From positions 62,001 to 126,000 of the forward strand of contig WGNJ01000001.1 of the NCBI GenBank assembly GCA_016124635.1: DNA of 64,000 nucleotides. Direction: 5' to 3'. Origin of the DNA: Alphaproteobacteria bacterium. Its GTDB lineage: Bacteria > Pseudomonadota > Alphaproteobacteria > Micropepsales > Micropepsaceae. This document shows, one piece after another, positions 1 to 64,000 of this stretch. Every line of letters starts with the position of its first letter. Position 1 is the first letter of the stretch. The position numbers and the translations under genes are program-made. The notes under the pieces are model-generated. The model was not told where the DNA came from and made no database searches. It worked only from the letters and a program-made list of their open reading frames with translations.

Positions 1-167
1 CGACCGCCTTGACCAAGCATATGATCGGGATACTGTGGCTGCAGCCGCGAGATTGCGGGCCGCGGCGGCCGGAGTTCGGCACCCAGGAAATCATCGGCAA
101 CGACAACGCTGAGGTAGAGCGAATGCGGGTGCATGCCCCCGCCCATCGACACGAGATCGTGACACAT
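1..167 (-). CDS. Possible partial CDS running off the left edge
   Basis: An ATG at 167 on the minus strand opens a frame that stays open to the window edge (55 codons). I do not recognise the product. The visible N-terminus contains MGGGMHPHSLYLSVVVADDF. The antisense frame on the plus strand is also open, and codon-position GC does not clearly favour either strand. The call rests only on the open frame and the divergent position relative to pepN, so it may be wrong. Confidence 0.25.
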   Translation of the reverse strand, partial: MCHDLVSMGGGMHPHSLYLSVVVADDFLGAELRPPRPAISRLQPQYPDHMLGQGG

Positions 168-170
168 CAA

Positions 171-204
171 GCGTCACGCGTTGGAGCTTTCGTGACGCTT
201 TTTT
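171..204 (+). terminator. Hairpin followed by T-run
   Basis: An 8-bp perfect stem (GCGTCACG at 171-178, CGTGACGC at 191-198) encloses a 12-nt loop and is followed by a run of T to 204. This has the form of a rho-independent terminator for plus-strand transcription entering from the left. It also sits just upstream of the possible minus-strand start at 167, so an operator role is possible. Confidence 0.45.
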
Positions 205-333
205 CCGCGGAAATCAGCCATTGTGCGAATGTGCGAACTTTAGAAACATCAATGCACGGCCGCGGCCGCCAACCGCCCTCGCCTCGCCCCGCCGGATCGC
301 CTATGTAGGCCACCTGAAACGCACGAGCACCCA
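205..333. other. Upstream region of pepN
   Basis: Together with the hairpin and the doubtful partial ORF, this makes a 333-base stretch without a confident gene before pepN. I see no clear Shine-Dalgarno and no further repeat. It presumably holds the pepN promoter. Confidence 0.4.
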
Positions 334-2973
334 ATGAAAACGGAACAGCCGGTCGCCATCAAACGCGAAGACTACAAGCCAACGCCCTATCGCGTTTCCA
401 AAACCGAGCTCGAATTTCACCTCGAGCCCACGGCGACACGCGTTTACGCCGCGCTCCACTTTGAGCGGCAGACCGAGACCAACGACCCGGTCGTTCTCAA
501 CGGCGAACACCTGAAGCTGCTCGATATCCAGCTCGACGGCCGGCCGCTGGCGAAAGACGCCTATGAGCTGACCGAAGACAAACTGATCATCAAAAACCCG
601 CCGCCGGTTCGCTTTCGCCTCGACACGGCGGTCGAGATCGATCCGCAGGGCAATGTGGCGCTCTCCGGCCTCTATATGTCGGATGGCATGTTCTGCAGCC
701 AGTGCGAGGCGGAAGGATTCCGCCGCATCACCTATTCGCTCGACCGCCCCGACAACATGTCGGCCTATCGCGTCCGTATTGTCGCCGACCGCGCGCGCTT
801 TCCCATTTTGCTATCGAACGGCAATCCGTCGGGGTACGAAGCGCTGCCGGGCGGCCGCCACATGGCGGAGTGGGACGATCCGTTCCCCAAGCCCTGTTAT
901 CTCTTCGCTCTCGTCGCCGGCGACCTCGCGCACTTTGAGGATCACTTCGTCACCAAGTCCGGGCGGCGTGTGAAGCTCGGCATCTACGTGACGCACGGCA
1001 ATGAGGACAAAGTCTCCTACGCCATGGGCGCCCTGAAGCGTTCGATGAAATGGGACGAGGACACGTTCGGCCGCGAGTACGACCTCGACGTCTTCAACAT
1101 CGTCGCCGTCAGCGCCTTCAATTTCGGCGCCATGGAGAACAAGGGCCTCAACATCTTCAACGACAAGCTGGTGCTTGCTCGACCCGACACCGCGACCGAC
1201 GTCGATTACGATTTGATCGAAGCCGTCATCGGCCACGAATATTTCCACAATTGGTCGGGCAATCGTGTCACCTGCCGCGATTGGTTCCAGCTCTCGCTGA
1301 AGGAAGGCTTCACCGTCTTCCGCGACCAATCGTTCTCCGCCGACATGCGCTCGGCCGCTGTGGAGCGCATCGGCGACGTGCGCATGCTGCGCAATCGCCA
1401 ATTTCAGGAAGACGCCGGACCTCTTGCCCATCCGGTGCGCCCGGACTCCTACGTCACCATCGACAATTTCTATACGGCGACGGTCTACGAGAAGGGCGCA
1501 GAACTCTGTCGCATGGTGCAGACCATCTTGGGCCGCGAGAAATTCCGCAAAGGCTCGGACCTCTACTTTGCGCGCCACGACGGCACGGCCGCGACGTGCG
1601 ACGACTTCATCAAGGCGATGGAAGACGCGAACGGCGTCGATCTCACGCAGTTCAAGCTCTGGTACGCGCAAGCGGGAACCCCGGAGATAAAGGCGCACGG
1701 CAAATACGATTCCGGATCGAAAACGTATGAGCTGACCCTCGAACAGCATTTGGCGCCGACGCCCGGCCAGTCTCACAAGAAACCGATGCACATCCCGGTG
1801 GCCGTCGGCCTTGTCGGCCGCAACTCCGGCAAGGATGTGCCGCTGCATCTCGACGGCGAGCCGGCGGTGGCATCAACGCAGGTCCTGCAGCTCCGCGAGG
1901 CGAAGCAAACCTTCCGCTTCAAGAATGTCGGCGAGGCGGCCGTGCCGTCGATCGGCCGTGGGTTCTCGGCGCCGGCTAAGTTCGTCGCCGATCTGACGGC
2001 GGAAGACCGCGCGTTCTTGATGGCCAAGGACTCCGACCCCTTCAATCGTTGGGAGTCTGGCCAAAAGCTTGCGGCGGAAGTTCTGCTGAAGATGACGGAC
2101 GACGCCAAACACGGCCGTTCGCTCAAGGCGGACGAGCTGTTTCTGGACTCGTTCGGCGAGTTGCTGCGCGACGCACGCAAGGATCCGGCCTTCACCGCGC
2201 TCGCCGTCCAACTGCCGAGCGAAGCGGAACTGGCGCAGGCGATGAAGATCGCCGATCCCGACGCCATCCATGCGGCACGCGAGGCGCTGCGCAAGGCACT
2301 GACGCACAAGCATGCCGGTGCCCTCCGCGAGACCTATCAATCGCTGAAGAGCAACGAACCCTACGAGCCCGATGCGGCATCGGCCGGCAAGCGCAGTCTG
2401 CGCAACACCTGCCTTCGCTTCCTCACCGCCGAGGACACGGCGGAAACACGCAAGCTCGCCTTCGAGCACTTCCGCTCTGCCGACAACATGACGGACAAGA
2501 TGGCCGGCATCGCGCCGCTCGTCGACATGGACGGCAAGGAGCGAGAGGAAGCGCTGCATCAATTCTACGATCAGTGGAAACACAACCCGCTCGTCATAGA
2601 CAAGTGGATGAGCGTCCAGGCGATCTCCTACCGGCCCGATACGCTGGCAGCTGTCAAAGCGCTGATGAAGCATCCCGCCTTCTCGATCGAAAACCCGAAC
2701 CGCGTGCGCTCGCTCGTCGGCCAGTTCGTGATGGGCAACCAGCTCCGCTTCCACGCCGCGAATGGCGAGGGCTATCGCTTCTTGGCCGACACGGTGCTTG
2801 CATTGGACAAAATCAATCCACAGGTCGCGGCGCGGCTCGCGGGCGCGTTCGAAACGTGGCGCCGCTTCGACGACAAGCGCCAAGCACTCATTCGTGCCGA
2901 ATTGGCGCGCATCAAAGGAACGGACGGACTGTCCCGAAATCTCTTCGAAATCGCGGAGAAGACATTGGGATGA
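334..2973 (+). CDS. pepN: Aminopeptidase N (M1 zinc metallopeptidase)
   Basis: A cytosolic zinc aminopeptidase that removes N-terminal residues from peptides and supports peptide turnover. The 879-residue length matches the bacterial PepN family. The exopeptidase motif GAMEN occurs in NFGAMENKGLNIF near residue 267. The zinc motif HEYFH starts at His301, and the third ligand Glu follows in KEGFTVFRDQ about 19 residues later. The C-terminal half is the helical PepN domain. There is no signal peptide, which fits a cytosolic enzyme. It reads alone on the plus strand, with about 110 bases before the next gene. The assignment is secure. Confidence 0.96.
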   Translation: MKTEQPVAIKREDYKPTPYRVSKTELEFHLEPTATRVYAALHFERQTETNDPVVLNGEHLKLLDIQLDGRPLAKDAYELTEDKLIIKNPPPVRFRLDTAVEIDPQGNVALSGLYMSDGMFCSQCEAEGFRRITYSLDRPDNMSAYRVRIVADRARFPILLSNGNPSGYEALPGGRHMAEWDDPFPKPCYLFALVAGDLAHFEDHFVTKSGRRVKLGIYVTHGNEDKVSYAMGALKRSMKWDEDTFGREYDLDVFNIVAVSAFNFGAMENKGLNIFNDKLVLARPDTATDVDYDLIEAVIGHEYFHNWSGNRVTCRDWFQLSLKEGFTVFRDQSFSADMRSAAVERIGDVRMLRNRQFQEDAGPLAHPVRPDSYVTIDNFYTATVYEKGAELCRMVQTILGREKFRKGSDLYFARHDGTAATCDDFIKAMEDANGVDLTQFKLWYAQAGTPEIKAHGKYDSGSKTYELTLEQHLAPTPGQSHKKPMHIPVAVGLVGRNSGKDVPLHLDGEPAVASTQVLQLREAKQTFRFKNVGEAAVPSIGRGFSAPAKFVADLTAEDRAFLMAKDSDPFNRWESGQKLAAEVLLKMTDDAKHGRSLKADELFLDSFGELLRDARKDPAFTALAVQLPSEAELAQAMKIADPDAIHAAREALRKALTHKHAGALRETYQSLKSNEPYEPDAASAGKRSLRNTCLRFLTAEDTAETRKLAFEHFRSADNMTDKMAGIAPLVDMDGKEREEALHQFYDQWKHNPLVIDKWMSVQAISYRPDTLAAVKALMKHPAFSIENPNRVRSLVGQFVMGNQLRFHAANGEGYRFLADTVLALDKINPQVAARLAGAFETWRRFDDKRQALIRAELARIKGTDGLSRNLFEIAEKTLG

Positions 2974-3083
2974 TTCGATAATCGGCCACAGTCGCCGCCA
3001 TATCTCGTGTCGCTAGGGTGACAAGCCTCTAGCCCTCGCCATAATCCTGGTGGGGACTCGATTCGATTCTGCGTCAATCGGAC

Positions 3084-5540
3084 ATGGGCACGGCGACACG
3101 AGCTATATCCGCCATACCGTTGGAGCGCGCGCGCGGGCGTCGCGCACGCCCGGCGGCTGAGCGCCGCACCTCTCGCTGGGTCATCATCGGCACGCTCCTG
3201 TCGATCCTCGCGGTCGCGGCCGCCGCCGGCATCCAACTCCGCCGCGATCACCAGCAGGCCCTCATCCAAGCGGAACAGCAGACGTCGGCCTTCACTGTCG
3301 TCGCGAGCAATCTGATCGCCGCGTCCATCGATGGGATCCGCGCCTCGATTGCGGCCGGCATCAAGAGTTCCTCGGGCCCTGCGCTCGTTGCCTCCAACCC
3401 GGCGCTGCTCAATCTGATGCTCGTCGACAGCGGAGGCGCGCTGATCTGGGACAAGAACGGAACTACCGGCGAGCCGCGCCGCATCGGCGACATCGGCTTG
3501 CTCTCATCGCTCAAGGCGAGCAGCGCGGCGTTCGTCACCGGCCGCTTCACCGACGCCATCTACGGCCGCACGCCGTTCGCCATCGCCTTCAAGCTGCAAG
3601 ACGCCCCGGGCCAAGCATTGGTGGCGCTGATCGATCCGGCGTACCTGACCAGGCTCCTGACGCGCGCCGCAGGTGACGGCCAGAGCGTGATCCTCGCCGA
3701 TCCGCAAACCGGCGTCGTCGCGGCCACGCAAACCGAGCCAACGCTCGTCGACAAGGCGATCGCCGCGCTGCCGGCCGCGGCAACGGCAACAACCGCGCTG
3801 CACTATCTAACCGACACGTCAGGCACGGCATTCTTGAGCGCGACCCGCATCCTTCCAGGCTACGACCTCCGCTTCATCGCCATCGGCCGTGCGGCGAATG
3901 CACTGTCGTCTTGGTATGAATCGCTACCGCTTTTTACGTTGATGATCATCGGCCCGAGCTTGCTGGGTGCAGCCCTCGCATGGGCTTTGCTCAATCAGCT
4001 CGAGCGCGCCTCGACCGCCGACAGTCAGTTGCGCCGCGCCGAGGAACGGTTTGAGCTTGCCATCGCCGGGGCCAACGGTGGCATCTGGGACTGGGACCTC
4101 GCTTCCGGCCGCCTCTTCTGGTCCGGCGCGATGAACGCGCTGCTTGGGCGCGGCCGCCAGCCGCGCTCACTCTCGCTCGCCGACGCCTCGCAGCTCGTTC
4201 ATCCCGACGACGGTCCGGTGTTCGACGAGATCGCGACTGCCGCCCGCGAAGGCCGGGCGGGATACGACGTTCCCTTCCGTCTGCGGCACGCCGACGGTCA
4301 CTATGTTTGGGTTCGGGCAAAGGGCCAGGCCTATCGCTCGAGCCGCACCGACGCCGCACGCCTTGTCGGCATCGTGCTCGACATGAGCGATCAAAAGGAA
4401 GCCGACGAGCGTGTCGACGTCGCAGAATCCGTGCTGCGCGCAGCCATTGACAACGCCGCCGAAAGCTTCGCGCTCTGGGACAACGACAACGCCCTCGTAA
4501 TCTGCAATCGGCGCTTCCTCGAGTTCTATGGTCTCGACAGCGCCAAATCCGGCGAGCTCAAGGCAGACATCTTCGCTCGCGCCCGCATGCCCGGCCGCAG
4601 CTCGGACGACGACGAACAACCGTTCGACGCGCTCCAGCTCGACGAGATGGGCACCGTCGAACTGCAACGCGCCGGCGACCGTTGGCTCCTCGTCAGCGAG
4701 CGCCGCATCGGCGATGCGGGACGCATCGCAGTCGCGACCGACATCACCGCCTTGAAGCAGCAAGAGGATGCGCTCTCCGGCCAGACGCACGAGCTCAGCG
4801 AACTTGCCCGGAAGCTGGAGGCCGAAAAGGCGCGCGCCGAAGAGGCCAATCACTCGAAGTCTGAATTCCTCGCCAATATGAGCCATGAGCTGCGTACCCC
4901 GCTCAACGCCATCATCGGCTTCTCGGACGTCATGCGAAACCAGATGCTGGGCGAACTGCCGCCGCGCTACGTCGAATATGCGACCGACATCCATCGCAGC
5001 GGCCAGCATCTGCTGGATTTGATCAACGACGTGCTCAACATGGCACGCATTGATACCGGCAAGCTCGAACTCGACCGCACGGCGATCGAGGCAAGCGTCC
5101 TTGTTGCCGACGTCGTGAAAACCATTGAGCCCAAGGCGCGCGAAGCCGGCCTGAAGATTTGGGTCGAGATGCCGCCGCTTCCGCCGGTCGACGCCGACAA
5201 GCGAACGATCAAGCAAGTTTTGCTCAACCTGTTGTCGAATAGCATCAAGTTCACCCTGCCCGGCGGTCAGATCACGGTTTCGGGTCGCGCGGACGGCGAA
5301 ATGATCGCTCTCACAATCCGCGACACGGGAATTGGTATTGCCGAGCGCGACCTGCCGCGCATCACCAAACCCTTCGAACGGATCGAGCCCGCCACCTCCG
5401 GCAAACGCAAAGGCGGAACAGGTCTTGGCCTCGCGATCTCAAAGGCGCTGGTGTCGATGCACGGCGGCGATCTCAAAATAGAAAGTGAGTTGGGGGCTGG
5501 CACGATCGTCAGTTTCACGCTGCCGTTGGCGCACACCTAA
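3084..5540 (+). CDS. Membrane PAS-PAS sensor histidine kinase
   Basis: A membrane sensor kinase of 818 residues. An N-terminal transmembrane helix lies at about residues 31-52 (WVIIGTLLSILAVAAAAG) and a second at about 283-305, with an extracytoplasmic sensor region of about 230 residues between them. Two PAS domains follow (about 320-440 and 450-560), then a coiled linker, a HisKA domain with phospho-acceptor His601 in MSHELRTPLNAIIGF, and a HATPase_c domain with N-box NLLSNSIKF, DTGIGI and GTGLGLAIS. The C-terminal half resembles the PleC/DivJ-type kinases of alphaproteobacteria, but I cannot assign an orthologue. No response regulator is adjacent. The next gene, 9 bases downstream, is an Hpt-like protein that may be its partner. 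Confidence 0.9.
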   Translation: MGTATRAISAIPLERARGRRARPAAERRTSRWVIIGTLLSILAVAAAAGIQLRRDHQQALIQAEQQTSAFTVVASNLIAASIDGIRASIAAGIKSSSGPALVASNPALLNLMLVDSGGALIWDKNGTTGEPRRIGDIGLLSSLKASSAAFVTGRFTDAIYGRTPFAIAFKLQDAPGQALVALIDPAYLTRLLTRAAGDGQSVILADPQTGVVAATQTEPTLVDKAIAALPAAATATTALHYLTDTSGTAFLSATRILPGYDLRFIAIGRAANALSSWYESLPLFTLMIIGPSLLGAALAWALLNQLERASTADSQLRRAEERFELAIAGANGGIWDWDLASGRLFWSGAMNALLGRGRQPRSLSLADASQLVHPDDGPVFDEIATAAREGRAGYDVPFRLRHADGHYVWVRAKGQAYRSSRTDAARLVGIVLDMSDQKEADERVDVAESVLRAAIDNAAESFALWDNDNALVICNRRFLEFYGLDSAKSGELKADIFARARMPGRSSDDDEQPFDALQLDEMGTVELQRAGDRWLLVSERRIGDAGRIAVATDITALKQQEDALSGQTHELSELARKLEAEKARAEEANHSKSEFLANMSHELRTPLNAIIGFSDVMRNQMLGELPPRYVEYATDIHRSGQHLLDLINDVLNMARIDTGKLELDRTAIEASVLVADVVKTIEPKAREAGLKIWVEMPPLPPVDADKRTIKQVLLNLLSNSIKFTLPGGQITVSGRADGEMIALTIRDTGIGIAERDLPRITKPFERIEPATSGKRKGGTGLGLAISKALVSMHGGDLKIESELGAGTIVSFTLPLAHT

Positions 5541-5549
5541 AATGCCCTC

Positions 5550-5894
5550 ATGGGCAAAACATGGATGGAAGCCATCGTCGAGCGCGAAGCGCAATTGGGC
5601 ACGGACACCGTCGCTCGCATGGCCAAGATATTCGTCGGCGATTCGAAAGCTCAGGTGAACACCATCGGCGCAGCCCTCGCGCGCAACGAGCTCGCGACCG
5701 CGCGCAGCGCCGCGCGTGACCTCACCAACAACGCCGGCTCCCTCGGGTTCATCAGGTTGGAGGAAGCTGCGCGCGACTGCGAACGCGACTGCGCAAAAGG
5801 TGACATCGAAAAAGCGGTCGCAACCCACAAGAGCTTGCTGGCTCTTGTCGAAATCTGTGTCTTCCTGTTGCGCGGTCGCTACAAACTGAGCTGA
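5550..5894 (+). CDS. Degenerate Hpt-like protein lacking the phospho-histidine
   Basis: A 114-residue all-helical protein encoded 9 bases after the histidine kinase, so probably co-transcribed. The segment ARDLTNNAGSLGFIRLEEAA aligns by eye with the Hpt signature (A-H-x-L-K-G-x-A-x-x-L-G), but the acceptor His is Arg, and the usual Lys and Gly are Thr and Asn. If it is an Hpt fold it cannot accept phosphate in the normal way and could act as a docking or inhibitory partner. No membrane segment is visible. No clear Shine-Dalgarno precedes the ATG. The fold assignment is by pattern only. Confidence 0.65.
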   Translation: MGKTWMEAIVEREAQLGTDTVARMAKIFVGDSKAQVNTIGAALARNELATARSAARDLTNNAGSLGFIRLEEAARDCERDCAKGDIEKAVATHKSLLALVEICVFLLRGRYKLS

Positions 5895-5911
5895 CACGGC
5901 GCAGGAAGCAG

Positions 5912-6709
5912 TCATGCAGCGGTCGGCGTCGCAACCAGAACGACGGCGCGATAGGCCATGCGCACCGTATCGCCGTCACGGCGCGCGTTCATGCCAAATC
6001 GATCGCCTTCGACAGCCTCGTTGATCATCTGCCGTAGCTCCTCGCGATCGTCACCTTCTGGAAACGATCCCCCCACGATCGCCTCCCGCTCGATGGGCAC
6101 TTCGTAGCTGGCACGGCGCACGAGCGTAAGATTGGCGGCCGCAAGGAGGTCGAGGTGAAACTGCAGCGGCCGAAATTCGACCGTTGAGGGATCGCGAAAC
6201 CGCTCGAAAGAGTTCAGCGCCGCGGCCTTCTTGGGGTCGTCCGATGCAAGTCCGTCGCAGAGCACGACCGCTCCGCCGATCCGGCAGACGCGTATCATCT
6301 CCGCCAGAGCCCGCGCCGGGTCCTGCAAATGATGAAAGGCGAAGCGGCAACTCACCACGTCGAAAGACGCGGCTGCGAAGGGCAGCTCGTAAACATCGCC
6401 TCGATACCAAGCAACGTTGGCTAGTTTCAATTTCGCCGCAAGAGCACGAGCTTGATCCAACATCGCCTCGGTTGCATCGAGACCGACGCTCCGCCGGGCG
6501 CGCCGTGCGAAAGCCGCAACAACAGTTCCTGGACCGCAAGCGACATCGAGTGTTTGATCGTCGCCGCGGACGCCTGAAGCGTCGACAAGGAGATTGAGAG
6601 CCGCTTCGTTATGCAAGGCCGGAGACGCAGCGAAACGCTCCGCTTGCCGCGAGAACTGATCGTCGATCAAAACGCGATGCCGCTCAGCACCGGAGGTGGG
6701 ATGGTTCAT
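5912..6709 (-). CDS. SAM-dependent class I methyltransferase
   Basis: A 265-residue methyltransferase with the SAM-binding motif LDVACGPGTVVAAFA, an acidic loop after strand 2 (VGLDATEAML), motif II GDVYELPFAAASFD and the FHHLQDPARALAEM segment common to the Methyltransf_11/UbiE-like group. The substrate cannot be told from sequence. I chose ATG 6709 (MNHPTSG); a TTG start three codons upstream (6718) is possible. It ends convergently 17 bases from the Hpt-like gene and lies just downstream of the glutamine-synthetase-like gene on the same strand. Confidence 0.85.
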   Translation of the reverse strand: MNHPTSGAERHRVLIDDQFSRQAERFAASPALHNEAALNLLVDASGVRGDDQTLDVACGPGTVVAAFARRARRSVGLDATEAMLDQARALAAKLKLANVAWYRGDVYELPFAAASFDVVSCRFAFHHLQDPARALAEMIRVCRIGGAVVLCDGLASDDPKKAAALNSFERFRDPSTVEFRPLQFHLDLLAAANLTLVRRASYEVPIEREAIVGGSFPEGDDREELRQMINEAVEGDRFGMNARRDGDTVRMAYRAVVLVATPTAA

Positions 6710-6740
6710 GTCCAGCAACCAACCGTGAGGTTTGCGTGGC

Positions 6741-8138
6741 TCAAAGGTACCACTCGTATTCGCGCGACGTTATGGCCTCGCGATAGCGGCGAAGTTCGGT
6801 GCGCTTCGTCGCGCAATAGAGATCGACGTAGGCTCGCCCCAGATATTCGCGCAGAATATTTCCGTTTTCCAAAGCCAGCAGAGCCGCATCCGGATTCATC
6901 GGCAGAGTCTCGTCCACGAACGATGCTGCATTTCCGTCGAACGGGGCGCCGGGATCCAGCCGATTGACGATGCCGTAGTGGGCGCCGGCAAGCACGACGG
7001 CCGTCACGAGATAAGCGTTGGCATCGGCTCCAGCGACGCGGTGCTCGATCCGCCGCGCCTCGTTTGCACCAGCCGGAACGCGAATGCTCGTCGACCTATT
7101 ATTGTAGCCCCAGCGCCGATTCCGAGGGGTCAACGAATTGTCGGCGAATCTCCGGTAGGAATTGGAATTGGGCGCGAACATCGCCATCCCCTCGCCCATG
7201 ATCGCCTGCACGCCGGCGATGGCGTGGCGCAACGTCTCGCTGCCTTCCGGCGAGCCGTCGTCGAAAACGTTGCGTCCCGACTTATGGGCGAGGCTCACGT
7301 GCACATGGAGGCCGCTCCCCGGAAAATTCAGGTAGGGCTTGGCCATGAACGTCGCGTCCATGTCCTGCAAGCGCGCAACGTTCTTGACGACTTGGCGCAG
7401 AAACACCGTGTGATCGCCGGCCCGCACAGCGTCAGCCTCGTGCCGCAAGTTGATCTGGAACTGAGCGGCCGCGCACTCGGCGCTTGCGACCGTCGCCGGT
7501 ATACGCTGCATCGCCGTCGCTTCCGCGACTGCAGTCAAGAAATCCCGATAGTTCTCCAGGTCGTCGATGCCATATGTAGATGCGGCTTCGTCGCGTGCAC
7601 CTTCGTCGCCCAGCAGTGGCGGTTGCGGCGCGCCGGTTTTCCTTCGCTCACGATCAATCAGAAAGAACTCGAGTTCCCCGGCGACGACCGGCGTCAGATC
7701 CAGGTCGCGAAACCGCTCGGCGACCCGTTTGAGTAGATTGCGCGGCTCGCCGAGGTAAGGCTGCCCACGCTCATCACCGAGCGACATAAGGACTTGCGCG
7801 TGCGGTCGCTGCGCCCAACTGACTGCGGTCAGCGTTCCCGGCACCGGCCACGCCGTACCGTCTGGATCGCCGTCTGCCTTTCCGCGCCCAAGCGGGTTCG
7901 CCATTTCTCCCCGCGCGTCGAGCAGATACAGCGAATAGGGAATCTGAAGACCGTTCTTGAAAACCTTCTCGACCTCGTCGCGGGGATAGCGCTTGCCGCG
8001 CACCTGCCCGCACAGGTCGACGAAGACGCAATCGACAAACTGAATCTGGGGATACTGCGCCAAGAACGATTCAAGCTCGGCGTGTGCGGAGGCAAACCCC
8101 GACACCTCATCCGCCTTGGCGGGTCGCGACACGTTCAT
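6741..8138 (-). CDS. Glutamine synthetase family protein, PuuA-like
   Basis: An ATP-dependent glutamate-amine ligase family member of about 465 residues. It has the short N-terminal beta-grasp domain (FVDCVFVDLCGQVRGKRYP) and the catalytic domain with GELEFFLID, the ATP/glutamate segment GSGLHVHVS, NSYRRFADNSLTPRNRRWG and RIEHRVAGADANAYL. This short type without the adenylylation-site region is typical of gamma-glutamylputrescine or gamma-glutamyl-amine synthetases rather than housekeeping GlnA. ATG 8138 has an AAGG sequence 6-7 bases upstream; a TTG at 8168 would add ten residues. No other putrescine-catabolism gene is adjacent, so the substrate is inferred only. Confidence 0.85.
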   Translation of the reverse strand: MNVSRPAKADEVSGFASAHAELESFLAQYPQIQFVDCVFVDLCGQVRGKRYPRDEVEKVFKNGLQIPYSLYLLDARGEMANPLGRGKADGDPDGTAWPVPGTLTAVSWAQRPHAQVLMSLGDERGQPYLGEPRNLLKRVAERFRDLDLTPVVAGELEFFLIDRERRKTGAPQPPLLGDEGARDEAASTYGIDDLENYRDFLTAVAEATAMQRIPATVASAECAAAQFQINLRHEADAVRAGDHTVFLRQVVKNVARLQDMDATFMAKPYLNFPGSGLHVHVSLAHKSGRNVFDDGSPEGSETLRHAIAGVQAIMGEGMAMFAPNSNSYRRFADNSLTPRNRRWGYNNRSTSIRVPAGANEARRIEHRVAGADANAYLVTAVVLAGAHYGIVNRLDPGAPFDGNAASFVDETLPMNPDAALLALENGNILREYLGRAYVDLYCATKRTELRRYREAITSREYEWYL

Positions 8139-8494
8139 CGAAAGCCTTTTTGGGGAGACGGTGTCCAATATCCGTCATATTGCAGTCCAGCATAACTGCA
8201 GAGGAAATCGAGGGGAACGGCGAAATCGCAGATTTCCGCGCGATTCAGAGGAGTGCAATAGCTCAGTCCTGCGGCAGAAAGCCTCTTTGTAACCCTATTC
8301 GCCGCGCCTTGTTGGATGGTTAGGAAATCTCTAATCTGAGTGACAAGTCGCGCTAGGACGTGCGGCGGGGCGACTTTATGGGACGGCTGCTCATGTAGCG
8401 GCCGTTTGTTGGGTAAAGGGGCCTCCACGTTGAGAAAACGCGTGCGGCGAGGGGATCTATGGCCACCAACGCGGCCATGTAATGGAGAGAAGGA
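8139..8494. other. Divergent intergenic region
   Basis: 356 bases between the divergent glutamine-synthetase-like gene and the repeat-protein gene. It must hold both promoters. The only distinct structure I see is the inverted repeat at 8222-8236. Short ORFs on both strands here look like chance. No RNA gene was recognised. Confidence 0.5.
8222..8236. promoter_or_regulatory. Inverted repeat, possible operator
   Basis: GAAATC-GCA-GATTTC is a perfect 6-3-6 inverted repeat about 84 bases upstream of the glutamine-synthetase-like start. It could be an operator for that gene. A related half-site (GGAAATCTC) lies at about 8322-8330. No regulator is assigned. Confidence 0.3.
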
Positions 8495-8857
8495 ATGAAT
8501 AGAACTGGTCTGTTTCTCTTTATCGCGGTCGTCATCCTGGCGGCTGCGGGTTACTGGTACTACACGACGAAGGGGAAGGCTCCTGAGGGCGGCGAAATGG
8601 CGCCTGCGGCCGACACTTCGACAACGCCTCCTGCCGATGGTACGGCACCGGCTGATGGCATGGCTCCGGCTGATGGCTCGGCTCCGGCCGACGGCGCAGC
8701 TCCGGCCGACGGCGCCGCTCCGGCGGACGGCATGGCTCCGGCCGACGGTTCGGCTCCGGCCGATGGTTCGGCTCCGGCCGACGGTTCGGCTCCGGCCGAT
8801 GGTTCGACTGAGCCCGCTCCTGAGCCGGCTCCGTCGGGCGGTTCGGGCGGCCAGTAA
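8495..8857 (+). CDS. Membrane-anchored APADG-repeat protein
   Basis: A 120-residue protein with one N-terminal hydrophobic segment (about residues 4-23, LFLFIAVVILAAAGYWYYTT) followed by a low-complexity tail of ten PADG units in a six-residue (APADGx) repeat, ending in Pro, Gly and Ser. The tail is acidic and proline-rich, so it is probably extended and extracytoplasmic, as a spacer or envelope-associated segment. A purine-rich GGAGAGAAGG lies just before the ATG. A strong terminator follows, so it is probably monocistronic. No function is known to me. Confidence 0.75.
   Translation: MNRTGLFLFIAVVILAAAGYWYYTTKGKAPEGGEMAPAADTSTTPPADGTAPADGMAPADGSAPADGAAPADGAAPADGMAPADGSAPADGSAPADGSAPADGSTEPAPEPAPSGGSGGQ
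8630..8803 (+). repeat. Ten-copy in-frame 18-bp tandem repeat
   Basis: Near-identical 18-bp units encoding APADG plus Ser, Ala, Met or Thr, in frame inside the repeat-protein gene. Synonymous differences (gat/gac, gct/gca) separate the units. Such arrays can change length by slipped-strand replication. Confidence 0.85.
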
Positions 8858-8892
8858 GGTCGAACGACTAGAGCATTCCAATTGGATTGCAG

Positions 8893-8925
8893 ATGCGGCC
8901 CGCTTCGGCGGGCCGCATTTTTATT
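8893..8925 (+). terminator. Rho-independent terminator with UUCG loop
   Basis: A perfect 11-bp GC-rich stem (8893-8903 with 8908-8918) closes a TTCG tetraloop and is followed by a T-rich tract (8918-8925). It lies 35 bases after the APADG-repeat gene. This is the clearest terminator in the window. Confidence 0.9.
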
Positions 8926-9152
8926 TGAATATCAACAACAACAAACTGATCTTGCGATCACCGTTGGTTATCGGACCAAGCAAAAAAATTGCGCCAACGC
9001 AAAAACGTTCCCACCCAATCTCGAAATTCTGTCGCTTGGCTCGGCGCCGGACCCTAAGATTGAATACGGGATGGGGGTGTGACGACGGCCAACTTTCACA
9101 GTCGCCGCGAATCTCCTATCGTTGATTGATCATTAAGCTAGGGGAATGCCAC

Positions 9153-9497
9153 ATGCGGGAGTTCACTCGTTCAGCGCTGACTGCTTTGGCGGCTGGCGCG
9201 TTACTGCTGTCGTTCGGAACGTCGGCGGTCGCTGATGCAAATAAGAGAGTCAAAGTCATCAATGAGACCCGCCATACGATGGTGCAATTCCACGCGTCGC
9301 GCGTGGGTACGAAAGACTGGGAAGAAGACATTCTCGGCCAGGACACGGTGCCGGTCGGCGGCACTGTGACGGTGAACTTCGGCACCGACGACTACTGTCT
9401 CTATGACTTCCTTGGAATCTTCGACGACGGCGACAAGGTCGAAAAGTATCGCATCAACGTGTGCGAAATCTCGACCTTCCGGTTCACCGAGGAATAA
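9153..9497 (+). CDS. Small secreted protein of unknown function
   Basis: A 114-residue protein with a typical signal peptide (MREFTRSALTALAAGALLLS ending near SAVADA). The mature part (VKVINETRHTMVQFHASRVG, then a glycine- and acid-rich stretch and a CLYDF / NVCEIS cysteine pair) is predicted periplasmic, with two cysteines that could form a disulfide. I recall similar hypothetical proteins in alphaproteobacteria but no function. ATG 9153 is chosen because GGGGAA lies about 7 bases before it; a TTG at 9126 would spoil the signal peptide. Confidence 0.75.
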   Translation: MREFTRSALTALAAGALLLSFGTSAVADANKRVKVINETRHTMVQFHASRVGTKDWEEDILGQDTVPVGGTVTVNFGTDDYCLYDFLGIFDDGDKVEKYRINVCEISTFRFTEE

Positions 9498-9507
9498 GGC
9501 CAAAGGT

Positions 9508-10056
9508 TCAACGCGGCGGCTGCGCGCTGGCGGCGCCGGCCGCCGCGCACAATTCGCGAACCGTCGGATGATCGGTGCGCTCGCCGCGTGCACCCCTGAA
9601 GAAGCGTCTCACCAGCTTGCGCGACAATTCCTGGCGTTCGGCCGGATCTAGCTTCTCCGCAATTTCCAGCGCCACAGATTGACGCAGCTGCACGAGTGCG
9701 ACTTGTGCAGCTGTCGCCTGACCGAGCGCGGTCTTGAACGCTCCCCTGTCAAAGGGTTCTGCGCGAAACGCTTTGAAAATGTTTCGGCGCGCATCGACGA
9801 GATCGCGGCCCAGCCGAACAAACGCGGCGACGTTTGCGCTCATGACATTGCACATCTTCACTGCGCCTGTAGGAGGCAGCAACTGGAGCATGACCTCCGG
9901 CGGCAGGCTGTCGTCTCCGCGGACGGCGCTTGCGATCATGCGATTGCGCGCAACGACAAGTCCCGCAACGATGAGCCCAATCAGGAAAAGATTGAGACAC
10001 AAGGAAACGATCAACCAAACTCTAGAGCGGCGCGGCGCTCGCGGCGTGTCGCTCAT
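9508..10056 (-). CDS. Periplasmic heavy-metal-sensor-like membrane protein
   Basis: A 182-residue protein with one N-terminal transmembrane helix (about residues 13-35, VWLIVSLCLNLFLIGLIVAG) and a helical periplasmic domain with LRQSVALEIAEKLDPAERQELSRKL-type repeats (quoted in part), like the CnrX/ZraP/CpxP 'periplasmic heavy metal sensor' group. It is the last gene of the sigma / anti-sigma operon, and its start overlaps the anti-sigma stop by 4 bases. By analogy it would sense an envelope signal and control the anti-sigma factor. The metal role is inferred from the family name only. Confidence 0.7.
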   Translation of the reverse strand: MSDTPRAPRRSRVWLIVSLCLNLFLIGLIVAGLVVARNRMIASAVRGDDSLPPEVMLQLLPPTGAVKMCNVMSANVAAFVRLGRDLVDARRNIFKAFRAEPFDRGAFKTALGQATAAQVALVQLRQSVALEIAEKLDPAERQELSRKLVRRFFRGARGERTDHPTVRELCAAAGAASAQPPR

Positions 10057-10508
10057 TCGCTGTCTCCGAAGAAATTGCCGTCGCCAGCGCTGGGCGTCAT
10101 CGCGTTCGACGCGACCTGAAGCGCAAGCGATTCATCGTCGAGCCCGACAAGGCCGGGAATCTGAGTACCTGCGGCGACGCCAAGGGCCAGCGAGCAGGCG
10201 AACGCCGCCGCCGGGATCAATCTCGACCAATTGAAGACTCCGAGAACTCCCTGCCCCACACGGCCGAAACGCGCCACCGGCATGGAGGCGAGAATCCGAT
10301 CCTCAAGCTCCCGCGTTGCCGGCGCAGTCTCGGCCGCATCCAAAGCCCGGTCGAGTGCCTTCGCTTCCGCCGCCAGCCGTTGCGCTTCGGGCGTGTTGTT
10401 CATGAAAGCAACCGCCGCGGCGCGTTCGGCTTCGGGCCAGCGATCAGGCGAACCGCCCCAAGCGTCGACGATTGCAGCAAAGCGATCTAAGTTCATCTGT
10501 GCGTCCAT
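10053..10508 (-). CDS. Transmembrane anti-sigma factor
   Basis: A 151-residue protein: a cytoplasmic N-terminal half rich in Ala, Glu and Arg (MNLDRFAAIVDAWGGSPDRW), a single transmembrane helix near residues 94-114 (LIPAAAFACSLALGVAAG), and a short acidic extracytoplasmic tail. It lies 10 bases after the ECF sigma gene and overlaps the sensor-like gene by ATGA. The position and topology fit an anti-sigma factor that holds the sigma at the membrane. No zinc-binding HxxxCxxC motif is present, so it is not a ZAS-type anti-sigma. Confidence 0.75.
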   Translation of the reverse strand: MDAQMNLDRFAAIVDAWGGSPDRWPEAERAAAVAFMNNTPEAQRLAAEAKALDRALDAAETAPATRELEDRILASMPVARFGRVGQGVLGVFNWSRLIPAAAFACSLALGVAAGTQIPGLVGLDDESLALQVASNAMTPSAGDGNFFGDSE

Positions 10509-10518
10509 TTTCTTATGC

Positions 10519-11160
10519 TCAGTAACCGCCGTGTCCGTCCAAAACGTCGGCGCGAAGATCCTTCAGCTTCTCCTTCAGCGTCCGGCGCCCCCGCGCAAGC
10601 AAGCTTTCAAGCGCCTCGACGCTCACGCTCATCACTTCGGCCGCGTCGATATTGCTGAGCCCCTGATGATGGCAGAGCACGATCGCTTCCTTTTGTCGTT
10701 GTGGCAGCGCACTCAATGCCGCATCGACGGCCGCGCCAACCTGTCTCTGAAACAACGAACCAACTGGCCCTGGCGCGGGATCGACCGGCTCGGGAACTGT
10801 CTCGATATTCGCGGGCTTCTTCTTCCGCAGCTGGTCGTAGCAAAGATTCATCGCCACGCGATGCAGCCACGTCTCGAACTTCGCCGCCCCCGGCCGCCAC
10901 CGCGACGCATGGGTCCACACCCGCAAGAAGACTTCCTGCGCGACATCTTCGGCCTCTGTCTGGCTGCCGAGCATTCGTCGGCCCAAGCTCAAGATCCGAG
11001 GCAAGTGGCGCGCCATTAGCGCACGTGCGGCCACTCGGTCGCCGGTTGCGATCCGTGCCACGAGGTCACCGTCGGGATCCGCCACCGTCACGCTGCACTG
11101 CCCCGCTTCGCTTTGGCTCAGGACAATCTGCTGGATACGCAAGGTGGTCGCCAACTCCAT
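10519..11160 (-). CDS. ECF RNA polymerase sigma factor
   Basis: A 213-residue group IV sigma factor. Region 2 is clear (LGSQTEAEDVAQEVFLRVW, FETWLHRVAMNLCYDQLRKK), followed by region 4 (LPQRQKEAIVLCHHQGLSNI, EALESLLARGRRTLKEKL). A 45-residue N-terminal extension precedes region 2, so the true start may be further in. It is the first gene of the sigma / anti-sigma / sensor operon and is divergent from mtnB. ECF operons of this layout usually autoregulate, but I could not pick out a convincing promoter in the 160-base gap. Confidence 0.92.
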   Translation of the reverse strand: MELATTLRIQQIVLSQSEAGQCSVTVADPDGDLVARIATGDRVAARALMARHLPRILSLGRRMLGSQTEAEDVAQEVFLRVWTHASRWRPGAAKFETWLHRVAMNLCYDQLRKKKPANIETVPEPVDPAPGPVGSLFQRQVGAAVDAALSALPQRQKEAIVLCHHQGLSNIDAAEVMSVSVEALESLLARGRRTLKEKLKDLRADVLDGHGGY

Positions 11161-11320
11161 CGTCGAATTTCGGCTATGTTCGTCCGCTCCTTGTGACGCA
11201 GACTTGAACGTCGGATGAACGCAAGTCCGTCGCCGCGTGACATTTAGCCTGCCGCTACCATATAGATGCGCCTGACCGGATCGCCGGAAATATGCGGTTT
11301 ACCAACGAAAGCCAGGATGA

Positions 11321-11953
11321 GTGCAGGCCAACTCCTCGCCAATGAGCGCTAGCGCCGAGCAGGCCGTTCGAGATGTTCTGACCTTGGCTCACCATGCGGG
11401 GAGCCAAGGCTGGATTCCTGCGACCAGCGGAAATTTCTCGGCACGCGTCGATGCGGAGCACGCCGCCGTCACCGCTTCGGGCGGCGACAAGGCCAAGCTG
11501 ACGAGCAACGGCGTCATCGTTGTTGACATCAATGGACCGCCGCATCCTCGCGCCTCTGCCGAGGCGCCGCTACATTTGGCGCTCTATCGAATCTCGCCCG
11601 ACATCGGCGCAGTCGCGCACGTTCACAGCATGGCAGCCGTCCTCGCCTCGCTCCACTTTCAAAAGACCGGCCAGGTCACGCTTCAAGGGCTCGAGTTGCT
11701 CAAGGCTTTTCGGGGCAACACAACCCATGAGACCTCGCTCGGGGTCCCGATCTTCGACAACACCCAGGACATGGATGGACTCGCGGTTGACGTCGAAAAG
11801 CGCTTCAAAGGCAAACCGCTAGGCTTCGGGTTCTTGCTGGCCGGTCATGGCCTCTACGCTTGGGGACGCGATACGGCCGACACGCTTCGACATCTCGATG
11901 CCTTCGACTATCTTTTCACGCTCACGCTGAAGCTGAAGGGAATCCCGGTATGA
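11321..11953 (+). CDS. mtnB: Methylthioribulose-1-phosphate dehydratase
   Basis: A class II aldolase-fold zinc enzyme that dehydrates 5-methylthioribulose-1-phosphate in methionine salvage. It is 210 residues, with GWIPATSGNFSARV at the N-terminus, AHVHSMAAV carrying the metal histidines, and the C-terminal GHGLYAWG histidine. A GTG start at 11321 has AGGA a few bases upstream; an ATG at 11342 (MSASAEQ) is an alternative. Its stop overlaps the mtnD start (ATGA at 11950-11953), so translation is coupled. Order mtnB-mtnD-mtnC supports the call. Confidence 0.93.
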   Translation: MQANSSPMSASAEQAVRDVLTLAHHAGSQGWIPATSGNFSARVDAEHAAVTASGGDKAKLTSNGVIVVDINGPPHPRASAEAPLHLALYRISPDIGAVAHVHSMAAVLASLHFQKTGQVTLQGLELLKAFRGNTTHETSLGVPIFDNTQDMDGLAVDVEKRFKGKPLGFGFLLAGHGLYAWGRDTADTLRHLDAFDYLFTLTLKLKGIPV

Positions 11954-12495
11954 CCCAGCTGATCTCCTACGATCTGAGAAAGGGCAAAACGCCTTCGGAT
12001 CTGACCCGCGACGAACGCGACATCCGCCGCGCGCTGATGCCGTTCGATGTGCGCTATGAGCGCTGGGAAGCCAACGCGCCGCTCGCGCCGGGCGCCGGCC
12101 AGGATGCGGTGCTTGCCGCATATCGCAAGGATGTCGATCGCCTGATGAAGATTGGCGGCTATCAGTCGTGCGATGTCGTGCGCATGAATCCGGAGCATCC
12201 GGATCGCGACGCCATGCGCCAGAAATTCTTGTCGGAACATACCCACGACGACGACGAAGTCCGCTTCTTCGTCGAAGGCGCTGGTGCGTTCTACTTGCGC
12301 AACGACGATACGGTTCTAAAGGTTGTATGCGAGCAAGGCGACTTGCTTTCGGTGCCCAAGCACACACGCCATTGGTTCGACATGGGCGCTCGCCCGCTCT
12401 TCGCCGCCATTCGCCTCTTCACGACGCCGGAGGGCTGGGTTGCGACCTTCACCGGCGACAAGATCGCCGACACGGTTCCGAAATACGAATCGTGA
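11950..12495 (+). CDS. mtnD: Acireductone dioxygenase
   Basis: A cupin-fold metal dioxygenase that converts acireductone to the 2-keto acid precursor of methionine (iron form), or off-pathway with nickel. It is 181 residues. The metal motif is EHTHDDDEVRFFVEG, with the second-cupin histidine in PKHTRHWFDMG. The ATG at 11950 overlaps the mtnB stop, and the stop overlaps the GTG of mtnC by 4 bases. The family and context agree. Confidence 0.95.
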   Translation: MTQLISYDLRKGKTPSDLTRDERDIRRALMPFDVRYERWEANAPLAPGAGQDAVLAAYRKDVDRLMKIGGYQSCDVVRMNPEHPDRDAMRQKFLSEHTHDDDEVRFFVEGAGAFYLRNDDTVLKVVCEQGDLLSVPKHTRHWFDMGARPLFAAIRLFTTPEGWVATFTGDKIADTVPKYES

Positions 12496-13178
12496 CCAAA
12501 GCCGTTCTCCTCGATATCGAAGGAACCGTCGGAGACATCGCATTCGTGCGCGATGTCCTCTTCCCTTTTGCCCGCAAGCGCCTTGGGCAAACGTTGCGCA
12601 CGCTCTGGACTGATCCCGCGGTCGCGGCCATCGTCACAGAGGCAGCCGCAGCGGCAGGCAAGCCGTTGACGTCGTCCGACGCCGCGACCGACCAATTCAT
12701 CGAATGGATGGACGAGGATCGCAAGATCACGCCGCTAAAAGCGCTGCAAGGCATCATCTGGCGCGACGGCTACGCCAGCGGCGAACTCAAGGCCCATCTC
12801 TATCCGGACGCGGTCGAAGCGATCGACGCATGGCGCAAGAAGGGCCTGCGCGTCTTCATCTATTCGTCAGGCTCGATCGAGGCGCAGAAGCTCTACTTCG
12901 CGCACAGCATTGCCGGCGATCTGACCGGCGCCATCGAAAGGTACTTCGACACGACAACGGGCCCCAAAGCCGCGCCGGAATCCTACACCAAGATTGCGAA
13001 AGCGATCGGACTACAGCCGAACCAGATCTTATTTTTGACGGATGCCCCGGCCGAAGCGGCTGCCGCGAAGGCAGCGGGTCTACAGGCGTGCCGCATCGAC
13101 CGCGAGCGTGCGCGTGACTTCGTTGCCGACGAAGACGGCACCCGCGTACTCGGCTCCTTTGCAAGCTTGATCGGCTGA
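12492..13178 (+). CDS. mtnC: Acireductone synthase (enolase-phosphatase E1)
   Basis: A HAD-superfamily bifunctional enolase-phosphatase that forms acireductone, the MtnD substrate. It is 228 residues from a GTG start that overlaps the mtnD stop (GTGA, 12492-12495). The HAD motif I variant DIEGT occurs in AVLLDIEGTVGDIAF, motif II in VFIYSSGS, and the later FLTDAPAEAAAAKAAG segment is typical. It ends convergently one base from the GcvT-like gene. mtnA and mtnK are not in the window. Confidence 0.95.
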   Translation: MTKAVLLDIEGTVGDIAFVRDVLFPFARKRLGQTLRTLWTDPAVAAIVTEAAAAAGKPLTSSDAATDQFIEWMDEDRKITPLKALQGIIWRDGYASGELKAHLYPDAVEAIDAWRKKGLRVFIYSSGSIEAQKLYFAHSIAGDLTGAIERYFDTTTGPKAAPESYTKIAKAIGLQPNQILFLTDAPAEAAAAKAAGLQACRIDRERARDFVADEDGTRVLGSFASLIG

Positions 13179-13179
13179 G

Positions 13180-14274
13180 TTAGCTGTTGTGATCGTTCAG
13201 GAGCGCAGACACGCGCGCTTCGACGGGACCACTTGATCCGCACACTTTCAATGTACCGCCGATCGTCGCAACCGACGGATCGACCCACGCCAGCGCAACG
13301 TTCTCGTTCCGTGGTTCCGACCACGCCGACGAGGTCACATGGCCGATGGTTGCACCTTTCGCAGTGATCGCGCCGACGACCATCGCTTCGCTGGCCAGGA
13401 GCTGAATTGGAACCTGACGGCCGTTGGCCGACGCTCTGCGCAGCGCGTCGACACCGTTGAAGCACCGCGTGAGCTCCGGCTCGACGCCAAAGTCCAGAGG
13501 AATTCGCAAGTCTTCGTCACTGAGCGCCGCTTGCGCCGGCAGCCAATCGACGATTGGTTTCAGCTGCCCTGCCTCAATGCGCGCCGACTCAAGCGCATCG
13601 GCTCCCGCAACGCCGAGACCAATTGAACGTCCAGCGCGCCACAGACGGTCCCAGGCCAAGATCGCATCTTCTGCCGGAAGCAGCAGTTCGAAACGCTGGC
13701 TCTCGCCGCGGCGCAGAATGGAAAACCTGCTTCCACGGTATTGGGCATCCGCAAGGTCGCCGGCATGCATCTCTTTCGACAGGATGGCGGCGTCGGCGAG
13801 CAACGCTGCTGCCAGCGGACCTGACACACCGATGACGGCACGCTCGGCGGTCACGTCGCGCAACTCGACATCGAACCCCTCGGCTCCATCCAGCATCCAA
13901 GCAAAGTCACGAACCGATGTCGTCATTTCGAAGAGGTTGGCGTCACGCCGGATAACCGTACCTTTGCCGCGCACGAAGCCGGTGTCGTCGCACCAGTAGG
14001 TCTCGATCACCCGCGACGGCGCGAGCGCCGTCACATCGTTCAACGTGGCGAAACTCAGGAACGAAGCCGCGTCGACACCGCGAAATGACCATGTCTGGCG
14101 TGCCGAGAGATCGGAAAGCGCAACGCGTTCCGATAGCGACCACTGTTCTTCCGATGGCGAGCTGTAGGCTGCCGGGACAGTGAAGCCGCTGTCCTCGACC
14201 CAACGGTTGGTGGTGCAAAGATCGGCGGTTCGCGCATGCAGCGCCGTTGCATTGAGAGAACGCACGATGCTCAT
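13180..14274 (-). CDS. GcvT-like folate-binding aminomethyltransferase family protein
   Basis: A 364-residue protein of the glycine-cleavage T-protein/YgfZ/dimethylglycine-oxidase C-terminal family. Typical segments are VALSDLSARQTWSFRGVDA, the AVIGVSGPLAAALL motif, and a C-terminal beta-barrel (ATIGHVTSSAWSEPRNENVA). This domain normally binds tetrahydrofolate and receives one-carbon units. The ATG at 14274 overlaps the stop of the upstream FAD oxidoreductase (ATGA), so it is translationally coupled to a flavin enzyme. It is not the housekeeping gcvT, because gcvH and gcvP are absent. The substrate is unknown. Confidence 0.82.
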   Translation of the reverse strand: MSIVRSLNATALHARTADLCTTNRWVEDSGFTVPAAYSSPSEEQWSLSERVALSDLSARQTWSFRGVDAASFLSFATLNDVTALAPSRVIETYWCDDTGFVRGKGTVIRRDANLFEMTTSVRDFAWMLDGAEGFDVELRDVTAERAVIGVSGPLAAALLADAAILSKEMHAGDLADAQYRGSRFSILRRGESQRFELLLPAEDAILAWDRLWRAGRSIGLGVAGADALESARIEAGQLKPIVDWLPAQAALSDEDLRIPLDFGVEPELTRCFNGVDALRRASANGRQVPIQLLASEAMVVGAITAKGATIGHVTSSAWSEPRNENVALAWVDPSVATIGGTLKVCGSSGPVEARVSALLNDHNS

Positions 14275-15866
14275 GCCGGTACCATCGCGGTCGCGGCCAA
14301 CACAACCTCGGCGGCATTGCGCCCGTTGATGCCCGTGACGCCGCCGCAAGGGTGGGTCCCCGCGCCGCATAGGTAAAGGCTCGGTACCGGTGTTTCGTAG
14401 CGCGAGAGGCCTGCTGCCGGGCGCAGCGGGCCGAGGCGGTCGAACGTCAAATCGCCACCGTGCCAATGCCCGCCCGACGCGCCAGTCGCTTTCTCGATAT
14501 CGGGAGGCGCGAACACGTCGCCCGCAAGGATTCGGCTCGACAGATCCGGAGCGTAGTTCTCCAGGACCGCGATCACGCGCTGCACCAACTCATTCTTCCC
14601 GGCGGTCCAATCTCCCTTCGCTAGATTGTACGGTGCGAACAGCACGTGCGCCGACAGCACGTGCTCGTTGATCGGCGTCAACAGAGAGTCGTTCAGCGTC
14701 GGGATGGTAATCTCCATCGCGGGCTCGGGCGAGAACATGCCCTGACCGGCCGCGGCGAAACCACGGTCTAGATACTCCGGCGACGGACAAACGATCAGCC
14801 GTGCCCTTAGATCGTCGCGCTGCAATCCCTTGAACGTCGGCAGCCCCTTGAGCGCGAGATTGACCTTCGCGGTGACGCCTTCGACACGAAGCCCCTTGAG
14901 CCGCCGCTTCAATCCGAACGGCAGATGCCTCGGGCCGCCAAGCTTGAGGAGCGTCGTCTGCGGATCAAGGCTCGAGACGACCGATGTAGCGTAAATGATT
15001 TCGCCGCCATCCAGTTCCACACCTGTCGCGCGACCGTTCTCGAACAATATTCGCTTGACGCGCGACTTGAGCCGGGTGCGGACGCCGGCCGTTTCCGCGG
15101 CCTTGGCGAGCGCGTTCGCGAAGGCGCCCATGCCGCCATCGGGATGAGCGAACCCGTCGCCATCCTCTCCGAGCGCACGCCGCATCGCGTAGCCGAATGC
15201 AGTCCCTGGCGAGCGCGGTCCGAGCGCGCTTCCGAGCACCGCGTCAAAAGCAAGCGCGCCCTTCAGCGCCGGCGCCTCGAACGTTTGATCGAGCAAATCC
15301 GCAATCGACAGATCGAGCTGGGATGCCAAACCACGGTCCAACTCCTCGGCCTTGCTGTTGCCGGAGCCGGCAAATAATCCGGAGCGCGCCTTTGTCGCCG
15401 TCCGCATTCCGCCCGGCGGCGCGCGCATCCACTTTGCCAACACTTTCGCCGCCTTGTTCATACGCGCGTCAAACGCAGGCCAGGCTTGTGCGTCGGCCGC
15501 CGAGTGGACCGCGATCGATTGGGTCGTCGCCCGCGCCTCGCGTCCGAAAACGATGTGCCGCGCGTCCGGCGACAACGCGATCGTCGGCAGCGAGGTTGCG
15601 CTCCACGTCAGGCCCGCCTTCTGCAACTTCAACGCCTTCGCCAGCCCAGTATCAAAGGGACCGGTGAGGTGGGCGAAGGTCGAAACGCGAAACCCATCGA
15701 TCACCTCTGCCGTCGTACACAGCCCTCCCACGCGATCACGCGCCTCGACGACCACGACGCGCTTCTTCGCTTGAGCCAGCAGCGTCGCGCACACGAGCCC
15801 GTTGACGCCGGCACCAATCACCAATGCGTCGAACTCTGCGGGCGGTGGATTCGTGACGCTACGCAC
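14271..15866 (-). CDS. FAD-dependent oxidoreductase, CrtI/PYROXD2-like
   Basis: A 531-residue flavin amine-oxidase/phytoene-desaturase-fold protein. The N-terminal dinucleotide motif is VIGAGVNGLVCATLLA, followed by VVVVEARDRVGGLCTT, and the C-terminal FAD segment is LYLCGAGTHPCGGVTGINGR. It is the middle gene of a three-gene cluster: it overlaps the upstream paralogue by 8 bases and the GcvT-like gene by 4. It is similar to proteins annotated as phytoene dehydrogenase-like, but no carotenoid gene is nearby, so a carotenoid role is unlikely. The substrate is unknown. Confidence 0.85.
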   Translation of the reverse strand: MRSVTNPPPAEFDALVIGAGVNGLVCATLLAQAKKRVVVVEARDRVGGLCTTAEVIDGFRVSTFAHLTGPFDTGLAKALKLQKAGLTWSATSLPTIALSPDARHIVFGREARATTQSIAVHSAADAQAWPAFDARMNKAAKVLAKWMRAPPGGMRTATKARSGLFAGSGNSKAEELDRGLASQLDLSIADLLDQTFEAPALKGALAFDAVLGSALGPRSPGTAFGYAMRRALGEDGDGFAHPDGGMGAFANALAKAAETAGVRTRLKSRVKRILFENGRATGVELDGGEIIYATSVVSSLDPQTTLLKLGGPRHLPFGLKRRLKGLRVEGVTAKVNLALKGLPTFKGLQRDDLRARLIVCPSPEYLDRGFAAAGQGMFSPEPAMEITIPTLNDSLLTPINEHVLSAHVLFAPYNLAKGDWTAGKNELVQRVIAVLENYAPDLSSRILAGDVFAPPDIEKATGASGGHWHGGDLTFDRLGPLRPAAGLSRYETPVPSLYLCGAGTHPCGGVTGINGRNAAEVVLAATAMVPA

Positions 15867-17343
15867 GCAACCGGCCTTTCTTGCCGCCGGCCACTGTTCG
15901 TGCGGCCATCAAGCCCATCGTGCCATCACTGGCAAAAATGTTCCGTTCCAGCACGACCAAATTCTTGAGCACCTGCGCCGGCGGTCCGCCGAGCGGGCGC
16001 GGCAGCGTTGTCGGATCGCTCGACGCGTTCGCCTGAAGCAATGCCGCGCCGTTCGGCCCCATATTGGCTTGCGGCTCGGGCGGACTAAACACCTCAACGT
16101 CCTCGATGATGGCGCCAAGCCCGGGCGCCGCCGACTCCAACGTCGCCAGGGTGAGATCGCGCAACTTCTCGCGGCGGCCGGCGGACCACGGCCCCTCGGT
16201 GGTCTCAGCGGGCAAATAAGGCACGGTTGCGACCAGCTCCCACGCCACCGCGTCGCCGGGCTTGGATGGCCTCAGCGGCCTTGTGGTGACCTCCAGCGAG
16301 ATTTCGTCGCTCAGCGCACGCCGACGAAAGGCGCCGTGCGCCCGCGCGAGCCCTTCGATCCCGGGATTGATCCGGATCGTGGGCGCCGCCGCGAGCACCT
16401 CGGGCTCAAGTTTGGGAAACGGTGGCGCAGCGCCCAGAGCAAGACGGACGATGCCTGGTCTGACCTCCGCCCGCGCGCCCATCATTTGCCGCACGACCGG
16501 TTGCGGAAGCCTCCGCAGACCGACCAGCATCAGATAGCTCCGCCGCGGATCGAGCGAGGAAAGCACCAACGGCGCGCGAAGCACGACGCCGCCGACCAAC
16601 TCCGCGCCCTGAGCCGCGTCGCGGTCGATAATGATCTCTGTCGCCTCGGCGCCGAGGCGAAGTTCGCCGCCAAGCGCCGTAAACTGGCTGGCAAGGCTCT
16701 CGATCAAGCGCGAACGCCCGCCGGCGACGGCGCGGCCGGCAAGCTCGGGGGCAATATTGCTGAGAAGCGATGTCCGCGTGAACAGCGAGGCCGACATCGG
16801 GGCCGAGGGTGACACGCCCGTACCCATGATCGCGCCTTGAGCCCACAACCCCTTAACCAAGCCGCTGTCGAACGCCTCGTCCAGCGCATGCTCAATGGAC
16901 GACAGCCAGAACGGCGATGTGCTCGCATCGTCCACGGCGCCGACGCTGGTGAGCCAAGCGACAGGTGAACTCATTCGAGCCGGTGAGCGGGCGGCGCGTG
17001 CAATCCTGTTTCGAAACTCGCTGTAGGCCTCCGCGTCGCGTTGCGAAAGCGCGGCAAGGCCCGCGCGGGCTGCATGCTCTTCCGGCCACACGACGACATG
17101 CTCGTCGCCACTCAAACCGACGACGGGCGACGGCGGTGCGAACCGAACGCCGTGCGACGTCAGATCCAATGCGCGTGCGGTGTCAGTCGAAACAACCGCC
17201 GGCCGCCCCTGCCCCAGCAACCCCAACGAGAGCTTCTTTTCGACGACGATCACGGAAAGACCGGCGCGCGCAAGCGCAACGGCGGCAGTCAATCCTTCTA
17301 CGCCCGCACCGATGACGATGGCGTCCAGCCGATCTGCGGCCAT
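15859..17343 (-). CDS. FAD-dependent oxidoreductase, second CrtI-like paralogue
   Basis: A 494-residue paralogue of the neighbouring oxidoreductase. The dinucleotide motif is VIGAGVEGLTAAVALARAG followed by SVIVVEKK. The C-terminal FAD motif is less canonical (ERNIFASDGTMGLMAARTVA). The two proteins share layout and length but have clearly diverged, which suggests a heterodimer or two successive oxidations rather than recent duplication. It is the first gene of the operon; 188 bases separate it from speD on the same strand, with the speD terminator between. Confidence 0.8.
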   Translation of the reverse strand: MAADRLDAIVIGAGVEGLTAAVALARAGLSVIVVEKKLSLGLLGQGRPAVVSTDTARALDLTSHGVRFAPPSPVVGLSGDEHVVVWPEEHAARAGLAALSQRDAEAYSEFRNRIARAARSPARMSSPVAWLTSVGAVDDASTSPFWLSSIEHALDEAFDSGLVKGLWAQGAIMGTGVSPSAPMSASLFTRTSLLSNIAPELAGRAVAGGRSRLIESLASQFTALGGELRLGAEATEIIIDRDAAQGAELVGGVVLRAPLVLSSLDPRRSYLMLVGLRRLPQPVVRQMMGARAEVRPGIVRLALGAAPPFPKLEPEVLAAAPTIRINPGIEGLARAHGAFRRRALSDEISLEVTTRPLRPSKPGDAVAWELVATVPYLPAETTEGPWSAGRREKLRDLTLATLESAAPGLGAIIEDVEVFSPPEPQANMGPNGAALLQANASSDPTTLPRPLGGPPAQVLKNLVVLERNIFASDGTMGLMAARTVAGGKKGRLRA

Positions 17344-17462
17344 GCCGATCCTCTACGCCGTAAACCGAAGCGAAACGGGCCTCTGGCGACCCGTCTTCGA
17401 ACCCTGCGCCCGGCAGTAAAGCCCAATCCGGCAGCGCTCGCGAGGGGCATATGTCACAGCCC

Positions 17463-17496
17463 AAATAAAAGCGCCGCCTGGCAATGCCAGGCGGCG
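17463..17496 (-). terminator. Rho-independent terminator of speD
   Basis: A perfect 11-bp stem (17472-17482 with 17486-17496) has a 3-base loop, followed on the minus strand by a T-rich tract (complement of 17463-17470). It lies 36 bases after the speD stop and insulates speD from the oxidoreductase operon. Confidence 0.88.
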
Positions 17497-17531
17497 GATG
17501 AGCAACTCAAACAGCTGAGCGCGAAGACGCC

Positions 17532-18017
17532 TTATGCGACGCCCCGCCTGTGCTCGCCGACGACGACCCGCTTCGGCCGGAACGCGGCCTCGAGCACGGC
17601 GATCGTCTTCAAAGGTTGGGCGCCGCCGCACATAAATACGTCGAATGCGGCGAACCCTTTCTCCGGCCAAGTGTGGACGGAAATGTGGCTCTCGGCGAGA
17701 ACCGCCACTCCGGACACCCCGCCGTTCGGCGAGAACTTATGGAGGTGAATGTGCAAGAGCGTAGCTCCGGCAGCCTTCACCGCGTCCTTCATCGCCTTTT
17801 CGATCTTGGCTTCGTCGTCCAAGTCGCTGGCTTCCCAAAGGTCGAGGATCAAGTGACTGCCCGCGAACGTTAGCCCGTTGCGGGTGATGAAGTAGTCTTT
17901 GTTTTCTTCCGCTTCCCCAAGGGGATTAGGAACTGCGGTAACGGTCTTCGGCCTGGCGCGGTTTACTGGAAACTGCGTTGCGTCGATCGCCGTTCTCTTG
18001 CGTAGTGCGAGAGCCAT
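17532..18017 (-). CDS. speD: S-adenosylmethionine decarboxylase proenzyme
   Basis: A pyruvoyl-dependent enzyme that supplies decarboxylated SAM for spermidine synthesis. It is 161 residues, of the prokaryotic SpeH/SpeD type. The self-cleavage site is Glu109-Ser110 in LAESHISVHTWPEKG, and the catalytic Cys follows in FDVFMCGG. An N-terminal extension of about 40 residues is longer than in the shortest family members, so the start might lie further in. It is divergent from speE, which uses its product. Confidence 0.95.
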   Translation of the reverse strand: MALALRKRTAIDATQFPVNRARPKTVTAVPNPLGEAEENKDYFITRNGLTFAGSHLILDLWEASDLDDEAKIEKAMKDAVKAAGATLLHIHLHKFSPNGGVSGVAVLAESHISVHTWPEKGFAAFDVFMCGGAQPLKTIAVLEAAFRPKRVVVGEHRRGVA

Positions 18018-18321
18018 TACCGGGGTCGCCTTATCTCAAGAAGAGCGTTGCACCCTATTGACCTTGTGGCGCTGATCTAGCGCCGCTCAGCCGCTCATCC
18101 GCCGAGACTCGGAGGATTTTGCGGAGCGGCGAAATATAAGTTCGCTTCCCCCCTGTGCAAGACCTTTATGCGTCGTAGCCTGAATTTTTTCTTGCGCTGC
18201 GGCAGCCGCGTCGAGTCAGCGGAGAATTATGACATTGCGGCAAGGTGACGTGCGCCCTATACGTCGCGCCCTTCGCGCCGACGGTTTTCTCTTCACTCTC
18301 CAGCACACGGAGTCGACGCTC
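18018..18321. other. speD-speE divergent region
   Basis: 304 bases without a gene, holding both promoters. The speD side contains several inverted repeats: GGCGCT-N5-AGCGCC at 18068-18084, CCGAG-A-CTCGG just after 18100, and more distant CCGCTC/GAGCGG pairs. These could fold in the speD leader. An in-frame upstream extension of speE (from 18229) is open, but the conserved protein starts at 18322. Confidence 0.5.
18068..18084 (-). promoter_or_regulatory. Leader hairpin upstream of speD
   Basis: A perfect 6-5-6 inverted repeat 51-67 bases before the speD start, probably within its 5' leader or promoter. With the nearby repeats it could form a regulatory leader. No known riboswitch class was recognised. 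Confidence 0.3.
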
Positions 18322-19185
18322 ATGGCGGACGTTTTCCTCGAGAAATTGCACCCCGGTTTCGCCCAAACGATCACGCTCGACGGCAAGATGATCGTCCACC
18401 AGCGGAGCGACTTCCAAGACATAAAAATCTTTGATTCTCAACGAAATGGGCGCGTTTTGGTGCTCGACGACATCGTTCAGCTGACGACCAAAGACGAGTG
18501 CGCATACTCAGAGATGCTCACGCACCTTCCGATGCTCGAGCACGGCAACGTCAAGCAAGTCATGATCGCCGGCGGCGGCGACATGGCGATCGCCGAAGAA
18601 GCGCTCAAGCACCGCGGCGTCGAGGACTGTTTCAATGTCGAGATCGATCCCCAGGTGGTCGAATTGTCGCGGAAACATCTAAGCGAAGTTAATGCTGCCG
18701 CGTTCGCCGATCCGCGCCTGAAGGTCCAGATCCAGGATGCCTTCGTGTTCCTGGCTGAGAAGGCGAACAAGCACCGCTTCGACCTCGTGATCGCCGACCG
18801 TCCGGATCCGGTCGGTCCGGCCGAAGTTCTGTTCGGCGACACGTTTTATGAGCGGGTCCGCGACGCGCTGGCGCCGGGCGGTTTCGCCGTCTTCCAGAAC
18901 GGCGTTCCCTTCTTCCAGCCCGAGGAACTGACCGACACGCTAAAGCAGATGCAGCGCACCTTCCGCTATTGCGGCGTGTATCTCTCGGTCGTCACGACAT
19001 ATATCGGCGGTTATATGGCGCTCACCTGGGCCTCGAACGATGCCGTGCTCGGCGATCCGAAAAAGTGGGAGGGACTTGAAGCGGCCTTCTCCGCAGCGCG
19101 CCTGCGCACGGACTACTACACGCCGGCCGTCCATCGCGCTGCCTTCGCCCTGCCTAAGTGGATCGACCGCCTCGTCACCGGCTAG
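18322..19185 (+). CDS. speE: Spermidine synthase
   Basis: An aminopropyltransferase that joins decarboxylated SAM to putrescine, giving spermidine and methylthioadenosine. It is 287 residues from ATG 18322 (MADVFLEKLHPGFAQT), with GGAG upstream. Family hallmarks include LVLDDIVQLTTKDECAYSEM (HxP-type region LTHLPML) and VEIDPQVVELSRK. The catalytic region reads IADRPDPVGPAEVLF where D-S/T-x-D-P is usual, and the SAM loop reads GGGDMAIAEE instead of the common GGGDGG. The key Asp residues remain. It pairs with speD across the divergent promoter region. Confidence 0.92.
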   Translation: MADVFLEKLHPGFAQTITLDGKMIVHQRSDFQDIKIFDSQRNGRVLVLDDIVQLTTKDECAYSEMLTHLPMLEHGNVKQVMIAGGGDMAIAEEALKHRGVEDCFNVEIDPQVVELSRKHLSEVNAAAFADPRLKVQIQDAFVFLAEKANKHRFDLVIADRPDPVGPAEVLFGDTFYERVRDALAPGGFAVFQNGVPFFQPEELTDTLKQMQRTFRYCGVYLSVVTTYIGGYMALTWASNDAVLGDPKKWEGLEAAFSAARLRTDYYTPAVHRAAFALPKWIDRLVTG

Positions 19186-19197
19186 CAGCGGCACGGC

Positions 19198-19530
19198 ATG
19201 ATCTCGTTCACGAAGCGCCTTCATGAAGGGATCGTGAGCGGCGAGATCACCTGTAGCGTTCGTATTTGGCAGCGGCCGCGTGTGAAGAGGGACGGCCGTT
19301 ACGCTTTCGGCTCCGGTCACATCCAAGTGACCGGGATCCGGCAAATCGAGATGAGCGACATCACGCCCGAGCTGGCTCGGCGCTCCGGCTTCGCGGGCGT
19401 CGTCGACCTGTTGAAGGTTGCGAAACACGGCAAGGGTGAAAACATCTACCTCGTCGACTTTGTCTATGTCGACAAGCCGAAACCGCCCGAGCGTTCGAAG
19501 CCGCTCAAGCGACGAGCGCGGCGACCTTGA
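19198..19530 (+). CDS. ASCH-domain protein
   Basis: A 110-residue protein starting 13 bases after speE, probably co-transcribed. SFTKRLHEGIVSGEITCSVR, GHIQVTGIRQI, DITPELARRSGFAG and IYLVDFVYV match the ASCH/PUA-like fold that binds RNA or acts as a nucleoside amidohydrolase in some members. It has a very basic C-terminus (PLKRRARRP). Its 3' end overlaps the convergent coiled-coil gene by 26 bases. The function is not known. Confidence 0.75.
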   Translation: MISFTKRLHEGIVSGEITCSVRIWQRPRVKRDGRYAFGSGHIQVTGIRQIEMSDITPELARRSGFAGVVDLLKVAKHGKGENIYLVDFVYVDKPKPPERSKPLKRRARRP

Positions 19531-19912
19531 TGAGGAGCTGCTCCGCCGTAGCGATCGTCTTGGTCACGCTCTGCAGCCGCTCTTTCACGCGCTCGACTAG
19601 CCGCGAGTCCTTCACAAGCTGATCGGCAACGACGCACAGGCGGCCTTGCGCATCGGTAATCGTCGGCAAGCCGTCCAGCAGTTCCGTGCGCTGGCGCGCG
19701 AGCGCGCCGACAACGCGGGATGTCTCATCCATGACCCGCGATATCCCATCGAGCTGCGGCGAACGCGGGTCGAGCTCTTGAATTGCGGAGTACTGAGAAT
19801 GCAACTCGGCCTGCTTGCGCTGCAGTCCGCCGATATCATCAAGAATGCGCCGCGCCGCTTGCTCGGCGTTGGCGGCGACTTCGGCGCTCGATTGTACGAT
19901 CGCATCGCTCAT
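19505..19912 (-). CDS. Coiled-coil protein of unknown function
   Basis: A 135-residue protein, almost wholly helical with heptad-like spacing (AARRILDDIGGLQRKQAELH, QLVKDSRLVERVKERLQSV). No signal peptide or metal motif. Its start overlaps the stop of the upstream lipoprotein gene by 4 bases (ATGA), so the two are translationally coupled. I do not recognise a family. Confidence 0.65.
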   Translation of the reverse strand: MSDAIVQSSAEVAANAEQAARRILDDIGGLQRKQAELHSQYSAIQELDPRSPQLDGISRVMDETSRVVGALARQRTELLDGLPTITDAQGRLCVVADQLVKDSRLVERVKERLQSVTKTIATAEQLLIKVAALVA

Positions 19913-20934
19913 TTTGTGCCCTTTCCACTGTTGGCTTGGAGCGCGGTGCGCGCCCGCTGCGCCGCTTCAAGCAGGTCAAGCGAGGCCATCACGGCGTGGC
20001 CGACCTGAACGTCGGGATCGTCGAACGACCGCACCAATGCATGGTGCGCATCGGCGAGCTTCAACAATGGCGCTGTCGGATCGCGCGCCACCAGCCGCTC
20101 GAATTCGATCTGTGCGGCTTGCGCCGCTTGAACCCGCCCGACGTAGTCGGGCATCCCTTTTGCGCCGTTCGCGGCGTCGATCAGCTTGTTCTTGCGGTCG
20201 TTGGCCGCCCGTATGAGCTCGTTATTCGCTTCTTCGAGCACCCGCGCGACAGCCGTCGAACCTTCCGTGATCCACTGATCGGCGTCGCGCGCTGCGCGCT
20301 TCAGCGCTTCGCTGCGCATATCCTCCAGCACATCGAAGGCGATCGTGCCGGCAAGCTCGGACATCGCGCCCAAATTCGGCGCAGCCTCACTCCGGCCTTG
20401 CGTGACCGACGTCGCAGTTGCCGCCAGAGAGGCAACGGCCGCAATCGAATTCTTTGTCGCCTCGACCAAGCCCGCCTTGTCTGCGCTCGTCGCGATCAGC
20501 TGCAGCGATGCCGAATACCGCTCGACCGCCTGCAGGAACGCGACCGTTTCAGGGAAGCGCGATCCGGTATCGAACGCGTCGCGCAACTCCAAATCATTGC
20601 CTGCCACCCAGGCGCATTTCTCGTCGACCGCCTTCTGAAGCGGCTCCAAAGGCTGACCCGGCGCGCGCGACGTCCGCGCGATGATCGCATCGGCGCAGCC
20701 GAGATCGTCGAGCGCGATGTGCGGCTGGCGCCGCTCAAGCGTTTCGCGCTGGCGAGCGGTCGTCGCGGCCGCCGTGCTCGTTTGTAGCTCGCGTGCGAAT
20801 TGCGAGGTTTCGGCCGTCGCCTTGGCGAAGATATCGATCTGCGGCCTGTAGGCCGTCGTCGGCGCTTCGCAAGCCGCGACGCTCAGCGCCAACAGCGCGC
20901 AAGGAAGGATGTGTCGAAGAAAGATACCGCTCAT
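19909..20934 (-). CDS. Helical lipoprotein of unknown function
   Basis: A 341-residue protein from ATG 20934 with a lipoprotein signal (LPCALLALSVAAC, Cys as +1). The mature part is alanine-rich and helical throughout, with alternating charged residues (VLEEANNELIRAANDRKNKL), suggesting long coiled-coil hairpins. It is the first gene of a two-gene operon with the coiled-coil protein. A further upstream ATG (20964) would add ten residues before the signal and is less likely. No function is recognised. Confidence 0.65.
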   Translation of the reverse strand: MSGIFLRHILPCALLALSVAACEAPTTAYRPQIDIFAKATAETSQFARELQTSTAAATTARQRETLERRQPHIALDDLGCADAIIARTSRAPGQPLEPLQKAVDEKCAWVAGNDLELRDAFDTGSRFPETVAFLQAVERYSASLQLIATSADKAGLVEATKNSIAAVASLAATATSVTQGRSEAAPNLGAMSELAGTIAFDVLEDMRSEALKRAARDADQWITEGSTAVARVLEEANNELIRAANDRKNKLIDAANGAKGMPDYVGRVQAAQAAQIEFERLVARDPTAPLLKLADAHHALVRSFDDPDVQVGHAVMASLDLLEAAQRARTALQANSGKGTK

Positions 20935-21104
20935 GCAAATCGCCCCGCTTGCTCGCGAATACATGGCGCGACCTCCGCGTTGTCAACAAACGGCGCCGCT
21001 CATAGCGAGACGCAACGAGTGACAATTCGTATCCGCGAGCGTTTGCGCGGCATGCGCCGAGATCGTCTTTTGGATTGATTGTGGCGTAACTCTCGCGAGG
21101 CGAT

Positions 21105-21746
21105 TCAGCTGATCAGCGAATCGCCGACTACGTCGAGGAGCATGTGCGCGATGTATGGCGCCCAAATCGAGCCCGCTTGACGTTGGACCACCGCCCACAT
21201 GAAGCCGACCACACCAATGAGCACACGGAAATCGAGAGGATACTGAACGTGCGTCGCGCCGAAGGCGACGCCGGTCAGCAGTGCGGCGGGCCAAAAGCCG
21301 AACACCGCCGTGAGCGCCACGAGCAGAAAGCCCCGATACAAAAACTCCTCATAAAAGTTCGAGAAAACGTTGCCCGCGATGCTCCATGGATTGGGATCGA
21401 TCCAATGCAACGTGCCCGGCGGATAGAAAGCGGCAAAGAAGCCGATGGTCAGCGCAAGCGCCGCGACACCGCCCGCACCGCCCCACAGCAAAACGTCGAG
21501 GTTGAACCTGAACGGCATCGCGGGCAACGCGCCAGCCGATGTAAGTGCGATCCAAAGCAGCGCCGACACAAGTGCAGCGACGGTCGAATACAGGAACATG
21601 TGCGGAATGAGGATCCAAACGCCCTCGTACTTCGGATTCCCGAACGCTTCGAGCACGTGGCCACGAAGCCAATCGCTGGGCCCGTAGAGGCACCAGAGCG
21701 CGCCCGCGGCGCAGAGTAAAATCAGCAAACGCACAGGCAGAGACAT
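21105..21746 (-). CDS. CPBP family intramembrane metalloprotease
   Basis: A polytopic membrane protein with the CPBP/CAAX-protease motifs: FYEEFLYRGFLL (EExxxR), FGATH (FxxxH), and HMLLDVV as the third motif. About 213 residues from ATG 21746, which has GGGGGA just upstream; ATG 21782 would add 12 residues. The longest open frame starts inside tgt and is not needed. Family members process prenylated or peptide substrates or bacteriocin leaders; no substrate can be named. Confidence 0.82.
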   Translation of the reverse strand: MSLPVRLLILLCAAGALWCLYGPSDWLRGHVLEAFGNPKYEGVWILIPHMFLYSTVAALVSALLWIALTSAGALPAMPFRFNLDVLLWGGAGGVAALALTIGFFAAFYPPGTLHWIDPNPWSIAGNVFSNFYEEFLYRGFLLVALTAVFGFWPAALLTGVAFGATHVQYPLDFRVLIGVVGFMWAVVQRQAGSIWAPYIAHMLLDVVGDSLIS

Positions 21747-21825
21747 ATGTCCCCCGGGTGATGTCGGTGCCTTAGTTGTCATATCGAGGCATCGGCGCCA
21801 AATCACCTGAGCGTGCACTGCGCGA

Positions 21826-22953
21826 TCACGCCGCGTCGATATCACCCCGGGCGTAGAGGTCGAGCGCCGCGCGCGCATACGCCCCAAGGCGCTGCCCGGC
21901 AATCGCATCGCGCATGCCCTGCATCAAATCCTGGTAGTAGGTCAGGTTGTGCCAAGTGATCAGCATCGAGGCCAAAATCTCTTCCGCCTTGACCAAGTGA
22001 TGCAGATAGGCGCGCGAATAGTCACGGCAGCATAGGCAGCGGCATGCCTCGTCGAGCGGGCGAATGTCTTCGGTATGCCGCGCATTGCGCAGATTGACCG
22101 GCCCGCGCCGCGTGAACGCTTGCCCGTTCCGCCCTGAACGCGTCGGCAGAACGCAGTCGAACATGTCCATGCCGCGCATGACAGCGCCGATCAGGTCGTC
22201 GGGCTTGCCGACGCCCATCAGATAGCGCGGACGATCAGCCGGCAAACATGGCGCGGTGACGTCAAGCACGTCGAACATCCGAGCTTGACCCTCACCGACC
22301 GCCAAACCGCCGACCGCATACCCGTCGAAGCCGATGCTCTTGAGCGCCTCTGCTGACCGCCGCCGCAGATCCGGAAAAATACCGCCCTGCACGATCCCGA
22401 AGAGCGCGCGCCCTGGCGCTGCCTGAAAGGCTGCTTTCGAGCGCTGCGCCCAGCGCATCGACAGCTCCATGGAGATTTCCGTTTCACGTTCGCCCGAGGG
22501 AAACGGCGTGCACTCGTCGAGCACCATATGAATGTCGGAGCCGAGCAGGGCCTGGATCTCCATCGATCGCTCGGGCGTCAGCCGATACGCCGCGCCGTCG
22601 AGGTGCGACTGGAAGCTGACGCCTTGCTCGTCGATCCGGCGTAGCTGCGCCAGAGACATCACCTGGAAGCCGCCGGAGTCCGTCAGGATCGGCCGCGGCC
22701 AATTCATGAATTTGTGCAGCCCACCGAGCTTCGCGACACGCTCGGCGCCGGGACGCAGCATCAAATGATATGTGTTGCCGAGGATAATGTCGGCCCCGGT
22801 TTCGCGCACGCTCTCTGGCAGCATCGCTTTGACGGTGCCCACCGTGCCGATGGGCATGAAGGCCGGCGTGCGGATTTCGCCGCGCGCGGTCTTGATCAAA
22901 CCGGTGCGAGCGCCGCCGTCGTTGGCGAGAACCGTGAACGAAAACCCGCTCAC
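21826..22953 (-). CDS. tgt: Queuine/preQ1 tRNA-guanine transglycosylase
   Basis: Exchanges guanine-34 in GUN anticodons for preQ1 in queuosine biosynthesis. About 375 residues. The nucleophile region [12 protein letters not shown], the substrate segments LDECTPFPS and [10 protein letters not shown], and the zinc site with [17 protein letters not shown] are present. A GTG start at 22953 overlaps the queA stop by 4 bases, which I prefer over ATG 22977. It acts immediately before QueA in the pathway, and the two genes are coupled. Confidence 0.96.
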
Positions 22954-24011
22954 CGCGCATTCCTGATCAGCAAGCAAGCGTCGCCGTACGAGTAGAAGCG
23001 AAATCGCTTGTCGATCGCATATTGATAGGCCGCGCGCATTGTCTCCAGCCCGCAGAACGCGCTCACCAGCATAAAGAGCGTCGACCGCGGTAGATGAAAA
23101 TTCGTCACCAACATTTGTGCGGCCCGAAACCGATAGCCGGGCGTGATGAAGATGGACGTGTCTCCCTTAAATGGCTGGACGCGGCCGTTTTCCTCGGCGG
23201 CGCTCTCCACCAACCTCAGGCTCGTTGTGCCGACGCAAATCACGCGCCCGCCGGAATCGCGCACGGCGTTGATGTCGGCGGCGGCGTGATCAGAAACCTC
23301 GCCCCACTCGGCATGCATGTGGTGGTCTTGCGTGTCGTCGACCTTCACCGGCAGAAACGTACCCGCTCCCACGTGCAACGTCACCGTCGAGCTGCGAACG
23401 CCGGCCTTCCGCAACTGCTCGATAAGAGCCGGTGTGAAGTGCAAGCCTGCCGTCGGCGCCGCCACCGCCCCGTCGCGCGCGGCGAACATCGTTTGATAGT
23501 CGCGCGCATCGCGCTCGTCAGGCGGCCGGCGCGCGGCAATATAGGGTGGCAGCGGCATGGCGCCGCTCAGGGCCACCGCTCGATCGAGCGAATTGCCCGT
23601 CTTGGAGAAGTGCAGCACGACTTCGCCGCCGGAGTGCTTCGCGATCAACTCGGCCTTGAGGCCACCGCCGAAATTAACGCGGTCGCCCAACGCCAGTTTG
23701 CGTCCGGGCTTTGCGAACGCCGCCCATGTTTCGGGATCGATACGCTTGTGCAAGGTCACGTCGATATGGGCATCGCCCGATCCGCCGCGCGCGCTCCGCA
23801 CGCCGGAAAGCTGCGCCGGGATAACGCGCGTATCGTTGAACACCAACCCGTCGTCACGTTTCAAGAAGCGAGGCAAATCGCGAACCTGCGCTTCTTCAAA
23901 GGACAGGGAGCCCTCGCGGACGATGAGCAGCCGCGCGCTGTCGCGCGGAGCGACGGGCCGCAAGGCGATGAGGTCTTCGGGAAGCTCGAAATCGAAATCG
24001 GAAACGCGCAA
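22950..24011 (-). CDS. queA: S-adenosylmethionine:tRNA ribosyltransferase-isomerase
   Basis: Transfers and isomerises the ribosyl part of SAM onto preQ1-tRNA to give epoxyqueuosine. It is 353 residues. The start [19 protein letters not shown] is a typical QueA N-terminus, and [22 protein letters not shown] and [16 protein letters not shown] are family signatures. It lies one base downstream of coaD and overlaps tgt, so coaD-queA-tgt forms one unit. Confidence 0.97.
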
Positions 24012-24012
24012 C

Positions 24013-24573
24013 TTACGACTTGGACTTTTCCTGCTTGAGGGCGACGACCTTTTCTTTCCCGGCTACGGGCTTGCGCGAGAATTTAGCCATGAGAAGCTGC
24101 GCAACGTAAGGCGTCGTGAAGTGAGATATGTCACCGCCGAGCGCGGCAATCTCCTTCACCAGGCGGGAAGCGACGGCTTGGTGTTGCGCATCGGCCATCA
24201 AGAAAACGGTCTCGATCTCCGGATTCAGCTTCCGGTTCATGCCGACCATCTGGAACTCATATTCGAAGTCGCTGACGGCGCGCAGGCCGCGAATGATCAT
24301 CGAGGCGCCGACCTTCTCCGCGAAGTGCATGAGCAGATTGTCGTAGGGCTCGACGACCAGATCGACACCTTCCGCCTTGGCAAGCGGTCCGGCCTCGTGC
24401 CGCAGCATTTCGACCCGCTCATCCAAAGTGAAGAGCGGTCCTTTGGCCTCGTTGATGGCGACCCCGATCACGAGGCGATCGACGAGCTTCACCGCGCGCT
24501 TGATGATGTCCATATGCCCGTTCGTCATCGGATCGAACGTGCCCGGATAAAGTCCGATGCGCTTATGCGGCAT
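24013..24573 (-). CDS. coaD: Phosphopantetheine adenylyltransferase
   Basis: Forms dephospho-CoA from phosphopantetheine and ATP. It is 186 residues. The nucleotidylyltransferase motif is [16 protein letters not shown] (T/HxGH), with [15 protein letters not shown] typical of CoaD. A lysine-rich C-terminal tail (about residues 165-186) exceeds the usual 160-165 residues. The gene follows gyrA on the same strand and leads the queA-tgt genes. Confidence 0.96.
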
Positions 24574-24660
24574 GACGTGGCCCCTGTGCGGACGCGCCTA
24601 TCGCGTCCGCCTTAGTCTTAGCGGAGGCTGAGACGGGAACAAGGGCCGGTCGCCTCAGAG

Positions 24661-27420
24661 TTAACTGCCGTCCCCACCGCCGTTGCCGCTCTCGGTTTCG
24701 ATGTTTTCGCCGATTCGCTCCACCGAAACGACCCGCTCGCCCTCGCCGAGCCGGAACAAGATCACGCCTTGCGTTGCGCGGCCCGCGACCCGGATCGACG
24801 CCACCGGCAAGCGGATCGTCTGCCCGCCGTCGGTGATGAGCATCAACTGGTCGTTGTCCTCGGCCGGGAAGGACGCGGCAATGCGCCCCGTCTTCTTCGT
24901 CAGGCCCATCGCCACGATGCCCGAACCACCGCGGCCGGTGACCCGGTATTCGTAAGCGCTCGAACGCTTGCCCATACCGAGGTCTGCCACGGTCAGCACG
25001 AATTGCTCCTTCGCGCCCAACTCGGCGTAGCGCTCGGGCGAGAGCGCCGCCTCTTCGATCGCCCCCTCTTCGGCCTCATCGACCGCGGGCTCGACCGCCT
25101 CGCCTTCCTCGCCGGCGGCTCGCCGCATGGCCGCCGCCTGGCGCATGTATGCGCGCGCCTCTTCCACGCTGATGTCGACGTGGCGCAAGATCGCCATCGA
25201 CACGATCTCGTCGCCTTGAGCGAGCTTCAAGCCCCGCACGCCCGTCGACTCGCGGCCCTTGAAGATGCGCACTTCCTCGGTCGAGAAGCGGATGCATTTG
25301 CCGCCGCGCGACGTCAGCAGCACGTCGTCGTCCTTCGTGCAGATCGCAACGCCGACGATAGCGTCGCCGCCCTCGACCTTCATTGCGATCTTGCCGTTCG
25401 CCTTGACGTTCGTGAAATCGGACAGCGAGTTCCGCCGTACATCGCCGCTCTTCGTCGCGAACATCACCTCGAACTTGTCCCACTCGAGCTCTTGCTCTGG
25501 CAGCGGAAGCACGGTGGCGATCGATTCGCCTTCCTTCAGCGGCAGCAGATTGACGAGCGCCTTGCCCTTGCCCTGCGGCGTCGCCAGCGGCAGACGCCAC
25601 GCCTTCAACACGTAGGCCATGCCAGCCGACGAGAAGAACAACAACGGAGCGTGTGTTGAAGCAACGAACAGACTCGTAACCCAATCCGCATCCTTCGTCG
25701 CCATCGCGGCGCGGCCACGCCCGCCGCGCCCTTGCACGCGATAGGCGTTGAGCGGCACGCGCTTGATGTAGCCCTGGTGCGTCACGGTGACGACCATGTC
25801 TTCGCGCTGGATCAGGTCTTCATCTTCGACTTCGACGTCGCTGTCGGTGATCTCCGTCTTCCGCGGCGTGGCAAACTGCGTTTTGATCGCCACAAGTTCG
25901 TCGCGCACAATTCCCATCAGCTTCTCGCGCGAGCGAAGGATGTCGAGATACTCCTCGATATCCTTGCCCAAGCCCTTGAGCTCATCGCCGATCTCGTCGC
26001 GGCCGAGCGCGGTCAGGCGTTGCAAGCGCAATTCGAGAATAGCGCGTGCCTGCTCTTCCGACAGACGCAACGTGTTGTCCGACTTCATCACGTGGCGCGG
26101 ATCGGCGACGAGCGCGACCAGCGGTCCGACATCCGCCGCCGGCCAATCGCGCTCCGTCAAGCGGACGCGCGCCGTCGGCGCATCGGGACTGGTGCGGATG
26201 ATGCGGATGAATTCGTCGATGTTGGCGACCGCGATCGCCAGGCCGACCAACACGTGTGCTTTGTCGCGCGCTTTGTTGAGGTGATATTTGGTGCGCCGCG
26301 TGACCACGTCTTCGCGGAAATTGACGAACGCCGCGATCAGATCGCGCAAATTCATCACTTCCGGCTTGCCGTGGTTCAGCGCCAGCATGTTGACGCCGAA
26401 GCTGGTCTGCAGCTCGGTGAAACGGTAAAGCTGATTGAGCACGACATCGGCCACCGCGTCGCGCTTGATCTCGACGACGACGCGAATGCCGTGACGATCG
26501 GACTCGTCGCGAATGTCCGAGATGCCCTCGACCTTCTTCTCGCGCACGAGTTCGGCCATACGCTCGACCATGCGCGACTTGTTCACCTGGAACGGAATCT
26601 CGGTGACGATGATCGCCTCGCGGTCCTTGCGGATCTCCTCGATCGCCACGCGCGCACGTACGATCACGGAGCCGCGACCCCGCACGAGGGCAAGGCGTGC
26701 CGGGTTGCGCCCCATGATGATGCCGGCGGTAGGGAAGTCGGGGCCCGGAACAATTTCCGTCAGCGCTTCGATGCCGATTGCCGGATCGACGATATAGGCA
26801 AGGCACGCATCGATGACTTCGCCGAGATTGTGCGGCGGGATGTTCGTCGCCATGCCGACCGCGATGCCGGCCGCGCCGTTGACGAGCAGGTTCGGATAGC
26901 GCGCCGGCAGGACGACCGGCTCCTTCTTGGAGCCGTCGTAGTTGTCTTGGAAGTCGACGGTCTCGGCGTCGATGTCTTCGAGCAGCGGCATCGCTGCCTT
27001 GGCGAGCTTCACCTCGGTATAACGCATCGCCGCCGGCGGATCGCCGTCGACCGAACCGAAGTTGCCTTGCCCGTCGACCAGCGGAAGGCGCATGGAGAAT
27101 TCCTGCGCCATCCGCACCAGCGCGTCGTAGATCGCTTGGTCGCCGTGCGGATGATACTGGCCCATCACGTCGCCGACGATGCCGGCGGACTTCTTGTATT
27201 TCTTGTCGGGCGTGTAGCCGCTCTCGTTCATCGAATGAAGGATGCGGCGGTGTACCGGCTTGAGGCCGTCGCGTGCGTCGGGAAGCGCGCGCGACACGAT
27301 CACGCTCATCGCGTAGTCGAGATACGAGCGCTCCATTTCCTCTTCGATGGCGATCGGCGCAATGGCGTTGCCGGGGCCGCCGGAGGGCGAGCCGGGTGTG
27401 TCGTCTGTTGTGTCGGACAA
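24661..27420 (-). CDS. gyrA: DNA gyrase subunit A
   Basis: The DNA breakage-reunion subunit of gyrase. It is 919 residues, with the catalytic tyrosine as Tyr134 in [13 protein letters not shown], the [18 protein letters not shown] segment, and C-terminal beta-pinwheel repeats including the GyrA box-like [10 protein letters not shown]. An acidic, Ala/Glu-rich insert lies within the C-terminal domain (about residues 775-800). Residue Gln95 occupies the Escherichia coli Ser83 position, and Asp99 matches Asp87. Confidence 0.97.
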
Positions 27421-27662
27421 GGTCGTTTTCTTGTGTGTTTTGGGAGCTTGAAATCAGGCGCGGGACAATAGCGCTTTGCCGCCTCCAAACCTAGGATTTT
27501 CCTCGCGAATTTCCAGTTATCGCACCGCAGAAATCCGCCACTTTTTGACCCCTCGATCGGTCCCTTGCGAAGTGAGCAAAAACGGCGTCAACGGCACCCG
27601 AGAATCTCGTCGCCCACGTCGGTCCTCCAACCCCTTGAAACGCGCCCATAATTTCGATAATC

Positions 27663-27674
27663 ATCTAATTAGAT
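27663..27674. promoter_or_regulatory. ATCTAATTAGAT palindrome, likely ArsR operator
   Basis: A perfect 12-bp AT-rich palindrome 20 bases before the ArsR-DUF2087 start, within the 274-base region divergent from gyrA. Its position overlaps the likely promoter and leader, so autoregulation is plausible. The rest of the region shows nothing else distinct. Confidence 0.45.
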
Positions 27675-27694
27675 AGATTTCGAAGAAGACGAAA

Positions 27695-28273
27695 ATGACG
27701 CCCGAGGATCCGGTCATGGTTTTGGAGTTTGTGAAGGCGCTCGCGCACGAAAGCCGCTTGCGGCTACTCGGCCTGCTCGCTTCGCGCGAGCACAGCGTCC
27801 AGCAGCTGGCCGCAGTTCTGTCGCTGAAGGAACCGACCGTTTCGCATCACCTTGCGCTGTTGCGCGAAGCGGGTCTCGTCAGTCTCCGTCAAGACGGCAA
27901 CACGCATTGGTACAATCTGCAGATCAAGTCGCTCTCGCGCCTCGCACGCGCGCTCGCGTCACGTGAGCAGCTGGAGACGTTCGCCGGCGGGCCCATCGAC
28001 GCGCCGGAAGACCGCGTCGTGCGCAATTACCTCACGCGCGACGGCCGTCTAAAGTCGTTTCCGTCTACCCGCAAGAAACGCCGCCCCGTGCTTGCTTGGC
28101 TCGCCAGGCAATTCGATGAAGGCCGGCGCTATACCGAAGCCGAGGTGAACGAATTGATCGAACGCCGGCACCACGACCGTGAGACCTTCCGGCGCGAACT
28201 CGTCGGCCACCACATGCTCGCGCGCAAAGACGGCGTCTATTGGCGCCTGCCCGAAAGCGAATGGGACGTCTGA
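27695..28273 (+). CDS. ArsR-type regulator with DUF2087 domain
   Basis: A 192-residue regulator. The N-terminal winged helix (LAHESRLRLLGLLASREHSV, LKEPTVSHHLALLREAGLV) is ArsR-like. The C-terminal domain (VVRNYLTRDGRLKSFPSTRK, YTEAEVNELI, HMLARKDGVYWRLPES) matches DUF2087. No CxC-type metal site is visible. Members of this combination are predicted transcription factors with unknown ligands. It is divergent from gyrA, and no obvious target lies next to it. Confidence 0.85.
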   Translation: MTPEDPVMVLEFVKALAHESRLRLLGLLASREHSVQQLAAVLSLKEPTVSHHLALLREAGLVSLRQDGNTHWYNLQIKSLSRLARALASREQLETFAGGPIDAPEDRVVRNYLTRDGRLKSFPSTRKKRRPVLAWLARQFDEGRRYTEAEVNELIERRHHDRETFRRELVGHHMLARKDGVYWRLPESEWDV

Positions 28274-28281
28274 CGGTTCGG

Positions 28282-28470
28282 TCAGATCGTCTGCGCAATC
28301 ACAGCATGCGCTTCAAGAGTCGGCCCGACCCCTTGAACGTTCGACGGCGTTGCAGCTCCGTCGCTCGATACAGGCGGCACGGTCCTCGGGATATCGTCGG
28401 GACGATCGTCGTCGCAGCCGACGAGCAAAAGACCAAGCGCGATAACGGAGCCGATCGCAAGTGCACGCAT
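28282..28470 (-). CDS. Small lipoprotein
   Basis: A 62-residue protein with a lipoprotein signal (IALGLLLVGC, then an Asp-rich CDDDRPDD start of the mature chain). Asp at +2 after Cys usually keeps such lipoproteins in the inner membrane in enterobacteria; whether that holds here is unknown. A strong GGAGGT lies 6 bases before the ATG. Nothing else is recognised. Confidence 0.65.
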   Translation of the reverse strand: MRALAIGSVIALGLLLVGCDDDRPDDIPRTVPPVSSDGAATPSNVQGVGPTLEAHAVIAQTI

Positions 28471-28517
28471 GGCATACCTCCGTTCTCATCATCGGAGAAA
28501 CGCAGTTGCACGGGGCG

Positions 28518-28532
28518 TTGTTCCTTGAACAA
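28518..28532. promoter_or_regulatory. TTGTTC-CTT-GAACAA inverted repeat
   Basis: A perfect 6-3-6 inverted repeat 48 bases upstream of the small lipoprotein and just after the alpha/beta-hydrolase stop on the same strand. It could be an operator or a weak hairpin between the two genes. Its half-sites are in opposite orientation, so it is not the direct-repeat LexA box. Confidence 0.3.
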
Positions 28533-28565
28533 ATCCGGAAACCGGATCCGCTTGAATGACTGACG

Positions 28566-29267
28566 CTATGCTGATCGCGCGCGAGCCTTGGCCATCAGTC
28601 CTTCAAGCTCTTCGGCCACACCCTCCGGATCGGTAAGCGGCGCCAAGTGATGAAGCGATCGTCGCGCCGTCGGCCAGCCCCACCCTTCCGCAATGCGCGC
28701 CTCCTGCTCATATCCGTCGCTCAAGCGCAAATAGCCGAAGCGCTTTGGCCGCTTGGTGCTTTCCGTTGGAGCGACCTCATGCGCAAACGCGAGCGGAATT
28801 CTTGGAAGTTCTGCGGCGAACGCCGTTCGCTTTTCAGGATCCGGCATCAGGCCTTCGAGCGCACCGCTGCCAAACCACTGATCCCACGTCGGCAAGAATC
28901 CCGATCGAGCGAGAGCGAACAGTCGATCTTTGAGTTTGGGCGGTAGCGTCGACGCCCAACTCCGATCCGGAAAGGGCAATACGGCATCGACGAAGAGAAT
29001 TTCCGACACCGTCGCCGCATCGCAAATCGCATCGACCAACCCGCCCGCGCCGCTATGCACGACCAGCATGATCTCATCGAAAGAGCCCGCCGATCGGACG
29101 ACAGCCTGCGCCGCCGATCGGTAATATGGAGGCGATCCCGAGAATGCTGCCGCGAGCGACGGGACGACGGCCGCGTGACCTCGATCGGCAAGCACTCTCG
29201 CAACCTGCAGCCAACAAGACGCGCCGACAAAGGGGCTATGAACGAGAACGACCGCCTGACTGGTCAT
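28566..29267 (-). CDS. Alpha/beta hydrolase
   Basis: A 233-residue alpha/beta-hydrolase-fold protein. The N-terminal strand and oxyanion region VVLVHSPFVGASCW, the nucleophile elbow LVVHSGAGG (Ser in H-S-G-A-G), and LHHLAPLTDPEGVA near the C-terminus, with candidate acid and histidine, support the fold. The substrate is not evident. It lies 44 bases downstream of ssb on the same strand and may be read from the ssb promoter. Confidence 0.75.
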   Translation of the reverse strand: MTSQAVVLVHSPFVGASCWLQVARVLADRGHAAVVPSLAAAFSGSPPYYRSAAQAVVRSAGSFDEIMLVVHSGAGGLVDAICDAATVSEILFVDAVLPFPDRSWASTLPPKLKDRLFALARSGFLPTWDQWFGSGALEGLMPDPEKRTAFAAELPRIPLAFAHEVAPTESTKRPKRFGYLRLSDGYEQEARIAEGWGWPTARRSLHHLAPLTDPEGVAEELEGLMAKARARSA

Positions 29268-29311
29268 GCCAAAGCCCGAACACGCCGAGGCACGGCTTCG
29301 TTATGTCGAGA

Positions 29312-29791
29312 TCAAAACGGAATCTCGTCGTCCGGATCGGCCGAAAAGTCTTGCGCCGGGCCACCGCGTCCGCCGGCGGCACGACGACCGCCACCACCGC
29401 CTCCGGCGCTCGCACCTTCGAAGGCCGCGCCGTTGTCGGCACCGCGCCCGTCGAGCATCTGCAATTCGCCGCGGAAGCGCTGAAGCACCACCTCGGTCGA
29501 ATACTGATCCTGGCCGTCTTTGTTCTGCCACTTGCGGGTCTGCAACTGACCCTCGATGTAAACCTTCGAGCCCTTGTGCAGATACTTCTCGGCCACCTTC
29601 GCGATGTTCTCGTTGAAGATGACGACGCGATGCCACTCGGTCTTCTCTTTGCGCTCGCCCGAATTCTTATCGCGCCACGACTCCGAGGTCGCGAGACGCA
29701 AATTCACGACGGGCTCGCCCGACGGCAGTTGCCGAACTTCAGGGTCCGCACCCAAATTGCCGACCAAAATCACCTTGTTGACACCCGCCAT
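29312..29791 (-). CDS. ssb: Single-stranded DNA-binding protein
   Basis: Binds single-stranded DNA in replication, recombination and repair. It is 159 residues, with the OB fold ([40 protein letters not shown]), a Gly-rich linker, and the conserved acidic tip DPDDEIPF that docks partner proteins. It is preceded by a perfect alphaproteobacterial LexA box. uvrA, another SOS gene, lies nearby on the other strand. Confidence 0.97.
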
Positions 29792-29872
29792 CTCACAAAC
29801 CTTTCCGTTTCGCGCTTATCCGCGGCATTAACCACTTAGTGGGCCTCGACTGCCACGGCGAGGGCCGAGTAT

Positions 29873-29887
29873 GTTCACTTTATGTTC
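29873..29887 (-). promoter_or_regulatory. LexA (SOS) box of ssb
   Basis: GTTC-ACTTTAT-GTTC, an exact GTTC-N7-GTTC direct repeat, the known LexA operator of alphaproteobacteria. It lies 82 bases upstream of the ssb start, so ssb is probably damage-inducible. Confidence 0.85.
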
Positions 29888-29939
29888 TCAAAGTCAAGCG
29901 GTCAGCTGTGGACCACTCCCGAAGCAAACGTGGACGGTC

Positions 29940-30476
29940 TCAATGGCTCGGCGGCTGGCCGTCGAAAGCCAAGGCGCCGCCGCTGAACCTTGGATCGTCG
30001 GTGACCTCACGCGTGACAAAGTCCGGCGGCGTGAAGGCGGTCATCGCCTCTAACGTGTCGAACTCCGCCTCGGCGAGCACCAATCCGGCAAGCTCGTCTT
30101 GAAACTCGTCGATCGACATCGCGACGCCCGCATTCGGCTTTAGGGTATGACGCAACTTCCTGAGCCGAGCGCCGCGCAAAGCCTGAGACAACAACCCAAA
30201 TTCATTCTCGGATAAGTAGATCGACGTGAGCAGGCGCGTTCGCGCATCGACATCGGCCTTCCGCGTCAGACGCAACATGGGAAGGCCGCCATCGGTCGGG
30301 CGCGCGTCTCGCAGCCGAAGACACGTTCCCGGCACATAGAGATCCACGATTGTGTGCGTCCGCGCGATCAGGTCGCGCGGCACCTCCCGGCAAAGCCAAC
30401 GCCGCTCGCGCTCGACCGCGAGATACTTGGTCTTGGCAAAGCCCAAGCGCGCAGCCACCGTCTCATCGAAATCCAC
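29940..30476 (-). CDS. CYTH-domain (triphosphate tunnel) protein
   Basis: A protein of about 178 residues with the N-terminal CYTH signature as VERERRWL (ExExR) and later strands LRLTRKADVDARTRLLTSIY, LRKLRH, and MSIDEFQDELAGLVLAEAEF. CYTH enzymes bind a metal and a triphosphate-bearing substrate. A GTG start at 30476 is preferred because GAGGA lies about 4 bases before it; TTG 30500 is an alternative. It sits between the SOS genes ssb and uvrA but is read toward ssb. Confidence 0.78.
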   Translation of the reverse strand: MDFDETVAARLGFAKTKYLAVERERRWLCREVPRDLIARTHTIVDLYVPGTCLRLRDARPTDGGLPMLRLTRKADVDARTRLLTSIYLSENEFGLLSQALRGARLRKLRHTLKPNAGVAMSIDEFQDELAGLVLAEAEFDTLEAMTAFTPPDFVTREVTDDPRFSGGALAFDGQPPSH

Positions 30477-30595
30477 CGCTTCCTCGTCCTCCGCTGCCAA
30501 TTGACGTCAGCAACCGCGCACCCATTTCAGTTTCCCGGTTGACCACGGCATTAACCACCGGAATCGATACGGCGGCTTGGACGCCAGCCATCACT

Positions 30596-30610
30596 GTTCT
30601 TGTTATGTTC
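30596..30610 (+). promoter_or_regulatory. LexA (SOS) box of uvrA
   Basis: GTTC-TTGTTAT-GTTC, a second exact GTTC-N7-GTTC box, 46 bases before the uvrA start. With the ssb box it shows LexA control of both genes. Confidence 0.87.
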
Positions 30611-30656
30611 TATCGGCCGCGCTATGAGCGACGATGACGCGCGGAGGGGCTGAGTC

Positions 30657-33593
30657 GTGGCGCATTCAGGTACACTCAAGGGGCTCATGCAGAAGAACAT
30701 CTCCATACGCGGCGCGCGCGAGCACAACCTCAAGAACGTCAATGTCGAGCTGCCGCGCGACCGGCTCGTGGTTATGACCGGGCTCTCGGGCTCCGGCAAA
30801 TCTTCGCTCGCCTTCGACACGATCTACGCCGAGGGGCAGCGGCGTTATGTCGAGAGCCTTTCGGCCTATGCGCGCCAATTTCTCGAGCTGATGCAGAAAC
30901 CCGACGTCGACCACATCGACGGTCTATCGCCTGCCATCTCGATCGAACAGAAAACGACCTCGCGCAATCCGCGCTCGACGGTCGGCACGGTCACCGAGAT
31001 CTACGACTATCTTCGCCTTCTCTATGCACGGGTTGGCATCCCCTACTCGCCCGCCACCGGTCTTCCGATCGAAAGTCAGACGGTCAGCCAAATGGCCGAC
31101 AGGGTGTTAGCGCTGCCCGAAGGTACGCGACTCTATCTGCTCGCGCCGATCGTTCGAGGCCGCAAAGGCGAATACAAGAAGGATCTCCAAGATCTTCAGA
31201 AGCGCGGCTTTCAGCGCGTCAAGGTCGACGGCACGTTCCACGAGATCGATGCCGTGCCGACGCTCAACAAGAAGGTCAAGCACGACATCGACGTCGTCGT
31301 CGATCGCATCGCCGTGCGCAAGGATCTCGGCAACCGCTTGCCGGACTCGCTGGAAACGGCGCTGAAGCTCGCCGATGGCATCGCAATCGCCGAGCTTGCC
31401 GACAAGAAGGACAAGGACGGAAAGGCCGAGCGCATCATCTTCTCCTCGAAATTTGCTTGTCCGGTTTCCGGCTTCACCATCTCGGAAATCGAGCCGCGGC
31501 TCTTTTCGTTCAACTCGCCGCACGGCGCCTGCCCGACCTGCGATGGTCTCGGCAACCAGCTGTTCTTCGATCCAGGCCTCATCGTCCCGGACGAGACGAT
31601 CTCGTTGCGCGACGGCGCCATCGCCCCGTGGTCCAAAGCGACCTCGACGCTTTACGGCCAAACGCTCGAGTCGTTGGCGAAGCACTACAAGTTCTCGATG
31701 ACCGTGCCGTGGAAGCAGCTGCCGGCGAAGGCAAAGGACGTGGTTCTACGCGGGTCCGGCGACGACGTGATCGCCTTCGTCTATGACGACGGCCTTCGCC
31801 GCTACGAGACGAAGAAGGCGTTCGAGGGCGTCATTCCCAACCTGGAGCGCCGCTATCGCGAAACCGACTCCGCCTGGATGCGCGAGGAGCTCGAGAAATT
31901 TCAGGACAACGCGGCCTGCAAGGCTTGCGGCGGTTACCGTCTTAAGCCCGAAGCGCTCGCCGTGAAGATCGCGTCGAAGCACATCGGCGAAGTCTGCGAC
32001 CTCTCGATCAAAGCCGCCGACATCTGGTTCAAGGATCTCGACAAGGCATTGACCGCCAAGCAGAAGGAGATCGCCGCGCGCATCCTGAAGGAAATTCGCG
32101 AACGCCTGCGTTTCTTGAACGATGTCGGTCTGGAATACCTGACCATGTCGCGCAATTCGGGCACGCTGTCTGGCGGCGAGAGCCAACGCATTCGCCTCGC
32201 GTCGCAGATCGGCTCCGGCCTCACAGGCGTACTTTACGTGCTCGACGAGCCGTCGATCGGACTGCATCAGCGCGACAATCACCGCCTGCTCGAAACGCTG
32301 CGCCGGCTCCGCGACCTCGGCAATACCGTCGTCGTCGTCGAACACGACGAAGATGCGATCCGCACCGCCGACCACGTCGTCGACATGGGTCCCGGCGCCG
32401 GCATTCACGGCGGAACGATCGTGGCCGAAGGTACGCCGGAAGACATCATGCGCAATCCGGCGAGCCTCACGGGCCAATACCTCATCGGCATGCGCCAGAT
32501 CGAGATCCCGGAGAAGCGCCGCGAAGGCAACGGCAAACGCCTGACGGTCAAGGGCGCGCGCGGCAACAACCTCAAGAACGTCACGATGTCCGTGCCGCTC
32601 GGCACCTTCACGTGCATCACCGGCGTTTCAGGCGGCGGCAAATCCACGTTGACCATCGAGACGCTCTACAAGGCCGCGGCACGGCGTTTGAACGGCGCGC
32701 GCGAGCATCCCGCCGCGCACGACAAGATCGAAGGCCTCGAACATCTCGACAAGGTCATCGACATCGATCAATCGCCGATCGGCCGCACGCCGCGTTCGAA
32801 CCCGGCGACCTACACGGGCGCCTTCACGCCCATCCGCGATTGGTTCGCGGGCCTACCCGAAGCCAAAGCGCGCGGCTACGACCCGGGCCGGTTCTCGTTC
32901 AACGTCAAAGGCGGACGCTGCGAGGCCTGCCAAGGCGACGGCGTCATCAAGATCGAGATGCACTTCCTGCCCGACGTTTACGTTCAGTGCGACGTCTGCA
33001 AGGGTCAGCGCTACAACCGCGAAACGCTGGAAGTGAAATTCAAGGACAAGTCGATCGCCGACGTCCTCGACATGACGGTCGAAGCCGGCGCCGATTTCTT
33101 CAAGGCCGTCCCGAGCGTCCGCGACAAGATGGAAACGCTCGAGCGCGTCGGCCTCGGCTACATCAAGATCGGCCAGCAAGCGACGACGCTTTCAGGCGGC
33201 GAGGCGCAGCGCGTGAAGTTGTCGAAGGAGTTGTCGCGCCGCTCGACCGGTCGCACGCTCTACATCCTCGACGAACCGACCACCGGCCTCCACTTCGACG
33301 ACGTGCGCAAGCTGCTCGACGTGCTGCACGAGCTTGTCGAACAAGGCAACACCGTCGTCGTCATCGAGCACAATCTCGAGGTCATCAAGACCGCCGATTG
33401 GATCATCGACTTGGGCCCTGAAGGCGGCGACGGCGGCGGCGAAATCGTGGCCGCAGGCACGCCTGAAAATGTCGCCAAGGAGCCGCGCTCCTATACCGGC
33501 GAATTTCTGAAGCCGATCCTCAAGGCGCGCGGCGCAAAGGCGGATACGATGCGCGCGCCCAACGGCAAGAAGCGCGCGAGAGCAGCGGAGTAA
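30657..33593 (+). CDS. uvrA: Excinuclease ABC subunit A
   Basis: The damage-recognition ATPase of nucleotide excision repair. It is 978 residues with two ABC modules: Walker [11 protein letters not shown] near residue 42 and [10 protein letters not shown] near 656; ABC signatures [14 protein letters not shown] and [14 protein letters not shown]; zinc fingers with CPTCDG/CKACGG and CEACQG/CDVCKG. The GTG at 30657 has GGAGGGG 8 bases upstream; ATG 30687 ([10 protein letters not shown]) matches the usual family start and also has a purine-rich AAGGGG before it. Controlled by a LexA box. Confidence 0.97.
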
Positions 33594-33594
33594 G

Positions 33595-34584
33595 CTACAC
33601 CGCGGCCGTGACCGGCTCCGCCATGTTGTGGCCGGTCACGCCCTTGTAGCCATAGCTCAACAGCGCGACACCAAACGCCGCCGCCAGCATGTCGCCGACC
33701 AGTTGGGCCGCGGCGAAATACGGCAAGCGGGCGCGCTGCCATTCGAACAATTGCCCGACGCCGCCGAACGGATGGTTCGGATCGGCCTGCACCGGCGTGG
33801 GCAGGAGCCAAGCCATGATCGAGATGTGCTGGGCGGCGACAAAGAAGTATGCAGCAACCCCTATCGCAGCGAAGAAGACGAACACGAGCAAAAACAATCC
33901 CAAATAGCGCAGCGCATTCCCGCGCGTCAGTGACCAGGCGCGCGCCAATCCGAAGCCGCCCTCCGCCACCAACGTCGGTGGCCACGCAGCCAAACGAAGC
34001 AGAAGCCAGATCACGCCGCCGTAAACCACCACAAGGGCGACCACGAAGAACCAATGCGGCTTCTGCGCAAGCGACATCGCAATCATCGACCACGTTTGCG
34101 GCTGAAGATACGCTTCCGGTGTCAGCCCTAGCGGCGTGATGACGACAACAAACGGAAGCGCCAGAAGGGCGCCGACCACCACGACGAGGATCAGCGCGGT
34201 CACGGCCATGAGCGCGTAGAAAAATTCAGTTCGCCCAAACGGGAAGCTGAACCACACGCCCGGCTTACGCTCATTGAATAGAATAACGCGGTGCAACGCC
34301 ACGGCCACGACGGCAATCGAAATGAGCTGCAGCACGTAAAGCGCGACGCTCACAGGCCAGCCGAGCGAAGCTAACGGCTGTGTCGTCGGCACTTTGAACA
34401 TAGAACCGGGGTCAAAGTGCTGCATCATCTCGATCATTTCGCTGAGCCGCCAATAGGAGACGGCCAGCTGGACAAGCCCGATCAGCAGCAGTGGCAGCCA
34501 CGTCAACCGAACAATCGTCATCAGGTTGAGCGGGACGAAAGCGATGGCGTTCGACAGCGTCGCGAGCACCGGCAACTTGTGCAT
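33595..34584 (-). CDS. Polytopic membrane protein, paralogue A
   Basis: A 329-residue protein with about six transmembrane helices (LTWLPLLLIGLVQLAVSYW, LISIAVVAVALHRVILF and others) and a conserved core segment AEGGFGLARAWSLTRGNALR. The neighbouring protein carries the same core (VERSWALMRGNALR), so the two are paralogues. The pattern resembles uncharacterised proteins with glycerophosphoryl-diester-phosphodiesterase-type membrane domains, but no catalytic part is present. It converges with uvrA, one base apart; a 9-bp inverted repeat (33608-33616 / 33631-33639) lies in its 3' end. Confidence 0.7.
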   Translation of the reverse strand: MHKLPVLATLSNAIAFVPLNLMTIVRLTWLPLLLIGLVQLAVSYWRLSEMIEMMQHFDPGSMFKVPTTQPLASLGWPVSVALYVLQLISIAVVAVALHRVILFNERKPGVWFSFPFGRTEFFYALMAVTALILVVVVGALLALPFVVVITPLGLTPEAYLQPQTWSMIAMSLAQKPHWFFVVALVVVYGGVIWLLLRLAAWPPTLVAEGGFGLARAWSLTRGNALRYLGLFLLVFVFFAAIGVAAYFFVAAQHISIMAWLLPTPVQADPNHPFGGVGQLFEWQRARLPYFAAAQLVGDMLAAAFGVALLSYGYKGVTGHNMAEPVTAAV

Positions 34585-34599
34585 TCGTTGCGCTCTCCT

Positions 34600-35493
34600 C
34601 TATTCGTGCTTCCCGCTCGCTGCCAGATAGGCGCTGCCGGCCACGCCTGCGAAGAGCGCGGTGGAGACAACATTGTAGAAGAACCCCGCGACGTTGAGTT
34701 CAAGCCAGTGTTTTGTGTACGCGGTCATGAGTTGCGTCTGCCAGTGCTTCATCGCTTCTCCGAGCTGCTCCTTCGCGCCTGCCTTCATCAGCGTGAGAAT
34801 ATCCGTGAACGGCGGGAAGTCCGCGCCGAGTATGAACATGCCTCCGATGAGGCCCACGATCGCGACCGGAATGAAGACAAGCAGGATGATCGCGAACATT
34901 CGCAGCGCATTGCCGCGCATGAGGGCCCAAGAACGTTCAACGCCGAGCCCCGACTCCGCCACGATCACGGGCGCGATAAGCGACAGCCTCAGGACAACCC
35001 AAAGGACGACAACGAAGAGTACGACTGCGGCGACCCCGAGCAGAACGACAAGCGCTGGAATCTGCGACGCGATCGCGCCCAGAATTCCCAAGACAATGCC
35101 CACGCCGACGATCGCGGCGATCGCACCTATGAACAAGAGGATATAAACGGCGACGAGGCGGAGTTCAGCGCTTCCAAACCAAAGATAGACGAAAAGACCG
35201 GGCTTGCGATCGCCCGAGATCACGACGCGCAGAAGAGCCACCATCGCGATGATGCTCGCGAGAAATTCGACGATGCCCATCAGGAAGTTCTGCGGCAGGT
35301 AGGCCATCATCCTCGTCGGATCGGCGCTTTGCGCCGTCTTCAACGCCGCATCCATGATCTCGCCGCCGACATAGTATTGGACCAGGGCCGCGCCGAGCAG
35401 CGGCGCCCACACCAATCTCAAGATCGTCACAAAGTCGCCGATCAAGAAGCCAAAGGCTCGGCTGACAGTGCCGATCACAGGAATCTTGTTCAT
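34600..35493 (-). CDS. Polytopic membrane protein, paralogue B
   Basis: A 297-residue protein from ATG 35493 (MNKIPVIGTVSRAFGFLIGD). About six transmembrane helices and the same core as the downstream gene (ESGLGVERSWALMRGNALR, then LLVFIPVAIVGL). It is separated from paralogue A by 15 bases, so they are co-transcribed. Both begin alike (MNKIP / MHKLP) and keep the GDRKPG / NERKPG loop. No function is recognised. Confidence 0.7.
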   Translation of the reverse strand: MNKIPVIGTVSRAFGFLIGDFVTILRLVWAPLLGAALVQYYVGGEIMDAALKTAQSADPTRMMAYLPQNFLMGIVEFLASIIAMVALLRVVISGDRKPGLFVYLWFGSAELRLVAVYILLFIGAIAAIVGVGIVLGILGAIASQIPALVVLLGVAAVVLFVVVLWVVLRLSLIAPVIVAESGLGVERSWALMRGNALRMFAIILLVFIPVAIVGLIGGMFILGADFPPFTDILTLMKAGAKEQLGEAMKHWQTQLMTAYTKHWLELNVAGFFYNVVSTALFAGVAGSAYLAASGKHE

Positions 35494-35676
35494 ACGCCTC
35501 GCCCTCGCTTCCAACGCCCAGCAGCGGATCGCGCCCGCCTCGCCGACCATCTTAGCGGCCTTTGTGACGCCACAATGGCTGCGATGTGCGAAGACGAGGA
35601 CTGCGGCCCGAGCGCCACACCCCCATCGGGGCTGGTTTGTTATAGGGTCCAGACGACTCCACGACAGATTCGTTTG

Positions 35677-37764
35677 ATGCGCGAACTCGACCGCCGCTCG
35701 CTGCTAAGAGCCTTTGCGGGGCTTGCCGGCACTTTCGCTGTGACCGCCCAGGCGCCGATGGCGCTTGCGTCGTCGCACGAAGCCCCCGGTGGAGACTTTC
35801 GTTTCCCGCAAGGTGTGGCGTCCGGCGATCCCACGCCACACGGAATCATCTTATGGACACGTGTCGAAGCGGTTGACGGCTCGCGATCACCGATCGCCCT
35901 GCGCGCGCAGCTCTCAAAAACCCCCGACTTCAAATCCGTTGTCGTCGATCAGGTCATGACGATCAGCGAGGACAGCGATCACACGCTGCGCCTCGTCGTG
36001 AACGGTCTCGATCCGGATACGATCTATTTCTATCGCTTCACCGCGGGCCGCGATGCCTCGCGCTTGGGTCGCACCCGTACCGCACCGCTTCCGAGCGCCG
36101 AAACGCCCGCGACCTTCGCCTTCGTTTCGTGCCAAAACTTCGAGCAAGCTTTCTACGGTGCCTGGGCCCGCATGCTTGCCGACGACTTGGCGGCTCCTGA
36201 AGACGAACAGATCGACTTCGTCCTCTTCCTCGGCGACTTCATCTATGAAGTGCGCGGCGACCGTTGGGACGCCGACATGCGGCATCCGAAGTGGCTGAGA
36301 GCAGCCGACGGGAGCCTGCGAGAGATTCCGCCCTTCCCCAACGGCTCCCCACCTTGGCCGTCGACGGACTGGAACAAGAATCCAGGCGCGACCAACGCCG
36401 TGACGCTCGCCGACTATCGCTTCCTCTACAAGCTCTACCTCTCGGATCCGTATCTCCAGGCCGCGCGAGCTCGCTGGCCCTTCATCAGCACCTGGGACGA
36501 TCACGAATTTTCGAACGACTGCTGGCAGACGCACGACACCTACTTCGAGCCCGGCAAACCGGCGCAAACGCGTAAGGTTGCGGCCAACCAAGCCTGGTTC
36601 GAATTCGTTCCGGCCCTCCTAACGGGCGCGGACGCGCCGACGGGCGTCGACAACGATGCGCACGACTTCAAGTTCGCAGCCGTCAAAGACGCGCCTTACG
36701 TCGGCCCCGCGCAGGATTGGATCGATTCCGATCCCGACAATCTGAATGCGCTCAACACGATTTCCGTCTACCGCACGCTGCGTTGGGGCAAAACGCTCGA
36801 GATCGTTCTGACCGACAACCGCTCGTACAAATCGCCGCCGCCGAAACCGCCGAAGATCGAAGGCCAAAGCCTACCACCGATCGATGTCGTCAAAGTGCTC
36901 GACCTCGGCCGCGAAGCGAACGGCGGCAAACCGCCGGCGACGATCCCGGACACGGAAATCTCAAATCCGCGTCGCAACGCGCCGCGCGGCTCCATGCTGA
37001 GCCCGAAGCAAAAGGAATGGTTCAAGCGCGTGCTTCTTGCCTCCGACGCGCGCTGGAAGATTTGGGCAAACAGCCTGCCGCTGTTGCCCTTCCGGCTCGA
37101 TCTCTCGAACTTGCCCTTCTCCGGCATGAAGGACGCCTGTCTCGGTCTCGACGGCTGGAACGGCTATCCCTCCGAGCGCGAGGAGCTGTTGCGCTTCATA
37201 CGCGACAACAAGATCACCAACGTCGTCTCCTGCACGGGCGATCACCACTTTCATGCCGCCGGAACACTGGTCATAAATCCGGATTCGGAAAAGCAAGATG
37301 CCGTCGCCGTCGAATTTCTCGGCGCGGGTATCTCGTCGGAGCCGGTCTTTCCAGCGGTCGAGCGCGCCTCCCGCTCCAACTCCGTATTTCACAGCATCTG
37401 CACCTTCGACGGCAGCGACGGCCCGGTCGAAAATTGGAATCTGGCAATGGTCGGCGGGACGATGACCGCGCTCGTACGCTCGTGGACGTGGGGTTTCGTT
37501 GCGGATGCGTTTTGGAACGCCGCCATCAATCCCGGCTTGCAATACGTCGACTCCAATTCGAACGGCTATGGGTTGCTCAGAGCGGATGCCGGCCGAGTTC
37601 AAGCAAGTCTGGTGACGATCAAGAATCCGGCCACCGACTACGGCCCCGAAGGTGCGCCCATATTGCGCAAAGCGAATTTCGCCGTGCGCGCGTGGAAGAA
37701 GGGTGAGACGCCCAAGATCGAAGGACCCATCTTCGAGGGGAAACCCGCATTCCCCTTCGCATGA
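35677..37764 (+). CDS. phoD: Tat-exported alkaline phosphatase D family protein
   Basis: A secreted metallophosphoesterase of the PhoD family, releasing phosphate from phosphomonoesters or diesters. It is 695 residues from ATG 35677, giving a twin-arginine signal (DRRSLLRAFAGLAGTF, then AQAPMALAS). An N-terminal Fn3-like domain precedes the catalytic domain with FVSCQNFEQAFYGAWARM, FLGDFIYE, TWDDHEFSNDCW and CTGDHHFHAAG metal ligands. The long open frame continues upstream antisense to the membrane-protein genes and should be ignored. The longer-than-usual length (versus about 520-580) reflects inserts in the catalytic half. Confidence 0.9.
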   Translation: MRELDRRSLLRAFAGLAGTFAVTAQAPMALASSHEAPGGDFRFPQGVASGDPTPHGIILWTRVEAVDGSRSPIALRAQLSKTPDFKSVVVDQVMTISEDSDHTLRLVVNGLDPDTIYFYRFTAGRDASRLGRTRTAPLPSAETPATFAFVSCQNFEQAFYGAWARMLADDLAAPEDEQIDFVLFLGDFIYEVRGDRWDADMRHPKWLRAADGSLREIPPFPNGSPPWPSTDWNKNPGATNAVTLADYRFLYKLYLSDPYLQAARARWPFISTWDDHEFSNDCWQTHDTYFEPGKPAQTRKVAANQAWFEFVPALLTGADAPTGVDNDAHDFKFAAVKDAPYVGPAQDWIDSDPDNLNALNTISVYRTLRWGKTLEIVLTDNRSYKSPPPKPPKIEGQSLPPIDVVKVLDLGREANGGKPPATIPDTEISNPRRNAPRGSMLSPKQKEWFKRVLLASDARWKIWANSLPLLPFRLDLSNLPFSGMKDACLGLDGWNGYPSEREELLRFIRDNKITNVVSCTGDHHFHAAGTLVINPDSEKQDAVAVEFLGAGISSEPVFPAVERASRSNSVFHSICTFDGSDGPVENWNLAMVGGTMTALVRSWTWGFVADAFWNAAINPGLQYVDSNSNGYGLLRADAGRVQASLVTIKNPATDYGPEGAPILRKANFAVRAWKKGETPKIEGPIFEGKPAFPFA

Positions 37765-37963
37765 AGGTCGGCACGCTGCCGTCCGCCAATCCTAGTCCTG
37801 TACTTCTCGTCATCTCGCACACGACGCGCAACCTTGAGCGCCGTTGCACACCGCCACTGAGACGCCGCCGCCAAGTTCGCCCACACCCTCGGGCCACCGG
37901 ATGACAGCCGGCCAAGTCACCGCTAAGGTCTCCCTCAAAACCGGAAAAGAGTGAGGGAGCGCC

Positions 37964-39394
37964 ATGGCATTTCGTGAATACGCCAACTACGACGGCTTGG
38001 GCCTCGCCGAACTTGTGGCAAAGAAAGAAGTGACTGCGCTGGAGTTGATCGAAGAGGCGATCGCTCGCATCGAAAAACACAATCCCAGACTCAACGCCGT
38101 CGTCTACAAGACCTACGACTACGCAAGGACTGCTGGCCGCTCGCAACAGGGATCCGGTCCATTTGCTGGCGTCCCCTTTCTGCTGAAAGATATCCTGGGC
38201 GTTCAAAAGGGCGTCCCGACGCGCCAAGGCTCGAGCTTCGTTCCGCCCTCGCCTTCGCCGCACGATGCGTATCTAACCAAGAGGTTCATGGCCGCCGGCC
38301 TCATTTCGCTCGGCAAGACGAATGTGCCCGAGTTCGGCTTGGTGCCGACGACGGAGTCGGCGCTCTACGGACCCGCGCGCAATCCGTGGAATCTGGAACA
38401 CTCGACCGGGGGCTCTTCCGGCGGCTCGGGTGCCGCCGTCGCTGCCGGCATCGTTCCGCTGGCGCACGCAAATGACGGCGGCGGTTCGATCCGCGCCCCC
38501 GCTTCAGCCAACGGGCTCGTCGGTCTCAAGGCAACCCGCGGCCGCACGTCACTCGGACCCGACCTGGGCGACATTATGGGTGGATTGGTCAACGAAGGCG
38601 TCGTCTCGCGCACCGTGCGCGACACGGCGGCCGCGCTTGACGCAATTGCCGGCAACGAACCAGGCGATCCTTATGTCGCGCCGCCGAAACCGAAGAGCTA
38701 TCTCGACGAGTCCCAGACCCCGCCGGGCAAGCTGCGCGTCGGCTTCGCCACGAAGGACCTCTACGGGCGCAAGCTTCATTCCGAATGCCTCGGCGCAATC
38801 GAAAGCACAGGCAAGCTTCTGCAGTCGCTGGGGCATACGGTCGAGGAGGCGAGCCCGCCGCTGCCGATCGAGACCCTCGCGGGCGCCTTCATGCCGATTT
38901 GGGCGAGCGGACTGGCGATGCTGATCGACGGCATCGCCGTGCTCACCAATCGCACGCCGCATGAGAATGACTTCCAGGGTCTCACCTGGGGGCTCTATCA
39001 AGTCGGCCGTCAAGTCACCGCCGCGCAATATCAGATGTGCTGGTTTCAGCTGCATGCGGCGGCGCGCCAAGTCGCCGCCTGGCACGAGACGTACGACATT
39101 TGGCTCAACACGACGTTCAGCTCGCCGCCTGTGCGCAACGGCACGTTCGATTTCAACGAAAAGGATCCTGAGAAGGGTTTCGCGCCGATCATCGAGTACC
39201 TGCCGTTCACGGCGGTACAGAACGCGACCGGCCAGCCGGCGATAACGCTGCCGCTTCATTGGAGCGCGCAAGGCCTGCCCGTCGGCGTGCACTTCGTTGG
39301 CCGGTACGGCGATGAAACCACGCTGCTGCGCCTTGCCGGCCAACTCGAACAAGCGCGGCCCTGGAAGGACCGCCACCCCACGAACTGGAACTGA
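37964..39394 (+). CDS. Amidase signature family enzyme, copy 1
   Basis: A 476-residue amidase with the Ser-cisSer-Lys triad: Lys in PFLLKD, and the Gly/Ser-rich signature [15 protein letters not shown], then [11 protein letters not shown]. The strong GAGGGAG before the ATG supports the start. The family hydrolyses amides; substrate unknown. It is followed 11 bases later by a second amidase of nearly identical length and layout, so a duplication is likely and the two are co-transcribed. The catalytic residues are intact in this copy. Confidence 0.88.
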
Positions 39395-39405
39395 GGAGAG
39401 GACCA

Positions 39406-40839
39406 ATGGGATTTGCTCAGTATGCGGACTATGACGGCTTGGGACTTGCACAGCTCGTCAAGAACAAGGACGTGACGCCGGCGGAGCTGTTGGAAGAGGC
39501 GATCACGCGCGCCGAGCGTAACAACAACAAGCTCAACGCCATCGTCTACAAGGCCTATGACCAAGCGCGCGCCGCCGCGAAGGGTCAGCTTCCCGACGGT
39601 CCGTTCAAGGGCGTGCCGTTCCTGATCAAGGATCTCGGCACCGAAGTTGCCGGCATGCCGCGTTCCGACGGCACGCTCTTCAACAAGAACGAGCCCGACA
39701 CATTCGATTCACTCTTGGTGCAGCGCTACAAGGCCGCCGGCGTCAATATCTTCGGCAAAACCAACACGCCGGAATACGGCATCACCGGTACGACCGAGAG
39801 CAATCGCCTGAAGCCCTGCCGCAATCCTTGGAACCCGGAGCACATTACAGGCGGCTCATCAGGTGGTTCGGCGAGCGCGGTCGCCGCCGGCATTCTCCCG
39901 CTTGCCAACGCATCGGACGGTCTCGGCTCCATCCGAATTCCTGCCGCCTGCTGCGGCCTCGTCGGCATGAAGGTCACGCAATATCGCGTGCCGATGGGCA
40001 AAGAGCACGACTTGGGACTAGCGCATGGCTACGGCGTCAATCATGTCGTCTCGCGCACGGTGCGCGACAGCGCTGCTATGCTCGACGCCACGGACATGCC
40101 TGAAGTCGACTCGCCCTACCCATCGCCGCCCAAAGCGCGACCCTACATCCTTGAGGTTACGTCGCCGCCCGGCAAACTGCGTATTGCCTTTTCGGAGGAA
40201 ACGCCGAACGGGAAGCCGATCCATCCCGAAATTCGCACAGCGCTGCGCGAGACGGCCAAGCTGCTCGAAAATCTCGGCCACCATGTCGAGGAGCGCGGCC
40301 TGGGCATCAACTATCGCAGACTCTACGCCGCAAGCCGCGACGTTCTCGGCGCCAATTTTGCGCAAGCCATGCGCGAGCGCGTCAAGGAAATGGGCCGCGA
40401 ACCCGAGCAACACGAGCTCGAGCCGCTGACCTGGCGCAATTGGAAGGGTGGCGAACACATCCCGGGCCACGCCACGATGCGCGGCTGGCAGACGCTCAAG
40501 GCGATGACGCGCGATATCTATCGCTTCTTCACGACCTGCGACGTCTATCTGACGCCGGTTCTCGGAACGCCCGTACCCAAGGTCGGCTTCATCGATCCCG
40601 TGGGCCTCGAACCGCGCGAGGTCGACGCGCGCCAGGCAATGACCTTCCCCTTCACGCCGCCCTTCAACATGACGCAGCAGCCGTCGCTGTCGCTGCCGCT
40701 GGCGCAATCATCGGACGGCTTGCCGATCGGGATGATGTTCACAGCGCGTTGGGCAGATGAGGCGACGCTCTACCGTCTGGCCGGCCAACTCGAGCAGGCC
40801 AAGCCGTGGATCAATCGCAAACCGCAGGTTTGGAACTAA
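39406..40839 (+). CDS. Amidase signature family enzyme, copy 2
   Basis: A 477-residue paralogue of the preceding amidase. The N-termini nearly match (YADYDGLGLAQLV versus [13 protein letters not shown]). The triad is intact: Lys in PFLIKD, the signature [15 protein letters not shown], and DGLGSIRIPAACCG. GAGGAG lies before the ATG. The core differs enough (for example CC after IPAA) that the two probably have different substrates. The gene ends just before a large inverted repeat. Confidence 0.88.
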   Translation: MGFAQYADYDGLGLAQLVKNKDVTPAELLEEAITRAERNNNKLNAIVYKAYDQARAAAKGQLPDGPFKGVPFLIKDLGTEVAGMPRSDGTLFNKNEPDTFDSLLVQRYKAAGVNIFGKTNTPEYGITGTTESNRLKPCRNPWNPEHITGGSSGGSASAVAAGILPLANASDGLGSIRIPAACCGLVGMKVTQYRVPMGKEHDLGLAHGYGVNHVVSRTVRDSAAMLDATDMPEVDSPYPSPPKARPYILEVTSPPGKLRIAFSEETPNGKPIHPEIRTALRETAKLLENLGHHVEERGLGINYRRLYAASRDVLGANFAQAMRERVKEMGREPEQHELEPLTWRNWKGGEHIPGHATMRGWQTLKAMTRDIYRFFTTCDVYLTPVLGTPVPKVGFIDPVGLEPREVDARQAMTFPFTPPFNMTQQPSLSLPLAQSSDGLPIGMMFTARWADEATLYRLAGQLEQAKPWINRKPQVWN

Positions 40840-40849
40840 TGGATCGTCC

Positions 40850-40947
40850 TTCCTGGGAGCGCCGGCATCCTGCCGGCTCTTTTCTTTGTTAAACGCCGAC
40901 GCTTTGCGAGCAAGGAAGAGCCGGCAGGATGCCGGCGCTCCCAGGAA
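40850..40947. repeat. Perfect 32-bp inverted repeat
   Basis: Arms at 40850-40881 and 40916-40947 are exact reverse complements (32 of 32) with a 34-base spacer. Each arm itself contains the imperfect palindrome GCCGGCATCCTGCCGGC. It lies between the convergent amidase and FMN-reductase genes and would form a very stable hairpin, so it may act as a bidirectional terminator or be a dispersed palindromic element. I see no second copy in the window. Confidence 0.92.
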
Positions 40948-40962
40948 CAACCACCCTTCGAT

Positions 40963-41487
40963 CTAACCCTGGACCGCTTTCACGAACGCATCCAAAGCAT
41001 CGCCGATCGCGCGCGACAACTCCGCATCGGCGGCGATACCTTGCGCGTCGAGCGGTGCGCTCAGCAACGGCAGCGTAATCGACGCCTGATCGATAATGCG
41101 CGCGGCCATCGTCTCCAGCGTCAGTCTCAACGCTGCCAACGCGTGTGAAGCCCGCGGCGAGGCGTTGAACAGTGCGACGGGTTTGCCCGAAAAATCCAGA
41201 TCCGAGACCATCCAATCGAGCAGGTTCTTCATCGATCCCGCGACGCCGCGCGCGTATTCCGGGCTCGAGATCAACAAGCCGTCCGCTGCTTTTATCTTAG
41301 CGCGCAGATCGACGACCGCCGGCGGCAATGGATCGACATCGAGATCCGGGTTGAAGTGCGGCAGACTGCCCAGGCCGTCATAGAACTGAATGGCCAGCGG
41401 CGGTCGCGCCACCAACTGCGCGGCGCGCAGCAGCGACGTATTCGACGATACCGCTCGTAAGCTTCCCGAGATCGCAAGAAGCTTCAT
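40963..41487 (-). CDS. NADPH-dependent FMN reductase family protein
   Basis: A 174-residue flavodoxin-fold protein. The phosphate loop is LAISGSLRAVSSNTSLLR and the isoalloxazine-contact segment is GLLISSPEYARGVAGSMKNL, both characteristic of the NADPH-dependent FMN/azo/chromate/quinone reductase group. It is monocistronic or paired with the repeat protein 6 bases upstream. Physiological substrate unknown. Confidence 0.88.
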   Translation of the reverse strand: MKLLAISGSLRAVSSNTSLLRAAQLVARPPLAIQFYDGLGSLPHFNPDLDVDPLPPAVVDLRAKIKAADGLLISSPEYARGVAGSMKNLLDWMVSDLDFSGKPVALFNASPRASHALAALRLTLETMAARIIDQASITLPLLSAPLDAQGIAADAELSRAIGDALDAFVKAVQG

Positions 41488-41493
41488 CGGCGG

Positions 41494-41820
41494 CTACGGC
41501 ACGCCTGGAAAGCTGTCGACGTATTCGATCGTGAAATCCGGAAAGCTGTCGACCAGCTGAATCGTGAAGTCGGGAAAGCTCTTCACGAACTCCCACTTGC
41601 CGCAGGCATCCGGGAAGCTCGTCACCTTCTGCACCTTCAAGTCGGGAAAGCTGGTGACCACCTGCACCTTGAAGTCCGCGAAGCTGTCGACGATTTGGAC
41701 TTTGCCCTTCAACTCTTTGCCGTTGAAGACGCAGCCCTTCGCCCTACTTTCCGCCGCAGCCGGCGCGGCCCCAAGAGCAATTCCGCAAGCCATCGCCGCA
41801 AAAACCAACGCCAATCGCAT
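41494..41820 (-). CDS. Secreted SFPDF-repeat protein, possible 7(1)-knot family
   Basis: A 108-residue protein with a signal peptide (MRLALVFAAMACGIALGAAP, cleavage near AAAES). The mature chain of about 84 residues consists of six repeats of about 10-12 residues: VDSFADF, VTSFPDL, VTSFPDA, VKSFPDF, VDSFPDF, VDSFPG, each preceded by a short strand such as KVQ or TIQ. Two cysteines occur early (Cys30) and mid-chain (Cys73), a possible disulfide. I recall, without being able to check, a family named '7(1) septoil knot domain' with this repeat. Function unknown. It lies 6 bases upstream of the FMN reductase gene. Confidence 0.75.
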   Translation of the reverse strand: MRLALVFAAMACGIALGAAPAAAESRAKGCVFNGKELKGKVQIVDSFADFKVQVVTSFPDLKVQKVTSFPDACGKWEFVKSFPDFTIQLVDSFPDFTIEYVDSFPGVP

Positions 41821-41889
41821 GTGTTCACCCCAGCTTTGCTCCCGAGCGCCCGAGCGTATACCAATGCCGGAGATTTTGGAGCCTCACTG

Positions 41890-42351
41890 TTGAGCCACGA
41901 CCACACCGACGACGACCGCGCCATCGCCGATATCGTCGCGCGCGCCGAAGCCGCCTGGAACAAGGGCGACGCCGAGGCCTTTTGCGCCGAAATGGCCGAC
42001 GATGTCGACTTCATCAACGTGCTGGGCGAGCGCCACCAGGGCCGTGACGGCGTCGTCCGCGGTCACCAGTTCATCTTCTCGACGATCTACAAAGACAGCC
42101 GCGTCCGCTACACGATCGATCGCATCCGCTACGTTCGACCCGACGTCGCCCTTGCATTCATGCACGCCAAGCTGATCAGCCGATTGCCGGCGAATACCAT
42201 CACCTCAGCCCAACGCCAATCGCGCCTCGACGAGGAGATGCATGAGAGCCAGGCGCGCCCGACCACGGTGCTGGCGAAGGATGGCGGCCGCTGGCGCATC
42301 GTTGCCTTCCACAACACCAACATCGCACTTCAACCGACGGCCCTCGCATGA
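41890..42351 (+). CDS. SnoaL-like/SgcJ-EcaC family protein
   Basis: A 153-residue NTF2-like alpha+beta-barrel protein ([54 protein letters not shown]). The family includes small hydrolases and isomerases but most members are uncharacterised. No ATG is suitable in frame; TTG 41890 with GGAG 9 bases upstream is the best start. Its stop overlaps the trmFO start (ATGA at 42348-42351), so the genes are translationally coupled. Confidence 0.78.
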
Positions 42352-43721
42352 CCAAGACCAAGCCCGTTCACGTCATCGGCGGCGGCCTCGCCGGTTCGGA
42401 AGCCGCCTGGCAGATCGCGCGCGCGGGCGTTCCTGTCGTCTTGCACGAGATGCGCCCGCATCGCATGACGCCGGCCCATCAAGGCCAAGGTCTCGCGGAG
42501 CTCGTCTGCTCGAACTCGTTCCGCTCCGACGACTGGGAGAACAACGCCGTCGGTCTGTTGCATGAGGAGATGCGCCGCTGCGGTTCTTTGATCATGCGCG
42601 CCGGCGATGCGCACAAGGTTCCGGCGGGCGGCGCGCTCGCGGTTGATCGCATCGCCTTTTCCGCCGAAGTCGAAGCAACGCTCTGCAAAGAGCCGCTGAT
42701 CACAATCGAACGTGGCGAAGTCGATGGCCTGCCGCCCTCTGATTGGGACAACGTCATCGTTGCCACGGGCCCCCTCACCTCGCCCGCGCTTGCGAACGCG
42801 ATCCAAAGTCTCAGCGGCGAAGACAGCTTGGCCTTCTTCGACGCCATCGCGCCGATCGTGCACAAGGAGTCGATCGACTTCACCCGCGCCTGGTTCCAAT
42901 CGCGCTACGACAAAGCGGGTCCCGGCGGCGACGGCGCCGACTACATCAATTGCCCCATGGATGAAGCGCAGTATCGCGCCTTTATCGCGGCGCTTGTCGA
43001 GGGTGAAAAGACGGCGTTCAAAGATTGGGAAGAGAACACGCCTTACTTCGAAGGCTGCTTGCCGATCGAAGTGATGGCCGAGCGCGGTCCGGAGACGCTG
43101 CGCTTCGGACCGATGAAGCCCGTCGGGCTCACGGATCCGCACACTAGCCGCCGGCCCTTCGCCGTCGTCCAGTTGCGCCAAGACAACGCGCTCGGCACGC
43201 TCTACAACATGGTCGGCTTCCAGACGAAGCTGAAGCATAGCGAACAGACGCGCATTTTTCGCGCGATCCCCGGGCTTGAAAACGCACAGTTCGCGCGCCT
43301 TGGTGGCCTCCACCGCAACACCTTCATCAACTCGCCGAAACTTCTCGACAAGTCGCTTCGACTGAAAGCCCAACCGCGCCTGCGCTTTGCGGGTCAAATC
43401 ACCGGTGTTGAGGGTTACGTCGAAAGCGCGGCGATCGGACTGCTCGCCGGCCGCCTTGCCGCTGCCGAAAGACAGGGCGCGGGGACCATGCCGCCGCCGC
43501 GCACCACCGCGCTCGGTGCGTTGCTCGAACACATTACCGGCGACGCCGACAGTTCCACGTTTCAGCCGATGAACATCAATTTCGGCTTAATACCGGAACT
43601 GCCGCCGCCCGCGCACGTGAAAGGCAAGGAACGCGGGCGCGCAAAGAAGCAAGCGATGGCACGCCGTGCGTTGACCGATCTGGACGCGTGGCTCTCCGCA
43701 CGCCGCAACGCTGCCGAGTAG
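42348..43721 (+). CDS. trmFO: Folate-dependent tRNA(U54) methyltransferase
   Basis: A flavoprotein that methylates uridine-54 in tRNA to ribothymidine using methylenetetrahydrofolate. It is 457 residues. The FAD motif is [19 protein letters not shown], and [58 protein letters not shown] and [10 protein letters not shown] are family signatures (each quoted in part). The C-terminus is basic. Coupled to the preceding SnoaL-like gene. Confidence 0.97.
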
Positions 43722-43840
43722 TTCCCGCTCGAGCCTGAACAAAGATTCACGCTCCGACTTACTCTGCAATTGATTTGCAGCGTCTCGCGCGAGATGCTGA
43801 CCGGCACGCGACACATGGTCGTTGTCACGGATTCGGGCGC

Positions 43841-44203
43841 ATGAAGAAACGTCCAACGTTGATCGAGTTCGACCAGACGCCGGTCGTCGCGGAACTCGAC
43901 GTCGACATTGAGCTGGACGCGTATCGCGAGATGCGCCGGCGCTTTGCGCAAGCCGATCGCCGTCTCTATGAGCTTTCTCAAGAATTCACGACGCTGAGCA
44001 ACCTTCTGCGACTGCGGAACGCGTCGCCCAAAACCGGTCTGCTGCCCGAGCGTCTATCGGTTCCACTTCAATCCGAGGTCGAGGCGGCGGTGGCCGAATG
44101 GTGCCTCGCTCGGGAACTCACGCGCCGCGTATGGTCGGAACTGAGCGCCGCCGCCAAAGCCAAGTATCACGAGCTTCCGATCGGCGAAGGCACCGTACAT
44201 TAG
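43841..44203 (+). CDS. Hypothetical helical protein
   Basis: A 120-residue protein from ATG 43841 (MKKRPTLIEFDQTPVVAELD), mostly helical (YREMRRRFAQADRRLYELSQ). An earlier in-frame start at 43775 gives an unconvincing Arg/His-rich leader. No signal peptide and no family recognised. It ends convergently with the frameshifted AraC gene. Confidence 0.55.
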   Translation: MKKRPTLIEFDQTPVVAELDVDIELDAYREMRRRFAQADRRLYELSQEFTTLSNLLRLRNASPKTGLLPERLSVPLQSEVEAAVAEWCLARELTRRVWSELSAAAKAKYHELPIGEGTVH

Positions 44204-44214
44204 GCCCTCAGACG

Positions 44215-45281
44215 TCAAACCTTGCTGCGAAAGCTCTTCGGGCTGCGGCCGGTCCACCTCTTGAAGGCGCGCGAAAAAGCCGCCGGATCCGAGAAGCCCA
44301 CGAGATAGGCGGTTTCGTTGACCGAACCTTCTTGCCGTCCAAATAATCGAGCGCAAGTCGACGCCGAAGCTCGTCAAGCACCGCCTCAAATGCCGTACCC
44401 TCCTCCTTCAACCGGCGGGCCAAAGTTCGGCGGCTCATGCCGAGCTTGCTGGCGGTCTCGTTCATGCCTGCCTTGCCTGTGTGCAGGACTGGCATGATCG
44501 CCGCTTCGACACGCCCCCTACACGATTTGGAATTCTCCAGTTTCTTGAGCAACGCCTCGGCGCGCTCGCTCAGCACGCCGAAGACGTAGCGCGGCTGGAT
44601 CGCCAACGGCAACTGTAGCCAAGAGTTGTCCTTGCCCAACAAGAGCGCGTTCCGATCGCTTTCGAACGTAACCGGCACTTTGAAGATGCGATCGTACTCG
44701 GCGCGGTAATCCGGCGCCGCGTGCGTGACGTGAACCGCTTCAATCAAGTGTGGAGCGCCAAGCCGCCGCGATGTGCACATCATCCGCGCGAAGCTCGATT
44801 CGGTAATCTCGGGAAAGTCGTTCGGATTGGGACGCGTATCGATCATCCAAATGCCATCGGCGTCCGTCTTCGTGACAAGCCGGTCCGCAAGGGGGCCGTC
44901 GACCTCGATTGCCAATCGAGAAAAACGATTGAGCTCGGTCAGCGCCTCGCCAACGGTGGCACACCCCTGACCCAGAAGTCCGATGATTGACAACTCGGAT
45001 ATGTCGTAGGCCTCGCCGAAGTGCAGCGCGAGCGCCGGGTTTCCGCTCAGTTCTTGGCCGGCTCGCATCAACGCGGCGTATTTGGGAAGCGGAATGCGAG
45101 AGTCGGGGTCTTCGATCTCGTCGGATCGCAGCGCCGCCCTGCTTAACAAGTGCGTGCGGTCCGCACCCTTGCGTACCGCCAAATCGAACAGCGCTTTTAC
45201 GAAACCGGCGCTGACGGTGGACTCACTCTGCCTCGTTGTCCGTTTGGCCCTTCCGATCATGTTTTTGGCACGCACCGTCAT
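44215..45281 (-). pseudogene. AraC-family regulator with a C-terminal frameshift
   Basis: An AraC-type activator of about 350 residues with an Arabinose_bd-like N-terminal domain (HFGEAYDISELSIIGLLGQG, AIEVDGPLADRLV) and the first helix-turn-helix (NETASKLGMSRRTLARRL). At about 44324-44330, after LDYLDGKK, the frame shifts. The other frame resumes SVNETAYLVGFSDPAAFSRA and ends at the stop 44215, which is the normal second helix-turn-helix and terminus. One missing base explains it. The uninterrupted frame runs on to 44208 with an unrelated tail. Start ATG 45281 (or 45260). A sequencing error or a recent loss of function are both possible. Confidence 0.82.
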
Positions 45282-45314
45282 GGCCAGGCCGCAACGGTTC
45301 GAGACACTCGGCCC

Positions 45315-45995
45315 GTGACACCAATACTCTTCATCCACATCGCAGCGGGCGCCTTGGGCATCGTCACCGGTGCCGCCGCGATCTTCGCCCGCAAGGGCGA
45401 CAGGTATCACCGCGTCTTCGGCACGGTCTTCTTTCTCTCGATGTTAGTCATGTCGGCGGCGGGCGTATACCTGGCCTTGCAGCTGACCAAGACCAGCGTC
45501 GTACCGCCCGGTCCGACCGCCATCGTTGGTGCATTCACCTTCTACCTCGTCACGACCGCCTGGATCACGGTTAGACATAAGCCAGGTGAGATCGGCATTT
45601 CCGAACGCGCCGGCTTTGTCGTGGCCTGCGTGGCGACGGCGGCGATGCTGACCCTAGGTCTCGCTGTTGCGCTCGGACCGGTCGCCCCACCGCCGCCGGG
45701 ACTCGCTCCCTATTTCGCATTCGCCACGCTTGCCGCTCTTGCAGCCGCCGGTGACCTCAACCTCATTCGCAAGGGCGGTCTTCGCGGCGCAAGCCGCGTA
45801 TCACGTCACCTTTGGCGCATGTGTTTGGCGCTCTTCTTCGCGACCAGCTTCTTCTTCATCGGACAGCAAAAGGTGATGCCGGCATACATGCACGGCTCGC
45901 CAATTCTTCTCGTGCTGGGCTTGGCCCCGCTCGCGATACTGCTGTTCTGGGCTGTCGCGGTGCGCTTCCGAAAACAGTTTCGCAGCGAGCCCTAG
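45315..45995 (+). CDS. DUF2306-like polytopic membrane protein
   Basis: A 226-residue protein with about seven transmembrane helices from a GTG start at 45315 ([20 protein letters not shown]). The histidine-containing first helix and [20 protein letters not shown] match DUF2306-like membrane proteins. It is divergent from the AraC-type gene, with about 33 bases between, so the AraC protein may have regulated it. It overlaps the aspS stop convergently by 4 bases. Confidence 0.72.
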
Positions 45996-47824
45996 CTCGG
46001 CTTCGGCGCTTCCGGCTGCACGATGCGGATATGCAGTTCGCGCAATTGCTTCATCATCACCTCGGACGGCGCGCCCATCATCAGGTCTTCCGCCCGCTGG
46101 TTCATCGGGAACATGGTGACCTCGCGCAGGTTCTCCTCGCCCGCGATCAGCATGACGATGCGGTCGACCCCCGGCGCGGTCCCGCCGTGCGGCGGTGCGC
46201 CATAGCGAAACGCGTTCAGCATGCCGCCGAACTTGGCCTCCACCGTCTCCGGCGGATACCCGGCGATCTCGAACGCCTTCATCATGATGTCCGGCCGGTG
46301 GTTACGTATCGCGCCGGACGACAGCTCGGTACCGTTGCACACGATGTCGTACTGAAACGCGGTGATGCCGAGGATCGTCTTGTCGTCGCTCGAGTTGAGC
46401 TGCAAGAACTTGTCGTGCTCGAAGTTCGGCATCGAGAATGGATTGTGCGAGAAGTCGATCTTCTTCTCATCCTCGTTCCACTCGTACATGGGGAAGTCGA
46501 CGACCCAGCAGAAGTGGAAGTCGTAATAGGGATGTGCCTTGAGCCCCAGTTCGTTGCCGATGCGTAGCCGCGCCGCGCCCGCGAGCTTCGCCGCCACATC
46601 CGCTTTGCCAGCCGAAAAGAAGAGCGCGTCGCCGGCCTTCACGCCGGCCTTCTGCATCATACGTTGTTGGATGGGCTCCGGAATGAATTTGGCGATCGGC
46701 CCCTTGCCGACGACTTTCCCGCCGTCGCTCTCGAACACGATGTAGCCGAGACCCGGCGCCTTCATCTCCGAGCGCGCCCAATCGTTCAGCTTGTCGAAGA
46801 ACGAACGCGGCTGCGGCGCGGCGCCCGGCGCCGGAATGGCGCGTACAACGCCGCCGTGCGCAATCACGGTCTTGAACGCCTTGAACTCGACCGTCGCGTC
46901 GTTGAACTCCTCGGTCACGTCGGCGATCACGATCGGGTTGCGAAGATCCGGCTTGTCCGATCCGTATTTCAGCATCGCCTCCGCGTAGGGAATGCGCGCG
47001 AACGGCATCGGACTGACCGAGCGGCCATTGGCAAACTCCTCGAACGTGCCGTGTAGAACCGGTTCGACGGCCGCGAACACGTCTTCCTGCGTGACGAAGC
47101 TCATCTCGATGTCGAGCTGATAGAACTCGCCGGGAGAACGATCGGCCCGCGCGTCCTCGTCGCGGAAGCACGGCGCGATCTGGAAGTAGCGGTCGAAGCC
47201 CGCGACCATGATCAGCTGCTTGAACTGCTGCGGCGCCTGCGGCAGCGCGTAGAATTTGCCGGGATGGAGACGCGACGGCACCAAGAAGTCGCGCGCACCT
47301 TCGGGCGACGACGCGGTGAGGATCGGCGTCTGGAATTCGGTGAAGCCCTCGGCGATCATCCGGCGGCGCAAGCTCGAGATCACGTTCGAGCGCAGCACGA
47401 TGTTCTTGTGCAGATGTTCGCGGCGCAAATCGAGGAAGCGGTACTTGAGCCGCGTCTCTTCCGGATACTCCTGATCGCCGAACACCGGCACCGGGAGCTC
47501 CGACGCTTCCGACAACACTTCGACGCTGTCGATCCGCACTTCGACCTCGCCCGTCGGTAGGTCGGGATTGACGGTATCGCCCGGGCGCGCCGTCACACGC
47601 CCCGTAATCGCCGCCACCCACTCCGACCGCAGCCGGTCGATGGCCGCAAAAGCGGCGCTGTCCGGCTCCACCACGCACTGCGTGAGCCCATAGTGGTCGC
47701 GCAGGTCGATGAAGATCAGCCCGCCGTGATCCCGCCGACGGTGGACCCAGCCCGAAACGCGCACCGTCGCGCCGATGTGGTCTGAGCGCAGAGCGCCACA
47801 GGTGTGGGTGCGATAGCGATGCAT
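45992..47824 (-). CDS. aspS: Aspartyl-tRNA synthetase
   Basis: Charges tRNA-Asp. It is 610 residues from ATG 47824 ([12 protein letters not shown]). The OB-fold anticodon-binding domain is followed by class II motifs: [29 protein letters not shown] and [18 protein letters not shown]. The size and the inserted GAD domain fit the bacterial type. It is divergent from rnd. Confidence 0.97.
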
Positions 47825-47938
47825 GGACGTCACCTTGAAAGGCGGCTTGAAGCAGGGGCCGGTTCGCGGAAAGCCGCCCTTGTGGCGTTGCGCTGCACCA
47901 CCTGTCAAGGGCGCGAATCTTCCGCTATAGGACCCTCA

Positions 47939-49111
47939 ATGATTGAACCGGTGACGACGACAGAAGGCTTGGCCGCGGCCTGCGAGCGGTTGGCGCAGGC
48001 CCCCTACGTGGCGCTCGATACCGAGTTCATGCGCGACACGACCTATTGGCCCAAGCTCTGCCTGATCCAGGCGGCGACACCGAGCATTGCCGTCGTCATC
48101 GACCCATTGGCAGAAGGCATCGATCTCACGCCCCTGGTCGAGGTGCTGCGCAATCCGGACGTGATCAAGGTCTTCCACGCCTCGCGACAGGATATCGAGA
48201 TCTTCTTCCACCAAACCCGGACAATCCCGGCGCCGCTGTTCGACACCCAGGTCGCGGCAATGGTTTGCGGCTTCGGCGATGCGGCGGCCTATGAGACGCT
48301 GGTGCGCGAACTCGCCCACGCGCAGATCGACAAGTCGTCGCGCTTCACCGACTGGAGCCGCCGCCCACTGAGCGAAAAACAGCTCGCTTACGCGCTGTCT
48401 GACGTGACCCACCTGTGCCGCGTTTACGAGGCGCTGCAGCGCCAACTTGCCAAGAGCGGTCGTTCGCACTGGCTCGAGGAAGAAATGTCGGTGCTTCGCG
48501 CGCCCGAGACCTATGAGCTCAAGCCGGAAGATGCCTGGCGTCGGCTCAAGATGCGTGGAGGCAATCGGCGCTTCACGGCCGTTCTGATGGAAGTCGCCGC
48601 CTGGCGCGAGCGCGTCGCACAAGATCGCAACGTTCCACGCTCGCGCGTTCTGAAGGACGAAGCTTTGTTCGAAATCGCGGCCCAGGCGCCGCAATCGATC
48701 GACGACCTCGACGCATTGCGAGGCGTTCCAAAGGGCTTCGCCGGATCGCGCGTGGCGCAGAGTCTCGTCGACGCGGTGCGCACCGGCTTGAGCCTCCCCG
48801 CCTCCGCCGTACCTGAGATTGAGCGCGGCCCGCCGCCCCAAGTCTCCGGCGCCATCGCCGACATGTTGCGCGTGCTGCTGAAGATTCGCTGCGAGGAGCA
48901 CGGCGTTGCGCAGAAACTGATTGCATCTTCCGCCGACCTCGACGCCATCGCAGCCGATGACAAGGCCGATGTCGCAGCTCTTTCCGGTTGGCGCCGCGAA
49001 ATCTTTGGTGAGGCCGCCATCGAGCTCAAACGAGGCCGCGTCGCGTTGGGCATGCGCGGCCGCCGCGCCGTCGTCATCGCCGTCGAAAACCTGGCTTCTG
49101 CGAAAACCTGA
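47939..49111 (+). CDS. rnd: Ribonuclease D
   Basis: A 3'-5' exoribonuclease for tRNA 3'-end maturation. It is 390 residues. The DEDDy motifs are DTEFMRDTTYWP (D, E), VFHASRQDIEIFF (D) and YALSDVTHL (Y, D). One HRDC domain (residues about 205-285) and a C-terminal region (VSGAIADMLRVLLKIRCEEH) complete it. ATG 47939 is chosen over the upstream open frame, which overlaps aspS. Confidence 0.95.
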   Translation: MIEPVTTTEGLAAACERLAQAPYVALDTEFMRDTTYWPKLCLIQAATPSIAVVIDPLAEGIDLTPLVEVLRNPDVIKVFHASRQDIEIFFHQTRTIPAPLFDTQVAAMVCGFGDAAAYETLVRELAHAQIDKSSRFTDWSRRPLSEKQLAYALSDVTHLCRVYEALQRQLAKSGRSHWLEEEMSVLRAPETYELKPEDAWRRLKMRGGNRRFTAVLMEVAAWRERVAQDRNVPRSRVLKDEALFEIAAQAPQSIDDLDALRGVPKGFAGSRVAQSLVDAVRTGLSLPASAVPEIERGPPPQVSGAIADMLRVLLKIRCEEHGVAQKLIASSADLDAIAADDKADVAALSGWRREIFGEAAIELKRGRVALGMRGRRAVVIAVENLASAKT

Positions 49112-49274
49112 GACGCGCCGGCACAGAAATTGTGCACAGTTTCATCAGCCGGTGATGCCATTCCGCCGCAGCCCGTCGCAGAATGGCGGACAGCGCAGGG
49201 CCGCAACTTCCGAAATTCACAGGCGCTAGAGCCGCGGCGCGGGGCTTTCCCCTCGCGCCAAATGATTGATAAAT

Positions 49275-50444
49275 ATGGCCGAGTCTGATCGGGAGCGGCG
49301 TGTGGCCGACATCTTCTTATCCTATGCGCGCGAAGACCACGCTCGCGCCGAGCAAATTGCCAAGGCGCTGATCGCGGCCGGCTATGAGGTGTTCTGGGAC
49401 GTCGAGATCCCGCCCGGCAAAAGCTGGGCCGACGTGCTCGAGGAGAAGCTCGCCGTCTCGAAGGCGGCGATTGTCTTGTGGAGCAAGATTTCGGCGGCCT
49501 CCAAATGGGTGCGCGAAGAAGCTCGCGTTGCCCATGATCGCGGCAAGCTCATTCCCGTGCAGATCGATGGCACGTCGCCGCCCTTCGGCTTCGGCGAAAT
49601 CCAAGCAGCCGATTTGAAGGGTTGGCGCGGCGACACGAGCGATCCTCAATGGCGCGCATTGTTGAGCGCAGTATCGACGGCCGTCGCGCGGCCGCCGGCG
49701 ACGCCGTTGCCGAACGCGCAAACGGTCACACATGCGCGCGCAACGCCTCCGAGCGTCGCGGCCGATCCCACCGCTCCGGCGCCGTCAAGCTCTTGGTTCA
49801 ACCCGTCGATGCGAGGCTATCTGCTGGCGGGCGTCGGTATCGTGGCGCTGCTTGGTGCGCTCGCTCTGCGTTTCATGCCCGAACAGCCGTCAACCCCGCC
49901 CAGCACAACTGTGACAGATGGGAGTTCGTCGTCGACGACGAGTGCGAGACAAGAACCTGGCGAGGCAACCTCACCGACCGACACGCCGAGCACGGCGACA
50001 GTCCCTTCCGAATCTGCGGACACGTCATCGGACGCCGGCGAAACACTTTCAAAGGGCGTCACTCGCGCCGAGATTCGCGACTATCTCGCGGCTCACGGTT
50101 ACGAGGCCAAAATCACGACCGACGCGAACAACAATTCGATCGTCAAGACCACCGTCGACGGCGTCACCTTCAACGTCTACTTTTACGATTGCCAGGGCGA
50201 ACGTTGTCCGCAGATTCAATTCTCCGCCGGTTGGAGAATGCCGAGCCCGCCGACGCCCGAGCTGGTCAACGACTGGAATCGGTCGAAGCGGCTGGCCCGC
50301 GCCTACACCAGCGAGAAGGGCGACGAGCTCTTCATCGAGGTGGATCTCGATTTGGAGAACACGACCTCAAACGCGCAGATAAACGAATATTTGCGTGTCT
50401 GGAAAATTCTGCTTGGAAATTTCAAGAAGCACTTCTCGCTTTGA
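49275..50444 (+). CDS. Transmembrane TIR-YbjN fusion protein
   Basis: A 389-residue single-pass membrane protein. Residues about 10-135 are a TIR domain (ADIFLSYAREDHARAEQIAK, GYEVFWDVEIPPGKSW) with Glu81 in SKWVREEA at the position of the NADase catalytic Glu. Residues 140-175 form a Pro/Ala linker. A transmembrane helix lies at 182-200 (YLLAGVGIVALLGALALRF), then a Ser/Thr/Pro-rich segment (about 205-255), then a YbjN-type domain at about 260-389 (VTFNVYFYDCQGERCPQIQF, WNRSKRLARAYTSEKGDE) with Cys306 and Cys311. The topology puts TIR in the cytosol and YbjN outside. ATG 49275 is preferred; TTG 49266 would add three residues. No known partner lies alongside. Confidence 0.88.
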   Translation: MAESDRERRVADIFLSYAREDHARAEQIAKALIAAGYEVFWDVEIPPGKSWADVLEEKLAVSKAAIVLWSKISAASKWVREEARVAHDRGKLIPVQIDGTSPPFGFGEIQAADLKGWRGDTSDPQWRALLSAVSTAVARPPATPLPNAQTVTHARATPPSVAADPTAPAPSSSWFNPSMRGYLLAGVGIVALLGALALRFMPEQPSTPPSTTVTDGSSSSTTSARQEPGEATSPTDTPSTATVPSESADTSSDAGETLSKGVTRAEIRDYLAAHGYEAKITTDANNNSIVKTTVDGVTFNVYFYDCQGERCPQIQFSAGWRMPSPPTPELVNDWNRSKRLARAYTSEKGDELFIEVDLDLENTTSNAQINEYLRVWKILLGNFKKHFSL

Positions 50445-50483
50445 GAAGCAGCCCCTCGGACGAGGGGCCGCCGGAATCTCGTT

Positions 50484-50879
50484 TTAGCCGTTGCGGCACT
50501 CGCGCGGCGGAGCTTCCCATCCCCCGGCATTGCGGCACTCGCGAGCCGAACTCCACCAGTCGTGACGGCCCTTCTTGCAGCAGACCCGCTTATTCCAATC
50601 GCCACCGGTCCAACCAAACCAGCGGTGGTCCCAGCTCTCGTTCCAGTCGTCACGGCATTCGCGATTGCGAACCTGGTGCCCGCCGGCACGAGCGCAAGCC
50701 CGTCGCGTCGTAAACCAATCCTGCCACCCGCGCTTACAACAGATGCGGTCGTTCCGCGCCGCGACTTGATAAGGCGCCGCGTCGGCCACCGTCGAACGAT
50801 TGGTCGAACCTGCGAACGAACTCGACGGAGCAACACCGAGAAGCGCTAGGCAGACAGCGAACGTCAGATATTTGAGCAT
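50484..50879 (-). CDS. Secreted protein with duplicated cysteine module
   Basis: A 131-residue protein with a signal peptide (MLKYLTFAVCLALLGVAPSS) and two internal repeats, residues about 46-76 and 99-129, each with the spacing CC-x13-C-x12-C and a DWF/DWW core, ending RECRD/RECRN. Eight mature cysteines suggest disulfide-bonded domains outside the cytoplasm. The Shine-Dalgarno GGAGGAG is strong. I do not recognise the family. It converges with the TIR-YbjN gene. Confidence 0.8.
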   Translation of the reverse strand: MLKYLTFAVCLALLGVAPSSSFAGSTNRSTVADAAPYQVAARNDRICCKRGWQDWFTTRRACARAGGHQVRNRECRDDWNESWDHRWFGWTGGDWNKRVCCKKGRHDWWSSARECRNAGGWEAPPRECRNG

Positions 50880-51063
50880 GAACTCCTCCAGATACGGGTC
50901 TCGTGCAAGGACGCACGCCTGCCCGTCATGATCTGCGAAGCATGCACGAAGCCATTGAATTCACGAAGGTTTTTGGTTTGAAACGCCGGCGCGAACGAGG
51001 TTGTGTGGACGCGACAAGGAACTCGTCGGCTGCAGCAAATCCGCCGCTTGATTTTCCAAGCGC
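50880..51063. other. Divergent intergenic region
   Basis: Gap between the cysteine-module gene and the ArsR gene. Apart from the AT-rich operator at 51064-51091, I see no RNA gene or repeat. It probably holds both promoters. Confidence 0.4.
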
Positions 51064-51091
51064 TTATATATAACATACACGTTATATAACG
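51064..51091. promoter_or_regulatory. AT-rich double palindrome, likely ArsR operator
   Basis: Two palindromes, TTATATATAA (51064-51073) and CGTTATATAACG (51080-51091), lie 13-40 bases before the ArsR start in an otherwise GC-rich region. The position over the promoter suggests an autoregulatory operator. Confidence 0.55.
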
Positions 51092-51103
51092 AAGTGATGA
51101 CAT

Positions 51104-51472
51104 ATGCGCGGTCTCGACACAACCTTTGCTGCCCTCGCCGATCCGACGCGCCGCGCAATTCTTGCACGGCTTTCACTCGGTGAGGCGACGGTCATGGAAC
51201 TCGCCGAACCGTTCGAAATGACCCAACCGGCCATCTCACGCCATCTCAAGGTGCTGGAACAGGCTGGCCTCATCGCGCGCCGCATCGACGGTACGAGGCG
51301 ACCGTGCCGCCTCGCGCGCGACGGCATCGACCAGATCGACAAATGGCTCTCGCAGCTGCGCAAGGCGCTGTCGGCAAACTACGACCGGCTGGATGCGATT
51401 TTGGCCGCGTCGGCGGAGCAAATCGACAAGCGCACAGCCAAACGCTCACCCAAACGAAAGGGCAAAAGATGA
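51104..51472 (+). CDS. ArsR-family regulator
   Basis: A 122-residue winged-helix repressor (FAALADPTRRAILARLSLGE, MTQPAISRHLKVLEQAGLIA) with a basic tail (KRTAKRSPKRKGKR). It belongs to the non-metal ArsR group usually paired with an SRPBCC/AHSA1 protein, as here; the stop overlaps the next start by 4 bases. Cysteines for a metal site are lacking. Probable autorepressor via the AT-rich operator. Confidence 0.88.
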   Translation: MRGLDTTFAALADPTRRAILARLSLGEATVMELAEPFEMTQPAISRHLKVLEQAGLIARRIDGTRRPCRLARDGIDQIDKWLSQLRKALSANYDRLDAILAASAEQIDKRTAKRSPKRKGKR

Positions 51473-51948
51473 CGAAATTGACGCTCAAGACCGAAGGCGA
51501 CCGTTACGTCGTGGTCACGCGGCGCTTCGCGGCTTCGCCGGCCCAGGTCTACCGCGCCCATATCGATCCGGAAATCATCAAGAAGTGGATGCTCGGGCCC
51601 GACGGCTGGACGATGCCCGTTTGCATCAACGACGCGCGTCCGGGCGGCAAGATTCGCTACGAATGGACCAACGGCCAGGGCGGCGGCTTCTATCTCACAG
51701 GCGAGTTCATAAGGCTGGAACCGCCGCATCGCATCGTCCATGTCGAGCGCATGCACCTTCCCGACCCCACGCCGGACAACCACGTCGAAACGACATTCGA
51801 GAAGGATGGCACCGGCACGCTGATGACGATGCGCATGACCCTACCCGACCCGGCGACGCGCGAAGCGATGCTGAAGAGCGGAATGGAGCACGGTATGGAA
51901 GCCGGCTACCTGCGGCTCGAGCGCATGGCCAAGGAAGGAGATTTCTGA
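51469..51948 (+). CDS. SRPBCC (AHSA1-type) protein
   Basis: A 159-residue START-like domain protein (YVVVTRRFAASPAQVYRAHI, DPEIIKKWMLGPDGW, MEHGMEAGYLRLERMA). Such proteins have a hydrophobic pocket and are commonly coupled to ArsR regulators; ligand unknown. Start ATG 51469 overlaps the ArsR stop (ATGA). It converges with the XRE gene 34 bases away. Confidence 0.88.
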   Translation: MTKLTLKTEGDRYVVVTRRFAASPAQVYRAHIDPEIIKKWMLGPDGWTMPVCINDARPGGKIRYEWTNGQGGGFYLTGEFIRLEPPHRIVHVERMHLPDPTPDNHVETTFEKDGTGTLMTMRMTLPDPATREAMLKSGMEHGMEAGYLRLERMAKEGDF

Positions 51949-51981
51949 CGGCGAACGGCTCTCCTCTGCTTTCCTTGCGCT

Positions 51982-52251
51982 TCAATCGCTTGGTTTTGTT
52001 CTCCCTCTTGAAGGCCGAAGCAATTCCGACGGCTCGACATCCAGCGCCTCGGCAAGGCGCTGGATGATCTTGAGCGAGGCCGAATAGATGCAATGTTCGA
52101 GCTGCCAGACGTAAATTCGGCCGACGTTCGCTTTTTCTGCCAGTTCTTGCTGCGTCAGTCCGCGCTCGACGCGCAACCGATACAAATTGGCCGCAAAAAC
52201 GGCGCGCAAATCCGTTGGATCTGCTTTCTCCGCCATCTTCATGATGCTCAA
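51982..52251 (-). CDS. XRE-family DNA-binding regulator
   Basis: An 89-residue HTH_3 protein (LYRLRVERGLTQQELAEKAN, VGRIYVWQLEHCIYSASLKI). The TTG start at 52251 overlaps the TonB receptor stop by 4 bases; ATG 52242 is an alternative. It is the last gene of the receptor operon, so it may regulate that operon or respond to the same signal. With no sensor domain, its signal is unknown. Confidence 0.82.
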   Translation of the reverse strand: MSIMKMAEKADPTDLRAVFAANLYRLRVERGLTQQELAEKANVGRIYVWQLEHCIYSASLKIIQRLAEALDVEPSELLRPSRGRTKPSD

Positions 52252-54278
52252 TAGGTCACCCGCCCAACGACGCGAATGTCCCGACCGGGCATCTCCACCA
52301 CGTCGTGCACGAACGAGGACGCATTGCGCTCTACCTGGTCGGTGAGATTGCGGCCCACCAGAGACAGATCGAATGCATGATCGCCGTCGTCATAGACCCG
52401 ATAGGTGATGTCGGCGCTGAGATCGGTGTACGCGGGAGTCGGCAGTTCGAACAGACCGACCTTGTCCTGCTTTTCGACTCTGAATAGCCGAACGGCTGCG
52501 GACAACCGATCATCTTCGAGGTAGAGGCCCGGTCCATAACGCAGCGGCATCTCGCGCGGCACATTGCCGCCGTTCGAGAGCGTGCCCCGCACATAGTCCA
52601 CTTGCGCCGAAACGCCGAACACGTAGTCGCCGAGTTTCGCCAGGTCGTAGCGGCCTTGGGCCTCCGCTCCCCAAAAGCGCGCATCCTGCTGAACGTAAAA
52701 AAGCTCCTTCAGCGGATGTCCTGCATCCTCAAACGCCTGGCATGCACCCGTATCGTCGCAAAAGTTGCCGGTGAGCTGCCCGAAGATGAATCCGTCATAA
52801 AGTGCACCCCACAAAGCGGCGCGCAACTGGAACGGGCCTGTTTCGTAGGTGATTGCCGCCTCGAGTGAGTTCGCGCGCTCTAGTCCAAGTCCCGGGTCGC
52901 CGATCTCATAAGTTTGCGGGCCGTCGTGCCCACCGATCGCAAACAACTCGGGCAGATCAGGGACGCGTGCGGCGCTCGTGGCTGTCAGCTGGAATGTGGC
53001 GGCATCCGTTGGAGTCCATGCGAGGCTCGCCGATGCACTAAAGGGCGCGTAGTCGCTCGAAGTCGGTACGCCGCTGATCGGCGTCCCCTCGCGCCTAGCC
53101 CCCTCTACGCGAGCGGACGCTTCAAGCTCCCACTGCGGCCCGAACGGGAATCGCGCGAACACATAGCCGGCGACGCCCTGTGCCGTCGATGGACTCAAAT
53201 AGTCGGCCGCGTCGCCGAGCGCCGAGAAGTCCCGATGCTGAACTTGCAAGCCAAGCGCAACGGCGGACGCCGGACCGATGGCACCGAAGATCGCCTCGGC
53301 TCGGCTATCGACCTCATCGTTCAAGAATGTCGACTCGATATCGCCGGTCGCGGGATCGACCTCGTCGTGGTGATACCGTGCGTAGGCCGCCTCGACAGTT
53401 ACGCGCTGAAGCAGTCCTGCATTCGCATTCCAAATCCCGCGCGTCAGATACTTGTCTTGGCGCATGTCGATGAATGTCGTGTCCGAGGCGATGCCGTAGG
53501 TCGCGTCGTAGTGCGCGTACGCGCCGCCAAAGGATCCTTGCTCGCCGCTATAAGCCGTGCCCAAAGAATAGCCGTCGGTCTTGGCATATGAATTGACCTG
53601 CTTCCCGTCCGGCGTGTCGTAGTCGCTCGCGTGGCGCAGGAAGCCGTCGGCATGAACCGCGAAGCCTTCGCTGCCGAATGTGGTTTGAAAACCGCCGGCC
53701 CCTTCGTTGGCATTCGAGCCGTAAATGCCGTCGACTTCGCCCGTGACGCCGTCGATTGGACGGTCGGGAATGCGTCCGTTTATGACGTTGATCACGCCCC
53801 CGATCGCTTGGCTGCCGTACCGCAGCGTCGCCGCCCCGCGCACAATCTCGATGCGGCTGGCGGAGAAGATGTCGATCGGCGTCCCGTGGTCGGGACCGAT
53901 CTCCGCCACATCAAGGCTCCCGACCCCATTCTCAGTCAACAGAACGCGCGTCGCGTCGAACCCGCGGACGACGGGCCGGTTGGCGCCGGCGGTAAAGCCC
54001 GTCCCGGAAACGCCAGGCTGCTTCTCCAACGCATCGCCAATTGAAGCGCCGCCGTTCTTCAACCCTTCGTCGCGGCTGATCGTATCGACGACCTTCGAGA
54101 ACTTGTCGTTGGACTTGGCGAGCGGCGAAGCGGTGACCACCACCTTTTCGATCGGCTGATGATCTTTGTCTTGCGCCGGCGCAGCCGGCGTTTCATCGGC
54201 GCGGGAGACGGAAGGCACCGCCGCCGACATCATTAGCAGCGCGCAGAACGCTGGCAGCGTACGAACAGAATTCGACAT
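52248..54278 (-). CDS. TonB-dependent outer-membrane receptor, ZnuD-like
   Basis: A 676-residue outer-membrane receptor with a signal peptide (MSNSVRTLPAFCALLMMSAA), a TonB-box-type segment EKVVVTASPL, the plug (RPVVRGFDATRVLLTENGVG, IEIVRGAATLRYGSQAIGGV) and a beta-barrel ending VVGRVTY with terminal aromatic. The plug resembles ZnuD-type zinc receptors; a histidine-rich loop is not evident, so the metal is not settled. ATG 54278 is preferred over the upstream frame. Operon order: small membrane protein, receptor, XRE regulator. Confidence 0.85.
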   Translation of the reverse strand: MSNSVRTLPAFCALLMMSAAVPSVSRADETPAAPAQDKDHQPIEKVVVTASPLAKSNDKFSKVVDTISRDEGLKNGGASIGDALEKQPGVSGTGFTAGANRPVVRGFDATRVLLTENGVGSLDVAEIGPDHGTPIDIFSASRIEIVRGAATLRYGSQAIGGVINVINGRIPDRPIDGVTGEVDGIYGSNANEGAGGFQTTFGSEGFAVHADGFLRHASDYDTPDGKQVNSYAKTDGYSLGTAYSGEQGSFGGAYAHYDATYGIASDTTFIDMRQDKYLTRGIWNANAGLLQRVTVEAAYARYHHDEVDPATGDIESTFLNDEVDSRAEAIFGAIGPASAVALGLQVQHRDFSALGDAADYLSPSTAQGVAGYVFARFPFGPQWELEASARVEGARREGTPISGVPTSSDYAPFSASASLAWTPTDAATFQLTATSAARVPDLPELFAIGGHDGPQTYEIGDPGLGLERANSLEAAITYETGPFQLRAALWGALYDGFIFGQLTGNFCDDTGACQAFEDAGHPLKELFYVQQDARFWGAEAQGRYDLAKLGDYVFGVSAQVDYVRGTLSNGGNVPREMPLRYGPGLYLEDDRLSAAVRLFRVEKQDKVGLFELPTPAYTDLSADITYRVYDDGDHAFDLSLVGRNLTDQVERNASSFVHDVVEMPGRDIRVVGRVTY

Positions 54279-54406
54279 AATACTTCCCCAAAATCGCGTG
54301 TCTGATTGGCTGGAGTCGCGCCGGCGCAAGTGCACGCCAGGCGACTATTCGCGTTGCTGCAGGCGCGCGTTCTCACGCACGAGACACAAGCGCCTGCGAT
54401 GGCCCG

Positions 54407-54841
54407 TTAGGCCTTGGAGAAGTCGGGTGGCGGCGCGCGGCTGCGCCAATTGAGCGCGATGAGCGCGACCGGTCGCGCCTCACGGCGCTGAACGGCGGCA
54501 CGCTCGGCGCGAAGTGTCGGAAGAGCGAGAACAATTCCCGATCCGGCGACGTAGCTATGACACGCGGCAACAAGCTTGCTGATCGGGCAATCTTGGTCGC
54601 CAAGGGGCGCTTTGCTCTTTCCGGGTGCTTTGCTGGCGGACAGCCCGAAAAGGGCCTGCTCTTTCGCGTCAATGCCGATGTGGAAGTGCGCAGCCGCGAG
54701 CTGTGCTTGCGACAAGAAGGCGAACATCAACCCGAAGATAAAAATTCGCCGCACATCCACCTGCGACGTCCATCTCCGAACTTGTGCCGAAAGGCTTTTC
54801 ACCGCGTCACGCTTGCCGTCTTCGTCCGACTTGCGATGCAT
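54407..54841 (-). CDS. Small membrane/secreted protein of metal-receptor operon
   Basis: A protein of about 144 residues from ATG 54841 (MHRKSDED) with one hydrophobic segment (RRIFIFGLMFAFLSQAQLAA) followed by AHFHIG, a DCPISKLVAAC Cys pair, and a C-terminal WRSRAPPPDF motif. This layout resembles DUF2946-type proteins found beside metal TonB receptors; the match is by eye only. It is upstream of the receptor (128-base gap), likely the first gene of the operon. A longer start (54919) is less likely. Confidence 0.55.
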   Translation of the reverse strand: MHRKSDEDGKRDAVKSLSAQVRRWTSQVDVRRIFIFGLMFAFLSQAQLAAAHFHIGIDAKEQALFGLSASKAPGKSKAPLGDQDCPISKLVAACHSYVAGSGIVLALPTLRAERAAVQRREARPVALIALNWRSRAPPPDFSKA

Positions 54842-54934
54842 CTCACACGTAGATGCGCAACACAACGTTAATGCGCGACAACAGATCGTGAAACCGCTCG
54901 GCTTCGTGCAACCATGCAACGCTTAGAACCGATG

Positions 54935-54954
54935 TCTTATCGTATGCGATAAGA
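54935..54954. promoter_or_regulatory. TCTTATCG-TATG-CGATAAGA palindrome
   Basis: A perfect 8-4-8 inverted repeat 94 bases upstream of the first gene of the TonB-receptor operon. The same core recurs at 57476-57491 upstream of the S9 peptidase. On the coding strand both read AATCTTATCG-N4-CGATAA. Likely a repressor or activator site shared by the two transcription units. Confidence 0.65.
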
Positions 54955-55092
54955 TTTACCGCTCAATCGCATGAGAATAGTCGAGCAACGGCATCTCCAA
55001 ACTATGACGCTATTCTTTGAGAGCCTGCACATTTTCAAAAAGCGCCGCAATGACGTTCGATCCGCTTGACCGAACGCTCATTTAACAAGGGC

Positions 55093-55127
55093 CGGCGAGA
55101 AGCCCCGACAAAGTCGGGCCCTCGCCG
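55093..55127 (-). terminator. Two-part hairpin after the peptidase gene
   Basis: Outer stem CGGCGAG/CTCGCCG (55093-55099, 55121-55127) and inner stem CCCGAC/GTCGGG around AAA (55104-55118), 15 bases after the S9 peptidase stop. No T-run follows on the minus strand, so it may only stabilise the 3' end. Confidence 0.45.
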
Positions 55128-55141
55128 TTGCGCAAGTCGCG

Positions 55142-57328
55142 CTATTTCGCCTTCAAGTCCGGACGCCATACCGGAAGACCCGCGCGCCAAAACACGAACG
55201 CGTACATGTCGGCATAGAGCTTGTCGTTTTGCGACTTCGTCGACCCGATGCCGTGACCCGCTTCTGCATCGATCCGCAGCAGCACCGGATTGACGGTGCC
55301 GGTTGCTTGCATCGCCGCCGCGAGCTTGGCGGGCTCCCAAGGCGAGACGCGTGGGTCGTTCAGACCCGTTGTAATCATAACGGCGGGATACTGCGTTCCG
55401 GCTTTCAAATGTTGAAGCGTGTCCATCTCATAGAGGTTCTTAAAGCCCTGCTCGGTCTTTATCGTGCCGAATTCAGGGATGTTCGGCGGCCCGTTGGGCG
55501 AGAACTCGGCGCGCAGCGTGTTCGCCGCCGGCACCGCGTCGATCATGCCGGCAAAGAGATCGGGACGCTCTGTCATCGCCCGGCCCATGGTGATGCCGCC
55601 CGCCGAACCTCCGAAGATGAACAGCTTCTGCTTCGTCGTGACGCCGCGCGCGATCAAATCCTCGCCGCAGGCGATCAGATCGCGCCAAGTGTTCGGCTTG
55701 TTCTGATCCTTGCCGCCGAGACGCCACGCCTCGCCGAGCTCGCCGCCGCCGCGGACATGGCACGAAGCGTAGCTGCCGCCGGCTTCCAAGAACCCAACGG
55801 CCCGCGGCGAGAAATCGGCCAACTGCGATATGCCGTAAGATCCATAGGCTTGAATGAGGGTAACCTGCGGACCCTTGACGCCCTTCGGCTGAACAAGCGT
55901 GTCGGGGACCATGACGCCGTCCCGCGCCTTTGCTTCGAGGTCGCTCACCACATAGCGGGTACTATCGTACGGCGGCGTCACGCCGATCTTCAGATCCGCG
56001 AACGTTTTGCTCGCCGGATCGAAGCGATATTCCGAAGGCGGCACCACGAAGCTTTCGAGCGAGAAGGATATTCCCGGCAAACGCTCGTCCGTGAAGGCGT
56101 TGCTGATATGCCCTTTGAAGGGCAGTGAAACTTGTTCGGCTGTCGTTTGTCCTGCCGGGATACGCAGAAGCTGCGAATAGGCTCCCGACCGGGCCAACAC
56201 ATAGAGTGCGTCGGAAGCGGCGTGTATGGAGTCGATTACGCGTTTCGGATCCGCCGGCAGCAGCACTTTCGCATCGGACAGAGCTTGCCCGACCTTGAGA
56301 GTGAGAATTTGGAAGGTCGGCGCGCCCTGATGGGAGAGCAGGAAGATCTCGTCGCCGCGAATGTCGATCCCCGTGACGCTATCGCTGCGCGAAACGAGAT
56401 TTGTCCATTGCGCCTTTGGATCTTCGGCCTTGTCGACCGGAACAGTCGAGAGTTGGAGTTCGTTTTGAACACCGTTTATGGCGAACAGAACGGCGACCGG
56501 CGCGCCGGGAACGATGACCAACGCGGGGAATTCGTCGTGCGTGACGGCGGGCCCATGCCCGACTGTCGCCCCGAACAGCGGGACCGGATTGGATTTCAAA
56601 TTCCATGCTTCCAGGGTCGCATCGCGGTACTTCTCCGTCGGCGCATCTTTCGGTCCGAGCTTCTTCAGCCGCACGAAATACAGCGTCTTCGAATCGTTGC
56701 TCCACGACGTCGCGCCGAATTGAGCGCGATCGATCGGACCGGCGATCTGCCTTCCTGTTGCGGCATCGTAAACAAACAGCATTGCGTTTTCGGAACCGCC
56801 CTCCGAAATGCCGACGGCGACTTTTGCGCCGTCGAGCGACGGAAGGAAATAATTGATGGCGTAGGGTTTGTTGCCGTGGGCCTTGCGATAGACTTCGACG
56901 TCAATGAGCTTGCGCGCGCCTTTTTGATCTTTGACCATTAGGTCGAAGTTATCGGACCCTGGCGCTCGCAACTCGTAGAACGCGCGGCCGTTGTAAGTCG
57001 AGTAACCTTGCACGAAGCCGAAACTCCCCGTGAAGGCTGCGATCTTCTTCTCAAGGTCGGCGCGCGGTTTGATGGCGTCCAGGATCGAGCGCGTGTACTT
57101 ACCCTGCGCCTTCATCCAATCGATCGTCGATTTGTCCAACGCCTCCATGTAGCGATAGTTGTCGGTGACCTTCACACCAAAGAAGGTCTCAGTGACAGGC
57201 TTGACGGGAGCCACGGGCGGCTTCGCCGTCACGTTCAGCGGCGCGAGCGGGTCAACGGCGTCCGCGGCAAGCGCCGCGCTTGCGGCAAGCATTACGAACG
57301 AACCAAGCAAGACTGGCCTGAGCGTCAT
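55142..57328 (-). CDS. Secreted prolyl-oligopeptidase family (S9) serine peptidase
   Basis: A 728-residue protein from ATG 57328 with a signal peptide (MTLRPVLLGSFVMLAASAAL, cleavage after AADA). A seven-bladed propeller precedes the alpha/beta-hydrolase domain. Catalytic residues: Ser in IFGGSAGGITMG, Asp in TGLNDPRVSPWEPAKL, His in EAGHGIGSTKS. The family cleaves short proline-containing peptides; periplasmic location fits peptide scavenging. It shares an upstream palindrome with the TonB-receptor operon. Confidence 0.9.
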   Translation of the reverse strand: MTLRPVLLGSFVMLAASAALAADAVDPLAPLNVTAKPPVAPVKPVTETFFGVKVTDNYRYMEALDKSTIDWMKAQGKYTRSILDAIKPRADLEKKIAAFTGSFGFVQGYSTYNGRAFYELRAPGSDNFDLMVKDQKGARKLIDVEVYRKAHGNKPYAINYFLPSLDGAKVAVGISEGGSENAMLFVYDAATGRQIAGPIDRAQFGATSWSNDSKTLYFVRLKKLGPKDAPTEKYRDATLEAWNLKSNPVPLFGATVGHGPAVTHDEFPALVIVPGAPVAVLFAINGVQNELQLSTVPVDKAEDPKAQWTNLVSRSDSVTGIDIRGDEIFLLSHQGAPTFQILTLKVGQALSDAKVLLPADPKRVIDSIHAASDALYVLARSGAYSQLLRIPAGQTTAEQVSLPFKGHISNAFTDERLPGISFSLESFVVPPSEYRFDPASKTFADLKIGVTPPYDSTRYVVSDLEAKARDGVMVPDTLVQPKGVKGPQVTLIQAYGSYGISQLADFSPRAVGFLEAGGSYASCHVRGGGELGEAWRLGGKDQNKPNTWRDLIACGEDLIARGVTTKQKLFIFGGSAGGITMGRAMTERPDLFAGMIDAVPAANTLRAEFSPNGPPNIPEFGTIKTEQGFKNLYEMDTLQHLKAGTQYPAVMITTGLNDPRVSPWEPAKLAAAMQATGTVNPVLLRIDAEAGHGIGSTKSQNDKLYADMYAFVFWRAGLPVWRPDLKAK

Positions 57329-57475
57329 GAGAGCTTCCTTCAAAGATCGGAGCAGCGGTCCCGCGCAGAATAGCGCTCGCCTTCCATCGCAGCGAAGGCA
57401 GGCGGCACTAGAGACGCCGTCAACCCGTACAACTCTTCGTGTTCCGACCGCGCCGGGAAGATGCGGCAAGAGCGG

Positions 57476-57491
57476 TTATCGCATCCGATAA
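57476..57491. promoter_or_regulatory. TTATCG-CATC-CGATAA palindrome
   Basis: A perfect 6-4-6 inverted repeat about 148 bases upstream of the S9 peptidase start. It is flanked on one side by GATT as in the 54935 copy; the arms and 4-base spacing are the same. It suggests co-regulation with the TonB-receptor operon. Confidence 0.62.
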
Positions 57492-57700
57492 GATTCAACA
57501 GCGGAGAGACCGGAAAAAGCCTTTTCAGAAATTCGACGATGACATTGCGATTTTAGCAATATACAATGCCCAGCGCTAGACATCGTCCCAGCCTCATGCG
57601 GGATGCGCTCATTGAACCGGCTGCACCTACCCCAACCTCCTGGCGAGGAAGCGCACCGTTGCGCCGGCGGCAGCCAACGCCCGGGTCGGGCATGACTTCA

Positions 57701-57770
57701 TGTAGCGGCATGTAGCGCTTTGTAGCGGATTTGTAGCGGATGAAATGGCTGATTTCAGCCAATGTAGCGG
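57701..57770. repeat. Five TGTAGCGG-type direct repeats at helical spacing
   Basis: TGTAGCGG at 57701, 57721, 57732 and 57763, with the variant TGTAGCGC at 57711. Start-to-start spacing is 10, 10, 11 and 31 bases, close to whole helical turns, so all would face one side of the DNA. The last gap contains the hairpin TGGCTGA-TT-TCAGCCA (57746-57761). Likely a protein-binding array. Confidence 0.8.
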
Positions 57771-57794
57771 ATAAACGGGGGGTTGGGTGGATTG

Positions 57795-59321
57795 TCAGCG
57801 CACGTCGATCTTCGATTGACGATCGAGCAACTTACCGAGTTCGTCGAGGCGCTTTGTGACGGACTCAGCGGCCAACGCCTGTCGCGATTTAGGCAAGGTC
57901 AGGATCACGTTGGCGTTGGTAAGACGAAGCGAAGTCTCGGCCAACAGCTCGGCCGACGGTCCCGTGATCGACAGCCCCGCGCGCAGCACCGTTCCCAGCA
58001 GTTTCGCCTGCTGTCGAGCCTCGCTGCTCAAGAAGCGCTCGATACGCTCGATACGCTTCGTTTGATCGGCCGCCTCGCCCCCGTATCGATGAAAGAGCGC
58101 CAGAGCCAAGACCGCGCGTCCCGGATGATCGATCCCGATGAACGGCGCGTTCAACACCTCGACAAAAGCCTGCTCAGCGCGGTGATCGGGATGGCCGCGC
58201 CATTCGACGTCGGCAAGCCAACTTGCCGCGCTGCACAGGCGTCGAAAGCTGGCGTCGGCATTGGAGAAGACAGGCGCAATCCAACGATCGAGCACAGGCC
58301 CCAGTTCTGCGTCTCGCCCGAGCCGCATCGCCAGATCGCGACACGCGGCGATCAACGGATCCTCGCTACGTTCGTCCGCCGGAAGTTTGGCGAACAGAAC
58401 GCCCTCACGTACGCCAAATGCTGAAATCACGATGCGATCGAGCTTCAGCGACTTCATAAGCCGCTCCATCACCAATGCGCCGTATGGGATCGCCTCGACG
58501 CGTCGCCGCGTCACGTGGGCCATCGATTCCAACGATTTGCGCGATTGACTCGCCAAGAACGAGGCGAAGCCGACGGCCTCCTCGCGCGGAATTTCGTAAT
58601 GGTGGAGGATACGGATCGGATGGCCTGCATCTTCCATCATGATGCGCGCGATGTTGCGCCAGACGCCGCCGACCGCGTAGAGCGTCTTGCCTTTGAACTT
58701 GTCGCGCCCGAACATCTCCTCGAGCGCTTCGTCGACGACGCCGCGCGCGCGGTCGATCTTGCCGCCGGCGATGTCCATCAAGCGCAGCGGCCCGAACGGC
58801 AGCGTGAGACCGGACGCCGCTTTCCCGTTCGCGACCGGCGAAATCTCGAGGCTTCCGCCGCCCAGGTCGCCGACCAACCCGTCGGCGTCCGGGATCGCGG
58901 CCAATACGCCTTCCGCCGCAAAGCGCGCCTCATCCTCGCCCGACAGGACCTTTACGGGCGATCCGAGCGCGTTGCGCGCCCGCACCACGAATTCGTTGCC
59001 GTTCTGCGCATCGCGAACGGCAGCCGTCGCCACGGCTTCGATGCGGCTCACGTGCAGCGCCTGGGCAATCTCGCGAAACCGCCCGAGCGCGACGATCGCC
59101 TGCTCGACACCCGCGTCGTCGAGACGGCCCGTCGAAACCATGTTGCGGCCGATGCCGCACAGCGACTTTTCGTTGAAGAGCGTGATCGGGCTGCGCGTCA
59201 GTCGATCGAACACGACGAGGCGCACGGAGTTCGATCCGATATCGACGACACCGAACGGCGCTGCGTTCGTGGCTTGCTGCGCGCTTGATCGGCGCGTGGT
59301 TTCGGCGCTTGCAGCCGCCAT
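57795..59321 (-). CDS. ppx: Exopolyphosphatase (Ppx/GppA family)
   Basis: Hydrolyses terminal phosphates from polyphosphate (and possibly pppGpp). It is 508 residues, with actin-like-fold phosphate motifs VVDIGSNSVRLVVFD and GLVGDLGGGSLEIS, the catalytic SGEDEAR segment, and a C-terminal helical domain. It is 6 bases downstream of ppk, which makes the substrate, so the two form a polyphosphate operon. Confidence 0.95.
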   Translation of the reverse strand: MAAASAETTRRSSAQQATNAAPFGVVDIGSNSVRLVVFDRLTRSPITLFNEKSLCGIGRNMVSTGRLDDAGVEQAIVALGRFREIAQALHVSRIEAVATAAVRDAQNGNEFVVRARNALGSPVKVLSGEDEARFAAEGVLAAIPDADGLVGDLGGGSLEISPVANGKAASGLTLPFGPLRLMDIAGGKIDRARGVVDEALEEMFGRDKFKGKTLYAVGGVWRNIARIMMEDAGHPIRILHHYEIPREEAVGFASFLASQSRKSLESMAHVTRRRVEAIPYGALVMERLMKSLKLDRIVISAFGVREGVLFAKLPADERSEDPLIAACRDLAMRLGRDAELGPVLDRWIAPVFSNADASFRRLCSAASWLADVEWRGHPDHRAEQAFVEVLNAPFIGIDHPGRAVLALALFHRYGGEAADQTKRIERIERFLSSEARQQAKLLGTVLRAGLSITGPSAELLAETSLRLTNANVILTLPKSRQALAAESVTKRLDELGKLLDRQSKIDVR

Positions 59322-59327
59322 TCCCGA

Positions 59328-61553
59328 TTACTGTCCCTTCGCCCGCGCGCGACCGCCCTTGCGCGCACCTTTAGGAACACCCTGTCCACGGCCCGACAGA
59401 CTGGGGTTGGTCATGAAGTACTCGTGCGCGCTGAAGGCGTCCTTGGCATCGAAACCAGCAGCCCGCTGATACGTTCCGTCAGGCTGCAGATACCAGGACT
59501 GCGCTACATCCTTCAAGTTCGCGTGCATGATTTGACTCATGACCTGTTCGTGCACGGTCGGATTTTCGATCGGAACCATGACTTCGACACGCCGGTCGAG
59601 ATTGCGCGGCATCCAGTCCGCCGAAGAGATATAGACCTTGGCCTTCGGATCCGGCAGCCCATGACCGTCGCCAAAGCACACGATACGAGCGTGTTCGAGA
59701 AAGCGCCCGACGATGCTCTTGACCCGAATGTTCTCCGACAGACCGGGAATGCCCGGCCGCAAGCAGCAAATGCCGCGCACCACCAACTCGATCTTCACCC
59801 CGGCCTGGCTCGCGCGATAGAGCGCATCGATCACCGCCGCATCGACAAGCGCATTGAGTTTCGCCCAGATGTGCCCCGGACGGCCCGCCTTGGCATGTGC
59901 GATCTCGGCGTTGATGTGGTCGAGCAGCCGCTTGCGTAAATTGACCGGCGAGACGGCGAGCTTCTCGAGATTGTGCGGCTCGGCGTAGCCAGTAACGAAA
60001 TTGAATACTTGCGCAGCGTCTTTGCCGAGCGCCGGGTCGGCTGTGAAGAGCGAGAGGTCGGTATAAATCTTCGCCGTCGCCGCGTGATAATTGCCGGTAC
60101 CGAAATGTGTGTAGGTGCGCAGTACGCCGGACTCGCGCCGCACCACCAGCGACAGCTTGGCGTGCGTCTTGAGCTCGATGAACCCGAACACAACCTGTAC
60201 GCCGGCGCGCTCGAGGTCGCGCGCCCAGCGAATATTCGCCGCCTCGTCGAAGCGCGCCTTGAGCTCGACGAGCGCGGTAACGGATTTGCCGGCGTCGGCC
60301 GCCTCGATCAACGCCTTCACGACAGGAGAGTCGTTGCCGGTGCGATAGAGCGTCTGCTTGATCGCCACGACGTCCGGATCGAGCGCCGCCTGGTGCAGGA
60401 ATTGGACGACGACGTCGAACGACTCGAAGGGATGATGAACGATGATGTCCTTCGCCCGGATTGCAGCGAAGCAATCGCCGCCGTGATCGCGGATACGCTC
60501 GGGGAAGCGCGGGTTGTAGGGCGTGAAGACTAGGTCCGGCCGTCCGTCCAGTATGAGCTGCTTGGTGTCCGCAAGGCCCAAGATGCCCTCGACATTGACC
60601 GGATCCGTCAACTTCTGTCCGAGCTGATCCGCAATGAAATGGCGCAAGCTCTCGGGCATCGAAGCTTCGCACTTGAGACGAATGACGCTGCCGCGCCGGC
60701 GGCGCTTCAACGCGCTTTCGAACACGCGGACCAAGTCTTCGGCTTCTTCTTCGATCTCGACGTCGCTGTCGCGCAGGATACGGAAGCCGCCGCGCCCGAG
60801 CACTTCGTAGCCGGGAAACAGCTCGTCCAGAAACTCGCCAACGATGTTTTCGAGCGTGATGAAGCGCTCCATCGCCGAACCGTTGCCGCCGCCTGCGAGC
60901 GCGGGCAGCCGGAAGAAGCGCGCAACTTGCTGCGGGATCGGGATGAGCGCGTTCATCATCCGCCCGTCCGCCTTGTGCTTCAGCTGAAGCGCCAACGAGA
61001 AGCCGAAATTCGGAATGAACGGAAACGGATGCGCCGGGTCGATCGCGAGCGGCGTCAACACCGGATACACGTCCGCGAAGAACCGCTCGCGCAACCACAC
61101 GCGATCGCTCTCGCTCAGCTCGACCGGCTCGATGACAGCGATGCCTGCGGCGCGCAGCAGGTCTTTGAGCTCGAGCCAAACCCGCTGCTGCTCGCGCATC
61201 AAGTCGCTTGCCATCGCGTCAAGCGCGTCGAGCTGCTGTTGCGGGCGGCGACCGTCGTCGCTGATGGTCGTGAGGCCGGCGGTGACCATGCCCTTCAGGC
61301 CGGCGACGCGAACCATGTAGAATTCGTCCAGGTTCGCCGCTGAAATCGACAGGAAACGCAACCGCTCGAGCAGCGGATGCCTCACATTCTTTGCCTCGTC
61401 GAGCACGCGCGTGTTGAAGGCCAGCCACGACAGCTCGCGGTTGATGAAGCGATCGGCCGAGGTGACGTCGAACGGCTTAGGCGCCGACTTGCTTTCACGC
61501 TTGGCGGGCGTTGGCGAAGTCTCGCGCTTGGTCGGCTGCGTCGTGCTTTCCAT
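59328..61553 (-). CDS. ppk: Polyphosphate kinase
   Basis: Reversibly forms polyphosphate from ATP. It is 741 residues from ATG 61553. N-terminal segment [19 protein letters not shown], and the catalytic region [14 protein letters not shown] with [20 protein letters not shown], whose His I take as the phospho-acceptor by family knowledge. The C-terminus includes [20 protein letters not shown] (quoted in part). An upstream in-frame extension to 61622 is not needed. Operon with ppx. Confidence 0.96.
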
Positions 61554-61639
61554 ATCGTCCGTATGCCGGGGTACGAGGCCGCTTGCGTGGCGGCGGCGCA
61601 CCCTAAACGAACCCTCCCCCACTTGTCAGCCGAGGTGGC

Positions 61640-62332
61640 TCAACGCTCCTCTGCGCTGAGGCGCGCCAAGCCTTCCGCGGCGACTTCGACAGAAATATTG
61701 CGCTTTTGTTGCAGCGCCAATTCGTCGATAGCGGCTACCAGCCGTTCGGCCGCGGAAAACGACCGTTCCATCCGCACGACAAGATAGCGGATGACGCCTT
61801 CGGGAACCTTAAGTTGACGATCTGCAAACAGTTTCAGCATGACACGTGCAAGCAGTGCTTCGTCCGGTGCCCCCAATGCCGCACCAGGAAGGCCGGCTAG
61901 GCGCGAGCGAAGATCCGGCAATTGTTGGGGCCATGCTTGCGGCGCGGCTCTCCCCGTCACCAAGAGAGCGCCGTCCGACTGGTTTACAAAGTTTAAAAGA
62001 TGGAAGAGCGCGACCGCGTCCTCGACCAGATCCGCGTCGTCGACCAGCCACCGCCCGCCCGGAGCGAGGTCACCGACCGTCGATTGCGTGAGCTTCTGCG
62101 GCTCAATTGTCTCGCCGCCGCTTCGCCGAACCCAAATGTGAGCCAGGTGCGTCTTCCCCGAGCCTTCGGGACCCCAGAGCGCCGCCGACCGCGCCGGCCA
62201 CGCCGGCCACTCCTCGACGAACGCAAGCGCACGTTCGTTTGATTCACCGACGATGAAATCGTCGCGCTTGTAGCTTGGCGCATGCTCGAAGGCCAACGGC
62301 AGTTGGGTCGAACGTCTGCGTTCGCGTGGCAT
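61640..62332 (-). CDS. hdaA: DnaA-related replication regulator HdaA
   Basis: Promotes ATP hydrolysis by DnaA to limit re-initiation. It is 230 residues. The N-terminal QLPLAFEH (residues 10-17) matches a beta-clamp-binding motif; the AAA+ Walker A reads WGPEGSGKTHLAH and Walker B RWLVDDADLVED. It lacks the DnaA DNA-binding domain, as Hda proteins do. It is 3 bases downstream of the CDP-alcohol phosphatidyltransferase gene, an arrangement I recall from related bacteria. Confidence 0.9.
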   Translation of the reverse strand: MPRERRRSTQLPLAFEHAPSYKRDDFIVGESNERALAFVEEWPAWPARSAALWGPEGSGKTHLAHIWVRRSGGETIEPQKLTQSTVGDLAPGGRWLVDDADLVEDAVALFHLLNFVNQSDGALLVTGRAAPQAWPQQLPDLRSRLAGLPGAALGAPDEALLARVMLKLFADRQLKVPEGVIRYLVVRMERSFSAAERLVAAIDELALQQKRNISVEVAAEGLARLSAEER

Positions 62333-62335
62333 CGT

Positions 62336-62968
62336 CTATACGGGAAGCTGACGCCGGCGAAGCGCACGCATGCCTTCGACGAAATAGGCGAGCCACGAGA
62401 TCGTCGTCGTCGCGGCGGCAAGCCACACCAGATATGGCCGCGCCTCGGTCAGATGCACGACGCCCGCAAGATCGGCAAGTGTCGCCACGATCAAGCCGAC
62501 CTGCACGAACGTGTTGACCTTGCTGATGAAGAGCGGCCGCATGCGCAAGGGAATACCTTTGGCGCGGCGAAACGCGGCAACGGTCGCCACGATCGCGAAA
62601 TCGCGCGCCAGTGCCAATGCCACCAGCCAGATCGGAATTTCGCCTTGCATCGCCAACGTCACGAACAAGCCGATGATCAAGAGCTTATCGGCAAGCGGAT
62701 CGAGATAGGCGCCCAACAAGGACTTATGGCTGAACGTGCGTGCGATCACGCCGTCGATCGCATCGCTGGCTCCGGCGATCAGCGTGAGCCAAAAGGCTTC
62801 GCGATAGTTTTCGTCGATCAACGCGATGACGATAAACGGCACCAACACCACGCGAACGGCAGTGACGCCGTTGGCGACAGTCAGCCCATAACGCTCAAGG
62901 AACCGCGGCTGGAGCGGGGCTTGGCGCTGCGCCGGCGCTGCGGCTGAGGATATAGGTTCCGTTGGCAT
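62336..62968 (-). CDS. CDP-alcohol phosphatidyltransferase family protein
   Basis: A membrane enzyme of phospholipid head-group transfer. It is 210 residues with about five or six transmembrane helices. The catalytic motif D-x2-D-G-x2-A-R-x8-G-x3-D-x3-D is intact (Asp69, Asp72, Gly73, Arg77, Gly86, Asp90, Asp94). It could be phosphatidylglycerophosphate synthase (pgsA) or a second paralogue; I cannot decide. Its start overlaps the DUF2066 gene by about 74 bases, unusually long. Confidence 0.85.
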   Translation of the reverse strand: MPTEPISSAAAPAQRQAPLQPRFLERYGLTVANGVTAVRVVLVPFIVIALIDENYREAFWLTLIAGASDAIDGVIARTFSHKSLLGAYLDPLADKLLIIGLFVTLAMQGEIPIWLVALALARDFAIVATVAAFRRAKGIPLRMRPLFISKVNTFVQVGLIVATLADLAGVVHLTEARPYLVWLAAATTTISWLAYFVEGMRALRRRQLPV

Positions 62969-63992
62969 CTGGCGTTAAGAACAGATTCTCTTGTGCAAGT
63001 GCTGTCTGCAGTTGCTCGACCCTCCCAACATAGTCGAAACGCAGCCGCGCGCCTTGCAGATTTAGCTCGTCAACCAAGATATTTTGGATCAGCCGAACGC
63101 TATCAAGGTCTTTTTTGATGCCGACCCACTCTCCAAGCGATGAAAACGCCACATTCGCCATGAGCGATGTTTGGGCGCCATAGTCGACCGACGTCGAGCG
63201 CTTCCAATCCTCCTGCACGCTGTCCGCGATAGTCGTGGCCGCCCGTGTTGACAGCGAGAGATCGTCTTCTTTCGCCTGGGACGCATAGCTGGCCCCGCGC
63301 TGCGAGCGGCCTTCCGGTTTGATTTGCGTCAGCGAGACTTCAAGGCCGCCGGCCGTGCGCGAGGCATTGGCGACGAGTATTGCACCTGCGTTGTACCGAT
63401 CGGCGAGCGACTTCATTGTCGCCCAGTCGGTCGCACCGGCAGCACCGGACAGCAGCTGCATTTCGGCCACATCCCCGACTGGCACGACGATCGGCACCAA
63501 ACTTCCCACCCGCGCTGTCGCACTCCACGCCTGCGACCAAGCCGAATCCGGTACCCAGGCGTTTGCAATCAACGGAATGACCAACACGGGCTTCGCAATC
63601 GACTCGCTGTATTGCACGCCGGTTTTGCGCAGCGCGCTGCGCACCGTTATCGGATTGAAGCGAAACGTGACCGTGGCGAGGTAACGGGTCGATGAGTGTC
63701 GCTCGTTGGCAACGTCGAAACTCTTCACCAAGAGTTCGAGCTCGTTCGACGCAAGCTGCGGTTGGCGAGCCCATTCGTTCGCCGGGGTCATGCGGCGAAA
63801 GAGTTGCGTCCAGGCAATCTGACGCCCCTGCCCCATGGCTGCGTCTTTTGCGGTGGACGGCGACGTACCGGTCGCGTCCACCTGGACGTTGGACACAGTC
63901 CACAGATCTTCCGCACTCACCGGGGCCACACCAGACATCACCAACAAAGCGGCGAAGACGGCCAACTGCCCGAAAGACTTCAGCATTTTCAT
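62895..63992 (-). CDS. DUF2066 secreted protein
   Basis: A 365-residue protein with a signal peptide (MKMLKSFGQLAVFAALLVMS, cleavage after PVSA). The mature region (LWTVSNVQVDATGTSPSTAK, KDAAMGQGRQIAWTQLFRRM) matches DUF2066, a periplasmic family of unknown function often encoded next to hdaA and the phosphatidyltransferase. The C-terminus is Ala/Pro-rich (SAGAAPSPAPAAVP). The start may be ATG 63992 or 63986; the gene is otherwise complete within the window. Confidence 0.85.
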   Translation of the reverse strand: MKMLKSFGQLAVFAALLVMSGVAPVSAEDLWTVSNVQVDATGTSPSTAKDAAMGQGRQIAWTQLFRRMTPANEWARQPQLASNELELLVKSFDVANERHSSTRYLATVTFRFNPITVRSALRKTGVQYSESIAKPVLVIPLIANAWVPDSAWSQAWSATARVGSLVPIVVPVGDVAEMQLLSGAAGATDWATMKSLADRYNAGAILVANASRTAGGLEVSLTQIKPEGRSQRGASYASQAKEDDLSLSTRAATTIADSVQEDWKRSTSVDYGAQTSLMANVAFSSLGEWVGIKKDLDSVRLIQNILVDELNLQGARLRFDYVGRVEQLQTALAQENLFLTPDANGTYILSRSAGAAPSPAPAAVP

Positions 63993-64000
63993 GGGGAGGG

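What the first reader, a model, noticed from the sequence alone, without database searches (positions are those of the whole stretch)
49275..50444. Membrane TIR domain fused to an extracytoplasmic YbjN domain
The TIR domain keeps the catalytic-type Glu (Glu81, W-x-x-E) expected of NAD-cleaving TIRs. A single transmembrane helix and a Ser/Thr/Pro stalk join it to a YbjN-type domain with a Cys pair. The topology suggests an outside sensor controlling an inside effector in one protein, for envelope stress, phage or toxin attack. I know of secreted YbjN proteins and many TIR effectors, but not this fusion as a described system. It stands alone, which makes a one-protein system possible.
Basis: partly seen in the sequence, partly recalled or inferred. 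Interest (0 to 1): 0.82.

Follow-up and report, generated by a model that had tools for sequence, protein, structure and literature searches.

The report
Bacterial membrane TIR with outside sensor
A bacterial protein joins a probable NAD-cutting TIR enzyme inside the cell, through one membrane helix, to a YbjN-type domain that probably lies outside; it looks like a mirror-image Toll receptor, and its function is untested.

Summary
The fusion is real. One 389-codon frame carries TIR_2 (87 bits) and YbjN (61 bits), both far above their Pfam cut-offs, with one hydrophobic helix and a Ser/Thr/Pro stalk between. An orthologue (57% identity) in a second same-genus genome sits in the same aspS-rnd-X-ppx-ppk locus, so it is not an assembly artefact. 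The fusion was found in 2 of 96 genomes of the order. One predicted model matches both TIR structures and E. coli YbjN.

Two corrections: the catalytic-type Glu is E82 (W78+4; Glu in 46 of 51 TIRs), not E81 (Glu in 14 of 51); the start is probably GTG 49302, not ATG 49275.

An outside YbjN is supported indirectly: all 44 stand-alone relatives with a called signal peptide have the Cys pair, and the only 3 of 52 without the pair have no signal. Separate trees suggest an exchange of the outer domain: the TIR groups with two TIR-TM proteins bearing another ectodomain, the YbjN with a secreted YbjN of the same genome. Related TIRs carry SPOR, FGE-sulfatase or MORN after one predicted TM.

Best reading: a single-pass TIR enzyme gated by a periplasmic YbjN domain. 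Activity, trigger and outcome are inferred.

The parts
49302..50444 (+). Residue numbers in this report count from 49275.
   Evidence: Open frame; GTG start with purine run shared with the orthologue
49311..49643 (+). TIR domain, residues 13-123 (model: to about 138)
   Evidence: Pfam TIR_2 87.3 bits; model and Foldseek
49518..49520 (+).
   Evidence: Alignment to RPP1; Glu in 46 of 51 TIRs at E82, 14 of 51 at E81
49815..49883 (+). Predicted transmembrane helix, residues about 181-203
   Evidence: Hydropathy window 183-201, mean 2.21; helix 178-199 in the model
49884..50048 (+). Ser/Thr/Pro-rich acidic stalk, residues 204-258
   Evidence: Sequence; pLDDT under 50 at 203-257; 17% identity to the orthologue
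50064..50432 (+). YbjN domain, residues 264-386
   Evidence: Pfam YbjN 61.0 bits; Foldseek 6vu7
50190..50207 (+). Cys306 to Cys311 (C-x4-C) in the hairpin between strands 297-304 and 313-321
   Evidence: Cys at both columns in 52 of 55 aligned rows, the query and its own copy both counted; model
49249..49275 (+). Conserved upstream stretch shared with the orthologue (CCTCGCGCC...ATTGATA-ATA), possibly promoter or leader
   Evidence: DNA alignment; no sigma-70 consensus found
47939..49111 (+). rnd (RNase D), conserved upstream neighbour (gene name from memory of the family; context, not part of the protein)
   Evidence: 90% identity in the orthologue's locus

Best explanation
It is a single-pass inner-membrane receptor-enzyme. 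The N-terminal TIR lies in the cytoplasm and, when brought together with other TIRs, cleaves NAD+ using Glu82. The C-terminal YbjN domain lies in the periplasm, probably dimeric and disulphide-stabilised, and binds an extended or unfolded peptide or protein of the envelope, as its chaperone-like fold suggests. Binding changes the spacing or clustering of the protein through the flexible stalk and so gates the TIR. The outcome would be NAD+ loss or an ADP-ribose-type signal that leads to growth arrest. Shown here: domains, order, kept Glu, kept Cys pair, orthologue, selection on both domains. Supported but not proven: topology, exchange of the outer domain. Inferred: NAD cleavage, clustering, ligand, outcome.
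For: Both domains over cut-off and in one model; orthologue with the same order and locus; Glu82 in 46 of 51 TIRs; purifying selection on TIR and YbjN; Cys pair in all 44 stand-alone YbjNs with a called signal peptide; relatives with one predicted TM followed by SPOR, FGE-sulfatase or MORN; YbjN fold is chaperone-like and AmyR is a dimer (PMC5398634 passages); prokaryotic TIRs need the Glu and probably self-association (PMC7282519 passages); a TM tether restrains an amoeba TIR of bacterial origin (PMC13142454 passages).
Against: No functional data. Only two genomes carry this fusion among those searched. Charge bias around the helix is weak. 5 of the 8 stand-alone YbjNs without a called signal also have the Cys pair (three look like non-ATG signal peptides by eye). 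AmyR has a disulphide in another loop, so Cys alone does not prove export. The position beside housekeeping genes is not that of a typical defence island. No ligand or partner is known.
Confidence: 0.47

Rival explanations
1. Scaffold rather than enzyme: TIR-TIR contacts cluster the protein in the membrane and the YbjN domain does periplasmic work, for example holding an exported protein. NAD chemistry is weak or absent.
For: Stable place beside rnd and ppx in two species; YbjN proteins are chaperone-like; five TIR-kinase relatives have lost the Glu (Val), so TIRs of this set can do without it.
Against: The Glu is kept here and in the orthologue, and TIR dN/dS is 0.08.
Confidence: 0.25
2. Dedicated anti-phage system: the outer domain detects phage adsorption or injection and the TIR kills or arrests the cell (abortive infection).
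For: TIR weakly resembles defence TIRs (PADLOC SAVED_TIR, ThsB; NCBIfam ThcB4 and retron-TIR far under their cut-offs); one gene would suffice.
Against: No known partner beside it; stable chromosomal place; no phage or viral match. The silent ThsA-type searches are uninformative because no control rang.
Confidence: 0.17
3. YbjN is cytoplasmic and the hydrophobic helix only docks the protein to the membrane or packs inside the protein.
For: Weak charge bias; canonical YbjNs such as E. coli's have no signal peptide (recalled).
Against: Cys-pair pattern; the fused YbjN groups with a secreted YbjN; a relative carries SPOR, a periplasmic wall-binding domain (its function recalled).
Confidence: 0.1
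4. Assembly artefact or decaying chance fusion.
For: Only two genomes carry it among those searched.
Against: Two assemblies with contigs of 326 and 335 kb, same locus, no stop inside, dN/dS 0.21 over 353 codons.
Confidence: 0.01

Closest known systems
Prokaryotic TIR NADases (AbTir, BtpA/TcpB, PdTIR, Thoeris ThsB, SpbK)
   Same: TIR fold (Foldseek hits to AbTir, BtpA and PdTIR) with the catalytic-type Glu kept.
   Different: Joined to one TM and an extracytoplasmic YbjN domain; no activity tested; no known effector partner.
YbjN family (E. coli YbjN, E. amylovora AmyR, D. radiodurans DR1245)
   Same: Pfam YbjN over cut-off; Foldseek to 6vu7.
   Different: Belongs with the signal-peptide, Cys-pair branch and is fused to TIR-TM.
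Toll-like and IL-1 receptors
   Same: Single-pass membrane protein with a cytoplasmic TIR and an outer domain (works like).
   Different: Reversed order (TIR first), no LRR or Ig domain, catalytic Glu kept; not a member.
Other proteobacterial TIR-TM-ectodomain proteins (L013, L014, L025, L151, L153, L154, L003)
   Same: N-terminal TIR, one predicted TM, C-terminal ectodomain. L013 and L014 have the nearest TIRs (66% and 63% identity), and their match runs on past the TIR to query residue 208, through the TM.
   Different: Ectodomain is MORN (L025), SPOR (L151), FGE-sulfatase (L153, L154), TPR-like by eye (L003) or unassigned by Pfam (L013, L014).
TirC of Dictyostelium (PMC13142454)
   Same: TIR held at a membrane by one helix; per the passages seen, removing the helix gives toxicity.
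   Different: Eukaryotic, N-terminal helix, no ectodomain described in the passages seen.

Membership tests
TIR domain (Pfam TIR_2) | Profile score over the gathering cut-off | tested here: met
   87.3 bits against 28
TIR NADases | Catalytic Glu at the position of RPP1 E164 / RUN1 E100 / SARM1 E642 | tested here: met
   E82 aligns with the Glu of RPP1 W-C-L-D-E; that this is E164 rests on a count from a recalled construct boundary plus PMC7282519 (passages)
TIR NADases | NAD+ cleavage dependent on that Glu | not testable with these tools
   Needs an assay
YbjN (PF10722) | Profile score over cut-off and the T3SS-chaperone-like fold | tested here: met
   61.0 bits against 22; a-b-b-b-b-a-b-b-a order and 6vu7 hit, TMt 0.54
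Secreted, Cys-pair YbjN branch | Cys pair in the hairpin; grouping with signal-peptide members | tested here: met
   C306 and C311; sister to L007 with support 0.921
Single-pass N-in/C-out membrane protein | One TM with the C-terminus outside | tested here: inconclusive
   One hydrophobic helix; orientation only by indirect evidence
Toll-like receptors | Ectodomain (LRR) - TM - TIR order | tested here: not met
   Order is TIR - TM - YbjN and no LRR was reported
Thoeris | ThsB TIR beside a ThsA effector | tested here: inconclusive
   No ThsA-type gene seen beside it; the whole-genome searches for STALD and ThsA_Macro found nothing but no control rang

The most novel reading that the evidence does not exclude
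Proteobacteria have a family of mirror-image Toll receptors: an N-terminal catalytic TIR and one membrane helix, to which evolution attaches interchangeable periplasmic sensors (YbjN for unfolded peptides, SPOR for naked peptidoglycan, FGE-like, MORN), turning envelope state directly into NAD+ cleavage in one protein. The window protein is a member caught after a recent exchange of its sensor.
Probability: 0.36. Interest if true: 0.82.

Novelty: new variant of a known kind. Interest (0 to 1): 0.62.

Why it matters
Sensing by bacterial TIR proteins is mostly known inside the cell (recalled). A TIR enzyme wired through the membrane to an outside domain would let one protein report envelope attack and set off NAD-based arrest, a bacterial counterpart, in reversed order, of Toll receptors. 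The different outer domains on one TIR-TM chassis give a direct test: the same TIR with YbjN, SPOR or another ectodomain should answer different triggers.

Tried and rejected
Assembly artefact or chance fusion: rejected by the orthologue at the same locus. ATG 49275 as start: doubtful, GTG 49302 preferred.

Other TIR-YbjN fusions: besides G000 and G002 none in 100 relatives and 96 order genomes; besides G000 none in 385 class genomes and 398 phylum genomes (G002 was not among those seen there). In some searches at most four candidates per genome were scored, so recall is limited. In the order-wide YbjN search 12 listed matches lie in open frames of more than 300 aa: two are the fusions, two (G102, G003) were examined and show a signal-like N-terminus and no TIR hit, and eight were fetched. 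In one search the TIR profile hit none of those eight stretches; the YbjN profile hit five; the other three (L168, L169, L170) gave no hit to my profiles, so there the absence of TIR rests on the TIR profile and reading by eye. The phylum YbjN list was cut by the tool and only partly examined.

Phage or prophage origin: no match in the phage collection; in viral contigs 74 pattern matches, none confirmed. CsgG as a conserved YbjN neighbour: seen in this genome only, 0 of 9 other loci of 6.7-13 kb. Thoeris effectors in the genome: no hit, but controls were silent, so nothing follows. Promoter scan: no sigma-70 consensus. Sequence search of the YbjN domain against the PDB: no YbjN hit, only four weak unrelated chains; the fold search found it. 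Literature: searches showed no TIR-YbjN fusion in the listings and passages seen; one search listed 30 of 49 YbjN papers; only open-access PMC papers are held. The second structure job was not used. The probability of the novel case was lowered from 0.38 to 0.36 because the direction of the domain exchange is not resolved.

Full report
What is there. The frame at 49275-50444 encodes 389 aa. Pfam gives TIR_2 at residues 13-123 (87.3 bits, cut-off 28) and YbjN at 264-386 (61.0 bits, cut-off 22). A 19-residue window at 183-201 has mean hydropathy 2.21 and is the only segment over the threshold. An AlphaFold2 model from ten sequences (mean pLDDT 72, pTM 0.43) has the TIR, a helix at 178-199, low-confidence linkers (144-176 and 203-257 under pLDDT 50) and a domain of order a-b-b-b-b-a-b-b-a at 261-386. 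Foldseek of that one model against the PDB returns SARM1, AbTir, RUN1, BtpA, PdTIR and TLR1 TIRs and, at rank 47, E. coli YbjN 6vu7 (E 1.4e-4, TMt 0.54). A sequence search of the YbjN part alone found no YbjN in the PDB.

In the alignment to RPP1 the second Glu of W-V-R-E-E falls on the Glu of W-C-L-D-E. PMC7282519 names RPP1 E164, RUN1 E100 and SARM1 E642 as the putative catalytic Glu (passages); that the aligned chain residue is E164 follows from counting with a construct boundary I recall. Across 51 TIRs (query included; three from other genes of the own genome) the column of E82 is Glu in 46 and Val in 5; the five with Val are exactly the five with a kinase domain of the L031 type. The column of E81 is Glu in 14. 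So E82 is the residue to mutate. The orthologue's frame opens three codons before a GTG, and both genes have a purine run (GGGAG and GAGGA) 6 bases before that GTG. GTG 49302 is therefore the better start, giving 380 aa (E82 would then be residue 73).

Orthologue and distribution. One full-length relative was found, G002:C24, the same contig as L012 (JANXXU010000048.1, titled a MAG of an alphaproteobacterium; both 335,271 long). It has 57% identity and both domains over cut-off. The two rnd genes are 90% identical, against 75-77% to the other nine genomes of the genus, so the two are closest to each other. The fusion is in 2 of 96 genomes of the order, both in the genus (2 of 11), and in 2 of 100 relatives. 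In 385 class genomes and 398 phylum genomes only the own genome showed it (at most four candidates scored per genome). Of the nine other same-genus genomes, six have ppx downstream of rnd (in three of them after one other gene), two have other genes there, and in the ninth (G003) the contig ends inside rnd (read by eye); the TIR profile hit none of those nine loci. In L012 the order is aspS-rnd-fusion-ppx-ppk. In the window it is the same, with about 7.3 kb between the fusion and ppx (57798-59315).

Selection. Nei-Gojobori between the two genes (dS about 1.5-1.7, so rough): TIR dN/dS 0.08 (80% identity), YbjN 0.24 (54%), stalk 0.59 (17%), whole 0.21 over 353 codons. Both domains are kept by selection, the TIR more strictly.

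Which side is YbjN on? Of 54 unique YbjN domains collected, 52 are stand-alone. My simple rule (ATG, then a hydrophobic stretch, within 75 residues of the domain) called a signal peptide in 44; all 44 have the two Cys. Eight had no called signal: 5 with the pair and 3 without (Fisher p 0.0025). By eye three of the five (L136, L135, L011) look like signal peptides with a non-ATG start, L040 lacks a recognisable N-terminus and L094 is unclear. The three without the pair (L050, L145, L150) have short non-hydrophobic N-termini. Both fused domains have the pair. The sequences are related, so the p value overstates independence. The stalk side of the helix is acidic (1 basic, 8 acidic) and the TIR side slightly basic (2 and 1); in the orthologue 4 basic and 2 acidic before, 2 and 4 after; this fits N-in only weakly. 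AmyR has a C28-C31 disulphide in another loop (PMC5398634 passages), a caution against reading Cys alone.

Origin. FastTree on TIR domains puts the two fusion TIRs with L013 and L014 (support 0.998), MAGs titled Hyphomonadaceae and Caulobacteraceae, with TIR, one TM and a tail without Pfam hit over cut-off; their tblastn match runs through the TM to query residue 208. FastTree on YbjN domains puts the two fused domains with L007, a secreted YbjN on contig C11 of the same genome (support 0.921; 40% identity). The trees thus fit an exchange of the outer domain on a TIR-TM chassis. They are midpoint-rooted trees of short domains, and the direction of the exchange is not resolved.

The chassis. 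Of the 51 TIRs, chosen mostly by similarity to this protein and so a biased set, 17 (query included) have exactly one predicted TM starting within 120 residues after the TIR (one, L155, is incomplete). Ectodomains with Pfam scores over cut-off among them: SPOR (L151, the same place as L129; 29 bits, cut-off 21), FGE-sulfatase (L154 198.5 bits; L153, the same place as L126, 177 bits; cut-off 23.3), MORN (L025, 34 bits, cut-off 22.5). L033, L051 and L152 gave no ectodomain family over cut-off. SPOR binds peptidoglycan in the periplasm (recalled), which supports an outside C-terminus for this architecture. The own genome holds a second TIR-TM protein (C3, L003) with a TPR-like tail by eye; its TPR score is under cut-off. 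Multi-TM TIR proteins and fusions without a predicted TM also occur in the set.

Mechanism. Committed reading: a membrane-tethered TIR NADase gated by a periplasmic, probably dimeric, peptide-binding YbjN domain. Support from the literature, seen as passages only: the AmyR fold is T3SS-chaperone-like and the protein is a dimer (PMC5398634); YbjN belongs to a superfamily of peptide-binding chaperones (PMC9503650); examined prokaryotic TIRs need the Glu and probably self-association (PMC7282519); an amoeba TIR of bacterial origin is toxic without its TM (PMC13142454). What is sensed and what follows is not shown.

Literature. 'TIR domain' with 'YbjN' gave 2 papers; in PMC9503650, whose passages I saw, YbjN appears only as a chaperone superfamily and in references; PMC10299390 was seen as a listing only. 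Searches for TIR with SPOR (10 papers, none about such a fusion by title or start of abstract), FGE-sulfatase (0), type III secretion chaperone (3) and broader ones showed no description of bacterial TIR-TM-ectodomain receptors in what I saw. PMC7075850 states that prokaryotic TIR groups have diverse domain architectures (passages). Subscription papers are not covered, and databases may list such architectures without comment.

Score. The fusion is real, kept in a pair of species and placed in a wider modular pattern; function is untested. Novelty: new variant of a known kind. Interest 0.62.

Noticed in passing
L151, L153, L154, L025: Related TIRs with one predicted TM carry SPOR, FGE-sulfatase (two) or MORN ectodomains over Pfam cut-off: a modular TIR-TM-X pattern wider than this finding.
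   Followed up: partly
L029, L031, L032, L035, L036: TIR-kinase fusions of the same family of bacteria have Val in place of the catalytic Glu (W-V-R-D-V), suggesting a non-enzymatic TIR.
   Followed up: partly
L157 80-4503 (own genome, contig C11): The nearest secreted YbjN lies downstream of a CsgG-type gene (91.9 bits, cut-off 20.8), two secreted proteins without a family and two TPR proteins; the arrangement was not found at 9 other YbjN loci.
   Followed up: partly
window 50484-50879, minus strand: Small secreted-looking Cys- and Trp-rich protein with two similar repeats, convergent with the fusion gene; no Pfam family at E 0.01.
   Followed up: no
window 50445-57797: About 7.3 kb lies between the fusion and ppx here, where the orthologous locus has ppx directly next to the fusion: an insertion or rearrangement.
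   Followed up: no
L013 4610-4993, minus strand: A second TIR gene, with several predicted TM helices after the TIR, lies divergently beside the TIR-TM gene nearest to ours.
   Followed up: no
L003 736-1893, minus strand (own genome, contig C3): A second TIR protein of the own genome with one predicted TM and a TPR-like tail.
   Followed up: no
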